A DNA stretch of 64,000 nt from Roseateles koreensis (GTDB lineage: Bacteria; Pseudomonadota; Gammaproteobacteria; Burkholderiales; Burkholderiaceae_C). This document shows positions 1 to 64,000 of this stretch, one piece after another (the first letter of the stretch is position 1; every line of letters begins with the position of its first letter). The notes beneath the pieces are model-generated. The model made no database searches. It had not been told where the DNA came from and was given only the letters and a program-made list of their open reading frames with translations. The translations under genes were made by a program, and so were the position numbers. The stretch is from contig NZ_JAQQXS010000005.1 in NCBI RefSeq assembly GCF_028595305.1, forward strand, positions 124,001-188,000, written 5' to 3'.

Positions 1-582
1 CTCGATGGCCTCGCCTTCCATGGTGAAGCCACGTACACGTAATACGTTATGTAGTGTGAGTCCGTATTTGAGGCAATGCACACCGCCTGAGTTCTCGGCC
101 ACGTTGCCGCCGATGGTGCAGGCGATCTGGCTGCTGGGGTCGGGGGCGTAATAAAGCCCATGCGCGGCGGCGGCTTCGGAGATGGCCAGGTTGCGCACGC
201 CGCATTGCACGCGCGCGGTGCGGGCAACAGGGTCGATTTTCAAGATGGACTTGAACTTCGCCAGAGCCAGGGTCACACCTTGCGCGTGGGGCATGGCGCC
301 ACCCGACAAGCCTGTGCCAGCGCCCCGGGCCACCACCGGAATGTTCAGCTGATGGCAGGTTTGCAGCACGGCGGCCACCTGGGCCTCGGTTTCAGGCAGC
401 GCAACAAGCAGGGGCCGCTCTCGGTAGGCGGTCAGCCCATCGCATTCGTAAGGCACGGTGTCTTCGGTGTGCCACAGCAGGGCGTGCGCTGGCAGGTGCT
501 GGAGCAGGGCCGTCACCACGCGGTTTTGAGTTTGCACCCGCAGGGTGGGGTCTACAGCGGGCGGCGGCAGGGCGGTGCTCAA
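1..582 (-). CDS. glcD: Glycolate oxidase FAD-binding subunit GlcD, N-terminal part (cut by window edge)
   Basis: The FAD-binding subunit of glycolate oxidase, which oxidises glycolate to glyoxylate with GlcE and GlcF. About 194 residues are visible; the C-terminal part lies before the window. The PCMH-type FAD-binding signature is clear: ARGAGTGLSGG, followed by GLYYAPDPSSQ and CTIGGNVAENSGG. The start is taken as TTG at 582 because GAAAGG lies 7 bases upstream; the frame stays open a little further, so a longer N-terminus is possible. It is the last visible gene of a minus-strand run after phaM, about 44 bases downstream. A D-lactate dehydrogenase of the same superfamily is the main alternative. 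Confidence 0.85.
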   Translation of the reverse strand, partial: MSTALPPPAVDPTLRVQTQNRVVTALLQHLPAHALLWHTEDTVPYECDGLTAYRERPLLVALPETEAQVAAVLQTCHQLNIPVVARGAGTGLSGGAMPHAQGVTLALAKFKSILKIDPVARTARVQCGVRNLAISEAAAAHGLYYAPDPSSQIACTIGGNVAENSGGVHCLKYGLTLHNVLRVRGFTMEGEAIE

Positions 583-626
583 ACGGGGGCCTTTCAGGAG
601 TTGGCGCTTAAAACGTCGTGATGATT

Positions 627-1481
627 TCAAGCCTTGGGTTTGCGGGCTGGGCTGCGCTTGGCCGCGGCGTTGGCCGCATTGCGCAAGGCAGGCTTGTTGG
701 CCGCCGCACGCGCGGGCTTGGCCCCCAGTGTTTTGCTCACGCCTTTGCTCATGCTGCCCACCACACTGCCGGCCACCGCGCCAGGCACGCTGGCGGCCTT
801 GCGCAAGGTGTCTCCGGCGGCGTCAAAGGATTGCTTGACGATGGCACCGGCCAAATTCTTGGCGGCATCGGTGGCGGTGTCCTTCATGGCATTGGCAGCC
901 AATTGCGTGAATTGCTGGCTCAGGGCACCCCACCACTGCAAAGGGTCGACCGCGGAAGGCAGGGCGGACGCCTCGCCGGCGTCATTTTTGCGAGACTTGG
1001 CTGCCGGCTTGCTGGCCGCACGGGCGACCGAGCTGACTGCTGATGTGACGGCCGAGCCGGCGGCTGCCGCTGCGGCGCCACCCGCCGCCAATGCCGATTG
1101 GGGCAGGCTTTTGCCTGCTGCGGCCAACAGGTCCGGGCTCAGGCCGGGCATCGCCGGCCACAAGGCCGCATTGGCGGTGTCTGCGCTGGGCAATTTCAGG
1201 GCATTGCTCAGTTCAGCCAGCGGCACGTTCATCGACTTCAAGGTCGACAGGGTCATGCGCTGCACCTCCAGCGCCTGGATGGTGGCGCCCAGCATGCGGG
1301 CGTTTTGTTCCAACCAGAATTGCACGGTGCGCAGTTCTTCGATGCGCTTGCCCAGCTCTTCAGGGTTCAGCGTGGGGGCCACCCATTGGCCGATGCCGGG
1401 CAAGGCGGCGCCAGCGTTTTTGACCAATCCTTGCAGAAAATCGAAACCCGGGACAAATTTGCTGAAGCTGTTGTCGGCCAT
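627..1481 (-). CDS. phaM: PhaM-like polyhydroxyalkanoate granule regulatory protein
   Basis: 284 residues. The N-terminus (FSKFVPGFDFLQGLVKNAG, then ELGKRIEELRTVQFWLEQN) is the conserved PhaM segment. PhaM in Ralstonia-type bacteria activates PHA synthase PhaC and ties PHB granules to the nucleoid through a basic Ala/Lys/Pro-rich tail. Here the tail is also basic and ends in RKPKA, with an Ala-rich low-complexity stretch at about 130-160. The ATG at 1481 is chosen because GAAGGAAC lies just upstream; the frame is open further (to 1589) but overlaps the TraB/GumN gene, whose stop is 10 bases upstream, so the two are probably cotranscribed. Function is assigned from N-terminal similarity; no phaC is in the window. 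Confidence 0.8.
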   Translation of the reverse strand: MADNSFSKFVPGFDFLQGLVKNAGAALPGIGQWVAPTLNPEELGKRIEELRTVQFWLEQNARMLGATIQALEVQRMTLSTLKSMNVPLAELSNALKLPSADTANAALWPAMPGLSPDLLAAAGKSLPQSALAAGGAAAAAAGSAVTSAVSSVARAASKPAAKSRKNDAGEASALPSAVDPLQWWGALSQQFTQLAANAMKDTATDAAKNLAGAIVKQSFDAAGDTLRKAASVPGAVAGSVVGSMSKGVSKTLGAKPARAAANKPALRNAANAAAKRSPARKPKA

Positions 1482-1491
1482 GGAAGTTCCT

Positions 1492-2640
1492 TCACGGTGG
1501 ATCGAGTGGGCTACCGGTGTTTGAGATTCTGGCCGAAGTTGACGAGGCACTTCGCGCCGGATTCCGGTCGGCGGCGGAGTCTGCCGCATGGTACGCCGGA
1601 TGGTACGTCGGATGGATTGGCTGAACCTCGAAGCCGTGCCGCTCCAGCAACAGGGTCAGGGCTTGCGGGCCGGTCAGGTGCAGGCTGCCGACTGCGGCCA
1701 GCACGTGGTGGCCTTGCTGGTGCAGCGCGGCAATGTGTTCGGCCAGGCCGGGATTGCGGTCGTCGTTGAGGGCGCGAAGTTCGGCCCGGTCTTGCGCGTT
1801 GAAGATGCAGTGGCACCAGCTTTCATAGGCGGCCAGCGTGGGAAAATCGCTGTCGGCCCAGGCGGTGGCCAGACGCGCGGTGCTGCGGCGAAGCACACCT
1901 TGCTCCAATTGTTGCAGGCCGCTTTGCAGCTGGGTTTCAGCCGTTTTCGGGTCGTCCGGAATCAGGGCCTGCAATTGGGTGTCCACCGACTCCAGGGCGA
2001 CGATGGGGTGGCCGGTTTGTTGCGCCCAGCCGGCCAGCATCATCTCTTGGCCGTAGCTGGGGTCGAGCCGATCCCAGCGTGAATCCAGCGCCATCAGGTT
2101 GCTCAATTGCAGCAAGGGGTGCAAATGGCTGAGGGCCGTTTCGGGCAGGCAGGCCAGGCGGGTCTGCCGGGCCAGGCGCTGCTGGAGCTTCGCGCTGGGC
2201 GTGTAGGGGCGGGCGTGGGCGGGGCCTTGCGCCAAGGCCTGCAAAGTGGCGGGATCGCTGATGTCCAACTCCAGTGCCAGGGTGTCGCTCTCTTGCATCG
2301 CCTCACGCAGGCGCGGTCCGGGAAAGACCCAGGCCATGCGCCCGATGTGCAGGCTACCGTACAGGTAGGAGTCATGACCGTCGCGGCGCAGGCGAAAGAG
2401 AAATCCGCGGTCGGGTGCCGTGCGGGCCAGTGCTTGTGCCTGGGCCGTGCTGGGCATTTCCGCCAGGGGCGGGCAGGCCGGGGCGGCCAGGGTGTTGTTG
2501 GCGGCAGCGGCGATCAGCAGCCAAACGCTACCGACCCCTACCTGATGCCCCAGCGTGGCCCGATAGGCCGTGCGATGCCCGGCGGTGTAGAGCGGGCGGC
2601 AAAAACGGACGAAACGATGAAGAAGGTCTGAGGGGCGCAT
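1492..2640 (-). CDS. TraB/GumN family protein with signal peptide
   Basis: 382 residues from ATG 2640. The N-terminus carries a hydrophobic segment (VWLLIAAAANNTLAA), read as a signal peptide or anchor, followed by the TraB/GumN fold: FLFRLRRDG...YLYGSLHIG near the start and LAAVGSLHLTGPQALTLLLERHGF near the end. Both GSxH motifs of the family, thought to form its active site, are present. Members are predicted membrane-associated or periplasmic hydrolases/peptidases whose substrates in bacteria are mostly unknown. A TTG at 2664 overlaps the stop of the upstream AAA+ gene and is an alternative start, but the ATG has GGTGG in front. It is tightly packed between the AAA+ gene and phaM. Confidence 0.75.
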   Translation of the reverse strand: MRPSDLLHRFVRFCRPLYTAGHRTAYRATLGHQVGVGSVWLLIAAAANNTLAAPACPPLAEMPSTAQAQALARTAPDRGFLFRLRRDGHDSYLYGSLHIGRMAWVFPGPRLREAMQESDTLALELDISDPATLQALAQGPAHARPYTPSAKLQQRLARQTRLACLPETALSHLHPLLQLSNLMALDSRWDRLDPSYGQEMMLAGWAQQTGHPIVALESVDTQLQALIPDDPKTAETQLQSGLQQLEQGVLRRSTARLATAWADSDFPTLAAYESWCHCIFNAQDRAELRALNDDRNPGLAEHIAALHQQGHHVLAAVGSLHLTGPQALTLLLERHGFEVQPIHPTYHPAYHAADSAADRNPARSASSTSARISNTGSPLDPP

Positions 2641-2660
2641 GGCGCCACCATGCCAGAGTT

Positions 2661-5054
2661 TCAATGCCGGAAGAAGCCGAGATCGCGCCGCATGCGCACA
2701 CCCGGCTTGCTGCGGTGTTCGGCCTCCAACTGGGCCAGGAACTCGTCCGCCGACAGCGCTTCGCCCAGGATTTCGATTTGCTGCCGCACGGCCGCAAAGT
2801 CGCCGGGGGTCAGCACATCCAGCGTCGCCAGCCGGCTGGTTTGCTCGGCGGTGAGCGTGGCGTCGTCATCGCTCAAGGCTTCACGGCGGAACATGCGTTC
2901 CCGCTGTTCGGCGCGCAGCGGTTTGAACTGAATCTTGAATGCAAAGCGGCGCAAGGCGGCTTCGTCCAGATCTTCAAACAGATTGGTGGTGCAGATGAAG
3001 ATGCCAGGAAAGCGTTCCATGCCGGCCAGCATTTCATTCACCTCGGACACCTCGTAATTGCGCTCGGCCATGCGGCGGCTGCGCAAGAAGCTATCGGCCT
3101 CGTCGAGCAGCAGAACGGCGCCTTCAGAGGCTGCTGCTTCAAACATGCGCGCCATGTTTTGCTCGGTCTCCCCCACGAATTTGCTGCTCAGGTCGCTGGC
3201 TTGCCGCACCATCAGCGGGCGCTTGAGGCTTTGGGCGATGTGTTCGGCCAGGGCGGTCTTGCCGCTGCCGGGCGGGCCGTAGAAGCACAGGTTGCCGCTG
3301 CTGCGGCGCTGCAAGGCGGCGACGATGCGCGGAATTTCAAACTTGGATTCGCAATTCAGCAGATCAAGTGCGTATTGCGTCACCATCGGGCGCGCGCCGC
3401 GTTGCTGGGCGGAATGGCCGAGCGCTTTGTCGGCGTTTTCAAGTTGGCGCAGGATCAGGCGTTCGCAATCCTGTATCGGGCCGGCCAGTTGGGCAAAACG
3501 CACGGCGGTGCGCACCTGGGCCGGCGTGAGGCCACGGCGTTCGGCCAATTGGGCCGCGAATTCAGGGCCGACCGGCACGTCGGCCAAAGCCGAGGTAACC
3601 AAGCGCAGGCGGGCGCCGGGCGGCGGGGATTTCAGCTCTAGGTGGTACTGAAAACGGCGCCGGAATGCAGGGTCGATTTGTTCGATGCGATTGGTGACCC
3701 AGATGACTGGCACCGGATTGGTTTCCAGAATCTGGTTGACCCAGGCCTTGCCGCTGACCGAGCCGCTGGTGGGTGCTTCAGCACTGGCATCCAGCCGCGC
3801 CATCAACTGCGCGGTGTCGCTGGACAGCGGAGGAAACACATCCTCCACTTCATCAAACAGCAGGGCGACGTGCGCGCTGGCCTTGAGAAAAACCTGGCTG
3901 ATTTGCAAGGACCGGTAGCGATCGCGGCCGGAAAGCGAGTTGCCATCGCGGTCCGCATATTCGACCTCATACAAGTCCAGCCCCGCGGCATGGGCGGCCA
4001 CCTTGGCCAGCTCGGTTTTGCCGGTGCCGGGGGGGCCGTAAAGCAGGATGTTGACGCCTGCATCGTGGCGGGCCACGGCCTGGCGCAACAGGCTGGCGAC
4101 CATATCCAGATCTTCCGTGACGAAATCGAAATCCGCCGGCGCCAAGGTGCTGGCGCTGGCGGGGCGGGTGAACACCGCCATCAGGTCGTGCGGGCCCTTG
4201 TACTCGCGCATCAGCACGGGCGGCAATTGGTCGCTGACCTTCATCAGGTCTGCCAGGTCGGTGATGTTGTGCTCGGAGATGAGGTTCTCCACCATGCCGA
4301 TGCGCTCCAGCCGGGAGCCGGCCCGCAGGGCTTCGGCCACCTCCTGGGCGTTCACCCCCGCCACGGCGGCAATGGTGGCGAAGGCCTCTTGCGCGGTGTT
4401 GACCTTGAACTCCACCAAGGCGCCGCGCAACTCGCGTTGGTAGCGCGCCAAGGTGCCGTACAGCAGCAGGGCTCGCTCAGCAGGATTGAGCTGCAGCAGA
4501 TTGCCTAACGCGTCGATATTGGTTTCAACCAGCGTGGACTCGCGTTTGAGCTGGCGATCCAGCCACTCGCTGGTGGTGGCCAGCAGGGCCAGCATGTCTT
4601 TGGGCGCGTCCTTGACGTATTCGTCCAGGTAGAAAAACAGGGTCGACTCTGAGAAGGGGCCGGTCCACACGCCGTAGCGCAGCAAAAAGTCCTCGTGGCT
4701 CAGGGTTTCATGCCCTGCCCATAACTCGTTACCTTGACAGCGTTGGCGCAAATAATCGCGCAGCCGGCCCAGCACCCGAACCGGCCACACCAGATGCCGC
4801 CCTGTGAAGGACAACAAGCCATTGAAATCACGGCGCAGATTGAACTTTCCGGCGTGTTTGACCGTGAGCGTCAACACAAACTGAGAGCACATGCGGTCCA
4901 GCACCGGGGCCTCTTTGAGGCCAGGAGAGGCCAGCACATGGGCCTCGCCCTTGAACTCGCCGCCCGGGTTGGCGCTTGCCTGTTTTGCGGTTCGTGCGGA
5001 AGCAGCCAAGGCTGGCTTGGCTGGAGAGCTGGCGGCAGAGCGCTTCATCACCAT
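2661..5054 (-). CDS. Large tandem AAA+ ATPase
   Basis: 797 residues from ATG 5054, chosen for AAGAGGGA six bases upstream; an ATG two codons on is also possible. Two complete AAA+ modules are visible: Walker A GPPGTGKT at about 340-347 with Walker B LLFDEVED at about 398-405, and Walker A GPPGSGKT at about 593-600 with Walker B VLLLDEADS at about 648-656. The first module is followed by WVTNRIEQID and RRRF, the second by CTTNLFEDLDEAALRRF, as in sensor-1 and arginine-finger regions. The first 300 residues, largely helical, match no family I can name. It is probably cytoplasmic and acts as a remodelling ATPase; its client is unknown. The stop is 20 bases before the TraB/GumN start. Confidence 0.8.
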   Translation of the reverse strand: MVMKRSAASSPAKPALAASARTAKQASANPGGEFKGEAHVLASPGLKEAPVLDRMCSQFVLTLTVKHAGKFNLRRDFNGLLSFTGRHLVWPVRVLGRLRDYLRQRCQGNELWAGHETLSHEDFLLRYGVWTGPFSESTLFFYLDEYVKDAPKDMLALLATTSEWLDRQLKRESTLVETNIDALGNLLQLNPAERALLLYGTLARYQRELRGALVEFKVNTAQEAFATIAAVAGVNAQEVAEALRAGSRLERIGMVENLISEHNITDLADLMKVSDQLPPVLMREYKGPHDLMAVFTRPASASTLAPADFDFVTEDLDMVASLLRQAVARHDAGVNILLYGPPGTGKTELAKVAAHAAGLDLYEVEYADRDGNSLSGRDRYRSLQISQVFLKASAHVALLFDEVEDVFPPLSSDTAQLMARLDASAEAPTSGSVSGKAWVNQILETNPVPVIWVTNRIEQIDPAFRRRFQYHLELKSPPPGARLRLVTSALADVPVGPEFAAQLAERRGLTPAQVRTAVRFAQLAGPIQDCERLILRQLENADKALGHSAQQRGARPMVTQYALDLLNCESKFEIPRIVAALQRRSSGNLCFYGPPGSGKTALAEHIAQSLKRPLMVRQASDLSSKFVGETEQNMARMFEAAASEGAVLLLDEADSFLRSRRMAERNYEVSEVNEMLAGMERFPGIFICTTNLFEDLDEAALRRFAFKIQFKPLRAEQRERMFRREALSDDDATLTAEQTSRLATLDVLTPGDFAAVRQQIEILGEALSADEFLAQLEAEHRSKPGVRMRRDLGFFRH

Positions 5055-5189
5055 GGCATCCCTCTTGATCAGGCTACCACCGCTGCGGTGGCGCAACCCC
5101 ATCTTGGCTTAGCTGCGTGCACAGTACAAGCGCTCATTTGCATCCACCCGGGAACCTGGGATGAGGGGCCGGGCAGACGCGGGTTCAAT

Positions 5190-5483
5190 TCAATGCATGA
5201 CCACCGGTTGATGCCCCATGCTGGCGAAACTTTCGATGTAGTCGTCGAGGTCTTCCTCGGTGGGATCTTGTTCGATCAAGGCTTCGACGCCATCTTGAAA
5301 TTGTTGCGCCAGCGCGCCTTCGATGAAGATTTCTTTGCGACTGAATTTATCGACGATCTCGTAGCCCCCGCGATGCAATTGCAACTCGGGATTGGCTTGC
5401 AGGAATTCGCCTGGTGCAGGTTCATTCACCTGGATGTCGAACTTGACAACACTGAAGCTGGGGGAGTTGTAGAGCATATGCAT
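5190..5483 (-). CDS. DUF3567 domain-containing protein
   Basis: 97 residues, acidic and small. MHMLYNSPSF at the start, GGYEIVDKFSRKEIFI in the middle, and a C-terminus ending QPVVMH match the DUF3567 family, which I know from Burkholderiales genomes and which has no assigned function. GGAGATTTCC precedes the ATG at 5483; a second ATG two codons later is equally placed. It lies 135 bases before the AAA+ ATPase on the same strand. No signal peptide or membrane segment is seen, so a cytoplasmic location is likely. Confidence 0.75.
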   Translation of the reverse strand: MHMLYNSPSFSVVKFDIQVNEPAPGEFLQANPELQLHRGGYEIVDKFSRKEIFIEGALAQQFQDGVEALIEQDPTEEDLDDYIESFASMGHQPVVMH

Positions 5484-5645
5484 GGAAATCTCCTTTCAGC
5501 ATCAATTGCGGCCAACCGAGCCTTCTTCAAGCCTTATCGGCAAGTTCAGGAACGTGGCCGTGCACAAATAGTGTCAGATTGCCGAGCATTTCGGCAGTTC
5601 TTTGGCGGGAATTTTGTGTGGCTGACGTAAAAAATTGACGTTATT

Positions 5646-5661
5646 CCCCCTAGCCAGGGGG
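5646..5661 (-). terminator. Candidate terminator after the DUF3108 gene
   Basis: Five C's (5646-5650) and five G's (5657-5661) form a short GC stem with a six-base loop. Read on the minus strand, an AT-rich stretch including a run of six T's follows about 13 bases further on. The stem is short and the T-run distant, so this is only a candidate terminator between the DUF3108 and DUF3567 genes. Confidence 0.35.
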
Positions 5662-5680
5662 AGCGGATCCCATTGCCGCC

Positions 5681-6745
5681 TCAGTGCAACGCCGCAGAGG
5701 CGGGCGTAGAGGGAATCAGCTGAAGCGACCAATGCTGCTGCTCAGGCATTTCGAAGCGCAAAACCACTGGCAGATGGTGGCGCCCGGGGTCCAGCCAGAG
5801 GTGCACGTCGCCGCTGTACGGGCCTTGCGGCAGCCGGTGTACGTGTATGAAGACGGGTATGGCTGGCTGATCAGGGTTATCCGCATCGGGGGGCAAGGCC
5901 TCGACGTCCAACACCTCGAACTGCCAAGCCAGGGCGTTGCCGCGCAGGCCGGCCACCCGCAGGGAGAAGGCACGGCCCGGGGTGAAGTAGGCCGGATCAG
6001 CCTCCACCAGGGCTGCTAACTGCAGCCACCAGCTGATGCGGTCCTGGGTGCCGGGCGCCAGCGGCAGCACCTCGCTGCTGGCTGAAAAGCTCAGCAAATT
6101 TTCTGCCTGGCGGAAATTGATGGCCGCACGATCACGCCCGCCTCGCTGCTGAACATAACGCTGAGGTACAAGGCCCGCTTCATTCAACTCGCCTTGGCTG
6201 ACCCAGGCGGGCAAGGGGTGCCCGGCGATGTCCCGCTCCAGACGTAAGGCGTAGCGGCCGTTGTCTTGATGCCAGCTCAGGCGCGCCGTGCCCTCGCCCT
6301 CGGCGCTACGTAGGCGATAGGTCCATTCGCCGCTGGGAGCGGGTCGGCCCGGGCGGAGTTGTGTGTCGGGCGCGACGGGCGCGGTGATTGTGGAGGGGGC
6401 CGAGGGCGTTGTGGATTCGGTGTTGTTCGCAGGCCTTGCCTCGGCAGCGTAGTCGATGGGCTCCGTCGGCGCGGGCGCCAGCGTTGGGGCGTTGTGGGTC
6501 GGGGGGGCAGTGGCCATGGCGGCGGCGTGGGTAGTTAGTGCCTTTATTGCCGCTGTGGGGGGCGAGGGCAGCTGACGGGTTTGCAGGGCCAGCGCAAATG
6601 CGCCGCCCTTGCTGCTCAGCGTCGCACTGGGGCGGGGCCGTGGTATTTGCGGCGGCAACAGCGCAAGCCCGTGGCCCAGCAGGCTGAGCGCGAGGGCCAC
6701 GGCCAGTGGCTTGGCCGGTTTGAAGGGCTTGAGGGGGATCGGCAT
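5681..6745 (-). CDS. DUF3108 domain-containing protein
   Basis: 354 residues. The N-terminus (KPFKPAKPLAVALALSLLGHGLALL) is a basic segment followed by one hydrophobic helix, then about 100 residues of Pro/Thr/Ala-rich linker as in TonB-like proteins. The C-terminal 220 residues (GEWTYRLRSAEGEGTARLSW..., RISWWLQLAALVEADP, VHLWLDPGRHHLPVVLRFE) form a DUF3108 domain, a predicted periplasmic beta-rich domain of unknown function. It is probably anchored in the inner membrane with the domain in the periplasm. It is transcribed away from the FAH-family gene; their start codons are 85 bases apart. Confidence 0.75.
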   Translation of the reverse strand: MPIPLKPFKPAKPLAVALALSLLGHGLALLPPQIPRPRPSATLSSKGGAFALALQTRQLPSPPTAAIKALTTHAAAMATAPPTHNAPTLAPAPTEPIDYAAEARPANNTESTTPSAPSTITAPVAPDTQLRPGRPAPSGEWTYRLRSAEGEGTARLSWHQDNGRYALRLERDIAGHPLPAWVSQGELNEAGLVPQRYVQQRGGRDRAAINFRQAENLLSFSASSEVLPLAPGTQDRISWWLQLAALVEADPAYFTPGRAFSLRVAGLRGNALAWQFEVLDVEALPPDADNPDQPAIPVFIHVHRLPQGPYSGDVHLWLDPGRHHLPVVLRFEMPEQQHWSLQLIPSTPASAALH

Positions 6746-6784
6746 CAGGATGCGGGAGTCATGGGCGATGCCGGGCGGGCAGGG

Positions 6785-6800
6785 GACAATGCGAATTGTC
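6785..6800. promoter_or_regulatory. Inverted repeat GACAAT-GCGA-ATTGTC in the divergent promoter region
   Basis: A perfect 6-base inverted repeat with a 4-base centre lies between the divergent DUF3108 gene and FAH-family gene. Each arm resembles a -10 hexamer (GACAAT) on one strand, so it may be back-to-back -10 elements or an operator. No clear -35 was found for either direction. Confidence 0.4.
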
Positions 6801-6830
6801 TATGGATCCCTCCCGCCTTGTGCCTCAACC

Positions 6831-7859
6831 ATGAAACTTGCCACCTATAAAGACGGCTCCCGTGATGGTCAGCTTGTCGTCGTTTCGCGTGACCTGAGCC
6901 AGGCGCACTACGCCAACGGTATTGCAAGCCGCCTGCAGCAGGTGCTGGACGACTGGGGTTTTTTGTCGCCCCAGTTGGAGGCGCTTTCGGTCAGCCTCAA
7001 TCATGGCAAGTTGCGGCATGCCTTCAATTTTGAGCCCGCACGGTGCATGGCGCCCTTGCCGCGCGCCTACCAATGGGCCGATGGCTGCGCTTACCTCAAC
7101 CATGGAGCGCTGTTGCGCAAGGCGGCGGGGGTAGATATGCCTGAGAACGCCGCGCTGGACCCGTTGATGTGCCAGGGCGGTAGCGATGATTTTCTGGGCG
7201 CCTGCGAACCGGCGCGTTTTGTGTCCGAGGCGATGGGCATTGACTTCGAGGCGGAGATTGCCGTCATCACCGGCGATGTGCCCATGGGCGCCACGCCCGG
7301 GCAGGCGCTGGAAGGCGTGCGGCTGCTGATGTTGGCCAACGACTGGCGCTTGCGGCATTTGATCCCGGCGGAGTTGGCCAAAGGTCAAGGGTTTGTTCAA
7401 AGCAAGCCGGCCACCGCGTTCAGTCCGGTGGCCGTTACGCCCGACGAATTGGGTGCGGCCTGGGCCGGGGGGCGGGTGGATTTGAGTTTGCAGTCCATGT
7501 GGAACGGCCGCAAAGTCGGCCAGTGTGAAGCCGGGCCTGAAATGAATTTCCACTTCGGTCAGCTGATTGCCCATCTCGCCAAGACGCGGCGGGTGCGTGC
7601 CGGCAGCATTGTGGGCTCAGGGGCAGTCAGCAACAAGGATTGGAGCCGTGGCTACAGCTGCATCGCTGAAAAGCGTGCGATTGAAACCCTTGAAAAGGGC
7701 GTGCCCAAGACCGAGTTCATGAAGTTTGGCGACAGTATCCGCATCGAAATGAAAGGCCGCGACGGCTTGAGCGTGTTTGGCGCCATTGATCAAGATGTGG
7801 TGTCTGTGCATGAGCCCGAGGCGCCTGAGGCGGGCGCGGCGCCGGGCGCTACAGTCTGA
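6831..7859 (+). CDS. Fumarylacetoacetate hydrolase (FAH) family protein
   Basis: 342 residues. Homologues cleave C-C bonds of fumarylacetoacetate-type or related 2-oxo acids with a divalent metal. The metal-site pattern is present: FEAEIAVITGDV (the E-x-E pair), then ANDWRLRHL for the later acidic ligand region, followed by SKPATAFSPVAVTPDEL and GAVSNKDWSRGYSCIAEKR. The N-terminal about 80 residues form the usual FAH-specific subdomain. The start ATG is overlapped by the stop of an 11-codon upstream reading frame. It could be true fumarylacetoacetase of tyrosine catabolism, but no hmgA or maiA gene is next to it, so the substrate is left open. Confidence 0.85.
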   Translation: MKLATYKDGSRDGQLVVVSRDLSQAHYANGIASRLQQVLDDWGFLSPQLEALSVSLNHGKLRHAFNFEPARCMAPLPRAYQWADGCAYLNHGALLRKAAGVDMPENAALDPLMCQGGSDDFLGACEPARFVSEAMGIDFEAEIAVITGDVPMGATPGQALEGVRLLMLANDWRLRHLIPAELAKGQGFVQSKPATAFSPVAVTPDELGAAWAGGRVDLSLQSMWNGRKVGQCEAGPEMNFHFGQLIAHLAKTRRVRAGSIVGSGAVSNKDWSRGYSCIAEKRAIETLEKGVPKTEFMKFGDSIRIEMKGRDGLSVFGAIDQDVVSVHEPEAPEAGAAPGATV

Positions 7860-7888
7860 ATTCACTCTCTCTTTGACGGAGCCGCTCC

Positions 7889-8584
7889 ATGATGTCTTTG
7901 AATCGTCGCCAGGCTGTTTTGGGCTCGGGCCTGTGGGCCGGGGCCTTGCTTGCGCCCTGGGCGTTGCCTGCATGGGCCGGCCTCAGTGAAGGGGATGCCG
8001 TGTCGGGCATCCGTGCGGCACTGGAGCGGGGCGCGAATTCGGCCATCGCCAACCTGGGGCGCAAAGATGGTTTTCAGGGCAACCCGGCGGTGCGCATCGA
8101 TTTGCCCGGTCAGTTGAAGGATGGCGTGCAGTTGCTCAAGATGATGGGGCAGGGGCAGCAGGTTGATGATCTGCTGGTGGCGATGAACCGTGCGGCGGAG
8201 GCCGCTGTTCCCGCCGCCAAGCCCTTGCTGAGCTCCGCCATCCGCTCTATGAGCGTGGAAGACGGTAAGCGCATCTTGCAAGGCGGCGACGATGCCATCA
8301 CCCAGTACTTTGCCGGCAAGACGCGCGAGCCTTTGGCCCGGCAGTTTTTGCCTATCGTGACGCAGGCTACGCAAAAGGTGGCCTTGTCCGACAAGTACAA
8401 CGCGGTGGCAGGCAAAGCCGCTGGGCTGGGCTTGATCAAGAGCGAGGACGCCGACCTGCCGCATTACGTCACCGGGCGCGCGCTGGACGGTTTGTTCCAC
8501 ATGATTGCTGACGAGGAACGCCGGATTCGCCAAGACCCCGTGGGCACGGGCAGCGCCTTGCTCAAGCAGGTTTTCGGGGTTTGA
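7889..8584 (+). CDS. DUF4197 domain-containing exported protein
   Basis: 231 residues. The N-terminus NRRQAVLGSGLWAGALLAPWALPAWA has a twin-arginine pair and a hydrophobic core ending in AWA, so Tat- or Sec-dependent export is likely. The rest (GIRAALERGANSAIANLGRKDGF, FGV C-terminus, and a conserved DGLFHMIADEE segment) matches DUF4197, a mostly alpha-helical family of unknown function in proteobacteria. GGAG stands eight bases before the first ATG; a second ATG follows directly. It is 29 bases after the FAH-family gene and probably cotranscribed. Confidence 0.8.
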   Translation: MMSLNRRQAVLGSGLWAGALLAPWALPAWAGLSEGDAVSGIRAALERGANSAIANLGRKDGFQGNPAVRIDLPGQLKDGVQLLKMMGQGQQVDDLLVAMNRAAEAAVPAAKPLLSSAIRSMSVEDGKRILQGGDDAITQYFAGKTREPLARQFLPIVTQATQKVALSDKYNAVAGKAAGLGLIKSEDADLPHYVTGRALDGLFHMIADEERRIRQDPVGTGSALLKQVFGV

Positions 8585-8618
8585 GTCTTGGGGATACCGG
8601 CAGGCGCGGCGGGTGAAC

Positions 8619-8624
8619 GACAAT
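8619..8624 (+). promoter_or_regulatory. Candidate -10 hexamer for proQ
   Basis: GACAAT 37 bases upstream of the proQ-like start codon, in the short gap after the DUF4197 gene. The same hexamer stands before several other genes here. No convincing -35 element is visible. Confidence 0.35.
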
Positions 8625-8660
8625 AGAGGCTTGAACTTTTGAAGCCCTTTCGCGCCAGCC

Positions 8661-9386
8661 ATGAATGATTCTTCCAACGAGACGCCCGATCTGAACTCGA
8701 TCCCGAGTGCTGAGGAGGCGTCCGCCGCTCCGGTAGTTCCCCCGTCAACAGCTGCTCCGGTGGCCGCCGACCTGTCTCCTGCCGAGTGTGCCGCCAAGTT
8801 GCGTGCCTTGTTTCCGGCCCTGTTTGGCGGGCGTGATTTCAAGCCGCTGAAGCTGCGCATCCAGGCGGACATCCAAGAGCGCGCCCCGGGCCTGTTCACG
8901 AAGGCGCAGCTCTCGGCGTTTCTGCGCCGCTTCACCGGTAACACCGGTTACCTGATTGCGCTGGGCCGGGCCACGCATCGCTTCGATCTAGATGGTCAGC
9001 AGGCCGGCGAGTTGAGCGAAGAACATCGTCTGGCTGCTCGCGAAGAGTTGGCACGCCGACGCGGTCTGCAGCAAGAGCGCATCGAGTTGGAACAAACCCA
9101 GGCCCGCAACCGCGCGGGGCTTTTGCATGATTTTGAGCGCACGACCCTGACCTTGAGCAATTTCTGCGTGCTCAAAGGCGTGACGGAAGCCGAGCTGCCC
9201 GGGCTGCTGGAGATTGCGCGTGCCGAGCGTGCCGCCCAGCCCGCGCAAGAGCCGCGAGACACGCAGCGGCCCCGTCAACCCCAGCAACCCCGCCGCCCGC
9301 AGCGGGCGGGAGGCGAGCGTGACGCTGACCCACGGCAGCGCGGGCCGCGTGGCCCACGTCCCAATGCCGGCCGCCCGGCACGGTAA
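8661..9386 (+). CDS. proQ: ProQ/FinO-family RNA chaperone
   Basis: 241 residues. The ProQ/FinO domain occupies about 30-130: AAKLRALFPALFGGRDFKPLKLRI, then LSAFLRRFTGNTGYLIALGRATHRFDLDG. ProQ proteins bind structured 3' ends of sRNAs and mRNAs. The N-terminal about 30 residues are acidic and low-complexity. The C-terminus (from about 195) is a disordered Arg/Pro/Gln/Gly-rich tail, in place of the Tudor-like C-terminal domain of E. coli ProQ, so RNA contacts outside the FinO domain may differ. metH part 1 starts 24 bases downstream. Confident for the family; the gene name follows domain content. Confidence 0.85.
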   Translation: MNDSSNETPDLNSIPSAEEASAAPVVPPSTAAPVAADLSPAECAAKLRALFPALFGGRDFKPLKLRIQADIQERAPGLFTKAQLSAFLRRFTGNTGYLIALGRATHRFDLDGQQAGELSEEHRLAAREELARRRGLQQERIELEQTQARNRAGLLHDFERTTLTLSNFCVLKGVTEAELPGLLEIARAERAAQPAQEPRDTQRPRQPQQPRRPQRAGGERDADPRQRGPRGPRPNAGRPAR

Positions 9387-9398
9387 ATCTGGCCTTCC

Positions 9399-9404
9399 TA
9401 CAAT
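9399..9404 (+). promoter_or_regulatory. Candidate -10 hexamer just before metH part 1
   Basis: TACAAT ends seven bases before the ATG at 9411, so a start of transcription at the usual distance would fall on the start codon itself. There is no Shine-Dalgarno sequence in the short gap. This would make a leaderless mRNA. A matching -35 hexamer is not evident. Confidence 0.4.
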
Positions 9405-9410
9405 GCTCGC

Positions 9411-10460
9411 ATGAACGCCATTCACTACACCCGCGGCGCAGCGCTGCCCGCCATCATGCAAAAGCGCATCGTCATACTTGATGGCGCGATGGGCACCATG
9501 GTGCAGCGCTACAAACTCACCGAGGCTGATTTTCGTGGTGAACGATTTGCTGCGCATGGCAAGGACCTCAAGGGAAATAACGATTTACTTCCCTTGACCA
9601 AGCCCGAGGTGGTTCGCGAGATTCACGAGCAGTATCTGGCGGCGGGCGCCGACATCATCGAAACCAATACCTTCGGCACTACCTCGGTGGCGCAGGAAGA
9701 CTATGGCCTGCAGGACTACGCCTACGAGATGAATGTGGCGGCGGCACGCCTGGCCCGAGAGGCCTGCGACAAATACAGCACGCTGGACAAACCGCGATTT
9801 GCGGCGGGTGCGCTCGGCCCGACGCCGCGCACGGCGTCGATCAGCCCGGATGTCAATGACCCCGGCGCGCGCAATGTCGATTTCGACACCTTGCGCGCAG
9901 CCTACTACGAGCAGGGCAAAGCCTTGCTCGATGGCGGCGTCGACCTGTTCCTGGTGGAGACGATTTTCGACACCTTGAACGCCAAGGCCGCCATTTTTGC
10001 GCTCGATGAATTGATGGAAGACACCGGCGAGCGCCTGCCGGTGATCATTTCTGGCACGGTGACCGATGCTTCGGGTCGTATTCTTTCCGGACAGACGGTC
10101 ACCGCGTTTTGGCATTCGGTGCGTCACGCCAAGCCTTTGGCCATTGGCTTGAATTGCGCCTTGGGGGCGACGTTGATGCGCCCCTATATCGAAGAATTGG
10201 CGAAGGCGGCGGGCGCCACGGCGATCAGTTGCTATCCCAACGCAGGCTTGCCCAATCCGATGAGCGATACCGGCTTCGACGAGACGCCCGATGTCACCGG
10301 GCGCTTGATGGAAGACTTCGCCAAGAGTGGATTTTTGAACATCGTTGGTGGCTGCTGTGGCACCACGCCTGCGCACATTGCCGCCATTGCGCAGCAGGTC
10401 TCGGCCTACAAGCCGCGGGTTTGCGGCGACAAGTTCTTCAGCAATCTGGTGAGCGCCTGA
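9411..10460 (+). CDS. metH: Methionine synthase, N-terminal homocysteine S-methyltransferase half
   Basis: 349 residues covering only the zinc-dependent homocysteine-binding module of cobalamin-dependent methionine synthase. It starts with [13 protein letters not shown] and carries the three zinc cysteines: C249 in GLNCALGA and C315/C316 in [11 protein letters not shown]. The full E. coli enzyme is about 1,230 residues; here the remaining domains are a separate protein at 14399-17131, so the two must assemble in trans. Two-piece MetH is known in Burkholderiales, but here three other genes lie between. The last 23 bases overlap the convergent Crp/Fnr gene. The gene itself is intact, not a pseudogene. 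Confidence 0.93.
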
Positions 10461-11286
10461 AGTCGGGCGGCGACAACGCGGGGCTCATGTCCACCTTGTC
10501 GCTGGCGAATTCGATCAACTTGTCCAGGTCAAGAATCACGATGCAGCCATAGCGCAGCGCAATCAACCGAGCCTCTTTGAGTTTGCGAAGGGCGAAGTTG
10601 ATGCGTTGCCGGCTGGAGCCCAGGATGTCTGCAAAATCGTCTTGCGAAACTTTCTGCTCGATGACCAAGGTGCCTGATCGGGGAATGCCATAACGCTTGG
10701 CCCACAGGACCAGGGTGCTGGCCAGGCGGATGTCGATGGCCTGCCCGGTATCGCGGTTGAGCTTGGCGTAGGCCATGCGCATTCGGTAGGCCAATTGCAA
10801 TTCGATGGCACGGCCGATGCCTGGGTCTCGCAAGCGCTCTTGGCGCACATGCGCCCCTGGAATCAGCAGAACCTGGGTGCCCGGCGACCGCGCGCAAGTG
10901 TCATAGGGATAGAGCGAGCCGTCGACCATCGGCACGTAGCCGACCGTGTCCCCCGCCATCTGTACCCCCAGCAGATAGCGTTGCCCGTCCATGCGCATCT
11001 GGCTGAAATTTAACGCGCCGTCGACGATGACGGCAAGCATGTCAAAGGGCTCGCCGTTGTGGATCAGATGCTCGTCTTTGGCCAGCACCTTCAAGTGCCC
11101 GCCGCCCACCAGCCGCTCGAGGGTTGCAGCAGAACAAGCGCTGAAGCCCAGGGTTTGGGCCAGATAACGGTGCGCTAATTGACGGGCTTGTTGACTTGCG
11201 CAGGTGCGAGGTTGTAGCGCCCGGTTTGTATGTTGCGGACGTTGTGTGCATTGGGAGGCGGCGTCGACCTTGAAATCAACAAGCAT
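10438..11286 (-). CDS. Crp/Fnr family transcriptional regulator
   Basis: 282 residues from ATG 11286; the frame is open upstream but that part does not look coding. An N-terminal cyclic-nucleotide-binding-like beta roll ([33 protein letters not shown]...) is followed by a dimerisation helix and a C-terminal winged helix with [30 protein letters not shown], the Crp-type HTH. The four-cysteine pattern expected for an oxygen-sensing Fnr is not seen, so the effector is unknown. It overlaps the 3' end of metH part 1 by 23 bases tail to tail, and stands divergently from the PEP-CTERM gene, whose promoter region it may control. Confidence 0.8.
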
Positions 11287-11455
11287 GGCATTGAACCCGG
11301 GCAGTATCAGTGGTTCAGTTTTGCCGAAATTCAACCGGCTAACCGGGGCGGGTTGTAGCCAACTGGAGCGACAAGGCACAGTTCGAAAAGTCGGAACGAC
11401 TGGACGATTTTTGAGCCTATGGCAATGGAAATGCGCCCCTGGGGCGCACCCTGTT

Positions 11456-11478
11456 CTGTCCAATTTTTGACAGATTGG
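11456..11478. repeat. Two interleaved inverted repeats
   Basis: CTGTC (11456-11460) pairs with GACAG (11469-11473) and CCAAT (11460-11464) pairs with ATTGG (11474-11478). The arms alternate in the order a-b-a'-b', the arrangement of an H-type pseudoknot in RNA or of two overlapping protein-binding palindromes in DNA. It is in the intergenic region between the Crp/Fnr gene and the PEP-CTERM gene. Confidence 0.45.
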
Positions 11479-11496
11479 CGGAGAGACTGACTCGAA
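11476..11496 (-). other. tRNA-Ser-like 3' end fragment
   Basis: Read on the minus strand this 21-base piece is a TTCGAGT T-loop followed by a sequence ending CTCTCCGCCA, which is how betaproteobacterial tRNA-Ser genes end. Four of five T-stem pairs can form with the bases before the loop. The segment after the loop is two bases too short, and no matching acceptor strand, D arm or anticodon arm is found upstream. It is a fragment or a chance match, not a working tRNA gene. Confidence 0.3.
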
Positions 11497-11571
11497 CAAT
11501 GGACTCCTCCAACCTCGGACCCGTCATTTCAGGCGGACCTTCGGAGGTTTCAATCATTCAGAGGAATCTTC

Positions 11572-12723
11572 ATGCATATGTCAAAGATTGCCATCGCGGC
11601 ATCGGTCTTCTGCGCCGCAGTCCCTTCCGCGCATGCCGATGCTCCGCAATACACCTTCGTGGATCTGGGCGTGATGTCCGCCGGTGACAGCTCGCAGGCT
11701 ACGGCGATTTCGGCCAACGGCCAAACCATTGTTGGGCGCAATCTGGGCAGCACCAGCTTTACGCCGGTCATGTGGTCGAGCGGGGGCGCGATCATCGGCA
11801 TGAGCAGCCCCTATGTCTATTCAAACGCCTTGGCCGTGAATGACAGCGGGGTATCGGTAGGTGTTGGACAGAACAACCTGCGCTATGGCCAGACCCCGAT
11901 GACGTGGAGCAGCAGTGGCGTGGGCACGGCACTCGCCCTGCCGAGCGACTACTTGACGGGGCAAGCCAATGGCATCAACAACAACGGCATCATCGTTGGC
12001 AGCGTCGGGTCAAGCAGCAGTCAACGGGCTGCCATGTGGAACAACGGTGTCCCGTCCATCATTTCCGCGACCGCTGCGGATGGAAGCTTCATGACCGTGG
12101 CCAAGGGCATCAACGCCAGCGGACTGATCGTTGGTCAAGGTGTGAACCCGAACAATGCCGCCCTGAGCGTGGGCCTAGTCTATGACACTGTGAGCGGGAA
12201 GATGACCGAATTGGCACCGCTTTCCGGCATGAACGGCACGGCGCCCTATGCCATCAACAGCAGCGGAGCGATTGCAGGCTGTAGCAATGTCAATGGGGGC
12301 GGCTGCACGCCGGTGGTCTGGTCTTCAAACGGCACGCTCACCCAAATGGCATTGCCGGCTTTGGCCTCAAGTGGCTATGGTGTGGCCATCAATGCTTCTG
12401 GCCAGGTGCTGGGCAGCGGGGGCGGGGCCTACTCTGTACCCTTTTTGTTTGATGGCACAGCGACCTACAGCATTGCCAGTCTCGTGCCGGCTTCGGTGAT
12501 CGCCGAGGGTTGGGACTTTTCCAACAACACCGCGACCTCCGCCACCGGGATCAGTGACCAGGGTGTGATCGTGGGTACGGCGAATTCGCCGGGAGGCACT
12601 GCGCATGCCTATGAGTTGATCCCGACTGCCGCCGTGCCAGAGCCTGGCACCTTGGCAATGATGGTGGCCGGTTGTCTGATGATCTCCGGGCTTTCGCGCC
12701 GCCGCATGAAGCGGGACCGCTGA
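11572..12723 (+). CDS. HAF-repeat extracellular protein with PEP-CTERM sorting signal
   Basis: 383 residues. A signal peptide (IAIAASVFCAAVPSAHA) is followed by repeated units of about 45-55 residues of the form A-x-x-I/V-N-x-x-G-x-x-V/I-G, with W(S/N)xxG segments between (ATAISANGQTIVG, NGINNNGIIVG, KGINASGLIVG, YGVAINASGQVLG, TGISDQGVIVG). This is the HAF-type extracellular repeat. The C-terminus VPEPGTLAMMVAGCLMISGL then SRRRMKR is a classic PEP-CTERM signal, processed by an exosortase/archaeosortase-type enzyme; none is in the window. AGAGGAA lies six bases before the ATG. It is richer in Ser, Asn and Thr than its neighbours. Probably surface-attached or exopolysaccharide-associated. Confidence 0.85.
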   Translation: MHMSKIAIAASVFCAAVPSAHADAPQYTFVDLGVMSAGDSSQATAISANGQTIVGRNLGSTSFTPVMWSSGGAIIGMSSPYVYSNALAVNDSGVSVGVGQNNLRYGQTPMTWSSSGVGTALALPSDYLTGQANGINNNGIIVGSVGSSSSQRAAMWNNGVPSIISATAADGSFMTVAKGINASGLIVGQGVNPNNAALSVGLVYDTVSGKMTELAPLSGMNGTAPYAINSSGAIAGCSNVNGGGCTPVVWSSNGTLTQMALPALASSGYGVAINASGQVLGSGGGAYSVPFLFDGTATYSIASLVPASVIAEGWDFSNNTATSATGISDQGVIVGTANSPGGTAHAYELIPTAAVPEPGTLAMMVAGCLMISGLSRRRMKRDR

Positions 12724-12946
12724 ACAGCGGTCAGCGTAGACGGAATGCGCGCGCCTTTATTCAGCGGGCGACCCTTCAGTGCAGCGTGTCAAGAAGGCTG
12801 GCACCGCCGCAACCCGAGCGCCTGAGTTGCCCCTTCGAGTCGAACCCTCTTGTTGGGAGCTGAGGCCTTGGGCTGCGTTGATGATCTCAACGCGGTCGAG
12901 CAAGCGCCTGTTCGGGTGGTTGGCGGCGGTGCATCGCGCGCAGCGC

Positions 12947-14143
12947 TCACAATTTCAGCAACCGCTCCATATTCACTAGCAATTTCAGTTCATGCGGGGC
13001 GAGGCTGCCGGCGACGGCCTGGGTGGTCAGCCGTGTGTCCCGCGGTACTGGCTCACTCAACGGATTGCCACTCTTGCCCAGCAGCGCAGCCACCATGGGC
13101 TCCGTCGCGCTGTGACCACGCTTGAACACCATGCCAACTTCTCCATTGGCCAGGCGAACCAGGCTCCCCGGCGGGTACAAGCCCAGCGTTTTGATGAGGG
13201 TGGCACCCGCTTCATCGGGTTGACGCAACTCATCCAGATAGACCGACCGGCTGGCGCTTGCGCCGGCCATGGCTTGGCGGGTGCGTCGCGGGCTGAGTCG
13301 TGCGGCATAGCTGTCGATGCGGCGCAGCAGGCGGGCCAGGTGCTCGGCCGGCGAGCGGCCCGCCAAAGGGCCCGGCCCCACTTCGTGGTGGAGGCGCACC
13401 GTATGCAGCCAAAGTTCGGCGCTCACCCCCAGGCTTTCCAGCAGCGCCGCACTGCGATCGCCGTGGCCCATCAAGGTGCGCCGCTGGGCCTCGGTGGCTG
13501 CGTCTTGCTGGCTGGCCAAGCGGTCTTGTGCAATGGTGATGGCGATGTTCATGCTCAGCGCTGCTTGCGTCAGGGCCAGTCGATGGTCATCGGGCAATCC
13601 CAAATGGCGAGCACACAATTCAGCCAAGACCAGGCACAGCAGCGCGTGGCGGCTGCTATAGCGCGAGAAGTCCTGGCTGGACTCAAAGATCAGCAGCGTC
13701 AATGTTGAATCGGGTTGGCGCGCAAGCCGTGCAAGGGCGTCGTTATGCAGCTGCTGAAAGCGCGGGCGAAAGTCCTCCACCCGAGGCTCACGCAAGAGGC
13801 TGGCGGCATGTTCGTGAAAATCAGCCCAGGCGGCTTGCAGGCCCAACTCCGGGCGGGCGCTTTGGCGTTCGTTTTTGACGATGTCTGCCTCGGCCTTGAT
13901 GATGTCGCCCAGCGCGGCACCTTGGTGCATCAAGGTGTCCATCTTGTGGGCCAGGGCTTTTTGGTATTCCTTGGTTTCGTGGGCCTGGACCCACACGCCA
14001 CGGGCAATCACCTCCCGCATATGGGGGCTGTCATGCAGGACTTGGCCTTTGATGACCAGCAGCTTCCCTTCGGCGTCCCGAATGGAGTAGGGCAAGGGGT
14101 GACCAAAGCGCAGTGCAACAGCAGGAAACGGGATCAGGTCCAA
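12947..14143 (-). CDS. Degenerate HD-GYP-like protein
   Basis: 398 residues. The layout is that of HD-GYP cyclic-di-GMP phosphodiesterases found in Burkholderiales: an N-terminal about 140-residue region, then SSRHALLCLVLAELCARHLGL (about 163-183), GHGDRSAALLESLGV (about 226-240), VRLHHEVGPGPLAG (about 249-262), RRIDSYAARLSPRRTRQAM and GLYPPGSLVRLANGEVGMV near the end. The His-Asp pair that should occur at about 199-200 is replaced by Met-Asn (ALSMNIA), and the GYP motif reads GPG-PL. Only H227 and HHE252-254 remain, so catalysis is doubtful and a binding or regulatory role is more likely. It is transcribed away from metH part 2. Confidence 0.7.
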   Translation of the reverse strand: MDLIPFPAVALRFGHPLPYSIRDAEGKLLVIKGQVLHDSPHMREVIARGVWVQAHETKEYQKALAHKMDTLMHQGAALGDIIKAEADIVKNERQSARPELGLQAAWADFHEHAASLLREPRVEDFRPRFQQLHNDALARLARQPDSTLTLLIFESSQDFSRYSSRHALLCLVLAELCARHLGLPDDHRLALTQAALSMNIAITIAQDRLASQQDAATEAQRRTLMGHGDRSAALLESLGVSAELWLHTVRLHHEVGPGPLAGRSPAEHLARLLRRIDSYAARLSPRRTRQAMAGASASRSVYLDELRQPDEAGATLIKTLGLYPPGSLVRLANGEVGMVFKRGHSATEPMVAALLGKSGNPLSEPVPRDTRLTTQAVAGSLAPHELKLLVNMERLLKL

Positions 14144-14240
14144 ATCGGCATCGCTCTCTTTTTTGTAGATTGTCGTCTTGAAATCCGTTGAACTTGAGAA
14201 TTAGGACTCGAGCGCTCCGGCTGAGCGTAAAATCCAGCTC

Positions 14241-14343
14241 GGTTCAAGGAGCGTTGCGACAGGCCTTCAGGGGCGTGCCAGGCTTGAACAAGGGGTGCCA
14301 GCGGATGAGTCCGACTGCGTGCTCTCCTGCAACGGCGCTCACC
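14241..14343 (+). promoter_or_regulatory. S-adenosylhomocysteine (SAH) riboswitch upstream of metH part 2
   Basis: The sequence matches the known betaproteobacterial SAH aptamer. P1 is GTTCAAG (14242-14248) with CTTGAAC (14283-14289). It is followed directly by the conserved GAGCGTTGC (14249-14257), the conserved GCCAGG lies at 14277-14282, and AACGGCGCTC at 14331-14340 closes the structure: GAGCG (14249-14253) pairs with CGCTC (14336-14340) as the P4 helix. An extra hairpin (CGGA-TGAG-TCCG, 14302-14313) sits in the variable P3 position. SAH aptamers are ON switches that raise expression of SAH-recycling genes. Downstream, CCGCG/CGCGG (14360-14376) with five T's at 14385-14389 and GAGG before the ATG may form the expression platform. 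Confidence 0.85.
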
Positions 14344-14398
14344 GAATCCCTGTACTGGGCCGCGGTGAGTTCGCGGTCATCGAATTTTTGAGGCTGCC

Positions 14399-17131
<2,733 letters not shown>

Positions 17132-17271
17132 AGGCAGGACCGAGAAACCGATTCGAATCGTCAACGGGTATTCAACACGTGCTTACACCTTGGCGCGTGG
17201 GTTGAGGCACTGGCGCAATTTTGCGTGGCATGCTAGAAAACTATGGTTTTCCCTCACTTTCTTGTCAGATC

Positions 17272-17997
17272 ATGAACACCGCTTCTCAACGTTCTATCGG
17301 GATCGTCCTGCTGCTCGCCTTGTTGGCGGGCGTTTACGCCTTGGGCCGCTCGCAAAGCGGTGTGGAGGGCGGCCCCGCTCATGCCTCATCTGCAGCCTTG
17401 GTGTCGGAAGCGCCTGTCGCGGCTTCGACGCCCGCTACGGCTGCATCTACCGTGGCCGCTGTCGCGACCCCCGCGAGTGCTGTGTCGGCGAGTGCGCCGC
17501 CAGCGCCACTTGTGGGGGCTGCAAAAGCCTTGCCTTCCGTGGCGTCGGGCAGCAAGCAGGTCGCGCACCATGCGCCAGTGCCGGCACGTCAGCCCGAGTC
17601 GTCGATGGCGCCGCCTTTGGAATCTGAACCCCGGCCGGCGGCCAAGGAGGCGCCTGCTTTGTGTGCTGAATGCGCAACGGTGGCCGGCGTGCAGCAAGTC
17701 CAGCGTGAAGGTCAGGCGAGCGGTATCGGCGCCATTGGCGGCGCTGTGCTGGGCGGTTTGCTGGGCAACCAGATTGGCGGTGGCAACGGCAAGAAGCTGG
17801 CAACCGTGGGGGGCGCAGCGGCCGGGGGTTACTTCGGCAACGAGATGGAAAAGAAGCAGAAGGCGCGCCACGCGTGGGTGGTGCGCTTCAACCATGCCGA
17901 TGGCAGCAGTTCCAGCACCGAATACGACCATGACCCGCAACTGCGGGTTGGTGAGGTGGTTCGCTTGCGTGATGGCGAGGTGATTCGGCAGCCCTGA
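17272..17997 (+). CDS. Glycine-zipper 2TM domain protein
   Basis: 241 residues. One N-terminal hydrophobic helix (IGIVLLLALLAGVYALG) is followed by a long Ala/Ser/Pro-rich linker and then a glycine-zipper hairpin (GIGAIGGAVLGGLLGNQIGGGNGKKLATVGGAAAGGYFGNEMEKK, about 152-195) and a basic beta-rich tail (VVRFNHADGSSSSTEYDHDP...VVRLRDGEVIRQ). This is the SlyB/PcpY-like 2TM domain seen in outer-membrane lipoproteins, but the lipobox is missing and the first helix looks like an inner-membrane anchor. Its biochemical role is unknown; a part in envelope integrity is an inference from family. It follows metH part 2 by 140 bases. Confidence 0.75.
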   Translation: MNTASQRSIGIVLLLALLAGVYALGRSQSGVEGGPAHASSAALVSEAPVAASTPATAASTVAAVATPASAVSASAPPAPLVGAAKALPSVASGSKQVAHHAPVPARQPESSMAPPLESEPRPAAKEAPALCAECATVAGVQQVQREGQASGIGAIGGAVLGGLLGNQIGGGNGKKLATVGGAAAGGYFGNEMEKKQKARHAWVVRFNHADGSSSSTEYDHDPQLRVGEVVRLRDGEVIRQP

Positions 17998-18018
17998 AGC
18001 GACTGGAGCGGTTGATCC

Positions 18019-18047
18019 GGGGGAGGCGGCTGAGGAGGCGCCCCCTT
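18019..18047. terminator. Candidate bidirectional terminator between convergent genes
   Basis: Five G's (18019-18023) and five C's (18041-18045) with GC-rich intervening sequence are followed on the plus strand by TTTCTT. The inner pairing is imperfect. It lies between the convergent glycine-zipper gene and comM. Confidence 0.35.
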
Positions 18048-18049
18048 TC

Positions 18050-19561
18050 TTAAGCGCGATACAGCCCGCGCCGCATCTGCACGGCCTCGGCGATATGCCG
18101 CTGGTGGATGTCGGGGCTGGCTTCCAGATCGGCGATGGAGCGCGCCACCCGCAGCACGCGGTGATAGCTGCGCGCCGACCAACCCAGGCGTTCGGTCACT
18201 TTTTGCAAAAACGCCAGCCCTTTGGCGTCTGGCTGTGCATGCTGTTCCAGCAGGGCGCCTGTGAGGCGGGTGTTGCTGCAGCCTTGTCGATCGACCGCCC
18301 GTTGCCGGGCATCGGCAACGCGTTGAGCCACCACGGCGCTGCTGTCGCCGCAGGCCAGGGCGGCCAACTCGGCGGGCGGCACCGCCGGTACCTCGATGGA
18401 GAGGTCGATCCGATCCAGAAACGGGCCGCTGAGTCGCGCCTGGTAGCGCGTGATCTGTTCCGGGCTGCAGCGGCAGGTATGCAGCGGGTTGCCCAAGTGT
18501 CCGCAGGGGCAGGGGTTCATCGCCGCCACCAGTTGAAAGCGTGCCGGAAATTCAGACTGCCGCGCCGCCCGCGAGATCAGAATGCGGCCCGTCTCCAGGG
18601 GCTCGCGCAGCGCTTCCAGGGCGGTTCGATTGAATTCTGGCAATTCATCCAGGAAGAGCACGCCATGCAAGGCCAGTGAAATCTCGCCCGGCCGGGGCGA
18701 GCTGCCGCCACCGACCAGGGCGATGGCGGACGCCGTATGGTGAGGGCTTCGCATGACGCGCTGCGCCCAGGCCTGGGTTTGGAATTGCCCGCAAAGGCTC
18801 AGCACCGCGGCCGACTCCAGGGCTTGTTCATTGGTCATGGGGGGCAGCAAGGCTGCCAAGCGTTGCGCCAACATGGACTTTCCGGTGCCTGGTGGCCCTA
18901 CCAACAACAGTGAGTGCTCGCCAACTGCAGAAATTTCAAGCGCACGCTTGGCGCCAGCCTGGCCTTTGACATCGCGCAGATCGGGGCCCGCTGGCGCCAC
19001 TTGGCGCGGCAATGCTTGTGCACGGGGGAGCGGCTGTTCGCTGCCTGTCTGTAAGGCGGCCACCACGTCGAGCAGATGCCGGGCCTCCAGCACCTGCACA
19101 TCGTCCACCAGCGCCGCTTCCGCCGCGCTGTCTTGCGGCAGGATCAGGCTGCGCTGTTGATGCTCCCGGCGCAGGGCGAGGCTCATGGCCAGTGCGCCGC
19201 GGATGGGGCGCAGTTCGCCGCCCAGGGAGAGTTCTCCTGCGCATTCAAAGTTGGCCAGTTGGCTGGCGTCGATTTGACCGTTGGCGGCCAGCAAGCCCAG
19301 CGCAATGGGCAGGTCGAAGCGCCCGCCTTCCTTGGGCAACTCGGCCGGCGCCAAGTTCACCGTGATTCTTTTGTTGTGGGGGAATGAGAGCCCGCTGTTG
19401 AGCAAGGCTGCGCGCACCCGCTCGCGAGACTCCTTGACCTCGGTCTCGGCCAAGCCGACCAGGGTGAAGCTGGGCAACCCGTTGGCCAGATGTACCTCCA
19501 CGCTAACGGCGGCTGCGTTCATGCCGTCCAGGGAGCGGCTGTGGACAAGGGCGAGCGACAT
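18050..19561 (-). CDS. comM: ComM/YifB family Mg-chelatase-like AAA+ ATPase
   Basis: 503 residues, usual family length. The N-terminal LonC-like domain (SLALVHSRSLDGMNAAAVSVEVH..., GLAETEVKESRERVRAALLNSG) is followed by an AAA+ module with Walker A GPPGTGKS at 222-229 and a later LFLDELPEF Walker B, then MNPCPCGHLG with the zinc-like cysteines (CPCGH...CRC). The C-terminus carries GWSARSYHRVLRVARSIADL. ComM is a hexameric branch-migration helicase that helps integrate DNA during natural transformation; the link to competence in this organism is not shown. It is divergent from the porin-glnK-amtB cluster; the NtrC site lies 32 bases from its start codon. Confidence 0.92.
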   Translation of the reverse strand: MSLALVHSRSLDGMNAAAVSVEVHLANGLPSFTLVGLAETEVKESRERVRAALLNSGLSFPHNKRITVNLAPAELPKEGGRFDLPIALGLLAANGQIDASQLANFECAGELSLGGELRPIRGALAMSLALRREHQQRSLILPQDSAAEAALVDDVQVLEARHLLDVVAALQTGSEQPLPRAQALPRQVAPAGPDLRDVKGQAGAKRALEISAVGEHSLLLVGPPGTGKSMLAQRLAALLPPMTNEQALESAAVLSLCGQFQTQAWAQRVMRSPHHTASAIALVGGGSSPRPGEISLALHGVLFLDELPEFNRTALEALREPLETGRILISRAARQSEFPARFQLVAAMNPCPCGHLGNPLHTCRCSPEQITRYQARLSGPFLDRIDLSIEVPAVPPAELAALACGDSSAVVAQRVADARQRAVDRQGCSNTRLTGALLEQHAQPDAKGLAFLQKVTERLGWSARSYHRVLRVARSIADLEASPDIHQRHIAEAVQMRRGLYRA

Positions 19562-19592
19562 GCATTTTCCTTAATTTGGGGCAAATCCGTAA

Positions 19593-19608
19593 TGCACGAA
19601 ATTGGTGC
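19593..19608 (+). promoter_or_regulatory. NtrC binding site
   Basis: TGCACGAAATTGGTGC fits the enhancer pattern GCAC-N6-GGTGC of NtrC sites such as those before E. coli glnA. It is about 125 bases upstream of the sigma-54 promoter of the porin-glnK-amtB cluster, the usual enhancer distance, and also close to the comM start on the other strand. Confidence 0.7.
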
Positions 19609-19730
19609 GCAACCCAAATGAGTGCGTATTGGGTGCTGCATACCCCGCCGTGGTGCGCTTGTTAGGGCACGGTGCAAGGGTTGGCCCTTGCAAACGGTAA
19701 CAAAGCGCGAAAGTTCGCGACTTGAAAAAG

Positions 19731-19747
19731 CTGGCACGGAATCTGCT
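19731..19747 (+). promoter_or_regulatory. Sigma-54 promoter of the porin-glnK-amtB cluster
   Basis: CTGGCACGGAATCTGCT matches the -24/-12 consensus, with GG at 19733-19734 and GC at 19745-19746 separated by exactly ten bases. Transcription would start near 19758, about 58 bases before the porin ATG. Together with the NtrC site it marks nitrogen-starvation control. Confidence 0.75.
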
Positions 19748-19815
19748 TTACTGACTTCGATGCTTTGTAAAGCGTGCCCTTCTCATCTTTTGAACAACTT
19801 GCCAGGAGTTTTACG

Positions 19816-20577
19816 ATGAAGTCAGTCTCCGTTCTGTTTGCTCTCGCTTTGGTGGCCGGCGCCATGCCTGTCTACGCTGAAGAAGCCCCCGCTGCCGCTG
19901 CAGAGGCCGCACCTGTCAGCCCCTTGAGCTTCAACGTGAGCGTGACCAATGAGTACCGCTATCGCGGTATTTCACAATCGCGCCTTGATCCCGCCTTGCA
20001 AGGTGGCGTGGACTACGCTGCCGAAAGCGGTTTCTACATCGGCGCCTGGGGTTCCACGATCAAATGGATCAAGGATGCCCCCTATAACGGTGGCGCGAAC
20101 GTCGAGATTGACCTCTATGGAGGCTACAAGACCGAGGTGGCCAAGGGCCTGACGCTGGATGTGGGCGTGCTGAATTACGTCTATCCCAGCAATGACCTGA
20201 ACCCGAGCGCCAACACGACTGAGCTCTATGCCGCGCTGACTTTCGGCCCGGTGACCGCCAAGTATTCGCACAGCGTTACTGATTTGTTCGGCAACGTCGA
20301 CAGCAAGGGCTCGGGCTACCTCGATGTGTCCGCCACCTTCGAAGTGGCCGAAGGCCTGACGGTGACCCCGCATATCGGCTATCAAAAGGTCGCGCACAAC
20401 AGCGCCGCCAGCTACACCGACTACTCCCTCACGGTGAACAAGGATTACGCCGGCCTGACCTTTGGCGCGGCCGTCATCGGCACCGACTCTGACGCCTACT
20501 ACGGCGGTTCGTCATTGACATCGATGAAGAACCTGGGCAAGACCGGTCTGGTGGTTTCCGTGAAGAAGACTTTCTGA
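19816..20577 (+). CDS. TorF family putative porin
   Basis: 253 residues. A signal peptide (SVSVLFALALVAGAMPVYA) precedes a short Ala/Glu-rich linker and a beta-rich domain beginning FNVSVTNEYRYRGISQS, the signature of the TorF/Gcw-type outer-membrane family; the chain ends in Phe (KKTF) as expected for outer-membrane barrels. CAGGAG lies upstream of the ATG. It lies 36 bases before glnK and behind the sigma-54 promoter, so a role in taking up ammonium or small nitrogen compounds through the outer membrane is suggested by context only; transport has not been shown here. Confidence 0.82.
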   Translation: MKSVSVLFALALVAGAMPVYAEEAPAAAAEAAPVSPLSFNVSVTNEYRYRGISQSRLDPALQGGVDYAAESGFYIGAWGSTIKWIKDAPYNGGANVEIDLYGGYKTEVAKGLTLDVGVLNYVYPSNDLNPSANTTELYAALTFGPVTAKYSHSVTDLFGNVDSKGSGYLDVSATFEVAEGLTVTPHIGYQKVAHNSAASYTDYSLTVNKDYAGLTFGAAVIGTDSDAYYGGSSLTSMKNLGKTGLVVSVKKTF

Positions 20578-20610
20578 TTCGATTGCTTTGACGATTTTTG
20601 CGAGGACTGA

Positions 20611-20952
<342 letters not shown>

Positions 20953-20959
20953 CGCGTTC

Positions 20960-20976
20960 CGGCGCTTATCGCGCCG
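20960..20976 (+). promoter_or_regulatory. Hairpin between glnK and amtB
   Basis: CGGCGC (20960-20965) and GCGCCG (20971-20976) with a TTATC loop. There is no T-run, so it is more likely an mRNA-stabilising or processing hairpin in the 89-base gap than a full terminator. Confidence 0.4.
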
Positions 20977-21041
20977 TCATGCGCCCGGCGCAGTCCCATT
21001 TAAATCCTCCTCATTCACCCTGCTCCCTGTTGGAGACTTCA

Positions 21042-22583
21042 ATGAAGAAACTATTTGCCTGTCTGGCTTTGGCTGCCGCGGTGCTCGCACCGGCCGCTTG
21101 GGCGCAAGACACCGCGTCTGCCCCGGCCTCGGCGGCAGTCACCGCCGTCGCTGACAGCGCTCCTGCGGCTGACACGCCAGCCCTGGCTGCTTCCGCTGCA
21201 CCTGACGCTGCAGCGTCGGGCGTGGATGCCGCTTCCGCCCCTGTGTTGGTGCCCAACAAGGGCGACACCACGTGGATGATGTTGTCCACGCTGCTGGTCA
21301 TCATGATGACGGTCCCGGGCCTGGCGCTGTTCTACGGCGGTCTGGTGCGCAGCAAGAACATGCTGTCCGTCCTGATGCAAGTGATGGTGGCCTTCTCGAT
21401 GATCGTCGTGCTGTGGGTGATCTACGGCTACAGCCTGGCATTCACCGAAGGCAATGCGTTCATCGGCGGTACGGACCGCTTGATGATGAAAGGCATCTGG
21501 GACAATGTCGCCGGAACCTTCGCCAACGCGGCCACTTTCAGCAAGGGTGTGGTCATTCCTGAGATGGTTTATGCGGCGTTCCAGGCAACCTTCGCCGGTA
21601 TCACCGCCTGCCTGATCGTGGGTGCCTTCGCTGAGCGCGCCAAGTTCTCCGCGGTGCTGGCCTTCCTGGCGCTGTGGTTCACCTTCAGCTATCTGCCGAT
21701 CGCGCACATGGTCTGGTTCTGGGCTGGCCCGGACGCCTACACCAGTGCCGCCGTCGTTGACAAGGTCAACAGCACCGCCGGCCTGATGTGGCAATGGGGC
21801 GCGCTGGACTTCGCTGGCGGTACCGTCGTGCACATCAATGCCGCTGTGGCGGGCTTGGTGGGTGCTTTCATGATCGGCAAGCGCATCGGCTACGGCAAAG
21901 AAGCCTTCACGCCGCACAGCCTGACGCTGACCATGGTGGGTGCCTCGCTGCTGTGGGTGGGTTGGTTCGGTTTCAACGCCGGCTCCGCGCTGGAAGCCAA
22001 CGGCACTGCCGCCCTGGCCTTCATCAACACCTTCATTGCCACGGCTGCTGCCGTGTTGGCTTGGTCTGCAGGTGAAGCACTGCACAAAGGCAAGGCCTCG
22101 ATGTTGGGTGCCGCTTCGGGTGCTGTGGCTGGCTTGGTTGCCATCACACCGGCTGCCGGCAACGTCGGTATCGGCGGTGCCTTGATCGTTGGTGTCATCG
22201 CCGGCTTTGCCTGCCTGTGGGGTGTGTCCGGCCTGAAGAAGATGCTGGGCGCTGACGACTCGCTGGACGTCTTCGGCGTGCATGGTGTGGGCGGCATCAT
22301 TGGTGCTTTGCTGACCGGTGTGTTCAACTCCCCCGCGCTGGGTGGCCCGAGCTTTGTGGGTGACTGGGTGACCGCCACTTCGGTGACGCCCGACGCTTAC
22401 TCGATCGCAGCCCAAGTGCTGGTTCAGGCCAAGGCCGTCGGTTTGACGGTGGTCTGGTCTGCCGTGGTCTCCGTGATCGCCTTCAAGATCGTTGACATGG
22501 TCATCGGCCTGCGCGTGACGGAAGAAGAAGAGCGCGAAGGTCTGGACATCAGCTCGCACGGCGAGACGGCCTACCACAAGTAA
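21042..22583 (+). CDS. amtB: Ammonium transporter AmtB
   Basis: 513 residues. It begins with a cleavable-looking signal (KKLFACLALAAAVLAPAAWA) and an Ala-rich periplasmic segment of about 60 residues, then eleven membrane segments. Conserved blocks include MTVPGLALFYGGLVRSKN, the first channel histidine in GGTVVHINAAVAGLVGA and the second in DVFGVHGVGGIIGALLTGVF. The ammonium channel is gated by GlnK, whose gene is just upstream. GGAG precedes the ATG. A terminator follows 40 bases after the stop. The Ala-rich leader is longer than in E. coli AmtB but usual for relatives in this bacterial group. Confidence 0.95.
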   Translation: MKKLFACLALAAAVLAPAAWAQDTASAPASAAVTAVADSAPAADTPALAASAAPDAAASGVDAASAPVLVPNKGDTTWMMLSTLLVIMMTVPGLALFYGGLVRSKNMLSVLMQVMVAFSMIVVLWVIYGYSLAFTEGNAFIGGTDRLMMKGIWDNVAGTFANAATFSKGVVIPEMVYAAFQATFAGITACLIVGAFAERAKFSAVLAFLALWFTFSYLPIAHMVWFWAGPDAYTSAAVVDKVNSTAGLMWQWGALDFAGGTVVHINAAVAGLVGAFMIGKRIGYGKEAFTPHSLTLTMVGASLLWVGWFGFNAGSALEANGTAALAFINTFIATAAAVLAWSAGEALHKGKASMLGAASGAVAGLVAITPAAGNVGIGGALIVGVIAGFACLWGVSGLKKMLGADDSLDVFGVHGVGGIIGALLTGVFNSPALGGPSFVGDWVTATSVTPDAYSIAAQVLVQAKAVGLTVVWSAVVSVIAFKIVDMVIGLRVTEEEEREGLDISSHGETAYHK

Positions 22584-22623
22584 CACAAACGGTGCTCGAA
22601 GCGCGCAGGTCGCGCTTCCAACG

Positions 22624-22660
22624 AAAAGCCAGCCGGACGAATGTCCCGCTGGCTTTTTCT
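22624..22660 (+). terminator. Terminator after amtB
   Basis: GCCAGC-GGAC pairs with GTCC-GCTGGC (one bulged base on each side), followed by TTTTTCT. It ends the porin-glnK-amtB unit. Confidence 0.75.
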
Positions 22661-22994
22661 ATGGGGTTGGCCCCATGCGATTTGATTCATAACGACCGGT
22701 GTAAACCTAAAGCTGACGTGTACTTTGCTCGGTGCCAGATCGTCTGTGACCAGGAGCTAGAACTGCGGGAGATCACGAGGCTTGCGTTGGCCCACGACTT
22801 CGAAGGTGTGAGTGCACCCGGCATACGTGACCGCAACAAAGCAGACAAGGCCATCGCTGGGCGGGCTGCCACCTATGCTCAAGTGGAATAGCGCCCAGGT
22901 GGAGACGCCCGCTGGGTGAGCCCCAGCAATCGTGTCAACGTGGCAAAGGGAGACTTACCTTCGTCTTTGAGCGAGACCGGCAAGACAACCCGCT
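22661..22994. other. No recognisable gene
   Basis: About 330 bases after the amtB terminator. Short open frames exist on both strands (a plus-strand frame to 22891), but none has a convincing start, length or family. Base composition is less GC-rich than the flanks. It could be decayed coding sequence. Confidence 0.5.
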
Positions 22995-23402
22995 TTACTT
23001 GGCTTGCCAAAGCCTCCAAGTCAATGCAGCAGCCAAGAGCATCAGACCGGGCCTGAATAGAAACGTAAAGATCAAATACTGCGAGGGCGAATGCTCCCAG
23101 CCTTTGAATTGAGACACAAACGCTACCAGAGCCAAAACTGCAATCGCGGCCACCGAGCATTTCAAAACGTGTTGACGCCGCTTTGTAGTTAAAACGAAGG
23201 CAATGGCACCGCCCAGCCACAACAGGAATGGCGGTAGGAAGGCGTAAAAAAATGAATCCCAAACTTGGCCGGTGGAAAGCTCACCATGCCATGGGTGTTG
23301 CAGCCTGTAGAAACCCATGAACACGCCTATTGTCATCGGGTAGCCAATGAGCAGCCCCAGGAGTGCGCCAACAATGACCAAGATCGCAACCCGAGGTCTC
23401 AT
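22995..23402 (-). CDS. Small hypothetical membrane protein
   Basis: 135 residues from ATG 23402; an ATG four codons upstream is possible. Four hydrophobic segments are seen: VAILVIVGALLGLLIGYPM, FLPPFLLWLGGAIAFVL, CSVAAIAVLALVAFV and FTFLFRPGLMLLAAALTWRL, with basic residues in the loops (TTKRRQH). I recognise no family. It stands alone between poorly coding stretches, with lower GC than its neighbours, which may indicate acquisition by transfer. The regular spacing of hydrophobic and charged residues argues that it is a real gene. Confidence 0.5.
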   Translation of the reverse strand: MRPRVAILVIVGALLGLLIGYPMTIGVFMGFYRLQHPWHGELSTGQVWDSFFYAFLPPFLLWLGGAIAFVLTTKRRQHVLKCSVAAIAVLALVAFVSQFKGWEHSPSQYLIFTFLFRPGLMLLAAALTWRLWQAK

Positions 23403-23702
23403 TGCAAGTCCCAAAGCCAGACCTCTTTTGACTGTTCAAAGTCAGAAAACGTTCCTTCCCAACTCAGGCCAAGATGCAAACGAAGCCATGTGAATTGACT
23501 GCCCTTCATATTCCTTCAGTTGCAAATGGCATCAGGTCATTGCTTTCGTTGGTGCGGGGGAAAAGGTATCTCGCTGAAGATGTTGTAGGGCTTCGTTTGG
23601 CTTGTCTGTCCCCTGAAACCGGGTCGGGGCTATCCACACCTTTTTCGTGGAGCCTCGGCCATCAGGGCAACGCAAATTGCCGATGTGATTTGCGCCGACT
23701 GC
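23403..23702. other. Intergenic stretch without a recognisable gene
   Basis: 300 bases between the small membrane protein and the response regulator. It is less GC-rich than the flanks. A weak inverted repeat (GGCT-CCAC / GTGG-GCC, around 23628-23654) is the only structure noticed; no gene was found. Confidence 0.5.
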
Positions 23703-24101
23703 TCAGGGGGTTTGGGGATCGACCGGATGCGCTTTGCGGGCGCGCAACAGCACTTCAGTCAACTCCAGTAGCTTGGCTGGGCTGAAGGGCTTGCCCAAAA
23801 AGAAGTTGGCCCCAGCATCCAGCGCGCGTTGCTTGGCACGGGCGTCCGCGCTGACCATCACGATCAGCATGCCGGCCAGTGAAGGCTCTGCGCGCAGACG
23901 CTGACAAGTTTGGACGCCATCAATCTCACCGGGCATCATCACGTCGAGAAACACCAGATCAGGGCGCAATGTCTGCGCCATCGACAGGCCTAAAGTCCCG
24001 TTCGGCGCTTCTTGCAAGGTCACATCGCAGTCTTCAAGGGACCAGCGAATCAGCCGCCGAATTTCAGCGTTATCGTCAATGATCAGAACCTTGGATGTCA
24101 T
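23703..24101 (-). CDS. Stand-alone response regulator receiver protein
   Basis: 132 residues, a single CheY-like receiver domain with no output domain. The acidic pocket is D9/D10, the phosphoacceptor D53 (LVFLDVMMPG), the switch residue S84 (VMVSAD) and the lysine K104 (LGKPF). All key residues are present. Such proteins pass phosphate to or bind another protein; no histidine kinase is adjacent, so the partner is unknown. It is divergent from gshA with 161 bases between start codons. Confidence 0.88.
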   Translation of the reverse strand: MTSKVLIIDDNAEIRRLIRWSLEDCDVTLQEAPNGTLGLSMAQTLRPDLVFLDVMMPGEIDGVQTCQRLRAEPSLAGMLIVMVSADARAKQRALDAGANFFLGKPFSPAKLLELTEVLLRARKAHPVDPQTP

Positions 24102-24262
24102 AGGCAGCGATAAAAAGCGGGCTCGTGGCAGATATTAGAACGTTTATGCGCAGCTCAATGCATGGGCGGGTCTTGGCATCCTTGCATTTGGCCTCATCTG
24201 TCAACCCTCCCGGGGCCGAGCGGCGCTCCTAGAATGATGTCATCTCTCTTGCGAGCACCCCT

Positions 24263-25552
24263 ATGGTTCCCCATCTCATCACTGCACTGACCGGCCCGAT
24301 CAATGAGTTGGAGCAACGCGTCCTGGAGTCCATGCCGGCGATCGAGCGCTGGTTCCGTCTGGAGTGGATGGAGCACACTCCGCCGTTCTACAGCTCAGTG
24401 GATCTGCGCAATGCGGGCTACAAATTGGCACCGGTTGATACCAATTTGTTCCCCGGCGGGTTCAATCACTTGACGCCCGATATGTTGCCCCTGGCGGTTC
24501 AGGCCGCCATGGCTGCTATCGAGAAGATTTGTCCCGAGGCCAAGAACCTGCTGCTGGTGCCGGAAAACGACATTCGCAATAGTTTTTATCTCAGCAATCT
24601 TGCGACCTTGGTTCGCATTTTCAGTCAGGCGGGTTTGAACGTCAGGCTGGGCAGTCTGGACCCGACCGTCACTGGGCCGACCGAGTTGTCACTGGCTGAC
24701 GGCAGCGCCCTGACCCTGGAGCCCCTGCTGCGCACCCGCGGCCGGGTCGGGCTGAAGGGCTTCGACCCCTGTACGGTGCTGCTGAATAACGCCTTATCTG
24801 CTGGGGTGCCGCGCAGCATCGAGCACTTGCACGAGCAATACCTGTTGCCGCCGCTGCATGCCGGTTGGCCCAGCCGGCGCAAGAGCCAGCATTTCAAGGC
24901 CTATGAGGAAGTGGCCAAGAAGTTCTCCAAACTTCTGGGCATGGACTCTTGGTTGATCAACCCCATGTTCATTCCCCTGCAAAGTGCGGACTTCAGCGCC
25001 GGGCAGGGGCTGGAGGCCTTGCAGACCCAGGTGGATGCGGTGTTGAGCAAAACGCGCCGCAAATACAAGGAATACGGCATTCAGGAGAAACCTTTTGTCG
25101 TCATCAAGCCCGACGCGGGCACCTATGGCGCGGGGGTGTTGACGGTTCGCGATGCCAAGGAGTTGCCGGAGTTGATGCAGCGTAGCGCTTGGGGTAGGGG
25201 GCCGGACGGGGCGTCCGCGCACCAGATCGTTGTGCAAGAAGGCGTGGTGACGCACGAGCGGGTGCACGATGCGGTGGCCGAACCCGTGGTCTACATGATG
25301 GACCGCTATGTGGTGGGCGGTTTCTACCGTGTTCATGCCGAACGCGGGGTGGACGAAAACCTGCACGCGCCCGGTGCGAGCTTCGTGCCACTGGCCTTTT
25401 CGCAAGCCTCCCAACTGCCGCGCCCGGGTGAAAAGCCTGGCGTCAGCGCGCCTAACCGTTTTTATATGTATGGCGTTATTGCGCGTCTGGGTATGCTGGC
25501 GGCCAGCTATGAGTTGGAAGTCACCGACCCAGAGGCTGAGGTTTACGCCTGA
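24263..25552 (+). CDS. gshA: Glutamate-cysteine ligase
   Basis: 429 residues, of the proteobacterial GshA family that differs from the E. coli type (blocks TPPFYSSVDLRNAGYKLAPVDTNLFPGGFN..., PENDIRNSFYL, VVIKPDAGTYGAGVLTVRD, YMMDRYVVGGFYRVH). It makes gamma-glutamylcysteine, the first step of glutathione synthesis. The segment KPDAGTYGAGV is glycine-rich and ATP-binding in appearance. gshB, the second step, is on the same strand at 31112 after four intervening genes. A TAGAAT -10-like hexamer lies at 24230-24235. The neighbouring kup gene starts 110 bases after its stop. Confidence 0.9.
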   Translation: MVPHLITALTGPINELEQRVLESMPAIERWFRLEWMEHTPPFYSSVDLRNAGYKLAPVDTNLFPGGFNHLTPDMLPLAVQAAMAAIEKICPEAKNLLLVPENDIRNSFYLSNLATLVRIFSQAGLNVRLGSLDPTVTGPTELSLADGSALTLEPLLRTRGRVGLKGFDPCTVLLNNALSAGVPRSIEHLHEQYLLPPLHAGWPSRRKSQHFKAYEEVAKKFSKLLGMDSWLINPMFIPLQSADFSAGQGLEALQTQVDAVLSKTRRKYKEYGIQEKPFVVIKPDAGTYGAGVLTVRDAKELPELMQRSAWGRGPDGASAHQIVVQEGVVTHERVHDAVAEPVVYMMDRYVVGGFYRVHAERGVDENLHAPGASFVPLAFSQASQLPRPGEKPGVSAPNRFYMYGVIARLGMLAASYELEVTDPEAEVYA

Positions 25553-25662
25553 GGCGGAGTCGGGCGGCGCCAACGCTTTGGGGTGATTTGATGCACTGCA
25601 GCAAATCTGAGCGCAGAATATCGACTTTCGATCAACGCGGCATTTAAGGCCGTGCCAAATTC

Positions 25663-27546
25663 GTGAGTTCAGAAAAATCGGTGCGCAGCCCTTCTGCGTT
25701 GGCGGCGCTAACGCTGGGTGCATTGGGCGTCGTCTATGGCGACATTGGTACCAGCCCGCTTTATGCGCTGAAAGAAGTGTTCAACGCCGGCCATGTGCCC
25801 TTGACCCCTGAGAACATCATCGGGATCTTGTCCCTGGTGTTTTGGACGCTCACCATCGTAGTGTCTCTGAAGTATGTAGCCCTCATCATGCGGGCCAGCA
25901 ACAACGGCGAAGGCGGCACCATGGCCTTGCTGGCGTTGGCTGGGCAAACGGTGTCGGGCCGGCCCCGGCTGAAGCTGGCCTTGCTGCTCATGGGCATCAT
26001 GGGGGCGGCCATGTTCTATGGTGACGGTGTGATCACCCCGGCCATTTCCGTGTTGTCGGCCATCGAGGGTCTTGAACTGGTCACGCCGGCGTTTCAGCCC
26101 TATGTGGTGCCCATCACCTTGGGCATTTTGCTGGGCTTGTACGCCATTCAAAAGCACGGCACCGGCGCCATGGGGGTGATGTTTGGCCCGATCACCTTGG
26201 TCTGGTTCTTTGTCATCGCCTACTTCGGTTTGATCTGGATCTTGCGCGAGCCTGCGGTGCTGGCGGCGATCAACCCGGTCCACGCGCTGAGTTTTGCCCT
26301 CACCCATGGCCACGTCACCTTGATTGTGCTGGGGGCGGTGTTTCTCTCCGTGACCGGTGCGGAAGCCCTGTACGCAGACATGGGCCATTTCGGCCCCACG
26401 CCGATTCGCCTTGCCTGGTTCTTGCTGGTGTTTCCGGCCCTGGTGATGAACTATTTTGGGCAGGGCGCTTTGCTGTTGGCGCAACCTGCCGCAGTGGAGA
26501 ATCCGTTCTTTCGCATGGTTCCCGAGGCATTTTTGCTGCCCATGGTGGGCCTGGCGGCCATGGCCACTGTGATCGCGTCGCAGGCCACCATCTCCGGCAC
26601 TTTCTCGGTCACCAAGCAGGCGATTCAGCTGGGCTACCTGCCGCGGATGCGGGTCATCCACACCTCCATCAAGGAGACTGGCCAGATCTATATCCCGGCG
26701 GTCAACTGGATGCAGTTTGGCGCCATCATTGCTGCGGTTGCCTTGTTCGGTTCTTCATCGGCGATGGCCACCGCCTACGGCATCGCGGTGACCGCCACCA
26801 TGGTGTTGACCACGCTGATGACCTTCTTCGTCATTCGCTACCTTTGGAAATACCCGGCTTGGCTGTGCTGGAGCGCGACCGCCTTTTTCCTGTCCATTGA
26901 GCTGGTGTTTTTGTCGTCCAACATTCTCAAGGTGTTCTCGGGCGGTTGGTTCACCCTGGCCATTGCCGCTGCGGTTTTCACCGTCATGCTGACCTGGAAG
27001 CAGGGTCGCCGCTTGCTGGCCGCCAAGCTGCGTGAAGATGCTATCGATCTGCGCAGCTTTTTGGAGGCTGTCTTTATCAGCCCACCGCATCGGGTGGTGG
27101 GGTCCGCCGTGTTCTTGTCGGCTGAGCCGGGCATGACGCCCAACGCCTTGCTGCACAACCTCAAGCACAACAAGGTGCTGCACGCACAGAACGTCTTTGT
27201 CACTGTCAAGCACCATGAGGTGCCCTGGATCGACCCCGAGCAGCGTGTTCGCATCGAAGACCTCGGTCACCACTGCTGGCAGGTCAGCCTGAACTTCGGG
27301 TTCAAGGACGAGCCCGATGTGCCGCAGGCGCTCACCCTGCTGAAGCCGCATGGCGTGGTGCTTGACGATATGGAAACGAGTTACTTCCTCTCACGCGATA
27401 TCGTTATCCCGACCATCGGTAGCGGTATGGCCTTGTGGCGTGAAAAGCTGTTTGCCAGCATGCACCGCAATGCCTCTGCCGCGGCAGACTTTCTGCACCT
27501 GCCCGCCAACCGGATTGTGGAGTTGGGCTCCAAGGTGGAGATTTAG
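25663..27546 (+). CDS. kup: Kup potassium/proton symporter
   Basis: 627 residues, starting with GTG at 25663. The Kup signature is complete: [25 protein letters not shown], then [13 protein letters not shown] and [20 protein letters not shown]. Twelve membrane segments fill about 10-450, followed by a cytoplasmic domain of about 150 residues. It takes up K+ with protons at the inner membrane. No Shine-Dalgarno is clear before the GTG. A very strong terminator follows 26 bases after the stop, so it is the end of its transcription unit. Confidence 0.95.
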
Positions 27547-27572
27547 GTCGATTGAGGAGAGATGACTACCGA

Positions 27573-27611
27573 GCAAACGGGGGCCCAAGCGGCCCCCGTT
27601 TGCATTTTCGG
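27573..27611 (+). terminator. Strong terminator after kup
   Basis: A perfect 13-base-pair stem (27573-27585 with 27591-27603) with loop CAAGC, followed by ATTTTCGG. The stem could also work in reverse, but no minus-strand gene ends here. Confidence 0.85.
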
Positions 27612-27747
27612 CAGTCAGCGATGTTTGTATGGCGGGCAGCTACAAACCGATTAACTGCGCATTGCACCATCTATATTCAGAGTTAGCATGGGGCCTGATC
27701 TCCCCGGAACATTAAGGTATCGCTCAAGGTCATGGAAGGGTGATTGA

Positions 27748-29070
27748 ATGAGCCTCAGTGCCAAATTCCTGCTGGTTATTGCCTCGCTGACGGCGGGGCT
27801 GCTGATCGTGACGATCAGCGCCTTTCTGATGATTCGTGATGTGCAGCAGGATACCGAAGCCATGAGCAATCATGTCTTGCCGGCCGTTGAAACTTTCGAC
27901 GCCCTGGAGGTGAATCTGCACAAGAACCGGTCCATTGTTCTGGAGTTGCTGCATTCGCACAGTGCCGATGAGGTGACGGGTTTGCTGGAGGAATACAAGG
28001 AGGCGACCAACAGCACTAGCCGTTTGCTGGACGAGGTTCGCCTGCGCTTCACCCGTACCGAGTCTGACCGTGCGCTCTATCAAGACATCATTCAGGCCCG
28101 AAGTAAGGTCGTGCGAGAGCGCACGGCCATCATTGCCTTGGTTCAGGCCGGGCGAGCCGCCAATGGGTTGGAAAAATGGCAGGCCTTGGATGCCGACATC
28201 GATGTGGTGGAAGGACTTTATCGCGAGGGTCGCAGGCGGACACAAAACACCGCGCATGAGGTGCTGCTGGCGTCCCGGGAAACCCTGGCGTCTTCGAAAA
28301 ACAGGGCCATCGCCCTGACTTTGATCGCCATTTCGGTGGGCCTTGTGCTGGCGGTAACGGTGTATCGCAAGATAGCCAAACCAATTCAGGACTTGTCGCA
28401 AGAGTTGCAGGTGTTTCAGCAATCACCCGATCTGAACATGCGATTCGAGGTGCGGTCCATGTCTGAGCTGGAAGTGATTTCGCGCTCCTTGAACATGCTG
28501 ATGGATTGGGTGCGTGACAACGCCCGACAGCAAGAGATGCAGCGCGACATGATTTCGCGCATGGCCAACCATGACAATCTGACCGGCCTGCCCTTGTGGC
28601 GGTTGGGCAAAGATCGTTTGCTGATGGCGATGGCGCAGGCCGACCGAGCCCGCCAGAATTTTGCGCTGATGTTTCTCGATCTGGATGGTTTCAAGGCGGT
28701 CAACGACACCCATGGGCATGCCGCTGGCGATGCGGTGTTGAAAGAGGTTGCGCAGCGCTTGAGTCAGCAGTTACGTCATGTGGACACCGTGGCCCGCATA
28801 GGGGGCGACGAGTTTGTGGTCATCCTGGGCCCGGTGGCTGACGAGGCGGTAGCGCGGCACATTGGCGGGCGAATCATCGCTGCCTTGACGCACCCCATCC
28901 ATTTTCAAGACCAGCCTTTGTTGGTGGGCGTCAGCATTGGTATGGCGATTTATCCCCAGCATGGCAAGGACGCCGACACCCTGCTCAAGGCGGCCGATCA
29001 GGCGATGTATGCGGTCAAGAGGGCGGGCAAGAACAACTTTGCTTTCGCGATGGACCCGAGCGACGCCTGA
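27748..29070 (+). CDS. Membrane-bound diguanylate cyclase (HAMP-GGDEF)
   Basis: 440 residues. Two membrane helices (about 7-29 and 186-206) enclose a helical periplasmic sensor of about 155 residues that resembles four-helix-bundle chemoreceptor sensors. A HAMP region (about 207-260) precedes a GGDEF domain: DNLTGLPLWRLGKDRL, then GGDEF at 352-356. The inhibitory site RxxD (R343-HV-D346) is present five residues before it, so product inhibition is expected. It should make cyclic-di-GMP. Nothing of the partner phosphodiesterase is adjacent; the HD-GYP relative at 12947 lacks its catalytic pair. Confidence 0.9.
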   Translation: MSLSAKFLLVIASLTAGLLIVTISAFLMIRDVQQDTEAMSNHVLPAVETFDALEVNLHKNRSIVLELLHSHSADEVTGLLEEYKEATNSTSRLLDEVRLRFTRTESDRALYQDIIQARSKVVRERTAIIALVQAGRAANGLEKWQALDADIDVVEGLYREGRRRTQNTAHEVLLASRETLASSKNRAIALTLIAISVGLVLAVTVYRKIAKPIQDLSQELQVFQQSPDLNMRFEVRSMSELEVISRSLNMLMDWVRDNARQQEMQRDMISRMANHDNLTGLPLWRLGKDRLLMAMAQADRARQNFALMFLDLDGFKAVNDTHGHAAGDAVLKEVAQRLSQQLRHVDTVARIGGDEFVVILGPVADEAVARHIGGRIIAALTHPIHFQDQPLLVGVSIGMAIYPQHGKDADTLLKAADQAMYAVKRAGKNNFAFAMDPSDA

Positions 29071-29077
29071 CGGCGTT

Positions 29078-29848
29078 TCAAACGAGGGCTTCAGCCCTCC
29101 GCCCTTGGGCGGATAGGTGAATCACCGTGCCTTGCGGGATCAACTCCCAGCCGTCGTGGTCGCCTTCAAGTGGCTCAGAGGCAATCACCTCGCCCTGTGC
29201 TGCATAACGATGAAGGTACAGGGTGGGCGCCCGGCGGTCACTGGCAAAGCGGAAAGCGTGGATGTCCTTCCCGTTCGCCAGCGCGGCTGAAAAACGCAAG
29301 GGTTGCTCGATGTGCAGCACCTGCATCATGGCCAGGGTTTCATTCAGCACCTGCCCGACCGCCTGTGCCACCGGTTCGCCCATTTCCATGCGATTGATGA
29401 TCATCAGGAAGAGTAATTCCGAGTCGGTGGCGCCGCGCCGGTGCTCGAACAAATGGTCAGGCAGGCGTGCCTCCATCGTCCGTCGCAGCTGCCCATAGCC
29501 GCCAATTTGCCCGTTGTGCATGAAGAGGTAGGGGCCGTAATGAAACGGGTGGCAGTTCTGCCGCGAGATTCCGGTGCCGGTGGCCGCGCGCACGTGGGCG
29601 AAGAACAGCGGCGAGCGCACATTGCTGCACAGGGCCAGCAGATTTTCATCCGACCAGGCGGGCATCACCTCGCGGTAGATCCCTGGGCTGTTGCGCTCCC
29701 CGTACCAGCCGATGCCGAAGCCATCGCCGTTGGTGACCGCCTTGGCTTCATCGGCACGCAGCGACTGTCGCACCAGGGAGTGCCGCGGCGCGCAAACCAA
29801 CTCTTCCAAGAAAATCGCGTCACCCAGATAGGCTAAAAATCGGCACAT
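29078..29848 (-). CDS. Class II glutamine amidotransferase (YafJ type)
   Basis: 256 residues. Cys2 right after Met1 is the N-terminal nucleophile. NGDGFGIGWYG, FFAHVRAATGTGISRQNCHPF and MHNGQIGGYGQLRR are the glutaminase-fold motifs. It is a stand-alone glutaminase domain with no synthetase part, as in the YafJ/EgtC-like family; the acceptor is unknown. It is convergent with the GGDEF gene, separated by only 7 bases, and divergent from the BenE-type transporter with about 60 bases between. The MCRFLAYLG start fits known members exactly. Confidence 0.88.
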   Translation of the reverse strand: MCRFLAYLGDAIFLEELVCAPRHSLVRQSLRADEAKAVTNGDGFGIGWYGERNSPGIYREVMPAWSDENLLALCSNVRSPLFFAHVRAATGTGISRQNCHPFHYGPYLFMHNGQIGGYGQLRRTMEARLPDHLFEHRRGATDSELLFLMIINRMEMGEPVAQAVGQVLNETLAMMQVLHIEQPLRFSAALANGKDIHAFRFASDRRAPTLYLHRYAAQGEVIASEPLEGDHDGWELIPQGTVIHLSAQGRRAEALV

Positions 29849-29910
29849 GATGTGAAGGTAGCGACTGTTGAACGGGCGGTCAACTTGAACGCTTCGTTAT
29901 GCTCGGGGAC

Positions 29911-31077
29911 ATGAAAATTTGGCTTCGCGATCTTTCTCTTTCGGCCATCGTGGCGGGCTTTGTAGCAGTTTTGGTGGGTTTCACCAGTTCGGTTGCTATC
30001 GTCTTCCAGGCGGCTCAGGCTTTGGGCGCCAGCCCGGCGCAAACAAGTTCATGGATGTGGGCCTTGGGCCTGGGCATGGGCTTCACCAGTCTGGGCCTGT
30101 CCTTGTGGACCCGCCAGCCGGTGCTGACGGCGTGGTCCACCCCCGGCGCGGCCCTGATCGCCGCCACCTCGGGGGTGCCGATGAGCGAGGCCATTGGCGC
30201 ATTTCTGGTCTGTGGCGGTTTGATGGTGTTGTTTGGCGCCACCGGCTGGTTTGAGCGTTTGATGGATCGCATTCCCCTTGCGGTGGCCTCCGCCTTGCTG
30301 GCGGGTGTGCTGGCGCGGTTTGGCCTGGATGCAGTCTTGACCGTCAAGACCGCGCCGACACTGGTGCTGGCCATGGCGGGCGCTTATTTGCTGGGCAAGC
30401 GGGCCTGGCCGCGGTACGCGGTGCCCGGTGTCTTGCTGAGTGGCGTGGCGGTGGCGGCGTGGCAGGGGCGTTTGCAGTGGTCGGCGGTGGAGTGGGCCTG
30501 GGCGAAGCCGGTCTGGACCTCACCCAGTTTCAGCATGGCGGCCTTGATCGGCGTCGCGTTACCGCTGTTTTTGGTCACCATGGCGTCGCAGAACTTGCCG
30601 GGCGTGGCGGCGCAGCGCGCGTCGGGTTACACCACGCCGGTGTCGCGCAGCATCACCGTGACGGGCCTGGCCAGCGTGCTGTTCGCACCGTTTGGCGGTT
30701 ATGCCTTCAATCTGGCGGCCATCACGGCGGCCATTTGCATGGGCCGCGAGGCGCATGAGGACCCGCGCCGTCGCTATGTGGCCTCCAGCATGGCGGGCGT
30801 TTTCTATATCGCTCTGGGTTTGGCGGGCGGTGCGGTGGTGGGGTTGTTGGCGGCATTTCCGCGGGAACTGGTGGCGGCGATTGCGGGGCTGGCGCTGCTA
30901 GGCACCATTGCCGGCGGCCTGAGTTCGGCCTTGAAAGAAGAAAAGCACCGCGATGCCGCCATCCTCACCTTTTTGGTGACCCTGTCCGGGTTGAGCGTGC
31001 TGGGCATCGGTTCCGCCTTTTGGGGCGTGGTGGCCGGCAGCATTTCCTTATTGGTGCAACACTTGCGGTCAAGATAG
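29911..31077 (+). CDS. BenE-family benzoate/H+ symporter
   Basis: 388 residues from ATG 29911; an in-frame ATG at 29899 adds four residues. About eleven membrane segments. The BenE pattern is clear: SSVAIVFQAAQALGASPAQTSSWMWALGLGMG, TAWSTPGAALIAAT and MASQNLPGVAAQRASGY...PFGGYAFNLAAITAAICMG. BenE proteins import benzoate with protons, but no benzoate-degradation genes are next to it, so another aromatic acid or purine-like substrate is possible. It is followed after 34 bases by gshB on the same strand. Confidence 0.85.
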   Translation: MKIWLRDLSLSAIVAGFVAVLVGFTSSVAIVFQAAQALGASPAQTSSWMWALGLGMGFTSLGLSLWTRQPVLTAWSTPGAALIAATSGVPMSEAIGAFLVCGGLMVLFGATGWFERLMDRIPLAVASALLAGVLARFGLDAVLTVKTAPTLVLAMAGAYLLGKRAWPRYAVPGVLLSGVAVAAWQGRLQWSAVEWAWAKPVWTSPSFSMAALIGVALPLFLVTMASQNLPGVAAQRASGYTTPVSRSITVTGLASVLFAPFGGYAFNLAAITAAICMGREAHEDPRRRYVASSMAGVFYIALGLAGGAVVGLLAAFPRELVAAIAGLALLGTIAGGLSSALKEEKHRDAAILTFLVTLSGLSVLGIGSAFWGVVAGSISLLVQHLRSR

Positions 31078-31111
31078 TGACCCGAACCCGTCTCTCCAGC
31101 CTGGACCTGAT

Positions 31112-32062
31112 ATGAAATTGCTATTCGTTGCCGACCCGATCGAGACCTTCAAGACTTACAAGGACAGCACCTTTGCGATGATGCGCGAGGCCGCGCGCCG
31201 TGGCCACGAGATCTGGGCCTGCGAGGTGTCGGACCTGGTGTGGCGCTCGGGCGGCCACGTGGTGGCGCGGCAGGCGCGGGCGCTCGTGTTGACGGGGCAT
31301 GCCACCGATTGGTTCAACGTGACCGTCACGCAGGAGTTGGCGCTGAAAGACACGGGTGCCATCATCATGCGCAAAGATCCGCCGTTCGACAGTGAGTATT
31401 TCTACGCCACCCACTTGCTGGGCCAGGCGGAGCGTGAGGGCGCGCGCGTGTTCAACAAGCCAGCCGCCTTGCGCGACCACCCTGAAAAACTCGCGCTGAT
31501 GGAGTTTCCGGAGTTTTGCGCGCCCACCTTGGTGACGCGCTCGCCGGCTGTGATCCGCGCCTTTCATGCCGAGCACCGGGACATCATTCTCAAGCCGCTC
31601 GATGGCATGGGCGGCATGGGGATTTTTCGTGTCGGTGCTGACGGCCTGAACCTGGGCGCCATCATCGAGACGCTCAATAAAGACGGCCGTGAAACCGTCA
31701 TGGTGCAGCGTTACTTGCCGGAAATCGCCCAGGGCGACAAGCGCGTGCTGGTGATTGGTGGCGAGGTGGTGCCGTACTGTCTGGCGCGCATCCCGCAGGG
31801 TGGCGAGGTGCGCGGCAATTTGGCTGCGGGTGGCAAGGGCGTGGCGCAGCCCATCAGCGAGCGCGACCGTGAAATCGCGCAGGCCCTGGGCCCACGTCTG
31901 GCTGCACGCGGCCTCTTGCTGGTGGGCTTGGACGTGATTGGCGGTAGCCTCACCGAGATCAATGTGACCAGCCCGACCTGCTTCCAGGAAATTACCGACC
32001 AGACCGGCTTCGATGTGGCCAAGATGTTCATCGATGCGCTGGAGCGCGCGCTGGCAGGATGA
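31112..32062 (+). CDS. gshB: Glutathione synthetase
   Basis: 316 residues, full length. It begins LLFVADPIETFKTYKDSTFAMMREAARRGHE, the N-terminal signature. The ATP-grasp part has KPLDGMGGMGIFRV, the glycine-rich loop NLAAGGKG and the C-terminal EINVTSPTCFQEI. It adds glycine to gamma-glutamylcysteine from GshA (24263). Its stop overlaps the start of the FUSC-type gene by four bases (ATGA), so the two are translationally coupled. Confidence 0.95.
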   Translation: MKLLFVADPIETFKTYKDSTFAMMREAARRGHEIWACEVSDLVWRSGGHVVARQARALVLTGHATDWFNVTVTQELALKDTGAIIMRKDPPFDSEYFYATHLLGQAEREGARVFNKPAALRDHPEKLALMEFPEFCAPTLVTRSPAVIRAFHAEHRDIILKPLDGMGGMGIFRVGADGLNLGAIIETLNKDGRETVMVQRYLPEIAQGDKRVLVIGGEVVPYCLARIPQGGEVRGNLAAGGKGVAQPISERDREIAQALGPRLAARGLLLVGLDVIGGSLTEINVTSPTCFQEITDQTGFDVAKMFIDALERALAG

Positions 32063-34296
32063 AGACAGGCTCTCTGCTCCGGGCCAGCCCGATCGGCCAA
32101 AGGCTCAAAGCCTATCAACTCAACGGCCTGAGCGTGGCGGTGGGCGTGAGCCTGGTGCAGGCGGCGTTCAGTGCGGTCTTTGGCTTGCCGGTGGGGCTCG
32201 CCGCCGTGGGGGGGGGCGTGTTTGCCAGCCTGCCCGACGTGCCCAACCCGCCGTACCGCGTGTGGCGGCGGGTGATCCCGGCGGTGTTACTCGCCACGCT
32301 GGTGACCTTGGCCGTGGGCTTGCTACGGTCCTCCGCAGTCGGCATGACGACCTTGATCGCGGTGATTGCCTTCGGCACCTTGATGGCGATGGCTTGGGGC
32401 GCGCGGGCCGGGCCTTTGTCTTTCACTGGGGTGCTGTCCTTGGTGTTTGCCATGGCTTGGCAGGCGCCGGCGGGCCCGCAGGAGGCGTTCACGCATGCTG
32501 GTTGGGTGCTGGCCGGGGCGCTGAGCTATTCATTGTGGGCGCGCTTCAGTGCGGTGCTGCTGCGGCGGCGCTACCGTGAACTTGCGGTGGCGGCTGCGTT
32601 GCGCGCCTGCGTGCAGCGCTTGCGTTCGCGGGCGGAGCGCATCCGTGGCGGGTTGTCGCTGGAGGACGCAGGTATTCGCGCCTCGATCGCCGACGACGTG
32701 GTGCTGGCCGAGGCGCTGCAGGCCGCGCGCGACCAGGTGTTTGCGGCGCAGCCTTCGGTGCACAGCCGGCGGCAGATCGATCTGGTGCTGGGCCTGATCG
32801 AGTTGCGCGACCTCTTGCTGGCCAGTCGGCTCGATCTGCATCTCTTGGGCGACGACGACGCGGCCTTGGCCTGGCGCATGGCACTCGCAGCCACCTTGCT
32901 GCCCCTGGCGGAAACGCTGGAGCAATTGGCAAAATTTGTGGAGCAGGGCGCGCCCTTGCCCGAGGTGTCGGTGCCGCAGTGGCGCGCGCAACTCATCACC
33001 CGCCTGGAGGCGGTGCCCGCGCCGGCGCATGACCCTCGGCGCCATCTGGTTGATGCACTGCAAAGCCGCATCGGCCACATGTTCGACGACATCGCCGCCA
33101 TGGTGGCGCGCTGCCAGGGGCCCGATCGAGAGAACGCCTGGACCCGTGAGCAGCTGCAGCCCTTTGTGTCGCCTGAGGGTTGGCCGCTGGCCGCGCTCAA
33201 GCCGCACCTCACGCTGCAGTCCGGCGTGATGCGTCATGCGTTGCGGGGCACGTTAGCCTTGTCGCTGGCCTATGTGCTGGGCCTGATGTTGCCCTGGGCA
33301 GCCCACCCGCATTGGTTGGTGCTGAGCGTGGCGGTGGTGTTGCGGGGCAACCTGGAGCAGACCCTGGCGCGCCGCAACGACCGCATCATCGGTACCGTGA
33401 TGGGCTGTTTGCTGGTGCTCGCCTTGGCGCATTTGCCCTCGCACGGACTGCTGAGTCTGGTCTTCGTGCTGGCGGTGGGCGTGGCGCATGCCTATGTGAA
33501 TCAACGCTACCGGGTGGCGGCTACTGCGGCCACTTTGATGGCGCTGCTGCAGCCCTTGATGTTGCACGCGGGCACACGGCCGGCCGTGGCCGAGCGTTTG
33601 GCCGACACCGTCATCGGCGCACTGCTGGCCTGGGCATTTTGTTTTGTGCTGCCGGCGTGGGAGCGGCGCAGCCTCGGCCGCGTGTGCGCGCAATTGCGGG
33701 CGGCCTTGGCCCGCCATGCCGGCAATGTGTTGTGCTGGGCGCCCAATCCTGAGCAACAAATCGCACAGCGCCTGAGCCGCCAGCAAGCCTACACGGCCCT
33801 GGCCGCTCTGGCCGCAGCGGCACAGCGCACCCGTGTCGAGCCGCGCGAGGTGCGGCTGCCCGAGCGTGAGCTGGAGGCGGTGCTGAGCCATGGCTACCGG
33901 TTGATGGCGCTGTTGGGGGCGCAGCAGCAATTGCTGAACCGCCGGCGTGAGCGCCTGGATGCCGGGCAGGCGCCGGCCGCTCTGGCCACCAGCCTGGCCG
34001 CGCTGCAAGGCACCTTGAAGCGCGAGGTGAGTGGCCCCCTGAGTGGCGCCGCCTCGTCGACCTATCGCCCTGCGGCGTATGCCGGAGAAATCATCGGTGC
34101 CGGTTTTGAGTTGGACCGCGAAGATGCCAGCGATGCCGCGTCGACGGAGGTCTGGCCGCTTCACCTGAGCCAGCAGGATTTGAGCCCTTGGTTGCTGCGT
34201 CGCCTGGCGCTGTGCGAGCGTGAGGCGGCTGCGCTCACTGCGTCCATGCAGGTGCTGCTGGGCGCACAAGCTGGGGCCGGCACAACGGCGGCTTGA
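32059..34296 (+). CDS. FUSC family membrane protein
   Basis: 745 residues. Two clusters of membrane helices (about 20-170 and 395-540) separate two soluble regions, the layout of FUSC/YccS/AaeB-type proteins. Block LMLPWAAHPHWLVLSVAVVLRGNLEQTLARRNDRIIGTVMGC in the second cluster is the family signature, followed by HAYVNQRYRVAATAATLMALLQ. AaeB-like members export aromatic acids, others have unknown roles. Overlap with gshB (ATGA) implies coupling, so it may be expressed under the same conditions. Substrate cannot be told from the sequence. Confidence 0.82.
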   Translation: MKTGSLLRASPIGQRLKAYQLNGLSVAVGVSLVQAAFSAVFGLPVGLAAVGGGVFASLPDVPNPPYRVWRRVIPAVLLATLVTLAVGLLRSSAVGMTTLIAVIAFGTLMAMAWGARAGPLSFTGVLSLVFAMAWQAPAGPQEAFTHAGWVLAGALSYSLWARFSAVLLRRRYRELAVAAALRACVQRLRSRAERIRGGLSLEDAGIRASIADDVVLAEALQAARDQVFAAQPSVHSRRQIDLVLGLIELRDLLLASRLDLHLLGDDDAALAWRMALAATLLPLAETLEQLAKFVEQGAPLPEVSVPQWRAQLITRLEAVPAPAHDPRRHLVDALQSRIGHMFDDIAAMVARCQGPDRENAWTREQLQPFVSPEGWPLAALKPHLTLQSGVMRHALRGTLALSLAYVLGLMLPWAAHPHWLVLSVAVVLRGNLEQTLARRNDRIIGTVMGCLLVLALAHLPSHGLLSLVFVLAVGVAHAYVNQRYRVAATAATLMALLQPLMLHAGTRPAVAERLADTVIGALLAWAFCFVLPAWERRSLGRVCAQLRAALARHAGNVLCWAPNPEQQIAQRLSRQQAYTALAALAAAAQRTRVEPREVRLPERELEAVLSHGYRLMALLGAQQQLLNRRRERLDAGQAPAALATSLAALQGTLKREVSGPLSGAASSTYRPAAYAGEIIGAGFELDREDASDAASTEVWPLHLSQQDLSPWLLRRLALCEREAAALTASMQVLLGAQAGAGTTAA

Positions 34297-34364
34297 GTTG
34301 CGGCCTCAGCATTCAGCGCGGCTGCGTATATGCTGGGCCAAGCTTAGATTGAAGAAAGCCCGCC

Positions 34365-35207
34365 ATGTTTGAAACGCTCTCCACTCACCGCAGTTTTGGT
34401 GGCCACCAGCGCCTTTGCCGGCATGATTCGGCTGAAATCGGCCTGCCCATGCGCTTTGCGCTTTTTGTGCCACCCGAGCCCCGGGCCTTGCTTGTGTTTC
34501 TCGCCGGGCTGACCTGCACCGAGGAGACCTTCACCATGAAGGCCGGCGCACAGCGCGTGGCCGCCGAATTGGGCTTGGCCCTGCTGATGCCTGACACCAG
34601 CCCGCGCGGCGCCCAGGTGCCCGGTGAGGCGGCGGCGTGGGACTTTGGCGTGGGGGCGGGTTTTTACCTCGACGCGACGCAGCCGCCCTGGGCGCAGCAC
34701 TGGCGCATGGAGAGCTATATCACGCAAGAGTTGCTGCCTTTGGTGCGGGCCGATTTGCAGTTGCCGGCTGACCGCGTGGGCATTTCAGGCCATTCGATGG
34801 GCGGCCACGGAGCACTCACCCTGGCCTTGCGGCATCCGCAGTTGTTCCGCTCGGTTTCAGCGTTCGCTCCCATCGCAGCGCCCAGCCGCTGCGCCTGGGG
34901 GCAGAAGGCTTTTACCGGCTATCTGGGCCGCATGCAAACGGATTGGGCGGCACATGACGCGAGCGCGTTGATGGCGCAGCAGGCCAGGGCACCGTTCCCG
35001 CAGGGCATCCTGATCGACCAGGGCCTGGCGGACCAATTTCTGCTCGACATGCAATTGCAGCCCGAGGTGTTCGAGGCCGCCTGCAAGCAGGCGGGGCAGC
35101 CCCTGAACCTGCGCTGGCAAGCCGGCTACGACCATGGCTACTACTTCATCACCAGCTTCATCGAAGATCATCTGCGCCATCATGCGGCGCAATTGACGCA
35201 TGAGTGA
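34365..35207 (+). CDS. fghA: S-formylglutathione hydrolase
   Basis: 280 residues. An esterase-D alpha/beta hydrolase: nucleophile in GHSMGGHGAL, acid in the ILIDQGLADQFL segment and histidine in GYDHGYYFITSFIEDH. It hydrolyses S-formylglutathione to formate and glutathione, the last step of glutathione-dependent formaldehyde detoxification. The alcohol dehydrogenase (adhC) that normally pairs with it is not in the window. It follows the FUSC gene by 68 bases and overlaps the MFS gene start by eight bases. The nearby gshA and gshB supply its cofactor, glutathione. Confidence 0.93.
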   Translation: MFETLSTHRSFGGHQRLCRHDSAEIGLPMRFALFVPPEPRALLVFLAGLTCTEETFTMKAGAQRVAAELGLALLMPDTSPRGAQVPGEAAAWDFGVGAGFYLDATQPPWAQHWRMESYITQELLPLVRADLQLPADRVGISGHSMGGHGALTLALRHPQLFRSVSAFAPIAAPSRCAWGQKAFTGYLGRMQTDWAAHDASALMAQQARAPFPQGILIDQGLADQFLLDMQLQPEVFEAACKQAGQPLNLRWQAGYDHGYYFITSFIEDHLRHHAAQLTHE

Positions 35208-36417
35208 TACCGCGTTGCGCGAGTTGCGGCGCCTGCCCGCGGGCGTCTGGGTGCTGGGCTTTGTGAGCTTGTTGATGGATATTTCCTCCGAAATGATCCA
35301 CAGCCTGCTGCCGCTTTTCATGGTGACGGTGTTGCACGCCAGTACCCTGACGGTGGGCCTGATTGAGGGTGCTGCGGAGGCTACCGGGTTGATCGTCAAG
35401 GTCTTCTCCGGCGTCTTGAGCGACTACCTCGGTCGCCGCAAAGCGCTGGTGGTCACCGGGTATGTGCTGGGTGCCTTGAGCAAACCCTTGTTCGCGCTGG
35501 CGCCAGGCCTGGGACTGCTATTGACGGCGCGCCTGACCGACCGTATCGGCAAAGGCATTCGGGACGCGCCGCGCGATGCTTTGGTGGCCGATCTGGCGCC
35601 GCCCGCCATTCGCGGTGCGGCCTTTGGACTGCGTCAATCGCTGGACACGGTGGGTGCGTTCGTTGGCCCGTTGCTGGCGGTGGGGCTGATGTTGCTGTGG
35701 GCCAATGATTTTCGCGCCATCTTTTGGGTGGCCTTGTTGCCGGGCGCCTTGGCTGTGGCGTTGCTGGTGGTGGGTATTCAAGAGCCCCCGCGGGTCGTGG
35801 CGCCTGGTGAAGTGCGGGTGAATCCGATCCGGCGAGAAAGCTTGCGCCGCCTGGGGGCGAATTATTGGTGGGTGGTGATGATTGCCGCGCTGTTCACCTT
35901 GGCTCGGTTCAGCGAGGCATTTTTGGTACTGCGCGCCCGGCAGGTGGGGGTGCCCTTGGCGCTGGTGCCGCTGGTGATGGTGGCCATGAGCTTGGTGTAC
36001 GCACTGGCGGCTTACCCGTTTGGCAAATGGTCTGACCGGGTTAGCAAGCCGCGACTGTTGGCCGCCGGTCTGCTGGTTTTGATTGCCGCCGATCTGGTGC
36101 TGGCCCGGGCCTCGCATTGGAGCCATATGCTGGGCGGCGTGGCACTTTGGGGTTTGCACATGGGCATGACGCAAGGCCTGTTGGCCACCATGGTCGCTGA
36201 CACCGCGCCCAGTGATTTGCGCGGTACGGCCTACGGGTTTTTCAACCTGCTCAGCGGCGTGGCTTTGTTGTTGGCCAGCGGCGCCGCGGGATGGCTGTGG
36301 GACCGGCACGGGCCGGCCAGCACCTTTGGTGCGGGCGCCCTGTTCTGCGTACTGAGCCTGACCGTACTGGCTTTGCGTTATGGCCGCCGCCCTGGCACCA
36401 GGCGGCATGGAGCCTGA
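35200..36417 (+). CDS. MFS transporter
   Basis: 405 residues with twelve predicted membrane segments. MFS hallmarks: GVLSDYLGRRKALVVTGYVLGALSKP with the loop-2 pattern, then DRIGKGIRDAPRDALVADLAPPAIRGAAFGLRQSLDTVGAFVGPLLA. The N-terminus MSDTALRELRRLPAGVWVLGFVSLLMDISSEMI is typical of a proteobacterial drug/metabolite efflux subfamily with DSSxE-like motif. The substrate is unknown. It overlaps fghA by eight bases and is convergent with the TRAP binding protein. Confidence 0.85.
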   Translation: MSDTALRELRRLPAGVWVLGFVSLLMDISSEMIHSLLPLFMVTVLHASTLTVGLIEGAAEATGLIVKVFSGVLSDYLGRRKALVVTGYVLGALSKPLFALAPGLGLLLTARLTDRIGKGIRDAPRDALVADLAPPAIRGAAFGLRQSLDTVGAFVGPLLAVGLMLLWANDFRAIFWVALLPGALAVALLVVGIQEPPRVVAPGEVRVNPIRRESLRRLGANYWWVVMIAALFTLARFSEAFLVLRARQVGVPLALVPLVMVAMSLVYALAAYPFGKWSDRVSKPRLLAAGLLVLIAADLVLARASHWSHMLGGVALWGLHMGMTQGLLATMVADTAPSDLRGTAYGFFNLLSGVALLLASGAAGWLWDRHGPASTFGAGALFCVLSLTVLALRYGRRPGTRRHGA

Positions 36418-36445
36418 GAACAGTCAATCACGGTAAATCGAGCGC

Positions 36446-37474
36446 TTACTTGGGCGCTTCCGTGACCTGGTAGACCTGCTTGAGCAGATCGGCACCGATG
36501 CGTGAGGCCATTTCCTGGTGCACCGGCAACAGCTTTTTGCGCCAGACCTCGCGCTCAGCCGGCGTGAGGTCAATCACCTGGACCTTGGGGTTGGCTTTCA
36601 GCGCGGCCAATGCGTCCTTGTTTTCCTGGGCCACGAGTTGTTCTTCATACTCGGTGGCTTGCGCCACGGCCTTGTTCAGCACGGCCTGGACATCGGGCGG
36701 CAACCCGTCCCAGAACTTCTTGTTCGCGATCAGCGCATAGCCCGTGTGGGTGTGTTGGGTCAGCGTGATGAACTTCTGCACCTCATAGTATTTTTGCGAG
36801 GTGTAGCTGGAGAGAATGTTCTCCGTGCCGTCGACCACGCCCGACTGCAGGGCCTGATACACCTCCGAGAAGGGCATGGTCTGCGGCAAGGCGCCCATGG
36901 TGCGCAGTGAGGCTTCCAACACCTTGGAGGAGGGGATGCGCATCTTCAAACCCTTCAGATCATCGGGTTTGCGCAAGGGCTTGTTGGCCGAGAAGACGTG
37001 AAAGCCGCCACTCCAGTAGGCCAGCCCTTTGATGCCTTTGCTGCCCAGGGAGGCCAACAAATCCTGGCCGATCTTGCCCTGCGTGAGTTGCTGGAATTGC
37101 GCTTCTGTCTGAAAAATATAGGGCAGATCGAACATCTCAAACGACTTCGCACCCAGCGGCCCGAATTTGGACAACGAGGGCGCGAGCATCTGCACTGAGC
37201 CGATCTGCAGCGCCTCCAGTTCTTCCTTGTCTTTGTATAGCTGGCTGTTCGGGTACACCTCCACCTTCACCTGGCCATGCGAGCCTTCTTCGGCCAGTTG
37301 TTTGAATCGCAAGGCCGCCCGCCCCTTGGGCGTGTCGGGGGTGACGACATGGCTGAGCTTGATGACGATCGGCGCCTGCGCCTGGGCATTTGGTATGCCT
37401 GTAAATAGGGTGAGTGCGGCGACGGTGGCGGATGTGAACGCGCCAACGCGCAGGGTGAAGGTCGGTTGTGGCAT
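36446..37474 (-). CDS. TRAP transporter periplasmic substrate-binding protein (DctP type), orphan
   Basis: 342 residues from ATG 37474; a TTG five codons upstream is the alternative and neither has a good ribosome site. A signal peptide (RVGAFTSATVAALTLFTGIPNAQA) is followed by IVIKLSHVVTPDTPKGRAALRFKQLAEE and YPNSQLYKDKEELEALQIGSVQML, then GLKMRIPSSKVLEASLRTMGALPQTMPFSEVYQALQSGVVDGTEN, the DctP core with the ligand Arg region. TRAP systems bind dicarboxylates or other organic acids. The membrane subunits DctQ and DctM are absent on both sides, so it must use a system elsewhere. Confidence 0.88.
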   Translation of the reverse strand: MPQPTFTLRVGAFTSATVAALTLFTGIPNAQAQAPIVIKLSHVVTPDTPKGRAALRFKQLAEEGSHGQVKVEVYPNSQLYKDKEELEALQIGSVQMLAPSLSKFGPLGAKSFEMFDLPYIFQTEAQFQQLTQGKIGQDLLASLGSKGIKGLAYWSGGFHVFSANKPLRKPDDLKGLKMRIPSSKVLEASLRTMGALPQTMPFSEVYQALQSGVVDGTENILSSYTSQKYYEVQKFITLTQHTHTGYALIANKKFWDGLPPDVQAVLNKAVAQATEYEEQLVAQENKDALAALKANPKVQVIDLTPAEREVWRKKLLPVHQEMASRIGADLLKQVYQVTEAPK

Positions 37475-37575
37475 GAGTGGGGTGCTCAAAATACGAGATC
37501 AAGGTGGGGACGCAACAGCCCCAAGATGGTAACGCTGCCCCCACCGTTTTTCAGCGCTTCATCAGTCCTCAGCCT

Positions 37576-38946
37576 TTAGCCCATGGCCGCACCGACACCC
37601 GGCAGCGCGTCCGCGGGCGTTGTTGCGGCTTGCTCCGCCGCGGGGAGGTTGCGTGTGACCCGCTCCAACTCGCTGAAGGCTTCGCCCACCAGTGCCATCA
37701 GGCGCGGCGCATCCGACACCTGGTTGTGGTCGGCGAACAGGCTGACCTGGATTTGCCCCGCGTAAGACATCAGCGCAAAGCCCACGCCCATGGTGCCGGC
37801 CTGCGGCACCCAGCAGGCCACGCGCGACAGGCGTGCACCCGCCAGATAGCGGGGTTGCGGCGGGCCTTCCACATTGGTCAGCACCACCGAGCCCTTGGAG
37901 GTGAAAATCTTCAGCAGCAGGCTTTGCAGTACGCGCGGCAAAAAGCCCGTCAGCGTCAGGAAAAACATGGTGGCATGCGGCTGGTGCGACGCCTTGATCG
38001 CACGCATGTGCCGGCTGGTCTGGCGCAGTTGCTCGCAGGGGTCGGGCTCGGTGCTGGCCAAGTTCACCGCCACCAGGCCGAAGTGATTGCCCAGCAAGAA
38101 AGCGTCGCCCTTGTTGCGCAGATTGAAGGTGACAGCGCCCCGCACGGCGCGCTTGTCCACGTCTTCACCTTGTTCCTGTAGGTAACGCCTTAGCGCATTG
38201 GACACGGCAGCCACCCACACATCGTTGATGGTGGCATTCATGCGCTTGGCCACGCTGCGCACCTGGGCAAGATCCAGCGGCGGCAGGATCAGCAGCGACT
38301 TCTCTTTCGTCAGCGGGCGCTTGAGTTGCGTGTGCAGGTCGGGGCGCAAAAAGGTCAGTCGAGCCAGTTGCGCGGTGATCTTGCTCCAAAACAGGACGCG
38401 GTGCGCCTTTTTGCACAAAGGGTTGACACTGGCCCGGCAGTGGCGGGGGTGCCCCTCCAGCGCCGGCGCGAAACCGTGGTCGCTGCTGTCGTCGGTGAGG
38501 TGCTTGAGCACGTGGACCAGGCCTTCGCCATCGGTGATGCAGTGATGCAGGCGGAACACGATCGCATACCCGTTGCCCTGATGCTGCACCACCTGCATAT
38601 GCCAGAGTGGGCGGTCGTGGGGCAAGGCGTCCAGGGCCTGCCCGGTGAAGTGCTGCTGCAATTCTGTGTCGGTGAAATGTCCGTCCAGCACCGTCAGCTC
38701 AACATGCCGGCGGATGTCGAAGCGTTCGTCTGTCACCCAGCAAGGCGCGCCCCAGCGCTTGCTGACGATCTGGGTGAAGCGCGGGTAATTGGGCAGCCGA
38801 TGCTCGATGGTGGCGCGCAAGCCTTCAAAGTCCAGCACTCCGTCGAACATCAGCACGCTGTTGATCACCATGAGATTCCTGGCGGCGTCCATGCGAAACC
38901 AGGAATAGTCTCGGCGCGTCATGGCGGTTGGGCTGGGATGGATCAT
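37576..38946 (-). CDS. WS/DGAT family acyltransferase
   Basis: 456 residues from ATG 38946, chosen for AAGG eight bases upstream; a later ATG at 38922 is possible. The catalytic HHxxxDG is HHCITDG at 134-140, and NDVWVAAVSNALRRYL (ND motif) and VEGPP are also present. WS/DGAT enzymes join acyl-CoA to fatty alcohols or diacylglycerol to make wax esters or triacylglycerol. It may serve storage, alongside PhaM. It is divergent from uup; the 307-base gap between holds a strong hairpin. Confidence 0.88.
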   Translation of the reverse strand: MIHPSPTAMTRRDYSWFRMDAARNLMVINSVLMFDGVLDFEGLRATIEHRLPNYPRFTQIVSKRWGAPCWVTDERFDIRRHVELTVLDGHFTDTELQQHFTGQALDALPHDRPLWHMQVVQHQGNGYAIVFRLHHCITDGEGLVHVLKHLTDDSSDHGFAPALEGHPRHCRASVNPLCKKAHRVLFWSKITAQLARLTFLRPDLHTQLKRPLTKEKSLLILPPLDLAQVRSVAKRMNATINDVWVAAVSNALRRYLQEQGEDVDKRAVRGAVTFNLRNKGDAFLLGNHFGLVAVNLASTEPDPCEQLRQTSRHMRAIKASHQPHATMFFLTLTGFLPRVLQSLLLKIFTSKGSVVLTNVEGPPQPRYLAGARLSRVACWVPQAGTMGVGFALMSYAGQIQVSLFADHNQVSDAPRLMALVGEAFSELERVTRNLPAAEQAATTPADALPGVGAAMG

Positions 38947-39069
38947 GGCGGGCACCTTGGGTCGGGAATATCGGCCACGCCATGATGCGCAGGAGTCCCC
39001 GCTTCGCGCTGACTTTGCGAGCCAAGTTCTTGGGTTTGCGTACCCTCCATTTGATCGGGAGGGAGAACC

Positions 39070-39100
39070 CCAGGGCGTTTTGTGGCGCCAAAACCCCTGG
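39070..39100. repeat. Strong hairpin between the WS/DGAT gene and uup
   Basis: CCAGGG (39070-39075) and GTTTTG (39077-39082) pair with CAAAAC (39089-39094) and CCCTGG (39095-39100); one C is bulged and the loop is TGGCGC. No T-run follows on either strand, so it is not a normal terminator. The remaining 307-base gap (38947-39253) holds no gene. Confidence 0.55.
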
Positions 39101-39208
39101 ATTTGTGGGGAGGGGAGGAGTAGCCCCAATTGCCTAGCGCAGGCGCCTGCCGTGTGTTGCATGCCTAGGTTTGACACTCACCTGGCCATCTGGCGGGAAG
39201 TTTCTGGT

Positions 39209-39245
39209 GGCCTGTTTTTCGTACAGGCCCCGCGTCGGGGACAAT
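39209..39245 (+). promoter_or_regulatory. Candidate promoter and inverted repeat before uup
   Basis: GGCCTG (39209-39214) and CAGGCC (39224-39229) form an inverted repeat with nine bases between. GACAAT (39240-39245) eight bases before the ATG looks like a -10 hexamer; the mRNA would have almost no leader. A -35 is not evident. Confidence 0.4.
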
Positions 39246-39253
39246 CGCGGTCT

Positions 39254-41155
39254 ATGGCAGTCCTATCCATCTCCAATGCCCATCTCGCTTACGGCCACGT
39301 TGCCTTGCTGGATGGCGCCAATTTCTCACTCGAAACGGGTGAGCGTGTCGGCCTGATTGGCCGCAACGGTACCGGCAAATCGTCGTTGCTGAAAATCCTC
39401 GCCCAGATCGATAAACTCGACGACGGGCTTTTGCAGTTGCAGCAAGGACTCACCAGTGTTTACGTGCCTCAGGAGCCCGCCTTGCGGCCCGAGGCGAGCA
39501 TCTTCGATGTGGTCAGCGAAGGCGTGGCGGAAGCCAAGGCCCTGCGCGAGCGCTATGAGCGCTATGACCCCGAGGACGATCTGGAGTGGGTGCAGGAGCG
39601 CATCGAGCACATCGGTGGCTGGACCTGGGAGCAGCGCGTTGATGAAACCCTGCAACGCCTGAATCTGGACGGCTCGCGCATCGTGGGTTCGCTCTCCGGT
39701 GGCTTGAAAAAGCGCGTGGCGCTGGCCCGCGCTCTGGTGGCCCAACCTGATGTGTTGTTGCTGGACGAGCCCACCAACCACTTGGACCTCGACGCCATTA
39801 CTTGGCTGGAAGAGTTGCTCAATAACTTCAAGGGCAGCCTGCTGCTGATCACCCACGATCGCAGCTTTTTGGACAACGTGACCAACCGCATCGTCGAGTT
39901 GGATCGCGGCCAATTGCGGGGCTACCCCGGCAACTTTGCCGCCTTCACTGCCGCCAAGGCTTATGAGTTGGAAAATGAGGCGCTGTTCAATGCGCGCTTC
40001 GACAAGATTCTGGCGCAGGAAGAAATCTGGATCCGCAAAGGCGTGGAGGCTCGCCGCACGCGCAGCGTGGCCCGCATCCAGCGCCTGGAAACCATGCGTC
40101 TGGCCCATGCCGCACGCCGCGATGTGCAAGGCAAGGTCAAGCTGGACATCGACACCGGCGGCGCCAGCGGCAAGATCGTGGCGGAGCTGGATTCGGTCAG
40201 CAAGAGCTTTGGTGGCCGCACCATCGTGCGCGACTTCACCGCAACCATCCTTCGGGGCGACAAGGTCGGCCTGGTGGGGGCCAACGGCGCCGGCAAGACG
40301 ACGCTGTTGAAAATGATCCTCGGCCAGTTGGCGCCCGACAGCGGCACCGTGCAGATGGGCAGCAAGATCAATGTGGCCTATTTCGACCAGATGCGCGATG
40401 TGCTGGATCTCGACGCTACCTTGGCCGACACCATCAGCCCGGGCAGCGAGTGGATTGAAATTGGCAGCCAGCGCAAACATGTCAAGAGCTATCTGGGCGA
40501 CTTCTTGTTCTCGCCCGCGCGTGCCAATTCACCGGTGAAGAGCCTCTCCGGCGGCGAGCGCAACCGCCTGCTGCTGGCCCGTTTGTTCGCCCGCCCGGCC
40601 AACGTGCTGGTGTTGGACGAGCCGACTAACGACCTCGACATTGAAACCCTGGAGCTGCTCGAAGAACTGCTGGCAGACTACGACGGCACTGTGTTTTTGG
40701 TGAGTCACGATCGGCGCTTCCTGGACAACGTCGTCACCTCCACCATCGTCAACGAGGGCGATGGGCGCTGGCGCGAGTACGAAGGCGGCGTGCAGGACTG
40801 GCTGGTGCAGAGCAAGCGGGCTGCGGCCTTGAAGGCCAAGCAGGAAGCCTCGGCACCGGCCTCCGCTGCTGCTGCTGCGCCCGCTCCGGCAGCCGCGCCT
40901 GTGGTATCCCCCGACGCCCTGGTGGTGAGCAAGCCGCGCAAGCTCAGCTACAAAGAGCAGCGCGAGCTGGACGAACTGCCCGCCAAAGTCGCCGCGCTCG
41001 AAGCCGAACAGGTGCAGCTGAATGCCTTGCTCAACGGCACCGAGCTCTACACGCAGGGGGCCGCCCGCATTGCCGAGGTGACGGAGCGCGCAGGCCAGCT
41101 GGACGACGAATTGCTGGCGCTGATGGAGCGCTGGGAAACGCTCGACGCCAAGTAG
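39254..41155 (+). CDS. uup: ABC-F type ATPase Uup
   Basis: 633 residues from ATG 39254. Two ABC modules without membrane domains: Walker A GRNGTGKSS and GANGAGKTT, signatures LSGGLKKRVALARAL and LSGGERNRLLLARL, Walker B LLLDEPTNHLD and LVLDEPTNDLD. A C-terminal region of about 70 residues is coiled-coil, with KPRKLSYKEQRELDELPAKV, the Uup C-terminal DNA-binding domain, preceded by an Ala/Pro linker. ABC-F proteins act on ribosomes or DNA rather than transport; Uup limits transposon excision in E. coli. Confidence 0.93.
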   Translation: MAVLSISNAHLAYGHVALLDGANFSLETGERVGLIGRNGTGKSSLLKILAQIDKLDDGLLQLQQGLTSVYVPQEPALRPEASIFDVVSEGVAEAKALRERYERYDPEDDLEWVQERIEHIGGWTWEQRVDETLQRLNLDGSRIVGSLSGGLKKRVALARALVAQPDVLLLDEPTNHLDLDAITWLEELLNNFKGSLLLITHDRSFLDNVTNRIVELDRGQLRGYPGNFAAFTAAKAYELENEALFNARFDKILAQEEIWIRKGVEARRTRSVARIQRLETMRLAHAARRDVQGKVKLDIDTGGASGKIVAELDSVSKSFGGRTIVRDFTATILRGDKVGLVGANGAGKTTLLKMILGQLAPDSGTVQMGSKINVAYFDQMRDVLDLDATLADTISPGSEWIEIGSQRKHVKSYLGDFLFSPARANSPVKSLSGGERNRLLLARLFARPANVLVLDEPTNDLDIETLELLEELLADYDGTVFLVSHDRRFLDNVVTSTIVNEGDGRWREYEGGVQDWLVQSKRAAALKAKQEASAPASAAAAAPAPAAAPVVSPDALVVSKPRKLSYKEQRELDELPAKVAALEAEQVQLNALLNGTELYTQGAARIAEVTERAGQLDDELLALMERWETLDAK

Positions 41156-41224
41156 AGCCGGCAGGCCCGGGTTCATGCACAAGTACAGGCACAAACCCGG
41201 TCACAAACATTGAAAGGAGAAAGA

Positions 41225-41641
41225 ATGGATCTGCAGCAGGAATGGCTGGCGCTACAGAGCAAGTTCGAGGCCTATGAGTTTGTGGCCTGGGCCAACAAGC
41301 TGGCTGCGCTGTTGTTGCTCGCGCAGCTGCACCCGGGGCGCTTGGTGCTGGCGCTGGTGGCGGTGTTGTGGCTGCAGGAGGCTGTGCTCAAAACCTTTCA
41401 AAGCCGCCTGGGTGCGCGTTTGTTGACGGTGGAGCAAGGCCTGCGCAGGGACGCCCCCGACGCGTATGGCGCTGGGGCCATGCAATTGCACAGCGACTGG
41501 CAAGCCGCTCGCCCGGGAACTTTCAAGTTACTGGCTCAGGTGTTGAGCCAGCTTTTGCGTCCGACTGTGGCCTTTTCCTACGTGTTGTTGTTGGGCCTGG
41601 GCTGGGTCCGCATGGGCTTGTGGACAGGCGCCTGGTTTTGA
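41225..41641 (+). CDS. Small hypothetical membrane protein
   Basis: 138 residues. AAAGGAGAAAGA just before ATG 41225 is a very good ribosome site. Hydrophobic segments WANKLAALLLLAQLHPGRLVLALVAVLWL (about 24-52) and LLRPTVAFSYVLLLGLGWVRMGLW (about 110-133) enclose a polar stretch. No known family was recognised. It follows uup by 69 bases on the same strand and may share its transcript. Confidence 0.6.
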   Translation: MDLQQEWLALQSKFEAYEFVAWANKLAALLLLAQLHPGRLVLALVAVLWLQEAVLKTFQSRLGARLLTVEQGLRRDAPDAYGAGAMQLHSDWQAARPGTFKLLAQVLSQLLRPTVAFSYVLLLGLGWVRMGLWTGAWF

Positions 41642-41651
41642 GAACTTGCGT

Positions 41652-41675
41652 CCATTTCCATTTCCATTCCCATTC
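41652..41675 (+). repeat. Hexamer tandem repeat (CCATTY)x4
   Basis: Four tandem hexamers, CCATTT twice and CCATTC twice, right after the stop of the small membrane protein. Too short for a CRISPR or a variable tract of known kind. Confidence 0.6.
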
Positions 41676-41705
41676 CCGCTTCCTCAACGGCAGCCGCAGC
41701 GGGTG

Positions 41706-42539
41706 TTAGATTCGCAGGGAGATTTCTCCCAAACCCTCAAACCCGACGTGTAGCGTGTCGCCGGCTTGAATGCCGCCCACGACCAGCCAAGCGCCCGTGG
41801 TGACCACGGTGCCTGCCGGAACGGTGGCGCCATGGCGCGTCAGATGGCGCAGCCAGGCGGGCACCAGCCAAGCCGGGGTACCCAGTGGGTGGCTGCCTTG
41901 CGCACGCACGGGGGGCGCTTCGTTACGTTGAATCCAGCAGCCGAGTGTTGACCAATCGGGTAGTTTGCCCGGCGTGATGGCCTGCCACGGGCCCAGCGCC
42001 AGTGCGCCGTGCGTGAGGCAGTCGGCCTGACGCAACAAGGCTGGTGTGCTGCTACTCTCCTGCCAGCGCGAGGCCACCAATTCGGCGGAAACCGCGAAAG
42101 CATCCACGTACTGCAAAGCCTCGGCCGGGTTCAGTGCAGCCGCTTGGGCCGGTGTGACAGGGGTGCCCAGGCGCAGCGCAATTTCGGCCTCCACACACAG
42201 GAGGCGCAGCGCCAGGTCTTGAAAGTCTGCCGGGCTGGTGCGTACGCCGGCGGGTGCCAGCGGCGCATGGCTCAAGGCGGCATCTCGTGCCGCGCCACCG
42301 CTTTTCCAGTGGCGGACCGGTAGCCGGGTTGGTGTGCCTGCAGAGGCCTCCGTTGCGTCCGGCAGTGGGTGCCAGGCCAACTGTTCGCTGAGTGCCTCCT
42401 GCACGGCGTAGGCGGTCGCCTCGTCAGGTACGGCAGTTTGCCATTCGGGGGCTCGCAGCGCCTGCGATGTGCCCCAGGTCCGGGCCAGCGCGGCGGCCAG
42501 GGCCAGGTGAGCGGCCAGGGGCTTGGGGTCTTGCGTCAT
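41706..42539 (-). CDS. 2-keto-4-pentenoate hydratase-like protein (FAH superfamily)
   Basis: 277 residues from ATG 42539. Like MhpD/TodG-type hydratases: KPLAAHLALAAALARTWG at the start, RLPVRHWKSGGAARDAAL, CVEAEIALRLGTPVTPAQAAAL with the metal E-x-E, and SHPLGTPAWLVPAWLRHLTRHG...GTVVTTGAW near the end. Homologues add water to 2-hydroxypenta-2,4-dienoate in aromatic meta-cleavage or act as oxalocrotonate decarboxylases. No other aromatic-degradation gene is adjacent, so the substrate is open. It has no good ribosome site. Confidence 0.78.
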   Translation of the reverse strand: MTQDPKPLAAHLALAAALARTWGTSQALRAPEWQTAVPDEATAYAVQEALSEQLAWHPLPDATEASAGTPTRLPVRHWKSGGAARDAALSHAPLAPAGVRTSPADFQDLALRLLCVEAEIALRLGTPVTPAQAAALNPAEALQYVDAFAVSAELVASRWQESSSTPALLRQADCLTHGALALGPWQAITPGKLPDWSTLGCWIQRNEAPPVRAQGSHPLGTPAWLVPAWLRHLTRHGATVPAGTVVTTGAWLVVGGIQAGDTLHVGFEGLGEISLRI

Positions 42540-42634
42540 GCTTGAGAAGCGCCGCAGCAAGCGGTGCGTGGGTTGGCGGTAGCCGCATCCTACGCAAAAC
42601 TTGCGTGCTCATTGGGGGCGATCTTCTTTGCCGC

Positions 42635-43423
42635 TCACTTCATCGTGAAATTGACGGCGATCCCGTCCACGGTCTGGTTGACCTTGACGTCCAGCAGCGA
42701 GATGTTGCCTGCCGAGTCCACCGTGAAGTCGAGTTGGGTGGTTCCGATCTGCTGCTTCAGTGCATTGAATTCTGTGTCGATGATGGACACAAGCGCTGTA
42801 TCAGCGCTGGAGCCTGCCGACACGACATAGGTCTCCACGCTGTTGCCTGTGGCGGTGGCCATGCTGGCATCGGTGTAGCAGGACTCGCTCAGGATCTGCC
42901 CCGTGGCACCCACCGTTGCGGTGTCTGCAGGTGGCGTGTAGCTGGTCACCACGCAGTAGCTGCCGCTGGCGGATGAACCCAGTGGTTTGCCGGTGCTGGC
43001 GTCTTGGTAATAGTTGCTCAAGTTTGAGAGTGGCGTGACGGTGCCGTTGATCGTCAATGACCCCGCAAGCGTCGCCGAGCCTTGCAGGGCCGCTTGGCCA
43101 TTGAAGGTGGTGCTCACTGTGGCAGACGCCACTGTCATTGTGGCGGTGCCGGTGAAGCCGAGCGATTGCCCGTTGTATGTGGCAGTGCCGACGATGTTTG
43201 ATGTCTTTTGGAGATTGCCGCCACGCGCCTGCTTGGCCGCTGCAGAGAGTGCAAAGGCCTTAGCGCTTGGCGTGTCGCTGTTGGACGAACCACCTCCGCA
43301 GGCGCTGAGTGCTAGCGCGGCACCGGCGATACAGGCGGTGTAGGCCGCACGCCGGCCGGTGCTGGCAAATTTTTTCTGGCGAATCAGTTGCATTGGAATC
43401 AGTCCGTGTTGGGGTTTGCTCAT
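42635..43423 (-). CDS. Hypothetical lipoprotein
   Basis: 262 residues from ATG 43423, or 252 from ATG 43393, which gives a more usual signal. A signal peptide ends in a lipobox LSAC followed by GGGSS. The remainder is Ser/Thr/Gly/Ala-rich with repeated short strands (TATMTVASATVSTTFNG, ATLAGSLTINGTVTPLSN), suggesting a beta-structured surface or periplasmic domain. Two later cysteines (YCVV, SCYT) may form a disulphide. I recognise no family. It stands alone on the minus strand, and its function is unknown. Confidence 0.6.
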   Translation of the reverse strand: MSKPQHGLIPMQLIRQKKFASTGRRAAYTACIAGAALALSACGGGSSNSDTPSAKAFALSAAAKQARGGNLQKTSNIVGTATYNGQSLGFTGTATMTVASATVSTTFNGQAALQGSATLAGSLTINGTVTPLSNLSNYYQDASTGKPLGSSASGSYCVVTSYTPPADTATVGATGQILSESCYTDASMATATGNSVETYVVSAGSSADTALVSIIDTEFNALKQQIGTTQLDFTVDSAGNISLLDVKVNQTVDGIAVNFTMK

Positions 43424-43527
43424 GCCTATTTTCTCGATTCAATGAACCTCGTGGCGTATCGCCAACCCGTCAAGTTAGGGGTATTTTCAGGTGCTTTGTA
43501 CCTGTTGCTGTAACCACCTTTCCGCCG

Positions 43528-44961
43528 TCAATGCCGCCCGCTTTTATCTCGACGAAATTGCGCCAGGAGCTTCCAGAACTGCGCGTCTTGCGAGGTTGCA
43601 AAATTGATGCGCATCAAGGTGCTGGCACGCCGCGTTGGGCTGAACAAGGCGCCTGGCGCGATCAACCAGTTTTGGTCCATCATGCGCTGGGCCAGCCGTT
43701 CGGTGTCCATGCCGGTGTCGATCCAGCCGAACAGGCCGGCCGCGGGCGTCACGGCTTGGCAGCCCGCGCTGACGGCCAGCCGCAAACTGCGCTGCCGCGC
43801 TGCGTCGAGGTGGCTCATCACCCGCTCGGCATGCCGGCGCAGCAGGCCTTTTTCAAGGCAGTGCGCCACAGCACGCTCCGGCACGGGGCTGGTGGTGAGG
43901 GTGCTGATCAGTTTGAGTTCGGTCAACCGGGCGATCCGCTCGGAGTTGGCTGCGACATAACCGACCCGCCAAGCGGGCGTCAAAATCTTCGAAAAGCCCG
44001 ACACATAGACGGTGCGGCGCAGGCCGTCCAAGGCTGACAGCCGAGGCATGTGGGTGGGGGCAAGAAAGGCGTAGGTGTCGTCTTCAACGATCAAAAAATT
44101 GCCCTGCTCAGCCATGCGCAGCAATTGGTAGGCATTGGCCAGGGACAGACTGTTGCCGGTGGGGTTGTGCAGGACCGAGACCGTCACATAGAGCTTGGGC
44201 GCGTGCTGTGCCACTAGTTGCGCCATCACCGCCAAGTCGGGCCCGTCCGCGCCGCGCGGCACGGGCAGCAAACGCATGCCGGCCTGGCTCAGGCGGGCAA
44301 ATTCAATCGCCCAGCCCGGGTCGTCCACCAAGACGGCATCACCGGGTTGGAGCAGGCTGCGGGTCAACAAGTCCAGGGCATGCGTGGCGCCAACCGTGGT
44401 GACGATCTGCTCGGGCGCGGCATTGAGCCCGATGTCGCTCAGGCGTTGGGCCAGGGCGACGCGCAGGCGTGCGTCGCCGGCTGGTTCACCATAGTGCAGG
44501 GCCAGTTGGGCGCTGGCGTCTCCTTCGCTCAGCACCTTGCGCATGGCGGTGTGGATCATGGGCAGGTCCAGCCACTCGGCGGGCAGGGTGCCCAGGCCGG
44601 GTGCGCGCTTGGCATCGGCCTGGAACATGCCGCGGATCAGGGCGCTGGCATCCACCGGTGTGTGACGTACCGGCGCGGCGTTGATTGGCGTACGGGCGGG
44701 GGTGGGCATCGATTCACGCACGAAGAAGCCCCGCTGCTTGCGGGCCTCCAGCAAGCCCTGGGCCAGCAACTGGTCGTAGGCGGCCACCACCGTGTAGGGG
44801 CTGACGTTGTGATGGCGCGCGCACTCGCGTACTGAGGGTAGGCGTTGGCCGGGCAGAAGCAGTCTTTGCTGAATGCGTTCTGCATAACGGGCCGCCAGCT
44901 GTTTCGCCAGTGGGGTGCTCGCTTCACGGGAGAGCGCGGGGGTGCTTGTGTTGGTGGGCAT
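43528..44961 (-). CDS. MocR/GntR-type regulator with aminotransferase domain
   Basis: 477 residues. An N-terminal GntR winged helix (PLAKQLAARYAERIQ..., SVRECARHHNVSPYTVVAAYDQLLAQGLL, about 15-72) is joined to a fold-type I aminotransferase domain with the PLP lysine K325 in SGFSKILTPAWRVGY. Such MocR regulators sense amino acids or PLP and control adjacent transporter or PLP genes. It is divergent from a LysE exporter; an inverted repeat of ACCAATACA lies in the gap, beginning one base beyond its start codon. No ribosome site is clear, in line with autoregulation at the start codon. Confidence 0.9.
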   Translation of the reverse strand: MPTNTSTPALSREASTPLAKQLAARYAERIQQRLLLPGQRLPSVRECARHHNVSPYTVVAAYDQLLAQGLLEARKQRGFFVRESMPTPARTPINAAPVRHTPVDASALIRGMFQADAKRAPGLGTLPAEWLDLPMIHTAMRKVLSEGDASAQLALHYGEPAGDARLRVALAQRLSDIGLNAAPEQIVTTVGATHALDLLTRSLLQPGDAVLVDDPGWAIEFARLSQAGMRLLPVPRGADGPDLAVMAQLVAQHAPKLYVTVSVLHNPTGNSLSLANAYQLLRMAEQGNFLIVEDDTYAFLAPTHMPRLSALDGLRRTVYVSGFSKILTPAWRVGYVAANSERIARLTELKLISTLTTSPVPERAVAHCLEKGLLRRHAERVMSHLDAARQRSLRLAVSAGCQAVTPAAGLFGWIDTGMDTERLAQRMMDQNWLIAPGALFSPTRRASTLMRINFATSQDAQFWKLLAQFRRDKSGRH

Positions 44962-45002
44962 ACCAATACAGACGTTGAGTTTGTGTTGTTGAGTGTATTG
45001 GT
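44962..45002. promoter_or_regulatory. Candidate MocR operator in the divergent gap
   Basis: ACCAATACA (44962-44970) and its exact complement TGTATTGGT (44994-45002), 23 bases apart. A third similar piece, TGTATC, follows at 45005. A candidate promoter for the LysE gene, TTGGTT plus 17 bases plus ATAGAC, overlaps the right arm. MocR proteins such as GabR and PdxR bind paired repeats in just this position; GabR sites contain ATACCA, also present at 44960-44965. Confidence 0.6.
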
Positions 45003-45090
45003 TCTGTATCAGTGATGTCGATAGACTGGGCCGGCAATCTGCCCAATTTGCCGGTTCGGCGGCGGCAGCGATTCACGCAAGGATTCGGAC

Positions 45091-45732
45091 ATGGATGTGC
45101 AAACGGTTTTGGCGGTTTCCAGCTTCGCCACAGTCACCTCGATCACACCCGGGCCCAACAATATGATGCTGCTGGCCTCTGGGGTGAATCACGGGCTTCG
45201 CGCCACGGTGCCGCATATTTTGGGCATCAGCGTGGGTTTTTTTGTGCTTCTGGTAGCGGCAGGCCTGGGGGCCGGGGCTTTGCTGGCGCAATGGCCGCAG
45301 CTGCATCAGGGGCTCAAGGCGCTCGGTGTGGGCTATATGGTGTGGTTGGCCTGGAAACTTTGGCATGCTGAGTCGTCGGCCGTCCCTGCTATTCCTGTTT
45401 CAGCCACGGTGCCGGTCACTGGGACACTCCCGCAGGTGGCGTCGCGTCCCATGAGTTTTTGGGGTGCGGCAGCATTTCAGTGGGTCAATCCCAAGGCCTG
45501 GATGATGGCGCTGGGCGCGGTGGCGGGTTTCATCGGCCCGCACGGCGGCGTGTGGGCGGTGCTCGTGCTGGGGGCTTTGTGTGCGGCGGTGAATTTGCCT
45601 TGCGTCAGCCTGTGGGCCTTTGGCGGCGCCAAGTTAAGTGGCTGGCTGGCGCAGGACTCACGCCGGCGCCGCTTCAATGCAGTAATGGCGCTGTTGTTGT
45701 TGGCCAGCATCTGGCCGATGTTGAACGCTTGA
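45091..45732 (+). CDS. LysE/RhtB family amino acid exporter
   Basis: 213 residues with six membrane segments. The family signature is present: VTSITPGPNNMMLLASGVNHGLRATVPHILGISVGF near the N-terminus, and FQWVNPKAWMMALGAVAGFIG in the middle. LysE/RhtB proteins export lysine, threonine, homoserine or related amino acids. It is divergent from the MocR regulator, and an aminotransferase follows 88 bases later. The pairing suggests that the regulator controls the exporter; the substrate is unknown. Confidence 0.9.
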   Translation: MDVQTVLAVSSFATVTSITPGPNNMMLLASGVNHGLRATVPHILGISVGFFVLLVAAGLGAGALLAQWPQLHQGLKALGVGYMVWLAWKLWHAESSAVPAIPVSATVPVTGTLPQVASRPMSFWGAAAFQWVNPKAWMMALGAVAGFIGPHGGVWAVLVLGALCAAVNLPCVSLWAFGGAKLSGWLAQDSRRRRFNAVMALLLLASIWPMLNA

Positions 45733-45820
45733 CCCCACGGTTTGGTGAGCGTGATTGCAAAATCACCTCACAATCAAGTTCTTGAATATGCCTTGTTGCA
45801 GAGAATCGGAGACGAATCAG

Positions 45821-47041
45821 ATGTTGTCCACGCCACCTTCAGCTTTCCATTTGGCGCGCCGTGCTGCGCGCATGAATCCGTCCATCATCCGCGAGATTCT
45901 CAAGGTCACCGAGCAACCCGGCATTTTGTCCATGGCCGGTGGTTTGCCTTCGAGCGACACGTTTCCTGTCAGCGAATTGAAGGCGGCCTGTGAGCATGTG
46001 CTGACCCACACCCCGAGCGAGGCTTTGCAGTACGCCGCCAGCGAAGGATTCGGGCCATTGCGTGAATGGGTGGCAGAGCGCGCCAAGACGCTCGGGATGA
46101 AGGTTTCGCCCGATCAGGTGCTGATCACCAGCGGCTCTCAGCAGGGCTTGGACTTGGTCGGCAAAATCCTGTGTGATGCCGGCGCCCCGGTGGCGGTTGA
46201 AACCCCGACCTATCTGGGCGCGCTGCAGGCCTTCACCCCCTACGAGCCGATTTTTGCCAGCCTGGACAGCGATGAGCAGGGCGTGTCGCCAGCGGCTTTG
46301 GCCCGTCTGCCGCATGACGCGCCCGGCACGCGCTTTGCCTATTTGTTGCCCAATTATCAAAACCCCACCGGCCGTGTCATGAGTGCGGCGCGGCGTGAGG
46401 AGGCCATGGCGGCCGCACGCTCCGCCGGTGTACCGGTGGTGGAAGATAACCCCTACGGCGATTTGTGGTTTGACGAGGCGCCCTTGCCGTCGTTGAGTTC
46501 GCTATGGCCCGAAGGGTCGATCTACCTGGGCAGTTTCTCCAAGGTGCTGACGCCGGGATTCCGCTTGGGCTACATGATTGCGCCGCCGGCCTTGTATCCC
46601 AAACTCCTGCAGGCTAAGCAGGCCGCCGACCTGCACACGCCGGGCTTCAATCAGCGGGTGGTGTATGAGGTAATCCGCAACGGCTTTCTGGATCAGCACG
46701 TGCCGAAAATCCGCGCGCTCTACAAAGCCAATCGCGATGCCATGGCCCAGGCGCTCCAACAGCATTTGCCGCCGGGCTGTGAATGGCAAACGCCCAAGGG
46801 CGGCATGTTCTTCTGGGTCCGTTTGCCGGAAGGTCTGGACGCAATGGCCCTGCTGCCCAAGGCGGTGGACGCGGGCATCGCCTTCGTGCCCGGGGCGGCC
46901 TTTTATGCCCATGCGCCGGACCCACGCACGCTACGTCTGTCGTTCGTGACGCTCACGCCGACTCGAATCGGTGAGGGCGTGGCCATTCTCGGGCGGGTGT
47001 TGCGTGAAGCGCTGCAACTCTCAGCCGAGCACGCACCATGA
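45821..47041 (+). CDS. PLP-dependent aminotransferase (class I/II)
   Basis: 406 residues from ATG 45821, with GGAGA about ten bases upstream. The fold-type I core is complete: PSIIREILKVTEQPGILSMAGGLPSSDTFP, VLITSGSQQGLDLVGKIL, LLPNYQNPTGRVMS, VEDNPYGDLWFDE and the PLP lysine K241 in GSFSKVLTPGFRLGY. It resembles 2-aminoadipate/multi-substrate aminotransferases of the LysN/AroN type. Its stop overlaps the PhzF gene by four bases (ATGA). It could provide or use the amino acid handled by the LysE exporter. Confidence 0.88.
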   Translation: MLSTPPSAFHLARRAARMNPSIIREILKVTEQPGILSMAGGLPSSDTFPVSELKAACEHVLTHTPSEALQYAASEGFGPLREWVAERAKTLGMKVSPDQVLITSGSQQGLDLVGKILCDAGAPVAVETPTYLGALQAFTPYEPIFASLDSDEQGVSPAALARLPHDAPGTRFAYLLPNYQNPTGRVMSAARREEAMAAARSAGVPVVEDNPYGDLWFDEAPLPSLSSLWPEGSIYLGSFSKVLTPGFRLGYMIAPPALYPKLLQAKQAADLHTPGFNQRVVYEVIRNGFLDQHVPKIRALYKANRDAMAQALQQHLPPGCEWQTPKGGMFFWVRLPEGLDAMALLPKAVDAGIAFVPGAAFYAHAPDPRTLRLSFVTLTPTRIGEGVAILGRVLREALQLSAEHAP

Positions 47042-47895
47042 GTTTGCAAGCCCGACGCTTTGCGCAGGTGGACGTGTTCACCGCCATGCCATTGCGAGGC
47101 AACCCGCTGGCGGTGGTGATCGATGGTGAAGGCTTGAGTGAAGCGGCGATGGCGGCTTTCGCCCGCTGGACCAACCTCAGCGAAACCACCTTCATCCTTC
47201 CGCCCAGCGATCCGGCGGCGGACTACCGGGTGCGCATCTTCACCCCCGGCGGTGAACTGCCTTTTGCGGGCCACCCGACACTGGGTACGGCCCATTGCTG
47301 GTTGATGCACGGGGGCATTCCCAAGGCCAAGGGCATGGTTGTGCAGGAGTGTGGCATCGGCTTGGTGCGTGTGCGCCGCGTGGCCGATCGCAACAAGGAG
47401 CGGCTGTCGTTTGCTGCGCCGCCGCTGCGCCGCTCCGGCCCTGTCGAGCCGGAGGTGCATGCCCAGGTCCTGCGCGCCCTGCAAGTCGGCGCTGACGATG
47501 TGCTGGACGTGCAGTGGGTGGACAACGGTCCGCAATGGCTCGCCGCCAGACTGAAAAACGCGGAGGCGGTGTTGGCCCTTCGCCCGGATTTCATCGCCAT
47601 GGCGGGGCTCAAGCTGGGTGTGGTGGGAGCGTATCCCGCCGGCTCGCCGCAGCAGTTCGAGGTGCGAGCCTTCGTGCCCGGGCTGGGCGTGCCGGAAGAC
47701 GCCGTCACCGGTAGCCTGAATGCGGGTTTGGCCTTGTGGTTGCAGGGTGCTGGTCTGGCACCGGCACGTTATGTGGCCGCGCAGGGCGCCGCTTTGGGCC
47801 GGGCCGGGCGCATCTATGTGCAGCGCGACGACGCGGGTGAAGTCTGGATCGGTGGCGACGTGACGCCGCTGATCGAAGGGCAAGTGCGGTTGTGA
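47038..47895 (+). CDS. PhzF family isomerase
   Basis: 285 residues. RRFAQVDVFTAMPLRGNPLAVVID at the start and NLSETTFILPP (catalytic Glu E49) in the first domain; RIFTPGGELPFAGHPTLGTAH; DAVTGSLNAGLALWL in the second. Two diaminopimelate-epimerase-like halves. PhzF in phenazine pathways isomerises trans-2,3-dihydro-3-hydroxyanthranilate, but most homologues, as here, lack phenazine neighbours and have unknown substrates. It is translationally coupled to the aminotransferase (four-base overlap) and followed by a glutathione S-transferase. Confidence 0.9.
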   Translation: MSLQARRFAQVDVFTAMPLRGNPLAVVIDGEGLSEAAMAAFARWTNLSETTFILPPSDPAADYRVRIFTPGGELPFAGHPTLGTAHCWLMHGGIPKAKGMVVQECGIGLVRVRRVADRNKERLSFAAPPLRRSGPVEPEVHAQVLRALQVGADDVLDVQWVDNGPQWLAARLKNAEAVLALRPDFIAMAGLKLGVVGAYPAGSPQQFEVRAFVPGLGVPEDAVTGSLNAGLALWLQGAGLAPARYVAAQGAALGRAGRIYVQRDDAGEVWIGGDVTPLIEGQVRL

Positions 47896-47926
47896 TCCGG
47901 CGTTAGGTGTCGTTCGGAGTGCTGTG

Positions 47927-48553
47927 ATGTTGAAAATCCTGGGCAAGGCCGCCTCTATCAATGTGCGCAAGGTGTTGTGGACCTGCGCCGAGTTGGGGCT
48001 GGACTTTGAGCGCGAAGACTGGGGGGCGGGCTTTGCTGACACGGCACAGCCGCAGTTTCTGGCCCTGAACCCCAATGCCATGGTGCCCGTGTTGATCGAT
48101 GGCGATTTCGTGCTGTGGGAGTCCAACGCCATCTGCCGCTATCTGGCGACACGAGAGGGTAGTACGCCCTTGCTGCCCGTTGAGCCGCGCCCGCGAGCGC
48201 TTGTGGAGCAGTGGATGGACTGGCAAGCGGGTGAATTCAACAACGCTTGGCGCTATGCCTTCATGGGTCTGGTGCGCCAGAGCGTGGCGCATCAAGACCC
48301 CGTGCAACTTGCCGCGAGTGTGGCCGCTTGGCATCGGCATGCGGCCATCTTGGCCCGGCAACTCGAAACCACGGGCGACTACGTGACAGGCCCGCAATTC
48401 ACCTTGGCGGATGTCGTGCTGGGATTGTCGGTCCATCGGTGGGTGCAGGCGCCTTTGCCGGAGCGCCCCGCGCTGCCGGCTTTGAATGCCTATTACGCGC
48501 GCTTGAGTGAGCGTGCCGGTTTTATGGTGCACGGCCGAAATGGCCCGCCCTGA
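47927..48553 (+). CDS. Glutathione S-transferase family protein
   Basis: 208 residues from ATG 47927, GGAG seven bases upstream; a GTG just before is an alternative. Thioredoxin-like N-terminal domain with KAASINVRKVLWTCAELGLDFE, NPNAMVPVLIDGDFVLWESNAICRYLA (the cis-Pro and Glu-Ser glutathione-binding pair), then the helical domain with TGPQFTLADVVLGLSVHRW. It is 31 bases after PhzF and probably in the same transcript. The substrate is unknown. Confidence 0.9.
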   Translation: MLKILGKAASINVRKVLWTCAELGLDFEREDWGAGFADTAQPQFLALNPNAMVPVLIDGDFVLWESNAICRYLATREGSTPLLPVEPRPRALVEQWMDWQAGEFNNAWRYAFMGLVRQSVAHQDPVQLAASVAAWHRHAAILARQLETTGDYVTGPQFTLADVVLGLSVHRWVQAPLPERPALPALNAYYARLSERAGFMVHGRNGPP

Positions 48554-48597
48554 AGGCCCGGCTGCCGCCAAGCCAGCGCGTTGAAACGATCGGCTGC

Positions 48598-48659
48598 TAA
48601 CGCTGCAACGCTGCTGCAGGCAAGCTTCCTTTGAAAGTCGAACAGCGTTGCTGCGGTTA
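48598..48659. repeat. Long hairpin between the GST and SMP-30 genes
   Basis: A perfect 9-base inverted repeat, GCAACGCTG (48605-48613) and CAGCGTTGC (48643-48651), with a 29-base spacer. After one mismatch, CGC (48601-48603) can also pair with GCG (48653-48655). No T-run follows on the plus strand. It could be a structured leader of the SMP-30 gene, an attenuator or a protein site. Confidence 0.5.
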
Positions 48660-48727
48660 CGACGGGTTACGAGCTTAGGATGGCGAGTTGCGCCATCTTC
48701 TGTTTGCCTTGCTCTTGAGTTCCCGCC

Positions 48728-49645
48728 ATGCCTGCCAATGAGAAATTGTTCCAAGTCGAATTGGCAGGAGTCATTCCCGCCACCTTGGGTGAGTCGCCGC
48801 TGTGGGATGTAGCAACGCAAAGCTTGTTTTATGTCGACATCGCTGAGCGACAGGTCTTGTGCCTCGACCCCGCTAGCGGTGGCCTGCGGCGTTGGCAACT
48901 CGATAGTGAACCGGGTTGCATCGCCTGGGTCGAAGGCGGCGGCTTGCTGGTGGCGCAGCGCAACGGCCTGTGGCGGCTTGATCCAGATACGGGCGCGCAT
49001 GTGCGATTGGCGGCTGCGCCCTTCGATGGCACCAAACAACGATTCAATGATGGCAAGCCAGACGCGCAGGGGCGCTTCTGGGTCGGTACCATCGATGATG
49101 CCCGTCTGCCAAACGCCGGGCTGTACCGTTATGCCGACGGCGCCATGACTTGCATGGCTGACGGCATCGTGACCTCCAACGGCCTGGCCTGGAGTCCGGA
49201 TCAAAAGCAACTTTACTGGTCAGACACCAAAGCGCATGAAATCTATGCGCTGGATTTCGACGTCACCACCGGCGCGGTGGGCGAGCGCCGGGTGTTTGCG
49301 CGCTTCCCTCCGCGGGCCGCCGGCCAGCCCTTGGCAAACTACGGGGGGCGTCCCGATGGCGCGGCTGTTGATGTCGACGGGTGCTATTGGGTGGCCATGT
49401 TCGAGGGGCAGCGTCTGCTGCGCCTCTCGCCAGAGGGGCAGGTGTTGCAAGATCTTGCGTTGCCGGTGCGCTGCCCGACCATGCCCACCTTTGGCGGCCC
49501 TGATCTGCGCACGCTCTATGTCACCACGGCTCGTGAAAAACGCCCCGCGGAGGAGCTGGCAGCCCAGCCTTGGGCCGGTTGTGTCCTTAAAATCAGGGTC
49601 GAAATCCCGGGGCTGGCGCCCTGCAAGGTCCGGCTCTCCGCCTGA
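48728..49645 (+). CDS. SMP-30/gluconolactonase/LRE family protein
   Basis: 305 residues, a six-bladed beta-propeller lactonase. Metal site motifs: LGESPLWD (Glu ligand), FNDGKPDAQGRFWVGTID (Asn), TSNGLAWSPDQKQLYWSDT (Asn) and GGRPDGAAVDVDGCYWVAMF (Asp). Homologues hydrolyse sugar lactones such as gluconolactone or arabinonolactone. No sugar dehydrogenase or transporter is adjacent, so the substrate is open. It lies after a hairpin and before the atp operon. Confidence 0.88.
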   Translation: MPANEKLFQVELAGVIPATLGESPLWDVATQSLFYVDIAERQVLCLDPASGGLRRWQLDSEPGCIAWVEGGGLLVAQRNGLWRLDPDTGAHVRLAAAPFDGTKQRFNDGKPDAQGRFWVGTIDDARLPNAGLYRYADGAMTCMADGIVTSNGLAWSPDQKQLYWSDTKAHEIYALDFDVTTGAVGERRVFARFPPRAAGQPLANYGGRPDGAAVDVDGCYWVAMFEGQRLLRLSPEGQVLQDLALPVRCPTMPTFGGPDLRTLYVTTAREKRPAEELAAQPWAGCVLKIRVEIPGLAPCKVRLSA

Positions 49646-49725
49646 AACTGAGCGGTTGGTGCCTCCTGTAACGGGGCCTCTTAGCACCAGGCTTGGGCAT
49701 GTGGCTCTAAAAAGACACGGGTTTG

Positions 49726-49742
49726 CCCATATAATCTATGGG
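49726..49742 (+). promoter_or_regulatory. Candidate promoter of the atp operon inside an inverted repeat
   Basis: A consensus -10 hexamer TATAAT lies at 49730-49735, inside an inverted repeat CCCATA-TAATC-TATGGG (49726-49742). Transcription would start near 49742, about 27 bases before the atpI ATG. A -35 at proper spacing was not found. A regulator bound to the palindrome would block the polymerase. Confidence 0.5.
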
Positions 49743-49768
49743 TTTTGCCGACAGGCGTTCCAAAAGTC

Positions 49769-50362
49769 ATGGCTGAGATCAAGGGCGACAGGGGTAACTT
49801 GGCTGTAAGCCAAATGCCCCAGACTTCTGGGCTGGCTGCGGAATCAACGCAGCAGCAACAGTCACAACAACAGGAGAAGACCTACCGGTCAACGTCTGAT
49901 TGGGGTGATGAGGTTGAAGACCCGGATTTCAAGGCCCTGACGCGTCAAGAGGCTCAGACCTTGGCGATCAAGTACCCGTCCATATCGCCTTGGCGGGTGG
50001 TTGCAGTTCAGGCTGTGACTGGCGTGGCGGTGGCTTTGCTCTGGTGGGTTTTCACCGGGCAGGGCAGCAAAGGGTGGTCGGCACTGAGTGGTGCGGCTGC
50101 CGTGGTTTTGCCCAATGCCTTGATGGCCTGGGGCATGACCGGGCTCTCCAGAGGGATCCCTGGCGCTGAGGTGCTGGGGTTCATGTTCTGGGAGTTGATC
50201 AAGATAATGACGGCCGTTGCAATGCTTGCAGCGACTGCGGTATGGATGCCGGATCTGAGTTGGCCAGCCTTGCTGGTGGCTTTGGTCGGGTGTTTGAAAG
50301 TTAATTGGTTGACCCTGTTTTGGCAGGGTCGCTTGAACAAAGTTAAGCGAGACGGAATCTGA
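49769..50362 (+). CDS. atpI: ATP synthase accessory subunit I (AtpI)
   Basis: 197 residues. A polar N-terminus rich in Gln (STQQQQSQQQEK) is followed by four membrane segments from about 78 onward (VVAVQAVTGVAVALLWWVF, ALSGAAAVVLPNALMAWGM, FMFWELIKIMTAVAMLAAT, WPALLVALVGCLKVNWLTLFW). AtpI helps c-ring assembly and is usually the first gene of the operon. The start is uncertain: ATG 49769 is used, and an internal ATG at 49814 is possible. Confidence 0.85.
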   Translation: MAEIKGDRGNLAVSQMPQTSGLAAESTQQQQSQQQEKTYRSTSDWGDEVEDPDFKALTRQEAQTLAIKYPSISPWRVVAVQAVTGVAVALLWWVFTGQGSKGWSALSGAAAVVLPNALMAWGMTGLSRGIPGAEVLGFMFWELIKIMTAVAMLAATAVWMPDLSWPALLVALVGCLKVNWLTLFWQGRLNKVKRDGI

Positions 50363-50364
50363 CG

Positions 50365-51264
50365 ATGGCAGCCGAAGAGCACGCACAACACGCACCGAAT
50401 GCGGGTGAGTACATCCAGCACCATTTGCAGCATATGCAAATGAATTTCTCGGGTGAAATGGTCAAACAGGCCAAGATTGTCGACTTCAGTCTGTTCAATC
50501 TGGATTCGTTGATCTATTCGTCCATTCTTGGCTTGATCGGGTGTTTCCTGCTGTGGCGTGCGGCTCGCGCGGTCACGTCCGGCGTGCCGGGGCGCTTCCA
50601 GGCGGCGGTTGAAATTCTGGTTGAAATGGTCGAGACCCAGGCCAAGGGCGTGATTCACAACGCCACCAGCCGCAAGGTGATCTCGCCTCTGGCGTTGACC
50701 GTGTTTGTCTGGATCTTCCTGATGAACTTCATGGACATGCTGCCTGTCGACCTGCTGCCCAAGCTCTGGGGCGACTACAACGCTTCCATCGGTCACGATC
50801 CGCACCATGCCTTCATGCGTGTGGTGCCCACTGCTGACTTGTCGACCACCCTCGGCTTGTCGACCAGCGTCTTGTTGATGTGTTTCTTTTACAGCGTCAA
50901 GATCAAGGGCATCGGCGGTTGGACGCATGAGTTGCTGGCAGCACCTTTTGGTGACAAGTGGTTCCTGTACCCGATCAACTTCTTGATGCAACTGATTGAA
51001 TTCGCTGCCAAGACCGTGTCTCACGGCATGCGACTGTTCGGCAATATGTTCGCCGGTGAACTGGTGTTCATGCTGATCGCGCTGATGGGCGGCGTCTGGG
51101 CCTGGGACTTGAACCCCTTGACAGGTGGTTTCTGGCTCGGCTTCGGCCACCTCGTGGCGGGCACGGTGTGGACGCTGTTCCACATCCTGATCATCACGCT
51201 TCAGGCCTTCATCTTCATGATGTTGACCCTGATCTACACCGGCCAAGCGCACGATCATCACTGA
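50365..51264 (+). CDS. atpB: F0 subunit a (AtpB)
   Basis: 299 residues, starting two bases after atpI. The proton-channel subunit. Conserved helices include the essential arginine region KTVSHGMRLFGNMFAGELVF, preceded by WTHELLAAPFGDKWFLYPINFLMQLIEF, and the C-terminal LFHILIITLQAFIFMMLTLIYTGQA. The operon order and sizes match other betaproteobacteria. Confidence 0.97.
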   Translation: MAAEEHAQHAPNAGEYIQHHLQHMQMNFSGEMVKQAKIVDFSLFNLDSLIYSSILGLIGCFLLWRAARAVTSGVPGRFQAAVEILVEMVETQAKGVIHNATSRKVISPLALTVFVWIFLMNFMDMLPVDLLPKLWGDYNASIGHDPHHAFMRVVPTADLSTTLGLSTSVLLMCFFYSVKIKGIGGWTHELLAAPFGDKWFLYPINFLMQLIEFAAKTVSHGMRLFGNMFAGELVFMLIALMGGVWAWDLNPLTGGFWLGFGHLVAGTVWTLFHILIITLQAFIFMMLTLIYTGQAHDHH

Positions 51265-51292
51265 TCTGTACTTGTCTGTCATTCGGTTCTAG

Positions 51293-51592
<300 letters not shown>

Positions 51593-51627
51593 TTGATGGG
51601 CCCTTTCACAGTTGAAAGGATAGCTCT

Positions 51628-52098
51628 GTGAATATCAACGCAACCCTGTTCCTGCAAGCGATCGTTTTTGCGATCCTTGTGTGGTTCACCATGCGCTACA
51701 TCTGGCCTCCAGTGATGAAGGCCTTGGATGAGCGTGCGCAGAAGATCGCTGACGGTTTGGCCGCAGCTGACAAGGCAAAGTCCGAGTTGGCCAACGCGAA
51801 CAAGAAGGTCGACGAGCAATTGGCTCTGACTCGCAACGAAACCACCAAGCTGTTGGCCGACGCTGAAAAGCGCGCGGCTGCCATCGTGGCGGCGGCTGCC
51901 GGTCAAGCGCAAGAGAAGGCTGCCAAGATCGTGGCTGATGCGCAAGCTGAAGCCGACGCGTCGTCCGTGCGTGCCCGTGAAGTCCTGCGCGAGCAAGTGG
52001 CTGCACTGGCCGTCAAAGGCGCTGAGCAGATTTTGCAGCGTGAGGTCAATGCCAGCGTGCACGCCGAGTTGCTGGGTCGTCTGAAGACGGAACTGTAA
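51628..52098 (+). CDS. atpF: F0 subunit b (AtpF)
   Basis: 156 residues, starting with GTG; AAAGGATAG is upstream. One N-terminal membrane helix ([26 protein letters not shown]) then a long charged helix (about 35-150) that forms the peripheral stalk dimer. Typical length for the family. Confidence 0.96.
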
Positions 52099-52100
52099 TC

Positions 52101-52634
52101 ATGGCCGAGCTCGCAACCATTGCCCGTCCGTACGCCGAAGCGCTGTACCAGGTCGCCCAAAAGCATGACCTGCAAGCTTGGGCTCAAAAGCTCGACGTGT
52201 TGGCGGTGGTGTCGCAAGACGCTGACTTGAGCCAATTCGCCGACTCGCCCAAGTCCACGCCTGAGCAGGTGCTGGCCGTTTTGACGGCCGCTGCCAAGCA
52301 AGAGCTGACCCCCGAGCTGCTGAACTTTCTGCAGACGGTGATCGCCAATGGCCGCCTTGGCGCGCTGCCTGAGGTGGTGGCGCAGTTTCATGCGCTGGCC
52401 AATGCGGCAGCGGGCGTGGCTGACGCCCAAATCTTCAGCGCTTACCCCATCGAGCCGGCACAGCTGGCCGACGTGGTGGCGACGCTGGAGAAGCGTTTCG
52501 GTCGCAAGCTCTTGCCTCAAGTCACGCTGGAGCCCACGCTGATTGGCGGTATCCGCGTGGTGGTTGGCGACGAGGTGCTGGACACCTCGGTCAAACACCG
52601 CCTGGAACGCATGAAAGTGGCGCTCACCGCTTGA
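52101..52634 (+). CDS. atpH: F1 subunit delta (AtpH)
   Basis: 177 residues, two bases after atpF. N-terminal ATIARPYAEALYQVAQKHD and C-terminal LIGGIRVVVGDEVLDTSVKHRLERMK are the delta/OSCP signatures. Links the peripheral stalk to the top of F1. Confidence 0.96.
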   Translation: MAELATIARPYAEALYQVAQKHDLQAWAQKLDVLAVVSQDADLSQFADSPKSTPEQVLAVLTAAAKQELTPELLNFLQTVIANGRLGALPEVVAQFHALANAAAGVADAQIFSAYPIEPAQLADVVATLEKRFGRKLLPQVTLEPTLIGGIRVVVGDEVLDTSVKHRLERMKVALTA

Positions 52635-52732
52635 TTGCGGCGTAACGCGACGACGACACCTAACCGTTCATCCCTGCGTCGGGTGCTGTGGCAAAAATGC
52701 TCGCAGCAGCCCGGCCAGGTGGGAGCCTCGCA

Positions 52733-54286
52733 ATGAATTTGAATCCTGCAGAAATTTCCGAACTGATCAAGAGCCGTATTGAGGGTCTTGGCGCTTCGAC
52801 CGACGTGCGCAACCAAGGTACGGTTGTGTCTGTGTCCGACGGCATCTGCCGCATCCACGGCCTGTCCGATGTGATGCAAGGCGAAATGCTGGAATTCCCC
52901 GCTGGTGCTGATGGTCAACCGACCTTCGGCCTGGCCTTGAATCTGGAGCGCGACTCGGTCGGCTCCGTGATTCTGGGTGCCTACGAGCACATCTCCGAAG
53001 GCGATACCGTCAAGTGCACGGGCCGCATTTTGGAAGTGCCGGTTGGCCCCGAGCTGATCGGCCGCGTGGTCAACGCCCTGGGTCACCCCATCGACGGCAA
53101 AGGCCCGATCAACGCCAAGATGACGGACGTGATCGAAAAGGTTGCTCCCGGCGTGATCGCCCGTAAGTCTGTGGATGAGCCCGTGCAAACCGGCCTGAAG
53201 TCCATCGACTCCATGGTGCCCGTCGGCCGTGGCCAGCGCGAGCTGATCATTGGCGACCGCCAGACTGGCAAGACGGCTGTCGCCATCGACGCCATCATCA
53301 GCCAGAAGGGTCAGAACATGACCTGCATCTACGTTGCGATCGGCCAGAAGGCTTCGTCGATCAAGAACGTGGTGCGCGCTCTGGAAGCCAATGGCGCGAT
53401 GGAGTACACCATCGTCGTGGCGGCTTCGGCCTCTGAATCCGCCGCCATGCAGTACGTTTCGGCCTACTCGGGCTGCACGATGGGTGAGTACTTCCGCGAC
53501 CGCGGCCAAGACGCATTGATCGTGTATGACGACCTGTCCAAGCAAGCCGTCGCCTATCGTCAAGTCTCGCTGCTGCTGCGCCGTCCTCCAGGCCGCGAAG
53601 CCTACCCTGGCGACGTGTTCTATCTCCACAGCCGTCTGCTGGAGCGTGCCGCTCGTGTGAACGCCGACTATGTCGAAGCATTCACCAAGGGTGAAGTGAA
53701 GGGCAAGACCGGTTCTTTGACCGCACTGCCTATCATCGAAACCCAAGCCGGTGACGTTTCTGCCTTCGTTCCGACCAACGTGATCTCGATCACCGACGGC
53801 CAGATCTTCCTGGAAACCAACCTGTTCAACGCCGGTATCCGCCCCGCCATCAACGCCGGTATTTCGGTGTCGCGCGTCGGTGGTGCAGCGCAGACCAAGC
53901 TGATCAAGGGCCTGTCCGGCGGTATCCGTACCGACTTGGCGCAGTACCGTGAATTGGCTGCCTTCGCGCAGTTCGCCAGCGACCTGGATGAGTCCACCCG
54001 CAAGCAGCTGGACCGCGGTGCCCGCGTGACCGAGTTGCTCAAGCAAGCTCAGTACTCGCCTCAGCCGATCAGCCTGATGGCTGCCACGCTGTACGCGGTG
54101 AACAAGGGCTTCATGGACAGCCTGGACGTGAAGAAGGTTCTGGCATTCGAGCACGGCCTGCATCAATTCCTGAAAACCAGCCACGCCGCTTTGCTGGCCA
54201 AGCTGGAAGCCGCCAAGGCCATGGACAAGGATGCCGAAGCCGAGTTGAACGCCGCCATCACTTCTTTCAAGAAGTCCTTCGCTTAA
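52733..54286 (+). CDS. atpA: F1 subunit alpha (AtpA)
   Basis: 517 residues from ATG 52733, GGGAG upstream; a longer frame begins at 52688 but lacks the usual start. Walker A GDRQTGKT and the [17 protein letters not shown] segment are present. Non-catalytic nucleotide-binding subunit, three per F1. Confidence 0.97.
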
Positions 54287-54341
54287 TGCCCATGACGGGG
54301 TGGATCAAGTACTGAGTCACCCCATCTGAACAGGAGAAATC

Positions 54342-55214
54342 ATGGCATCAAGCAAGGAAATTCGCGGCAAGATCAAGTCGGTCGAGAACACCAAGAAGAT
54401 CACCAAGGCCATGGAAATGGTTGCGGCTTCGAAGATGCGCAAGGCCCAGGAACGCATGCGTTCCGCCCGTCCCTACAGCGAGAAAATTGGCAACATTGCC
54501 GCCAATCTCGCCCAGGCGAACCCCGAATATCAACACGCCTTCCTCGTTCAGAACGAGGGAGCCAAAGCGGTTGGTTTCGTGGTTGTGACGACCGACAAAG
54601 GCTTGTGCGGCGGCTTGAACACCAATCTGTTGCGCGCAGCGACCACCAAGTTGAAAGACCTGGAAGCTGCCGGCCAGAAGGCTGAGGTCGTTGCCATCGG
54701 CAACAAGGGCCTGGGCTTCATGAACCGCATCGGCGCCAAGGTGGTGGCTCACGTCACCCAGATGGGTGATCAGCCGCATATCGAAAAGATCATTGGCCCG
54801 GTCAAGGTGCTGCTGGACGCTTACGCGGCCGGCCAACTGAGCGCTGTCTATCTGTGCTACACCAAGTTCATCAACACGATGAAGCAAGAACCGGTGGTTC
54901 AGCAGCTCTTGCCGTTGAACACCGAAGGCATGAAGACGGCAGGCGGCACGCACTCGTGGGACTACATCTACGAGCCGGACGCGCAAACAGTGATCGACGA
55001 TCTGCTGCTGCGTTACACGGAGGCGCAGGTCTACCAGGCCGTGGCAGAAAACATGGCGTCCGAGCAATCGGCACGCATGGTGGCGATGAAGGCTGCAACC
55101 GACAACGCCGGCACCTTGATCGGTGAGCTCAAGCTGGTCTACAACAAGACCCGCCAGGCGGCCATCACCAAAGAGTTGTCCGAGATTGTCAGCGGCGCGG
55201 CCGCTGTGGGCTGA
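54342..55214 (+). CDS. atpG: F1 subunit gamma (AtpG)
   Basis: 290 residues. N-terminus [34 protein letters not shown] and C-terminus [18 protein letters not shown] form the coiled-coil rotor shaft. AGGAG precedes the ATG. Confidence 0.97.
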
Positions 55215-56690
<1,476 letters not shown>

Positions 56691-56722
56691 GACGGCGTAC
56701 TTGGGCCTGATGCGGCGTTGCC

Positions 56723-56752
56723 GTGCAAAGCGGACACCCGCCCGCTTTGCAC
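56723..56752 (+). repeat. Perfect 11-base-pair hairpin between atpD and atpC
   Basis: GTGCAAAGCGG (56723-56733) and CCGCTTTGCAC (56742-56752), loop ACACCCGC. It sits 33 bases after atpD and 76 bases before atpC. There is no T-run, so it is more likely an mRNA processing, stability or pausing element than a terminator. Both flanks lack ORF content. Confidence 0.6.
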
Positions 56753-56827
56753 GCGGCGCCTTGCCTCAGACCCGACTACTTGCTTACTGAAGCTTCTTTT
56801 GGACTTTTACGCTAAAGGAAGATTGAT

Positions 56828-57241
56828 ATGGCAACTATCCATGTGGATGTGGTTTCCGCCGAAGAGCAAATCTTCTCCGGCGAAGCCAAGTTTGTTGCAC
56901 TGCCGGGCGAAAGCGGCGAGCTGGGCATCTTGCCCCAGCACACGCCCTTCATCACCCGCATCAAACCGGGCGCTGTACGCATCGAGAAGGCTGACGGCGG
57001 CGAAGAATTCGTCTTCGTGGCCGGCGGTATTCTGGAAGTGCAACCTGGCACCGTGACCGTACTCGCCGACACCGCTATCCGCGGCAAAGACTTGGACGAA
57101 GCCAAGGCAACTGAAGCCAAGAAACTGGCGGAAGAAGCGATGAAGAACGCCAAGTCCGACATCGACTTCGCCGTCGCTCAAAGCGAATTCGTTGTCATGG
57201 CTGCGCAGATTGCGGCTTTGCAGAAGTTCCGCAAGAAGTGA
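56828..57241 (+). CDS. atpC: F1 subunit epsilon (AtpC)
   Basis: 137 residues. Beta-sandwich with [49 protein letters not shown], then two C-terminal helices ([21 protein letters not shown]...AALQKFRKK). Regulates ATP hydrolysis. The gap from atpD is 137 bases, longer than the other gaps of the operon (2-98 bases). Confidence 0.96.
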
Positions 57242-57295
57242 TTGGCTGAAGTTTTGCCAGGAGGCCTGCTTTGACAGGCCGTCAGCAGAACATCG

Positions 57296-57330
57296 ACGCC
57301 CGCCAACGAAAGTTGCGCGGGCGTTTTCTT
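57296..57330 (+). terminator. Terminator of the atp operon
   Basis: ACGCCCGC-CAAC (57296-57307), loop GAAA, GTTG, one bulged C, then GCGGGCGT (57317-57324), followed by TTTCTTT. A strong intrinsic terminator. Confidence 0.9.
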
Positions 57331-57427
57331 TGCTCATCTGCTAACTTCCCTGCATCTGATTTAAACCTAACCGTACCGTTCCATGCACGCCTGATCAGGC
57401 CATGAACGCGCGCCGAGGCCTTCCCCA

Positions 57428-58285
57428 ATGTCTACTCCCATCGCTATCTCTCGCCAACACGGCATGGACGCCATCGTTCTCGAATCCCCCGACGGTGCCC
57501 GCGCCACCATCCTGCTGCATGGCGGCCACATTGTTTCCTGGGTGCCTGCAGGGGGTGCGGAGCAGTTTTATCTGTCCCCGCAGTCGGCCTTTGCGTCCGG
57601 GCAGGCGGTGCGGGGCGGCGTGCCGGTGATCTTTCCTCAGTTTGCGGGGAGGGGGCCATTGCAGAAGCATGGTTTTGCGCGCAGCAAGCCGTGGCAGTTG
57701 GTGCTGGCTGAACAAACGAGCGAGGATGCACTGGCAGTCTTGCGGCTGACGGACGATGCCGCGACGCGCATGTTCTGGCCCCATGCCTTTGAGCTCGAAT
57801 TGAGCGTGCGCTTGAGTGGGCGCGATCTGCAGATTGAACTGGCTTGTGAAAACAAAAGCGAACAGGCGTTTGACTTTACCGCTGCTCTGCACAGTTACTT
57901 CCGCGTCAATGATCTGGACGAAGCCAGTGTTCAAGGATTGTCTGGGCTTCACTACTGGGACTCAGTCGAGAACGTCGAGAAAATGCAGCGGGTAGATTTG
58001 CTGCTGCCGGGGGGGGATCTCGATCGCATCTACACCCAAGTCAAAGAGCCGCTGCTGCTGCGCGAGCAAGGCATCAGCACCGAGCGCCGTCTGCAGATCC
58101 GCCAGCAGGGCTTTGACGATGCGGTGGTGTGGAACCCGGGTGCCACCAAATGTGTGCAGTTGGCGGACATGCCGGCGGACGGCTATAAACAGATGCTTTG
58201 CATCGAAGCCGCAACGGTGGCGCACCCCATTCGACTCGAAGCTGGCGATGTTTGGGTGGGCCGTCAAGACCTGACTCTTCTCTGA
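57428..58285 (+). CDS. D-hexose-6-phosphate mutarotase
   Basis: 285 residues. An aldose-1-epimerase-like beta-sandwich of the YeaD family: ATILLHGGHIVSWVPAGG, GQAVRGGVPVIFPQFAGRG, QKHGFARSKPWQL with the catalytic His and VVWNPGATKCVQLADMPADGYKQMLCIEAA with the catalytic Glu. It interconverts alpha and beta anomers of glucose-6-phosphate. No operon partner; PPK2 follows after 45 bases. Confidence 0.88.
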   Translation: MSTPIAISRQHGMDAIVLESPDGARATILLHGGHIVSWVPAGGAEQFYLSPQSAFASGQAVRGGVPVIFPQFAGRGPLQKHGFARSKPWQLVLAEQTSEDALAVLRLTDDAATRMFWPHAFELELSVRLSGRDLQIELACENKSEQAFDFTAALHSYFRVNDLDEASVQGLSGLHYWDSVENVEKMQRVDLLLPGGDLDRIYTQVKEPLLLREQGISTERRLQIRQQGFDDAVVWNPGATKCVQLADMPADGYKQMLCIEAATVAHPIRLEAGDVWVGRQDLTLL

Positions 58286-58330
58286 TATTGTCAACGCGGT
58301 TTTAGTTGTCCCGCCGCATCAGGAGCGTTC

Positions 58331-59185
58331 ATGAAGAGCCAAACGAAAATCACGGCAAAGTCTGACCGCACTAAAAAGAAGACAGTGCCACTGTCTGGAC
58401 CCGCGCCGTCGAAGAAGCTCAGCAAAAGCGAATATCTGGAGCACCTTGCTCCCTTGCACCTGGAACTCAACATTATGGCCCGCTGGTTGCAAAAGACCGG
58501 CAAGCGCTTGGTGGTGTTGATGGAGGGGCGGGACACCGCGGGTAAGGGCGGGATGATTTCGGCCATTGCCGAGACTTTGAATCCACGCCAATGCCACACG
58601 GTTGCCTTGGGCAAGCCCAGTGAGCGAGAGCAGGGCGAGTGGTACTTTCAGCGCTATGTGGAGCACTTGCCGTCGGCGGGTGAAATCGCCTTGTTTGACC
58701 GCAGCTGGTACAACCGGGCGGGCGTTGAGACGGTGATGGGTTTTTGTACGCCCGAGCAGACGCAGGCTTTTCTGCACCAGACGCCGGTGTTTGAAAAGCT
58801 GCTGGTGGATGACGGTGTCTTGTTGTTCAAGTACTGGCTGACCGTGGACCAGGCCCAGCAGGAGGAGCGATTTGCCGAGCGCTTGGCCGATCCGCTTAAA
58901 CGCTGGAAGCTGTCTCCCGTCGACATGGAGGCTCGCTCGCGCTACAAGGCGTACGGCGATGCGCGCGAGGTAATGCTGCAGGCCACGCATACCCGCCATG
59001 CCCCGTGGACGTTGGTAGATTTCAATGATCAGCGGCGCGGCCGCCTGACCTTGATCCGCCATCTTCTGGACCATCTGCCCGATGTGGCGCTGCCGCCCGA
59101 CCGGATCCGGTTCCCGGCACTGGGCCAAGCGCCGCTGACCGAGGTGTTCACCGGCAAGCTCAAGCCTTTGCGAAACGTGGTGTGA
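58331..59185 (+). CDS. ppk2: Polyphosphate kinase 2 (PPK2)
   Basis: 284 residues, one PPK2 domain. Walker A GRDTAGKGG at 66-74, lid and Walker B region FDRSWYNRAGVE (about 122-133), then FCTPEQTQAFLHQ and SRYKAYGDAREVML. Class I length and motifs, which phosphorylate nucleoside diphosphates from polyphosphate. The N-terminal 25 residues are basic. Together with PhaM and WS/DGAT it adds to the storage-polymer genes in the window. Confidence 0.92.
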   Translation: MKSQTKITAKSDRTKKKTVPLSGPAPSKKLSKSEYLEHLAPLHLELNIMARWLQKTGKRLVVLMEGRDTAGKGGMISAIAETLNPRQCHTVALGKPSEREQGEWYFQRYVEHLPSAGEIALFDRSWYNRAGVETVMGFCTPEQTQAFLHQTPVFEKLLVDDGVLLFKYWLTVDQAQQEERFAERLADPLKRWKLSPVDMEARSRYKAYGDAREVMLQATHTRHAPWTLVDFNDQRRGRLTLIRHLLDHLPDVALPPDRIRFPALGQAPLTEVFTGKLKPLRNVV

Positions 59186-59203
59186 GGGCTCGGCTTCTGA
59201 CGC

Positions 59204-59704
59204 TCAGAGGAGAACAACCCGATCCGATAACTCGTTGGGTTTACTGACACCCGGCGACAGGGGGAAATGCAGGGTGAGCAGGCGGTCGACGCCGGCGATC
59301 GCTTCGATGAGCCCAGGCTCGAAGTTGCGACCCGCCAGATGCTGGCGCAGTTGCTGAATCAGGGCCTGCCACTCCGCCGCGCTGACTTTGGCATTGAGCC
59401 CACGGTCTGCCACGATTTCAATCGCTTGGTCGGCAAGCAGCAGATAGATCAGCACGCCATTGTTGGCCTCGGTGTCCCAGACGCGCAATTTGCCGAACAG
59501 GGTCACAGCGCGTTGGCGCGGCGTTAGCTTCTTCCAGAGGTAAGACAGCGGCAGGCCAGCCTCCACGCAAACGCAGATTTGGCCTGCGTGGCGTGCTTCG
59601 CTCTGCCGAACCAGGCCCTCGAGCGTGCGGAGGGCCTTATCTGGCAGGCATTTTTTGACATCGCCGTGATCTGTCCAGCGGTGTTTGAGCAGTCGTTTCA
59701 GCAT
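59204..59704 (-). CDS. TPM domain protein (small)
   Basis: 166 residues. A TPM (TLP18.3/Psb32/MOLO-1) fold: ALRTLEGLVRQSEARHAGQICVCVEAGLPLSYL, then WDTEANNGVLIYLLLADQAIEIVADRGLNAKVSAAEWQAL. No signal peptide is evident, unlike the larger TPM protein upstream; its C-terminus extends past the domain. It begins two bases after that gene. Function unknown; conserved with LemA in many proteobacteria. Confidence 0.8.
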   Translation of the reverse strand: MLKRLLKHRWTDHGDVKKCLPDKALRTLEGLVRQSEARHAGQICVCVEAGLPLSYLWKKLTPRQRAVTLFGKLRVWDTEANNGVLIYLLLADQAIEIVADRGLNAKVSAAEWQALIQQLRQHLAGRNFEPGLIEAIAGVDRLLTLHFPLSPGVSKPNELSDRVVLL

Positions 59705-59706
59705 TC

Positions 59707-60654
59707 TTACCAGCCCCCTGAAGCGCCACCGCCTCCAAAATCACCACCGCCACCGGAGGAAAAGCCACCTCCGCCACCTCCGAAGCCGCCGCCTCCGCCG
59801 CCCCCAAACCCACCACCCGGGAAAATGGGCGGGCCGCCGCGCCGACCCGTGCCTGATCCCACCCCGATCACGCCAACCAGTACCAGGGCCACCAACCCGG
59901 CCAAGCCAGCCACGATCAGGCTGCCGGCGACAAACCAGCCGATGGCACCCGCAGCACCGCCCGTCAGCAAGCTGCCGAGCTTGCGCCCGAAGACACCGGT
60001 CAGCACGCCGCCCAAGACCGGCACACCTATCAGGAATAAAACCCCCAACTGCTCAAAATCGAAGCCCTGGTTTTGATGTTTGCCCGGAGCGTCGGCGGCG
60101 GGCAAGGGCAGGTTTTCACCGCGGATGCGGGCGCTGAGTTGATCCACTGCCTGATCCAGCCCGCCGGCGTAGTCGCCTTGCCGAAAGGCGGGCGTGATGA
60201 CACGTTGGATGATCTGGCTAGCGGCCAGGTCGGGCACGGCGCCTTCCAGGGCTTTCGCCACTTCGATGCGCACCTTGCGGTCGTTTTTGGCCACGACAAT
60301 CAGCATGCCGTCGCCCACGCCGCGCCTTCCGATCTTCCAACTGTCTCCCACCCGTTGAGCAAAGGCGGCGATGTCTTCGGGCTGGCTGGTGGGCACGAGC
60401 AAGATGACCAACTGCGAGCCTGCACTTTGCTCAAACGCCGCCAGCTTGGCTTCCAGCGCGGCTTGTTGCGGAGCTTGCAAGGTAGCGGTTTGGTCGATCA
60501 CCCGGCCGCTCAGCGGCGGAATTGCCACCAAGTCTTGCGCGTGCACCGCCACCGCCCAGAGCATCAGGCATAGCAGCGAGAAAAGCTGCGAGAGGTGGGG
60601 CAGCGAAAGCCCAGGCAGCAGCAACTGGCGGGCTCGGCGACAGCGGATCATCAT
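59707..60654 (-). CDS. TPM domain protein with Gly-rich tail
   Basis: 315 residues. A signal-like N-terminus (HLSQLFSLLCLMLWAVAVHA) then IPPLSGRVIDQTATLQAPQQAALEAKLAAFEQSAGSQLVILLVPTSQPEDI, the YgcG/TPM domain, two membrane helices (about 190-250) and a Gly-rich C-terminus ending GGGGASGGW, typical of surface-displayed TPM proteins. The tail DNA is a run of GGN codons; it reads as a Pro-rich frame in antisense but that is an artefact. It lies 15 bases downstream of lemA. Confidence 0.88.
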   Translation of the reverse strand: MMIRCRRARQLLLPGLSLPHLSQLFSLLCLMLWAVAVHAQDLVAIPPLSGRVIDQTATLQAPQQAALEAKLAAFEQSAGSQLVILLVPTSQPEDIAAFAQRVGDSWKIGRRGVGDGMLIVVAKNDRKVRIEVAKALEGAVPDLAASQIIQRVITPAFRQGDYAGGLDQAVDQLSARIRGENLPLPAADAPGKHQNQGFDFEQLGVLFLIGVPVLGGVLTGVFGRKLGSLLTGGAAGAIGWFVAGSLIVAGLAGLVALVLVGVIGVGSGTGRRGGPPIFPGGGFGGGGGGGFGGGGGGFSSGGGGDFGGGGASGGW

Positions 60655-60669
60655 GGCCGGCCGACGGGT

Positions 60670-61311
60670 TTACTTGGACGCTGCAGGCACAGCCGGCACG
60701 GCGGGCTTGGCGTCAAAGCTCACCGCGGGCGCCGTGCTGATGGCCGCCACGTTTTCTACCGTGAAATTCGGCTTGACGGTATAACCCATCACCTTGGCGG
60801 TAAGGTTGCTGGGGAAGCTGCGGGTTAGCACGTTGTAGTCGGCCACGGTCTTGATGTAGCGATTGCGCGCCACGGTGATGCGGTTTTCCGTGCCTTCCAG
60901 CTGCACGCGCAGATCCTGAAAACCCTGGTTGGCCTTCAAGTTAGGGTAGTTTTCACTCACAACCAGTAGGCGGGAGAGGGCGCTGCTGACCTCGCCTTGC
61001 GCGGCCTGGAATTTCTTCAGGGCCTCGGGGTCTTTGGCCAATTCGGGCGTGACCTGGATGCTGGTGGCCTTGGCTCGGGCTTCAATCACCTTGGTGAGCG
61101 TTTCTTGCTCGAAGTTAGCTTCGCCCTTGACGGTGTTGACGATGTTCGGAATCAGGTCGGCGCGGCGCTGGTACTGGCTCAGCACTTCGGACCAACTGGC
61201 GTTGACTTGTTCGTCCAGTTGTTGAAACTGGTTGTAGCCGCAGCCCGACAGGCTGAGCGTGGCGGCCACGGCAACTGCGGACAGGGCGCCGCGTCGGATC
61301 AGTTGGGTCAT
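60670..61311 (-). CDS. lemA: LemA family lipoprotein
   Basis: 213 residues from ATG 61311; GGAGG is six bases upstream. A signal with lipobox LSGC then YNQFQQLDEQVNASWSEVLSQYQRRADLIPNIVNTVKGEANFEQETLTKVIEARAKA, the LemA helical core. The C-terminus (about 195-213) is Ala/Pro-rich. LemA is exposed on the membrane; function is not known. First gene of lemA-TPM-TPM, divergent from hemE. Confidence 0.9.
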   Translation of the reverse strand: MTQLIRRGALSAVAVAATLSLSGCGYNQFQQLDEQVNASWSEVLSQYQRRADLIPNIVNTVKGEANFEQETLTKVIEARAKATSIQVTPELAKDPEALKKFQAAQGEVSSALSRLLVVSENYPNLKANQGFQDLRVQLEGTENRITVARNRYIKTVADYNVLTRSFPSNLTAKVMGYTVKPNFTVENVAAISTAPAVSFDAKPAVPAVPAASK

Positions 61312-61373
61312 GTGAAGTCCTCCAAAAAGTGACCGGGGAAGGTCTTTGCGATAGAAGCAAAACTGCAGATGAA

Positions 61374-61400
61374 GCCGCTGTTGCGCTTTGCAACAGCGGC
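61374..61400. repeat. Perfect 11-base-pair inverted repeat between lemA and hemE
   Basis: GCCGCTGTTGC (61374-61384) and GCAACAGCGGC (61390-61400), loop GCTTT. No T-run on either side, so not a terminator. It may be an operator or RNA structure shared by the divergent lemA and hemE leaders. Confidence 0.5.
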
Positions 61401-61463
61401 ACAAGCTGCGCTCAGTATCGCTGCCCATTTGCGTTAAATCGAATGGCAAGGTTCACAGCAAAG

Positions 61464-61469
61464 GATAAT
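61464..61469 (+). promoter_or_regulatory. Candidate -10 hexamer for hemE
   Basis: GATAAT eight bases before the ATG at 61478, so a nearly leaderless mRNA is expected if it is used. No convincing -35. Confidence 0.35.
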
Positions 61470-61477
61470 GCCCGGCC

Positions 61478-62569
61478 ATGAATGCTCCTTTGCAAAACGA
61501 CACCTTCTTGCGGGCCTGCCTGCGCCAGCCCACCGAGTACACCCCTGTCTGGCTGATGCGCCAGGCGGGGCGCTATTTGCCAGAATACCGCGAGACGCGG
61601 GCCAAGGCGGGTAGTTTCATGGGATTGGCGACGAACCGCGACTATGCCACCGAGGTCACGCTCCAGCCGCTGGAACGTTATGACCTGGACGCTGCGATTT
61701 TGTTCAGCGACATCCTCACCGTCCCCGATGCCATGGGCCTGGGCTTAAGTTTTGCGCAGGGTGAAGGCCCCAAGTTCGCCAAGCAAGTGCGCGATGAAGC
61801 GGCCGTAGCCGCCCTGGCGGTGCCGGACATGGACAAGCTGCGCTACGTGTTCGACGCCGTGTCCTCGATCCGCAAGGCCTTGAATGGTCGGGTGCCGCTG
61901 ATCGGTTTTTCGGGCAGCCCCTGGACCCTGGCCTGCTATATGGTTGAAGGTGGTGGCTCAGACGATTATCGTCAGGTCAAGAGCTTGATGTACGCCCGCC
62001 CCGATTTGATGCATCGCATCCTGGCCATCAACGCCGAGGCCGTGGCCCAGTACTTGAACGCACAGATCGAAGCCGGCGCCCAAGCGGTGATGCTGTTCGA
62101 CTCCTGGGGCGGCGTGTTGGCCGATGGCATGTTCCAGCAATTCAGCCTCGCGTACTCACGCCAGGTGCTGGCGCGAGTGAAGACGGAGCACGAAGGGCAA
62201 CGCATCCCGCGTCTGCTGTTCACCAGGGGCGGTGCGTTGTGGCTGGACGAGATTGCCGATGCCGGCGCCGATGTGGTTGGCCTGGACTGGACGGCCAACC
62301 TCGGGCGTGCACGTGCGCGGGTGGGTGACCGGGTTGCGCTGCAAGGCAACCTGGACCCGAACGTGCTGTTTGCGCCGCCCGATGCGGTGCGCCAGCAGGT
62401 GCGGGCCGTGCTGGACAGCTTTGGCAATCCGCACCGCGCCGATGGCGGTTGGGACGGGCATGTGTTCAATTTGGGGCACGGCATCAGCCAATTCACGCCG
62501 CCTGAGCATGTGACGGCTTTGGTGGATGAGGTGCACCGCTATTCACGTCATTTGCGCCAGCCGGTTTGA
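61478..62569 (+). CDS. hemE: Uroporphyrinogen decarboxylase
   Basis: 363 residues, full length. [26 protein letters not shown] at the start, the catalytic aspartate in [13 protein letters not shown], and [19 protein letters not shown]. It removes four carboxyl groups of uroporphyrinogen III to give coproporphyrinogen III in haem synthesis. Followed by a 384-base gap before priA. Confidence 0.96.
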
Positions 62570-62953
62570 CGCTTAGCGCTGGGGCTGTGCGGGGCCCCGC
62601 GCCTTTTCTTGGTGCGGCCATTCGTGAAGTAAGCACTCAGGTTTCAACTTATCCCCAAAACGGGGCAGTGTGCTGAGCGGAATATTTCATGGGATGAATC
62701 CCATCATGGTTTTCCCGGTTGAATGCTAAGTGATTGAATTTCAATGGTTTGTGGATTCACTGCGCCAAACGGCTCATCCGGCCGAGTGGCGATGACAAGG
62801 CTGTCGTCCTTGTGTCTCTCGCACTTTTCCCACAAAGTTATCCACAGATTTCTTACCGATATTTTTGCCCATTCAAATCATGTACTTAGCGCGCAAATTT
62901 AAGGCGAACTTTCGCGAACATGCGCGCCTTGGCCGATTTGTGCCTGGGGCCCC
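62570..62953. other. Gap between hemE and priA with DnaA-box candidates
   Basis: 384 bases with no gene. TTATCCACA at 62838-62846 is a perfect DnaA box; TTATCCCCA (62649-62657) and GAATCCACA (62750-62758, minus strand) are weaker relatives. Two inverted repeats were also seen: ATGGGAT-GA-ATCCCAT (62689-62704) and ATTGAA-T-TTCAAT (62733-62745). The stretch 62847-62900 is AT-rich. Confidence 0.55.
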
Positions 62954-64000
62954 ATGAGTGAAACGCTGCAAGCGCATGACACCGTCTTGCGAGTGGCGGT
63001 GGATGCGCCTCAGCACAGCGGACTGATCGATCCCCTGGACTATCTGAGCCCTGGCCCCTTGCCGCCCGGCAGTTTGGTGCGGGTGCCTTTTGGGCGGCGA
63101 GAAACCTTGGGCATCGTCTGGCCGGGGAATTCCGCGTCGGAGATCGACCCTGCTTCCTTGCGCCCCATTCAATCCACTTTGGACGCCTTGCCGCCGCTCA
63201 GCCGCACCTGGTGCCGCTTGATCGAGTTCGCCGCCAGTTATTACCAACGCAGCATTGGCGAGGTGGCCTTGTCGGTGCTGCCGCCGCAGTTGCGCGATCT
63301 GGACAGCCAGCAGCTCAAGTTGCGCCTGAAACGTGCAGCGAAGTTGCCCGTTGGCGCGTCGATTGGCAGCCCGGGGGAGGAAGTTTCAGTCACGGATGCA
63401 GCCGGCCCTACGCTCAATCCCGCGCAAGCCCAGGTTCTGGCCGAGTTGGATGCCTTGCTCCAGGCCGATGTGCCGCAAACGGCACCCGCACCCGTGCTGC
63501 TTTATGGTGTAACAGGCAGTGGCAAGACTGAGGTTTATCTGAGGGCGGCGGCGCATGCCCTTAGCCAAGGCCGCCAAGTGCTGGTGCTGGTGCCTGAGAT
63601 CAATTTGACGCCGCAATTGGAGGCGCGTTTTGCCGAGCGCTTTGCCGGCCGGCGCATGGTTTCTTTGCACAGCGGACTGACGCCCGCGCAGCGCCTGCGC
63701 CATTGGTTATCGGCCCATCTGGGCGAGGCAGAGCTGGTGCTGGGCACGCGTCTGGCGGTGTTCGCCTCGTTGCCCCGTTTGGGACTGATCGTGGTCGATG
63801 AAGAGCACGACCCCTCTTACAAGCAGCAAGACGGGGCCCGCTATTCAGCACGCGACTTGGCCGTCTACCGCGCCCATCAGGAAAAAATACCTGTCATCTT
63901 GGGCTCGGCAACCCCTTCGCTCGAAAGCTGGCAGCGTGCCAATGAAGGGCGCTACAAGCGCCTGGTGTTGCCCGGGCGCATTGGCGGCGGCGCCCTGCCG
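62954..64000 (+). CDS. priA: Primosomal protein N' PriA, N-terminal part (cut by window edge)
   Basis: About 349 residues visible. An N-terminal DNA-binding region (VLRVAVDAPQHSGLIDPLDYL...) is followed by the helicase core: Walker A GVTGSGKTEVYL at about 185-196 and Walker B VVDEEHDPSYKQQ at about 280. PriA reloads the replisome at stalled forks. The Zn-binding and C-terminal helicase regions lie outside the window. Confidence 0.94.
   Translation, partial: MSETLQAHDTVLRVAVDAPQHSGLIDPLDYLSPGPLPPGSLVRVPFGRRETLGIVWPGNSASEIDPASLRPIQSTLDALPPLSRTWCRLIEFAASYYQRSIGEVALSVLPPQLRDLDSQQLKLRLKRAAKLPVGASIGSPGEEVSVTDAAGPTLNPAQAQVLAELDALLQADVPQTAPAPVLLYGVTGSGKTEVYLRAAAHALSQGRQVLVLVPEINLTPQLEARFAERFAGRRMVSLHSGLTPAQRLRHWLSAHLGEAELVLGTRLAVFASLPRLGLIVVDEEHDPSYKQQDGARYSARDLAVYRAHQEKIPVILGSATPSLESWQRANEGRYKRLVLPGRIGGGALP

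Follow-up and report, generated by a model that had tools for sequence, protein, structure and literature searches.

A SAH riboswitch before one half of a split methionine synthase in Roseateles koreensis, and its varied placement among relatives

In a stretch of 64,000 nucleotides from Roseateles koreensis (contig NZ_JAQQXS010000005.1; hereafter the window), methionine synthase is encoded in two parts and a SAH riboswitch stands before only one of them, metH2. The other part, metH1, is preceded by a likely −10 box of the leaderless type. We consider it probable that the riboswitch acts as an ON switch and controls the enzyme by way of MetH2, MetH1 being made constitutively. The same asymmetry is kept in most genomes of the family, and in a related branch the element is found before both halves or before metH1 only.

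An earlier note, made from the letters alone, had read a SAH aptamer here from its P1, core and P4, and had named a search with the Rfam covariance model as the check. In a cmscan of the whole window against Rfam, the sole match above any gathering score was RF01057 (SAH), at 14240-14347 of the + strand (51.4 bits against a gathering score of 37, E = 1.5e-6), which bears the reading out. The match is full-length (positions 1-78 of 78), with P1, P2, the pseudoknot and the conserved core present. A second covariance model, R1, built here from 15 aptamers, gave the same site 69.8 bits, a score that is partly by construction because the window aptamer is one of the 15, and the second-best site 15.1 bits. 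The pseudoknot has the expected form GAGCG(U)UGC / GCAAC.GCGCUC, 14249-14257 being complementary to 14329-14340, and the gene downstream, identified as metH2 by its Pfam domains, belongs to the SAM cycle as targets of RF01057 do. The stability of the leader (14241-14401) is unremarkable (z = −0.59; 48 of 200 shuffles equally stable); the evidence for the aptamer is therefore the covariance match, not stability. The features of the locus are the following, in positions of the window.

8661-9386, + strand: ProQ/FinO-family gene (PF04352) just 5′ of metH1, a possible source of read-through
9399-9404, + strand: TACAAT, the likely −10 element of metH1 (promoter of the leaderless type), six bases 5′ of the ATG at 9411
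9411-10460, + strand: metH1, homocysteine-binding half of methionine synthase, 349 aa (PF02574 S-methyl_trans only)
10438-11499, − strand: open reading frame of a Crp/Fnr-type regulator (Pfam), between the halves
11572-12723, + strand: open reading frame of a PEP-CTERM-like protein (Pfam scores slightly below cut-offs), between the halves
12947-14143, − strand: open reading frame without Pfam match, between the halves
14228-14233, + strand: TAAAAT, the likely −10 box for transcription of metH2, read from the sequence, ending 6 bases upstream of the aptamer
14240-14347, + strand: SAH riboswitch aptamer (RF01057)
14242-14289, + strand: P1, GUUCAA (14242-14247) with UUGAAC (14284-14289), from the cmscan alignment
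14249-14257, + strand: 5′ strand of the pseudoknot, GAGCGUUGC, from cmscan and sequence
14260-14265 with 14272-14277, + strand: P2, enclosed by P1, from the cmscan alignment
about 14292-14326, + strand: extra hairpin between P1 and the 3′ strand of the pseudoknot, from folding (the P4 of the earlier note)
14329-14340, + strand: 3′ strand of the pseudoknot, GCAACGGCGCUC, GCAAC(G)GCGCUC, from cmscan and sequence
14338-14369, + strand: hairpin I, CUCACCG (14338-14344) with CGGUGAG (14363-14369), from folding, sharing bases with the pseudoknot
14358-14378, + strand: hairpin II, GGCCGCG (14358-14364) with CGCGGUC (14372-14378), loop GUGAGUU
14390-14393, + strand: GAGG, Shine-Dalgarno sequence of metH2, read from the sequence
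14399-17131, + strand: metH2, folate/B12/activation half, 910 aa (PF00809 Pterin_bind, PF02607 B12-binding_2, PF02310 B12-binding, PF02965 Met_synt_B12)

By Pfam, the domains of MetH are complete only across the two genes, and the translation of metH1 carries GLNC and GGCC, which we take to be the zinc-ligand motifs; MetH1 and MetH2 presumably assemble into one enzyme. The aptamer ends 51 nt 5′ of the metH2 ATG, so that it does sit before the C-terminal half, with its folate, B12 and activation domains, as the earlier note had placed it. The gap between metH1 and metH2 measures 3.9 kb. Because two opposite-strand reading frames lie inside it, a single transcript over both halves is unlikely in the window, and we set aside joint control of the two halves by one transcript. 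The MetE N-terminal domain PF08267 has no match in the genome of R. koreensis itself, where MetH therefore looks like the main methionine synthase. The genome holds two SAH elements above the cut-off, one before metH2 and one before ahcY (tblastn, 76% identity), the usual target of the SAH riboswitch. No SAH element was found upstream of metH1 in this genome, all weak matches (at most 19.1 bits) being on other contigs.

The earlier note had also pointed to a TACAAT close to the ATG of metH1, with no leader; the TACAAT is there, and no SAH element precedes the gene. The box at 9399-9404 ends six bases before the start codon, within the 5-9 bases at which a −10 box precedes a leaderless gene, and transcription of metH1 would begin at the start codon itself. 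Leaderless genes with a TA-rich motif immediately 5′ are described for Burkholderia cenocepacia (PMC4603805). TACAAT followed at 6 to 9 bases by an in-frame ATG was present at 42 of 53 metH1 genes from genomes with the riboswitch on metH2 only, at 1/30 of those that are split without riboswitch, 0/6 with the element on both halves, 0/3 with it on metH1 only and 0/12 fused genes; in shuffled metH1 upstream regions the fractions were 0 to 0.0017. The genomes are related and not independent, and these figures are counts, not tests. Where metH1 has its own riboswitch the leaderless-type TACAAT is absent (0/9), and TAAAAT is found upstream of the aptamer instead (11/11). The latter resembles the situation at metH2, where TA[AG]AAT occurs within the last 30 nt upstream of the aptamer in 61 of 66 leaders. 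The 11 of 53 metH1 genes without TACAAT count against the reading favoured here, an ON switch on MetH2 beside constitutive MetH1. In the genome of R. koreensis the pattern TYCTACAATN{5,8}ATG occurs four times and its reversed control not at all; the three other sites (C12:148141-148159, C33:150491-150508 and C35:34250-34267) mark candidate leaderless genes.

In the mechanism that we favour, SAH would bind the riboswitch and, acting in cis, the latter would turn MetH2 on when SAH accumulates. SAH would have no hold on MetH1, which would be made, presumably in excess, from a leaderless-type promoter of its own. As catalysis needs both halves together, control of the large half that carries B12 would suffice to gate the enzyme. 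A build-up of SAH would thus switch on ahcY and metH2 jointly, so that SAH would be split and homocysteine remethylated. The ON response and the structure of this riboswitch class were reportedly described by Wang et al. 2008 and Edwards et al. 2010.

How the output might be produced was approached by folding. In many Comamonadaceae leaders the 3′ strand of the pseudoknot continues into CUCACCU, the complement of the Shine-Dalgarno sequence AGGUGAG; in the window's group it pairs with CGGUGAG, which lies upstream of the Shine-Dalgarno sequence and partly in the loop of hairpin II. Folding was scored for 54 of 66 metH2 leaders, 31 of the direct type and 23 others, to which kind the window's own leader belongs. 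The remaining 12 had no recognisable Shine-Dalgarno sequence under the scoring rule; by eye, the start codon is wrongly placed in two of these (L018, L020), and L016 (omitted) and L076 (scored among the 23) probably start with GTG. As a stand-in for the ‘bound’ state, the bases of the aptamer were taken away from pairing. In the 31 direct leaders the mean unpaired probability of the Shine-Dalgarno sequence was 0.06 in free and 0.36 in ‘bound’ RNA, compared to 0.25 and 0.34 with shuffled linkers; one of them, L028, showed no rise. These models support a translational ON switch, on average, for the direct-type leaders of the relatives. The values were 0.24 and 0.24 in the 23 other leaders, and 0.04 and 0.04 in the window's leader; for this group the model shows no switch, which speaks against the mechanism that we favour.

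Hairpins I and II are competitors: positions 14363-14364 are common to both, and the remainder of hairpin I would need the loop of hairpin II. All 29 leaders selected for this platform have at least four pairs of hairpin II; both sides of the stem vary among them, and C-G, G-C, U-A and U-G pairs were observed at one position. Their pairs number 4 to 10 (mean 8), whereas swapping arms across species 1000 times gave a mean of 5.1 and at most 6.6; the own-species count is inflated, because the best offset of the 3′ arm was taken. In the window, the free RNA forms hairpin I with a probability of 1.00 and the ‘bound’ RNA forms hairpin II with one of 0.00; in L102, L105 and L106 hairpin II reaches 0.91-0.97 in the unforced ‘bound’ model. 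The start site of the window opens (0.35) only with hairpin II imposed. With hairpin II imposed the start site was more open than with hairpin I imposed in all 22 leaders, the difference ranging from 0.01 (L113) to 0.60 (L013), in runs that are unlike, since pairing of the aptamer was blocked in the hairpin II run alone. A three-step relay, in which bound SAH lets hairpin II form and its 3′ arm thereby frees the Shine-Dalgarno sequence, was considered for the window's group and is not established. The complementarity of this arm to the start site is −11.2 kcal/mol against −7.5 for shuffled arms (0/300 shuffles as low), and −11.1 kcal/mol between different species (59/300 as low); with values so nearly equal, covariation gives the relay no support.

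Hairpin II could also be read as a transcription terminator by which SAH would turn metH2 off in the window's group. It is G+C-rich, competes with hairpin I and is followed in the window by AUCGAAUUUUU. However, the U run starts six bases past the stem, L016, L076 and L120 share the hairpin without a U run, and an OFF response would run against the role of the SAH riboswitch class. We regard this reading as very improbable, and keep to an ON switch acting, as it may, on translation.

The conservation of the arrangement was followed in a survey set of 59 genomes including that of R. koreensis, 35 of which (G000-G034) belong to the window's family. Both halves were found in 34 of the 35, the fragmentary assembly G002 giving neither. 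From coordinates and a reading of the leaders, metH2 is immediately preceded by the SAH element in 31 of the 34 and lacks it in three (G018, G026, G032), and the element was found before metH1 in none of the 34; searches spanning more than 40 genomes use stricter filters, by which some weak matches are lost. The unequal control of the halves stressed in the earlier note, which had proposed comparing both leaders in related genomes, is thus real and conserved. Among the 24 genomes from other families, the frame at the metH1 match is 1236-1337 aa long in 19, which thus have a fused MetH; in the remainder G035 and G045 are divergent (frames below 900 aa), G040 has 595 aa at a contig edge, G050 is split and G053 gave no match. 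By coordinates, a SAH match within 30 kb of a metH match was seen in 0/24, and 3/24 lacked any SAH match.

Two variants of gene order were noted in passing. In G031 metH1 is present twice, with some 11 kb between the copies (G031:C1:444934-445932 and 456757-457755). In seven loci (L102, L105 and L106, from G013, G016 and G017; L108, from G019; L120, from G028; L024; L042) metH1, the riboswitch and metH2 are directly adjacent, the element lying in a gap of about 130-235 nt, possibly inside one operon.

The distribution was extended with the best 80 loci from named genomes with metH2, R1 being run over all 80. It gave 35 strong and two weak matches; 34 of the strong ones stand before metH2, five of which (L013, L026, L029, L042, L069) had belonged to the 15 model sequences, and one, L033 (Comamonadaceae bacterium OS-4), before metH1. 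In L030 the R1 match before metH2 is weak (19.4 bits), yet a regular expression matches; this expression picked up each of the 31 family leaders that Rfam matches and 0/3 of those that it does not. Among the best 80 loci, 13 have a fused MetH without element, all under Oxalobacteraceae or Polynucleobacter names. Another 26 are split without element, nearly all from Burkholderia, Paraburkholderia, Caballeronia, Cupriavidus, Trinickia and Pandoraea, with adjacent halves in nearly all (in L082 they are 1.3 kb apart). Neither R1 nor the regular expression found an element in Aquabacterium L019 and L021, and the upstream sequence is missing in L032, L072 and L078.

In OS-4 the Rfam SAH match lies at 6986-7066 and metH1 starts at 7091; its metH2 has no element, and its other SAH element stands before ahcY. 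Sixty-one genomes were drawn around OS-4, of which 24 (G096-G119) repeat the other-family set by coordinates, leaving 37 (G059-G095). A metH1 match was obtained in 17 of the 37 and none in 20. Excluding G078 (start of metH2 unassembled) and G088 (metH1 76 nt from a contig edge), 15 genomes are decidable. The element precedes both halves in seven (G061, G067, G070, G080, G081, G083, G089; in G070 the halves are on separate contigs), metH1 only in three (G059, G065, G092), one of which is OS-4, metH2 only in four (G066, G071, G073, G084) and neither half in one (G076). Since all four placements occur among relatives, ‘only one half’ is the state of a lineage and not a rule. The earlier note had weighed a riboswitch before the first half as the case against it: such an element is absent from the genome of R. 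koreensis and from the 34 family genomes, and present in this related branch (before both halves in seven, before metH1 alone in three). As to the 20 genomes without a metH1 match at E 1e-40 (G060, G062-G064, G068, G069 and 14 others), 14 are below 3 Mb, and in G087 and G091 the C-terminal part of metH2 is still matched.

Reading the leaders of this branch placed the elements directly before the gene starts. The metH2 leaders have CUCACCU...AGGUGAG, and the metH1 leaders CUCACUU with AAGUGAG or AGUGAG in 7 of 11; the mask is therefore altered on both strands. On folding the metH1 leaders, the unpaired probability of the start-site element rose from 0.00-0.15 to 0.23-0.66 in 10 of 11, that of G081 having no pairing partner under the scoring rule. 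The metH2 leaders of these genomes behave similarly (10 of 11 rise; G071 goes from 0.27 to 0.26).

The order of events was examined on a protein tree of 97 metH1 or MetH N-terminal rows (SH-aLRT only; 41 of 94 inner branches open), from which G070 and G078, with partial genes, were left out. Twelve fused rows group together (100), 25 split rows without element form one group (95), and so do the 25 metH2-only rows of the window's group (99). The 35 Comamonadaceae rows (99) comprise 22 metH2-only, six with the element on both halves, four without element and three metH1-only. These last three form one group (99) within a 12-row branch (91) that holds all six rows with both elements, and the nearest named kin of this branch is a Rhodoferax MAG (L042, 94). 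The placement labels need nine changes on the tree. The simplest order would be a fused gene, its splitting, an element on metH2, then also on metH1, and finally loss from metH2. In a tree of the aptamers (52 columns, most forks weak), those of metH1, 11 in number, form one cluster (SH-aLRT 99), separate from 15 ahcY aptamers (95). They lie among the metH2 ones (at 80-86 only), one metH2 row (L042) falling on the ahcY side. These groupings point to a single origin of the metH1 copies, placed among metH2 rather than ahcY copies. Separate copying of each metH1 element from the ahcY element of its own genome is unlikely, given this clustering among metH2 aptamers. We think it likely, with somewhat less assurance than for the ON switch, that the SAH switch moved between subunits, from metH2 alone, by a single copying onto metH1 in the Rhodoferax-like branch, followed by loss of the metH2 copy in the OS-4 group.

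The same distribution can be read as neutral history: the gene split first, a riboswitch came to stand before the downstream half, and copies, losses and rearrangements followed with no stoichiometric demand. We hold this to be possible and on the whole unlikely. The four states among 15 decidable OS-4 relatives (7, 3, 4 and 1), the loci of Burkholderia, Paraburkholderia and Cupriavidus that are split without riboswitch, and the nesting of the metH1-only rows as one group inside the branch with both elements all speak for it. Yet the metH2-only state is kept in 31/34 family genomes together with the leaderless signature at metH1, and pure drift would be expected to lose both more often.

The passages of the work on marine MtgBCDE (PMC12478193) describe a homocysteine subunit that is encoded apart, a fact consistent, for its authors, with constitutive production. 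By analogy with MtgE of these bacteria, MetH1 might be free of SAH control through serving other partners or methyl donors, and metH1 does hold the homocysteine domain alone. According to the same passages, though, the marine subunits have a separate evolutionary origin and did not simply separate from classical MetH, and the word riboswitch appears there only in a reference title. Since metH1 is moreover itself gated in OS-4 and its relatives, we find this explanation improbable, and retain an ON switch on MetH2 beside constitutive MetH1. The earlier note had suggested that the folate/B12 half is gated and the first half in excess; this would fit the present lineage, with its motif at 42/53 metH1 genes, but the asymmetry is no general rule. 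A fixed biochemical reason for MetH2 as the limiting half is not supported: as relatives control both halves or metH1, either half seems able to gate.

The element of the window resembles the RF01057 class in its full-length match and core and in the second copy before ahcY. It departs from the class in standing before one half of a split metH, and its group in carrying hairpin II, whose loop contains GUGAG, in the stretch from the pseudoknot strand to the Shine-Dalgarno sequence. For Comamonadaceae, Leyn et al. 2014 (PMC4239095) already count MetH among the taxon-specific targets of the SAH riboswitch; the main-text passages compared here name neither half and no placement on both halves or on the first. 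The two-part MetH is likewise known, disruption of either part having given mild phenotypes in Sphingomonas koreensis, in a paper with no occurrence of riboswitch in its main text (PMC7857596). In open-licence PMC full text, the supplements of PMC4239095 excluded, no account of the riboswitch being confined to a particular half was found. From the parts of these sources compared, what is apparently new is the element on both halves or on metH1 only in the Rhodoferax-like branch, a SAH riboswitch before metH having already been published (PMC4239095).

A separate observation concerns ahcY. Tandem SAH riboswitches, 29-62 nt apart, precede it in 3 of 31 genomes of one family, in two genera, all six aptamers being above the Rfam cut-off: L183 (G044:C93:83612-83683 and 83462-83549, − strand), L190 (G128:C64:142569-142645 and 142449-142534, − strand) and L191 (G139:C182:75695-75760 and 75790-75877, + strand). 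In L183 a hairpin that resembles a terminator and has a U-rich tail follows the first aptamer and engages part of its pseudoknot strand (−23.5 kcal/mol; 0/200 shuffles as stable), and the second lies directly 5′ of the Shine-Dalgarno sequence. A 2022 review of tandem riboswitches counts SAH, in the passage concerned, among the classes not found in tandem (PMC9481103).

Enzymes of separate subunits are usually thought to require matched supply. Here, a metabolite switch stands on one, on both or on the other subunit in close relatives, and it becomes testable which subunit limits and whether control of one suffices. The pattern suggests that a riboswitch was copied from one gene onto its partner gene. 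If this is true, the enzyme could be gated by a single riboswitch on whichever subunit, and the genomes of this branch would constitute a natural experiment on subunit balance.
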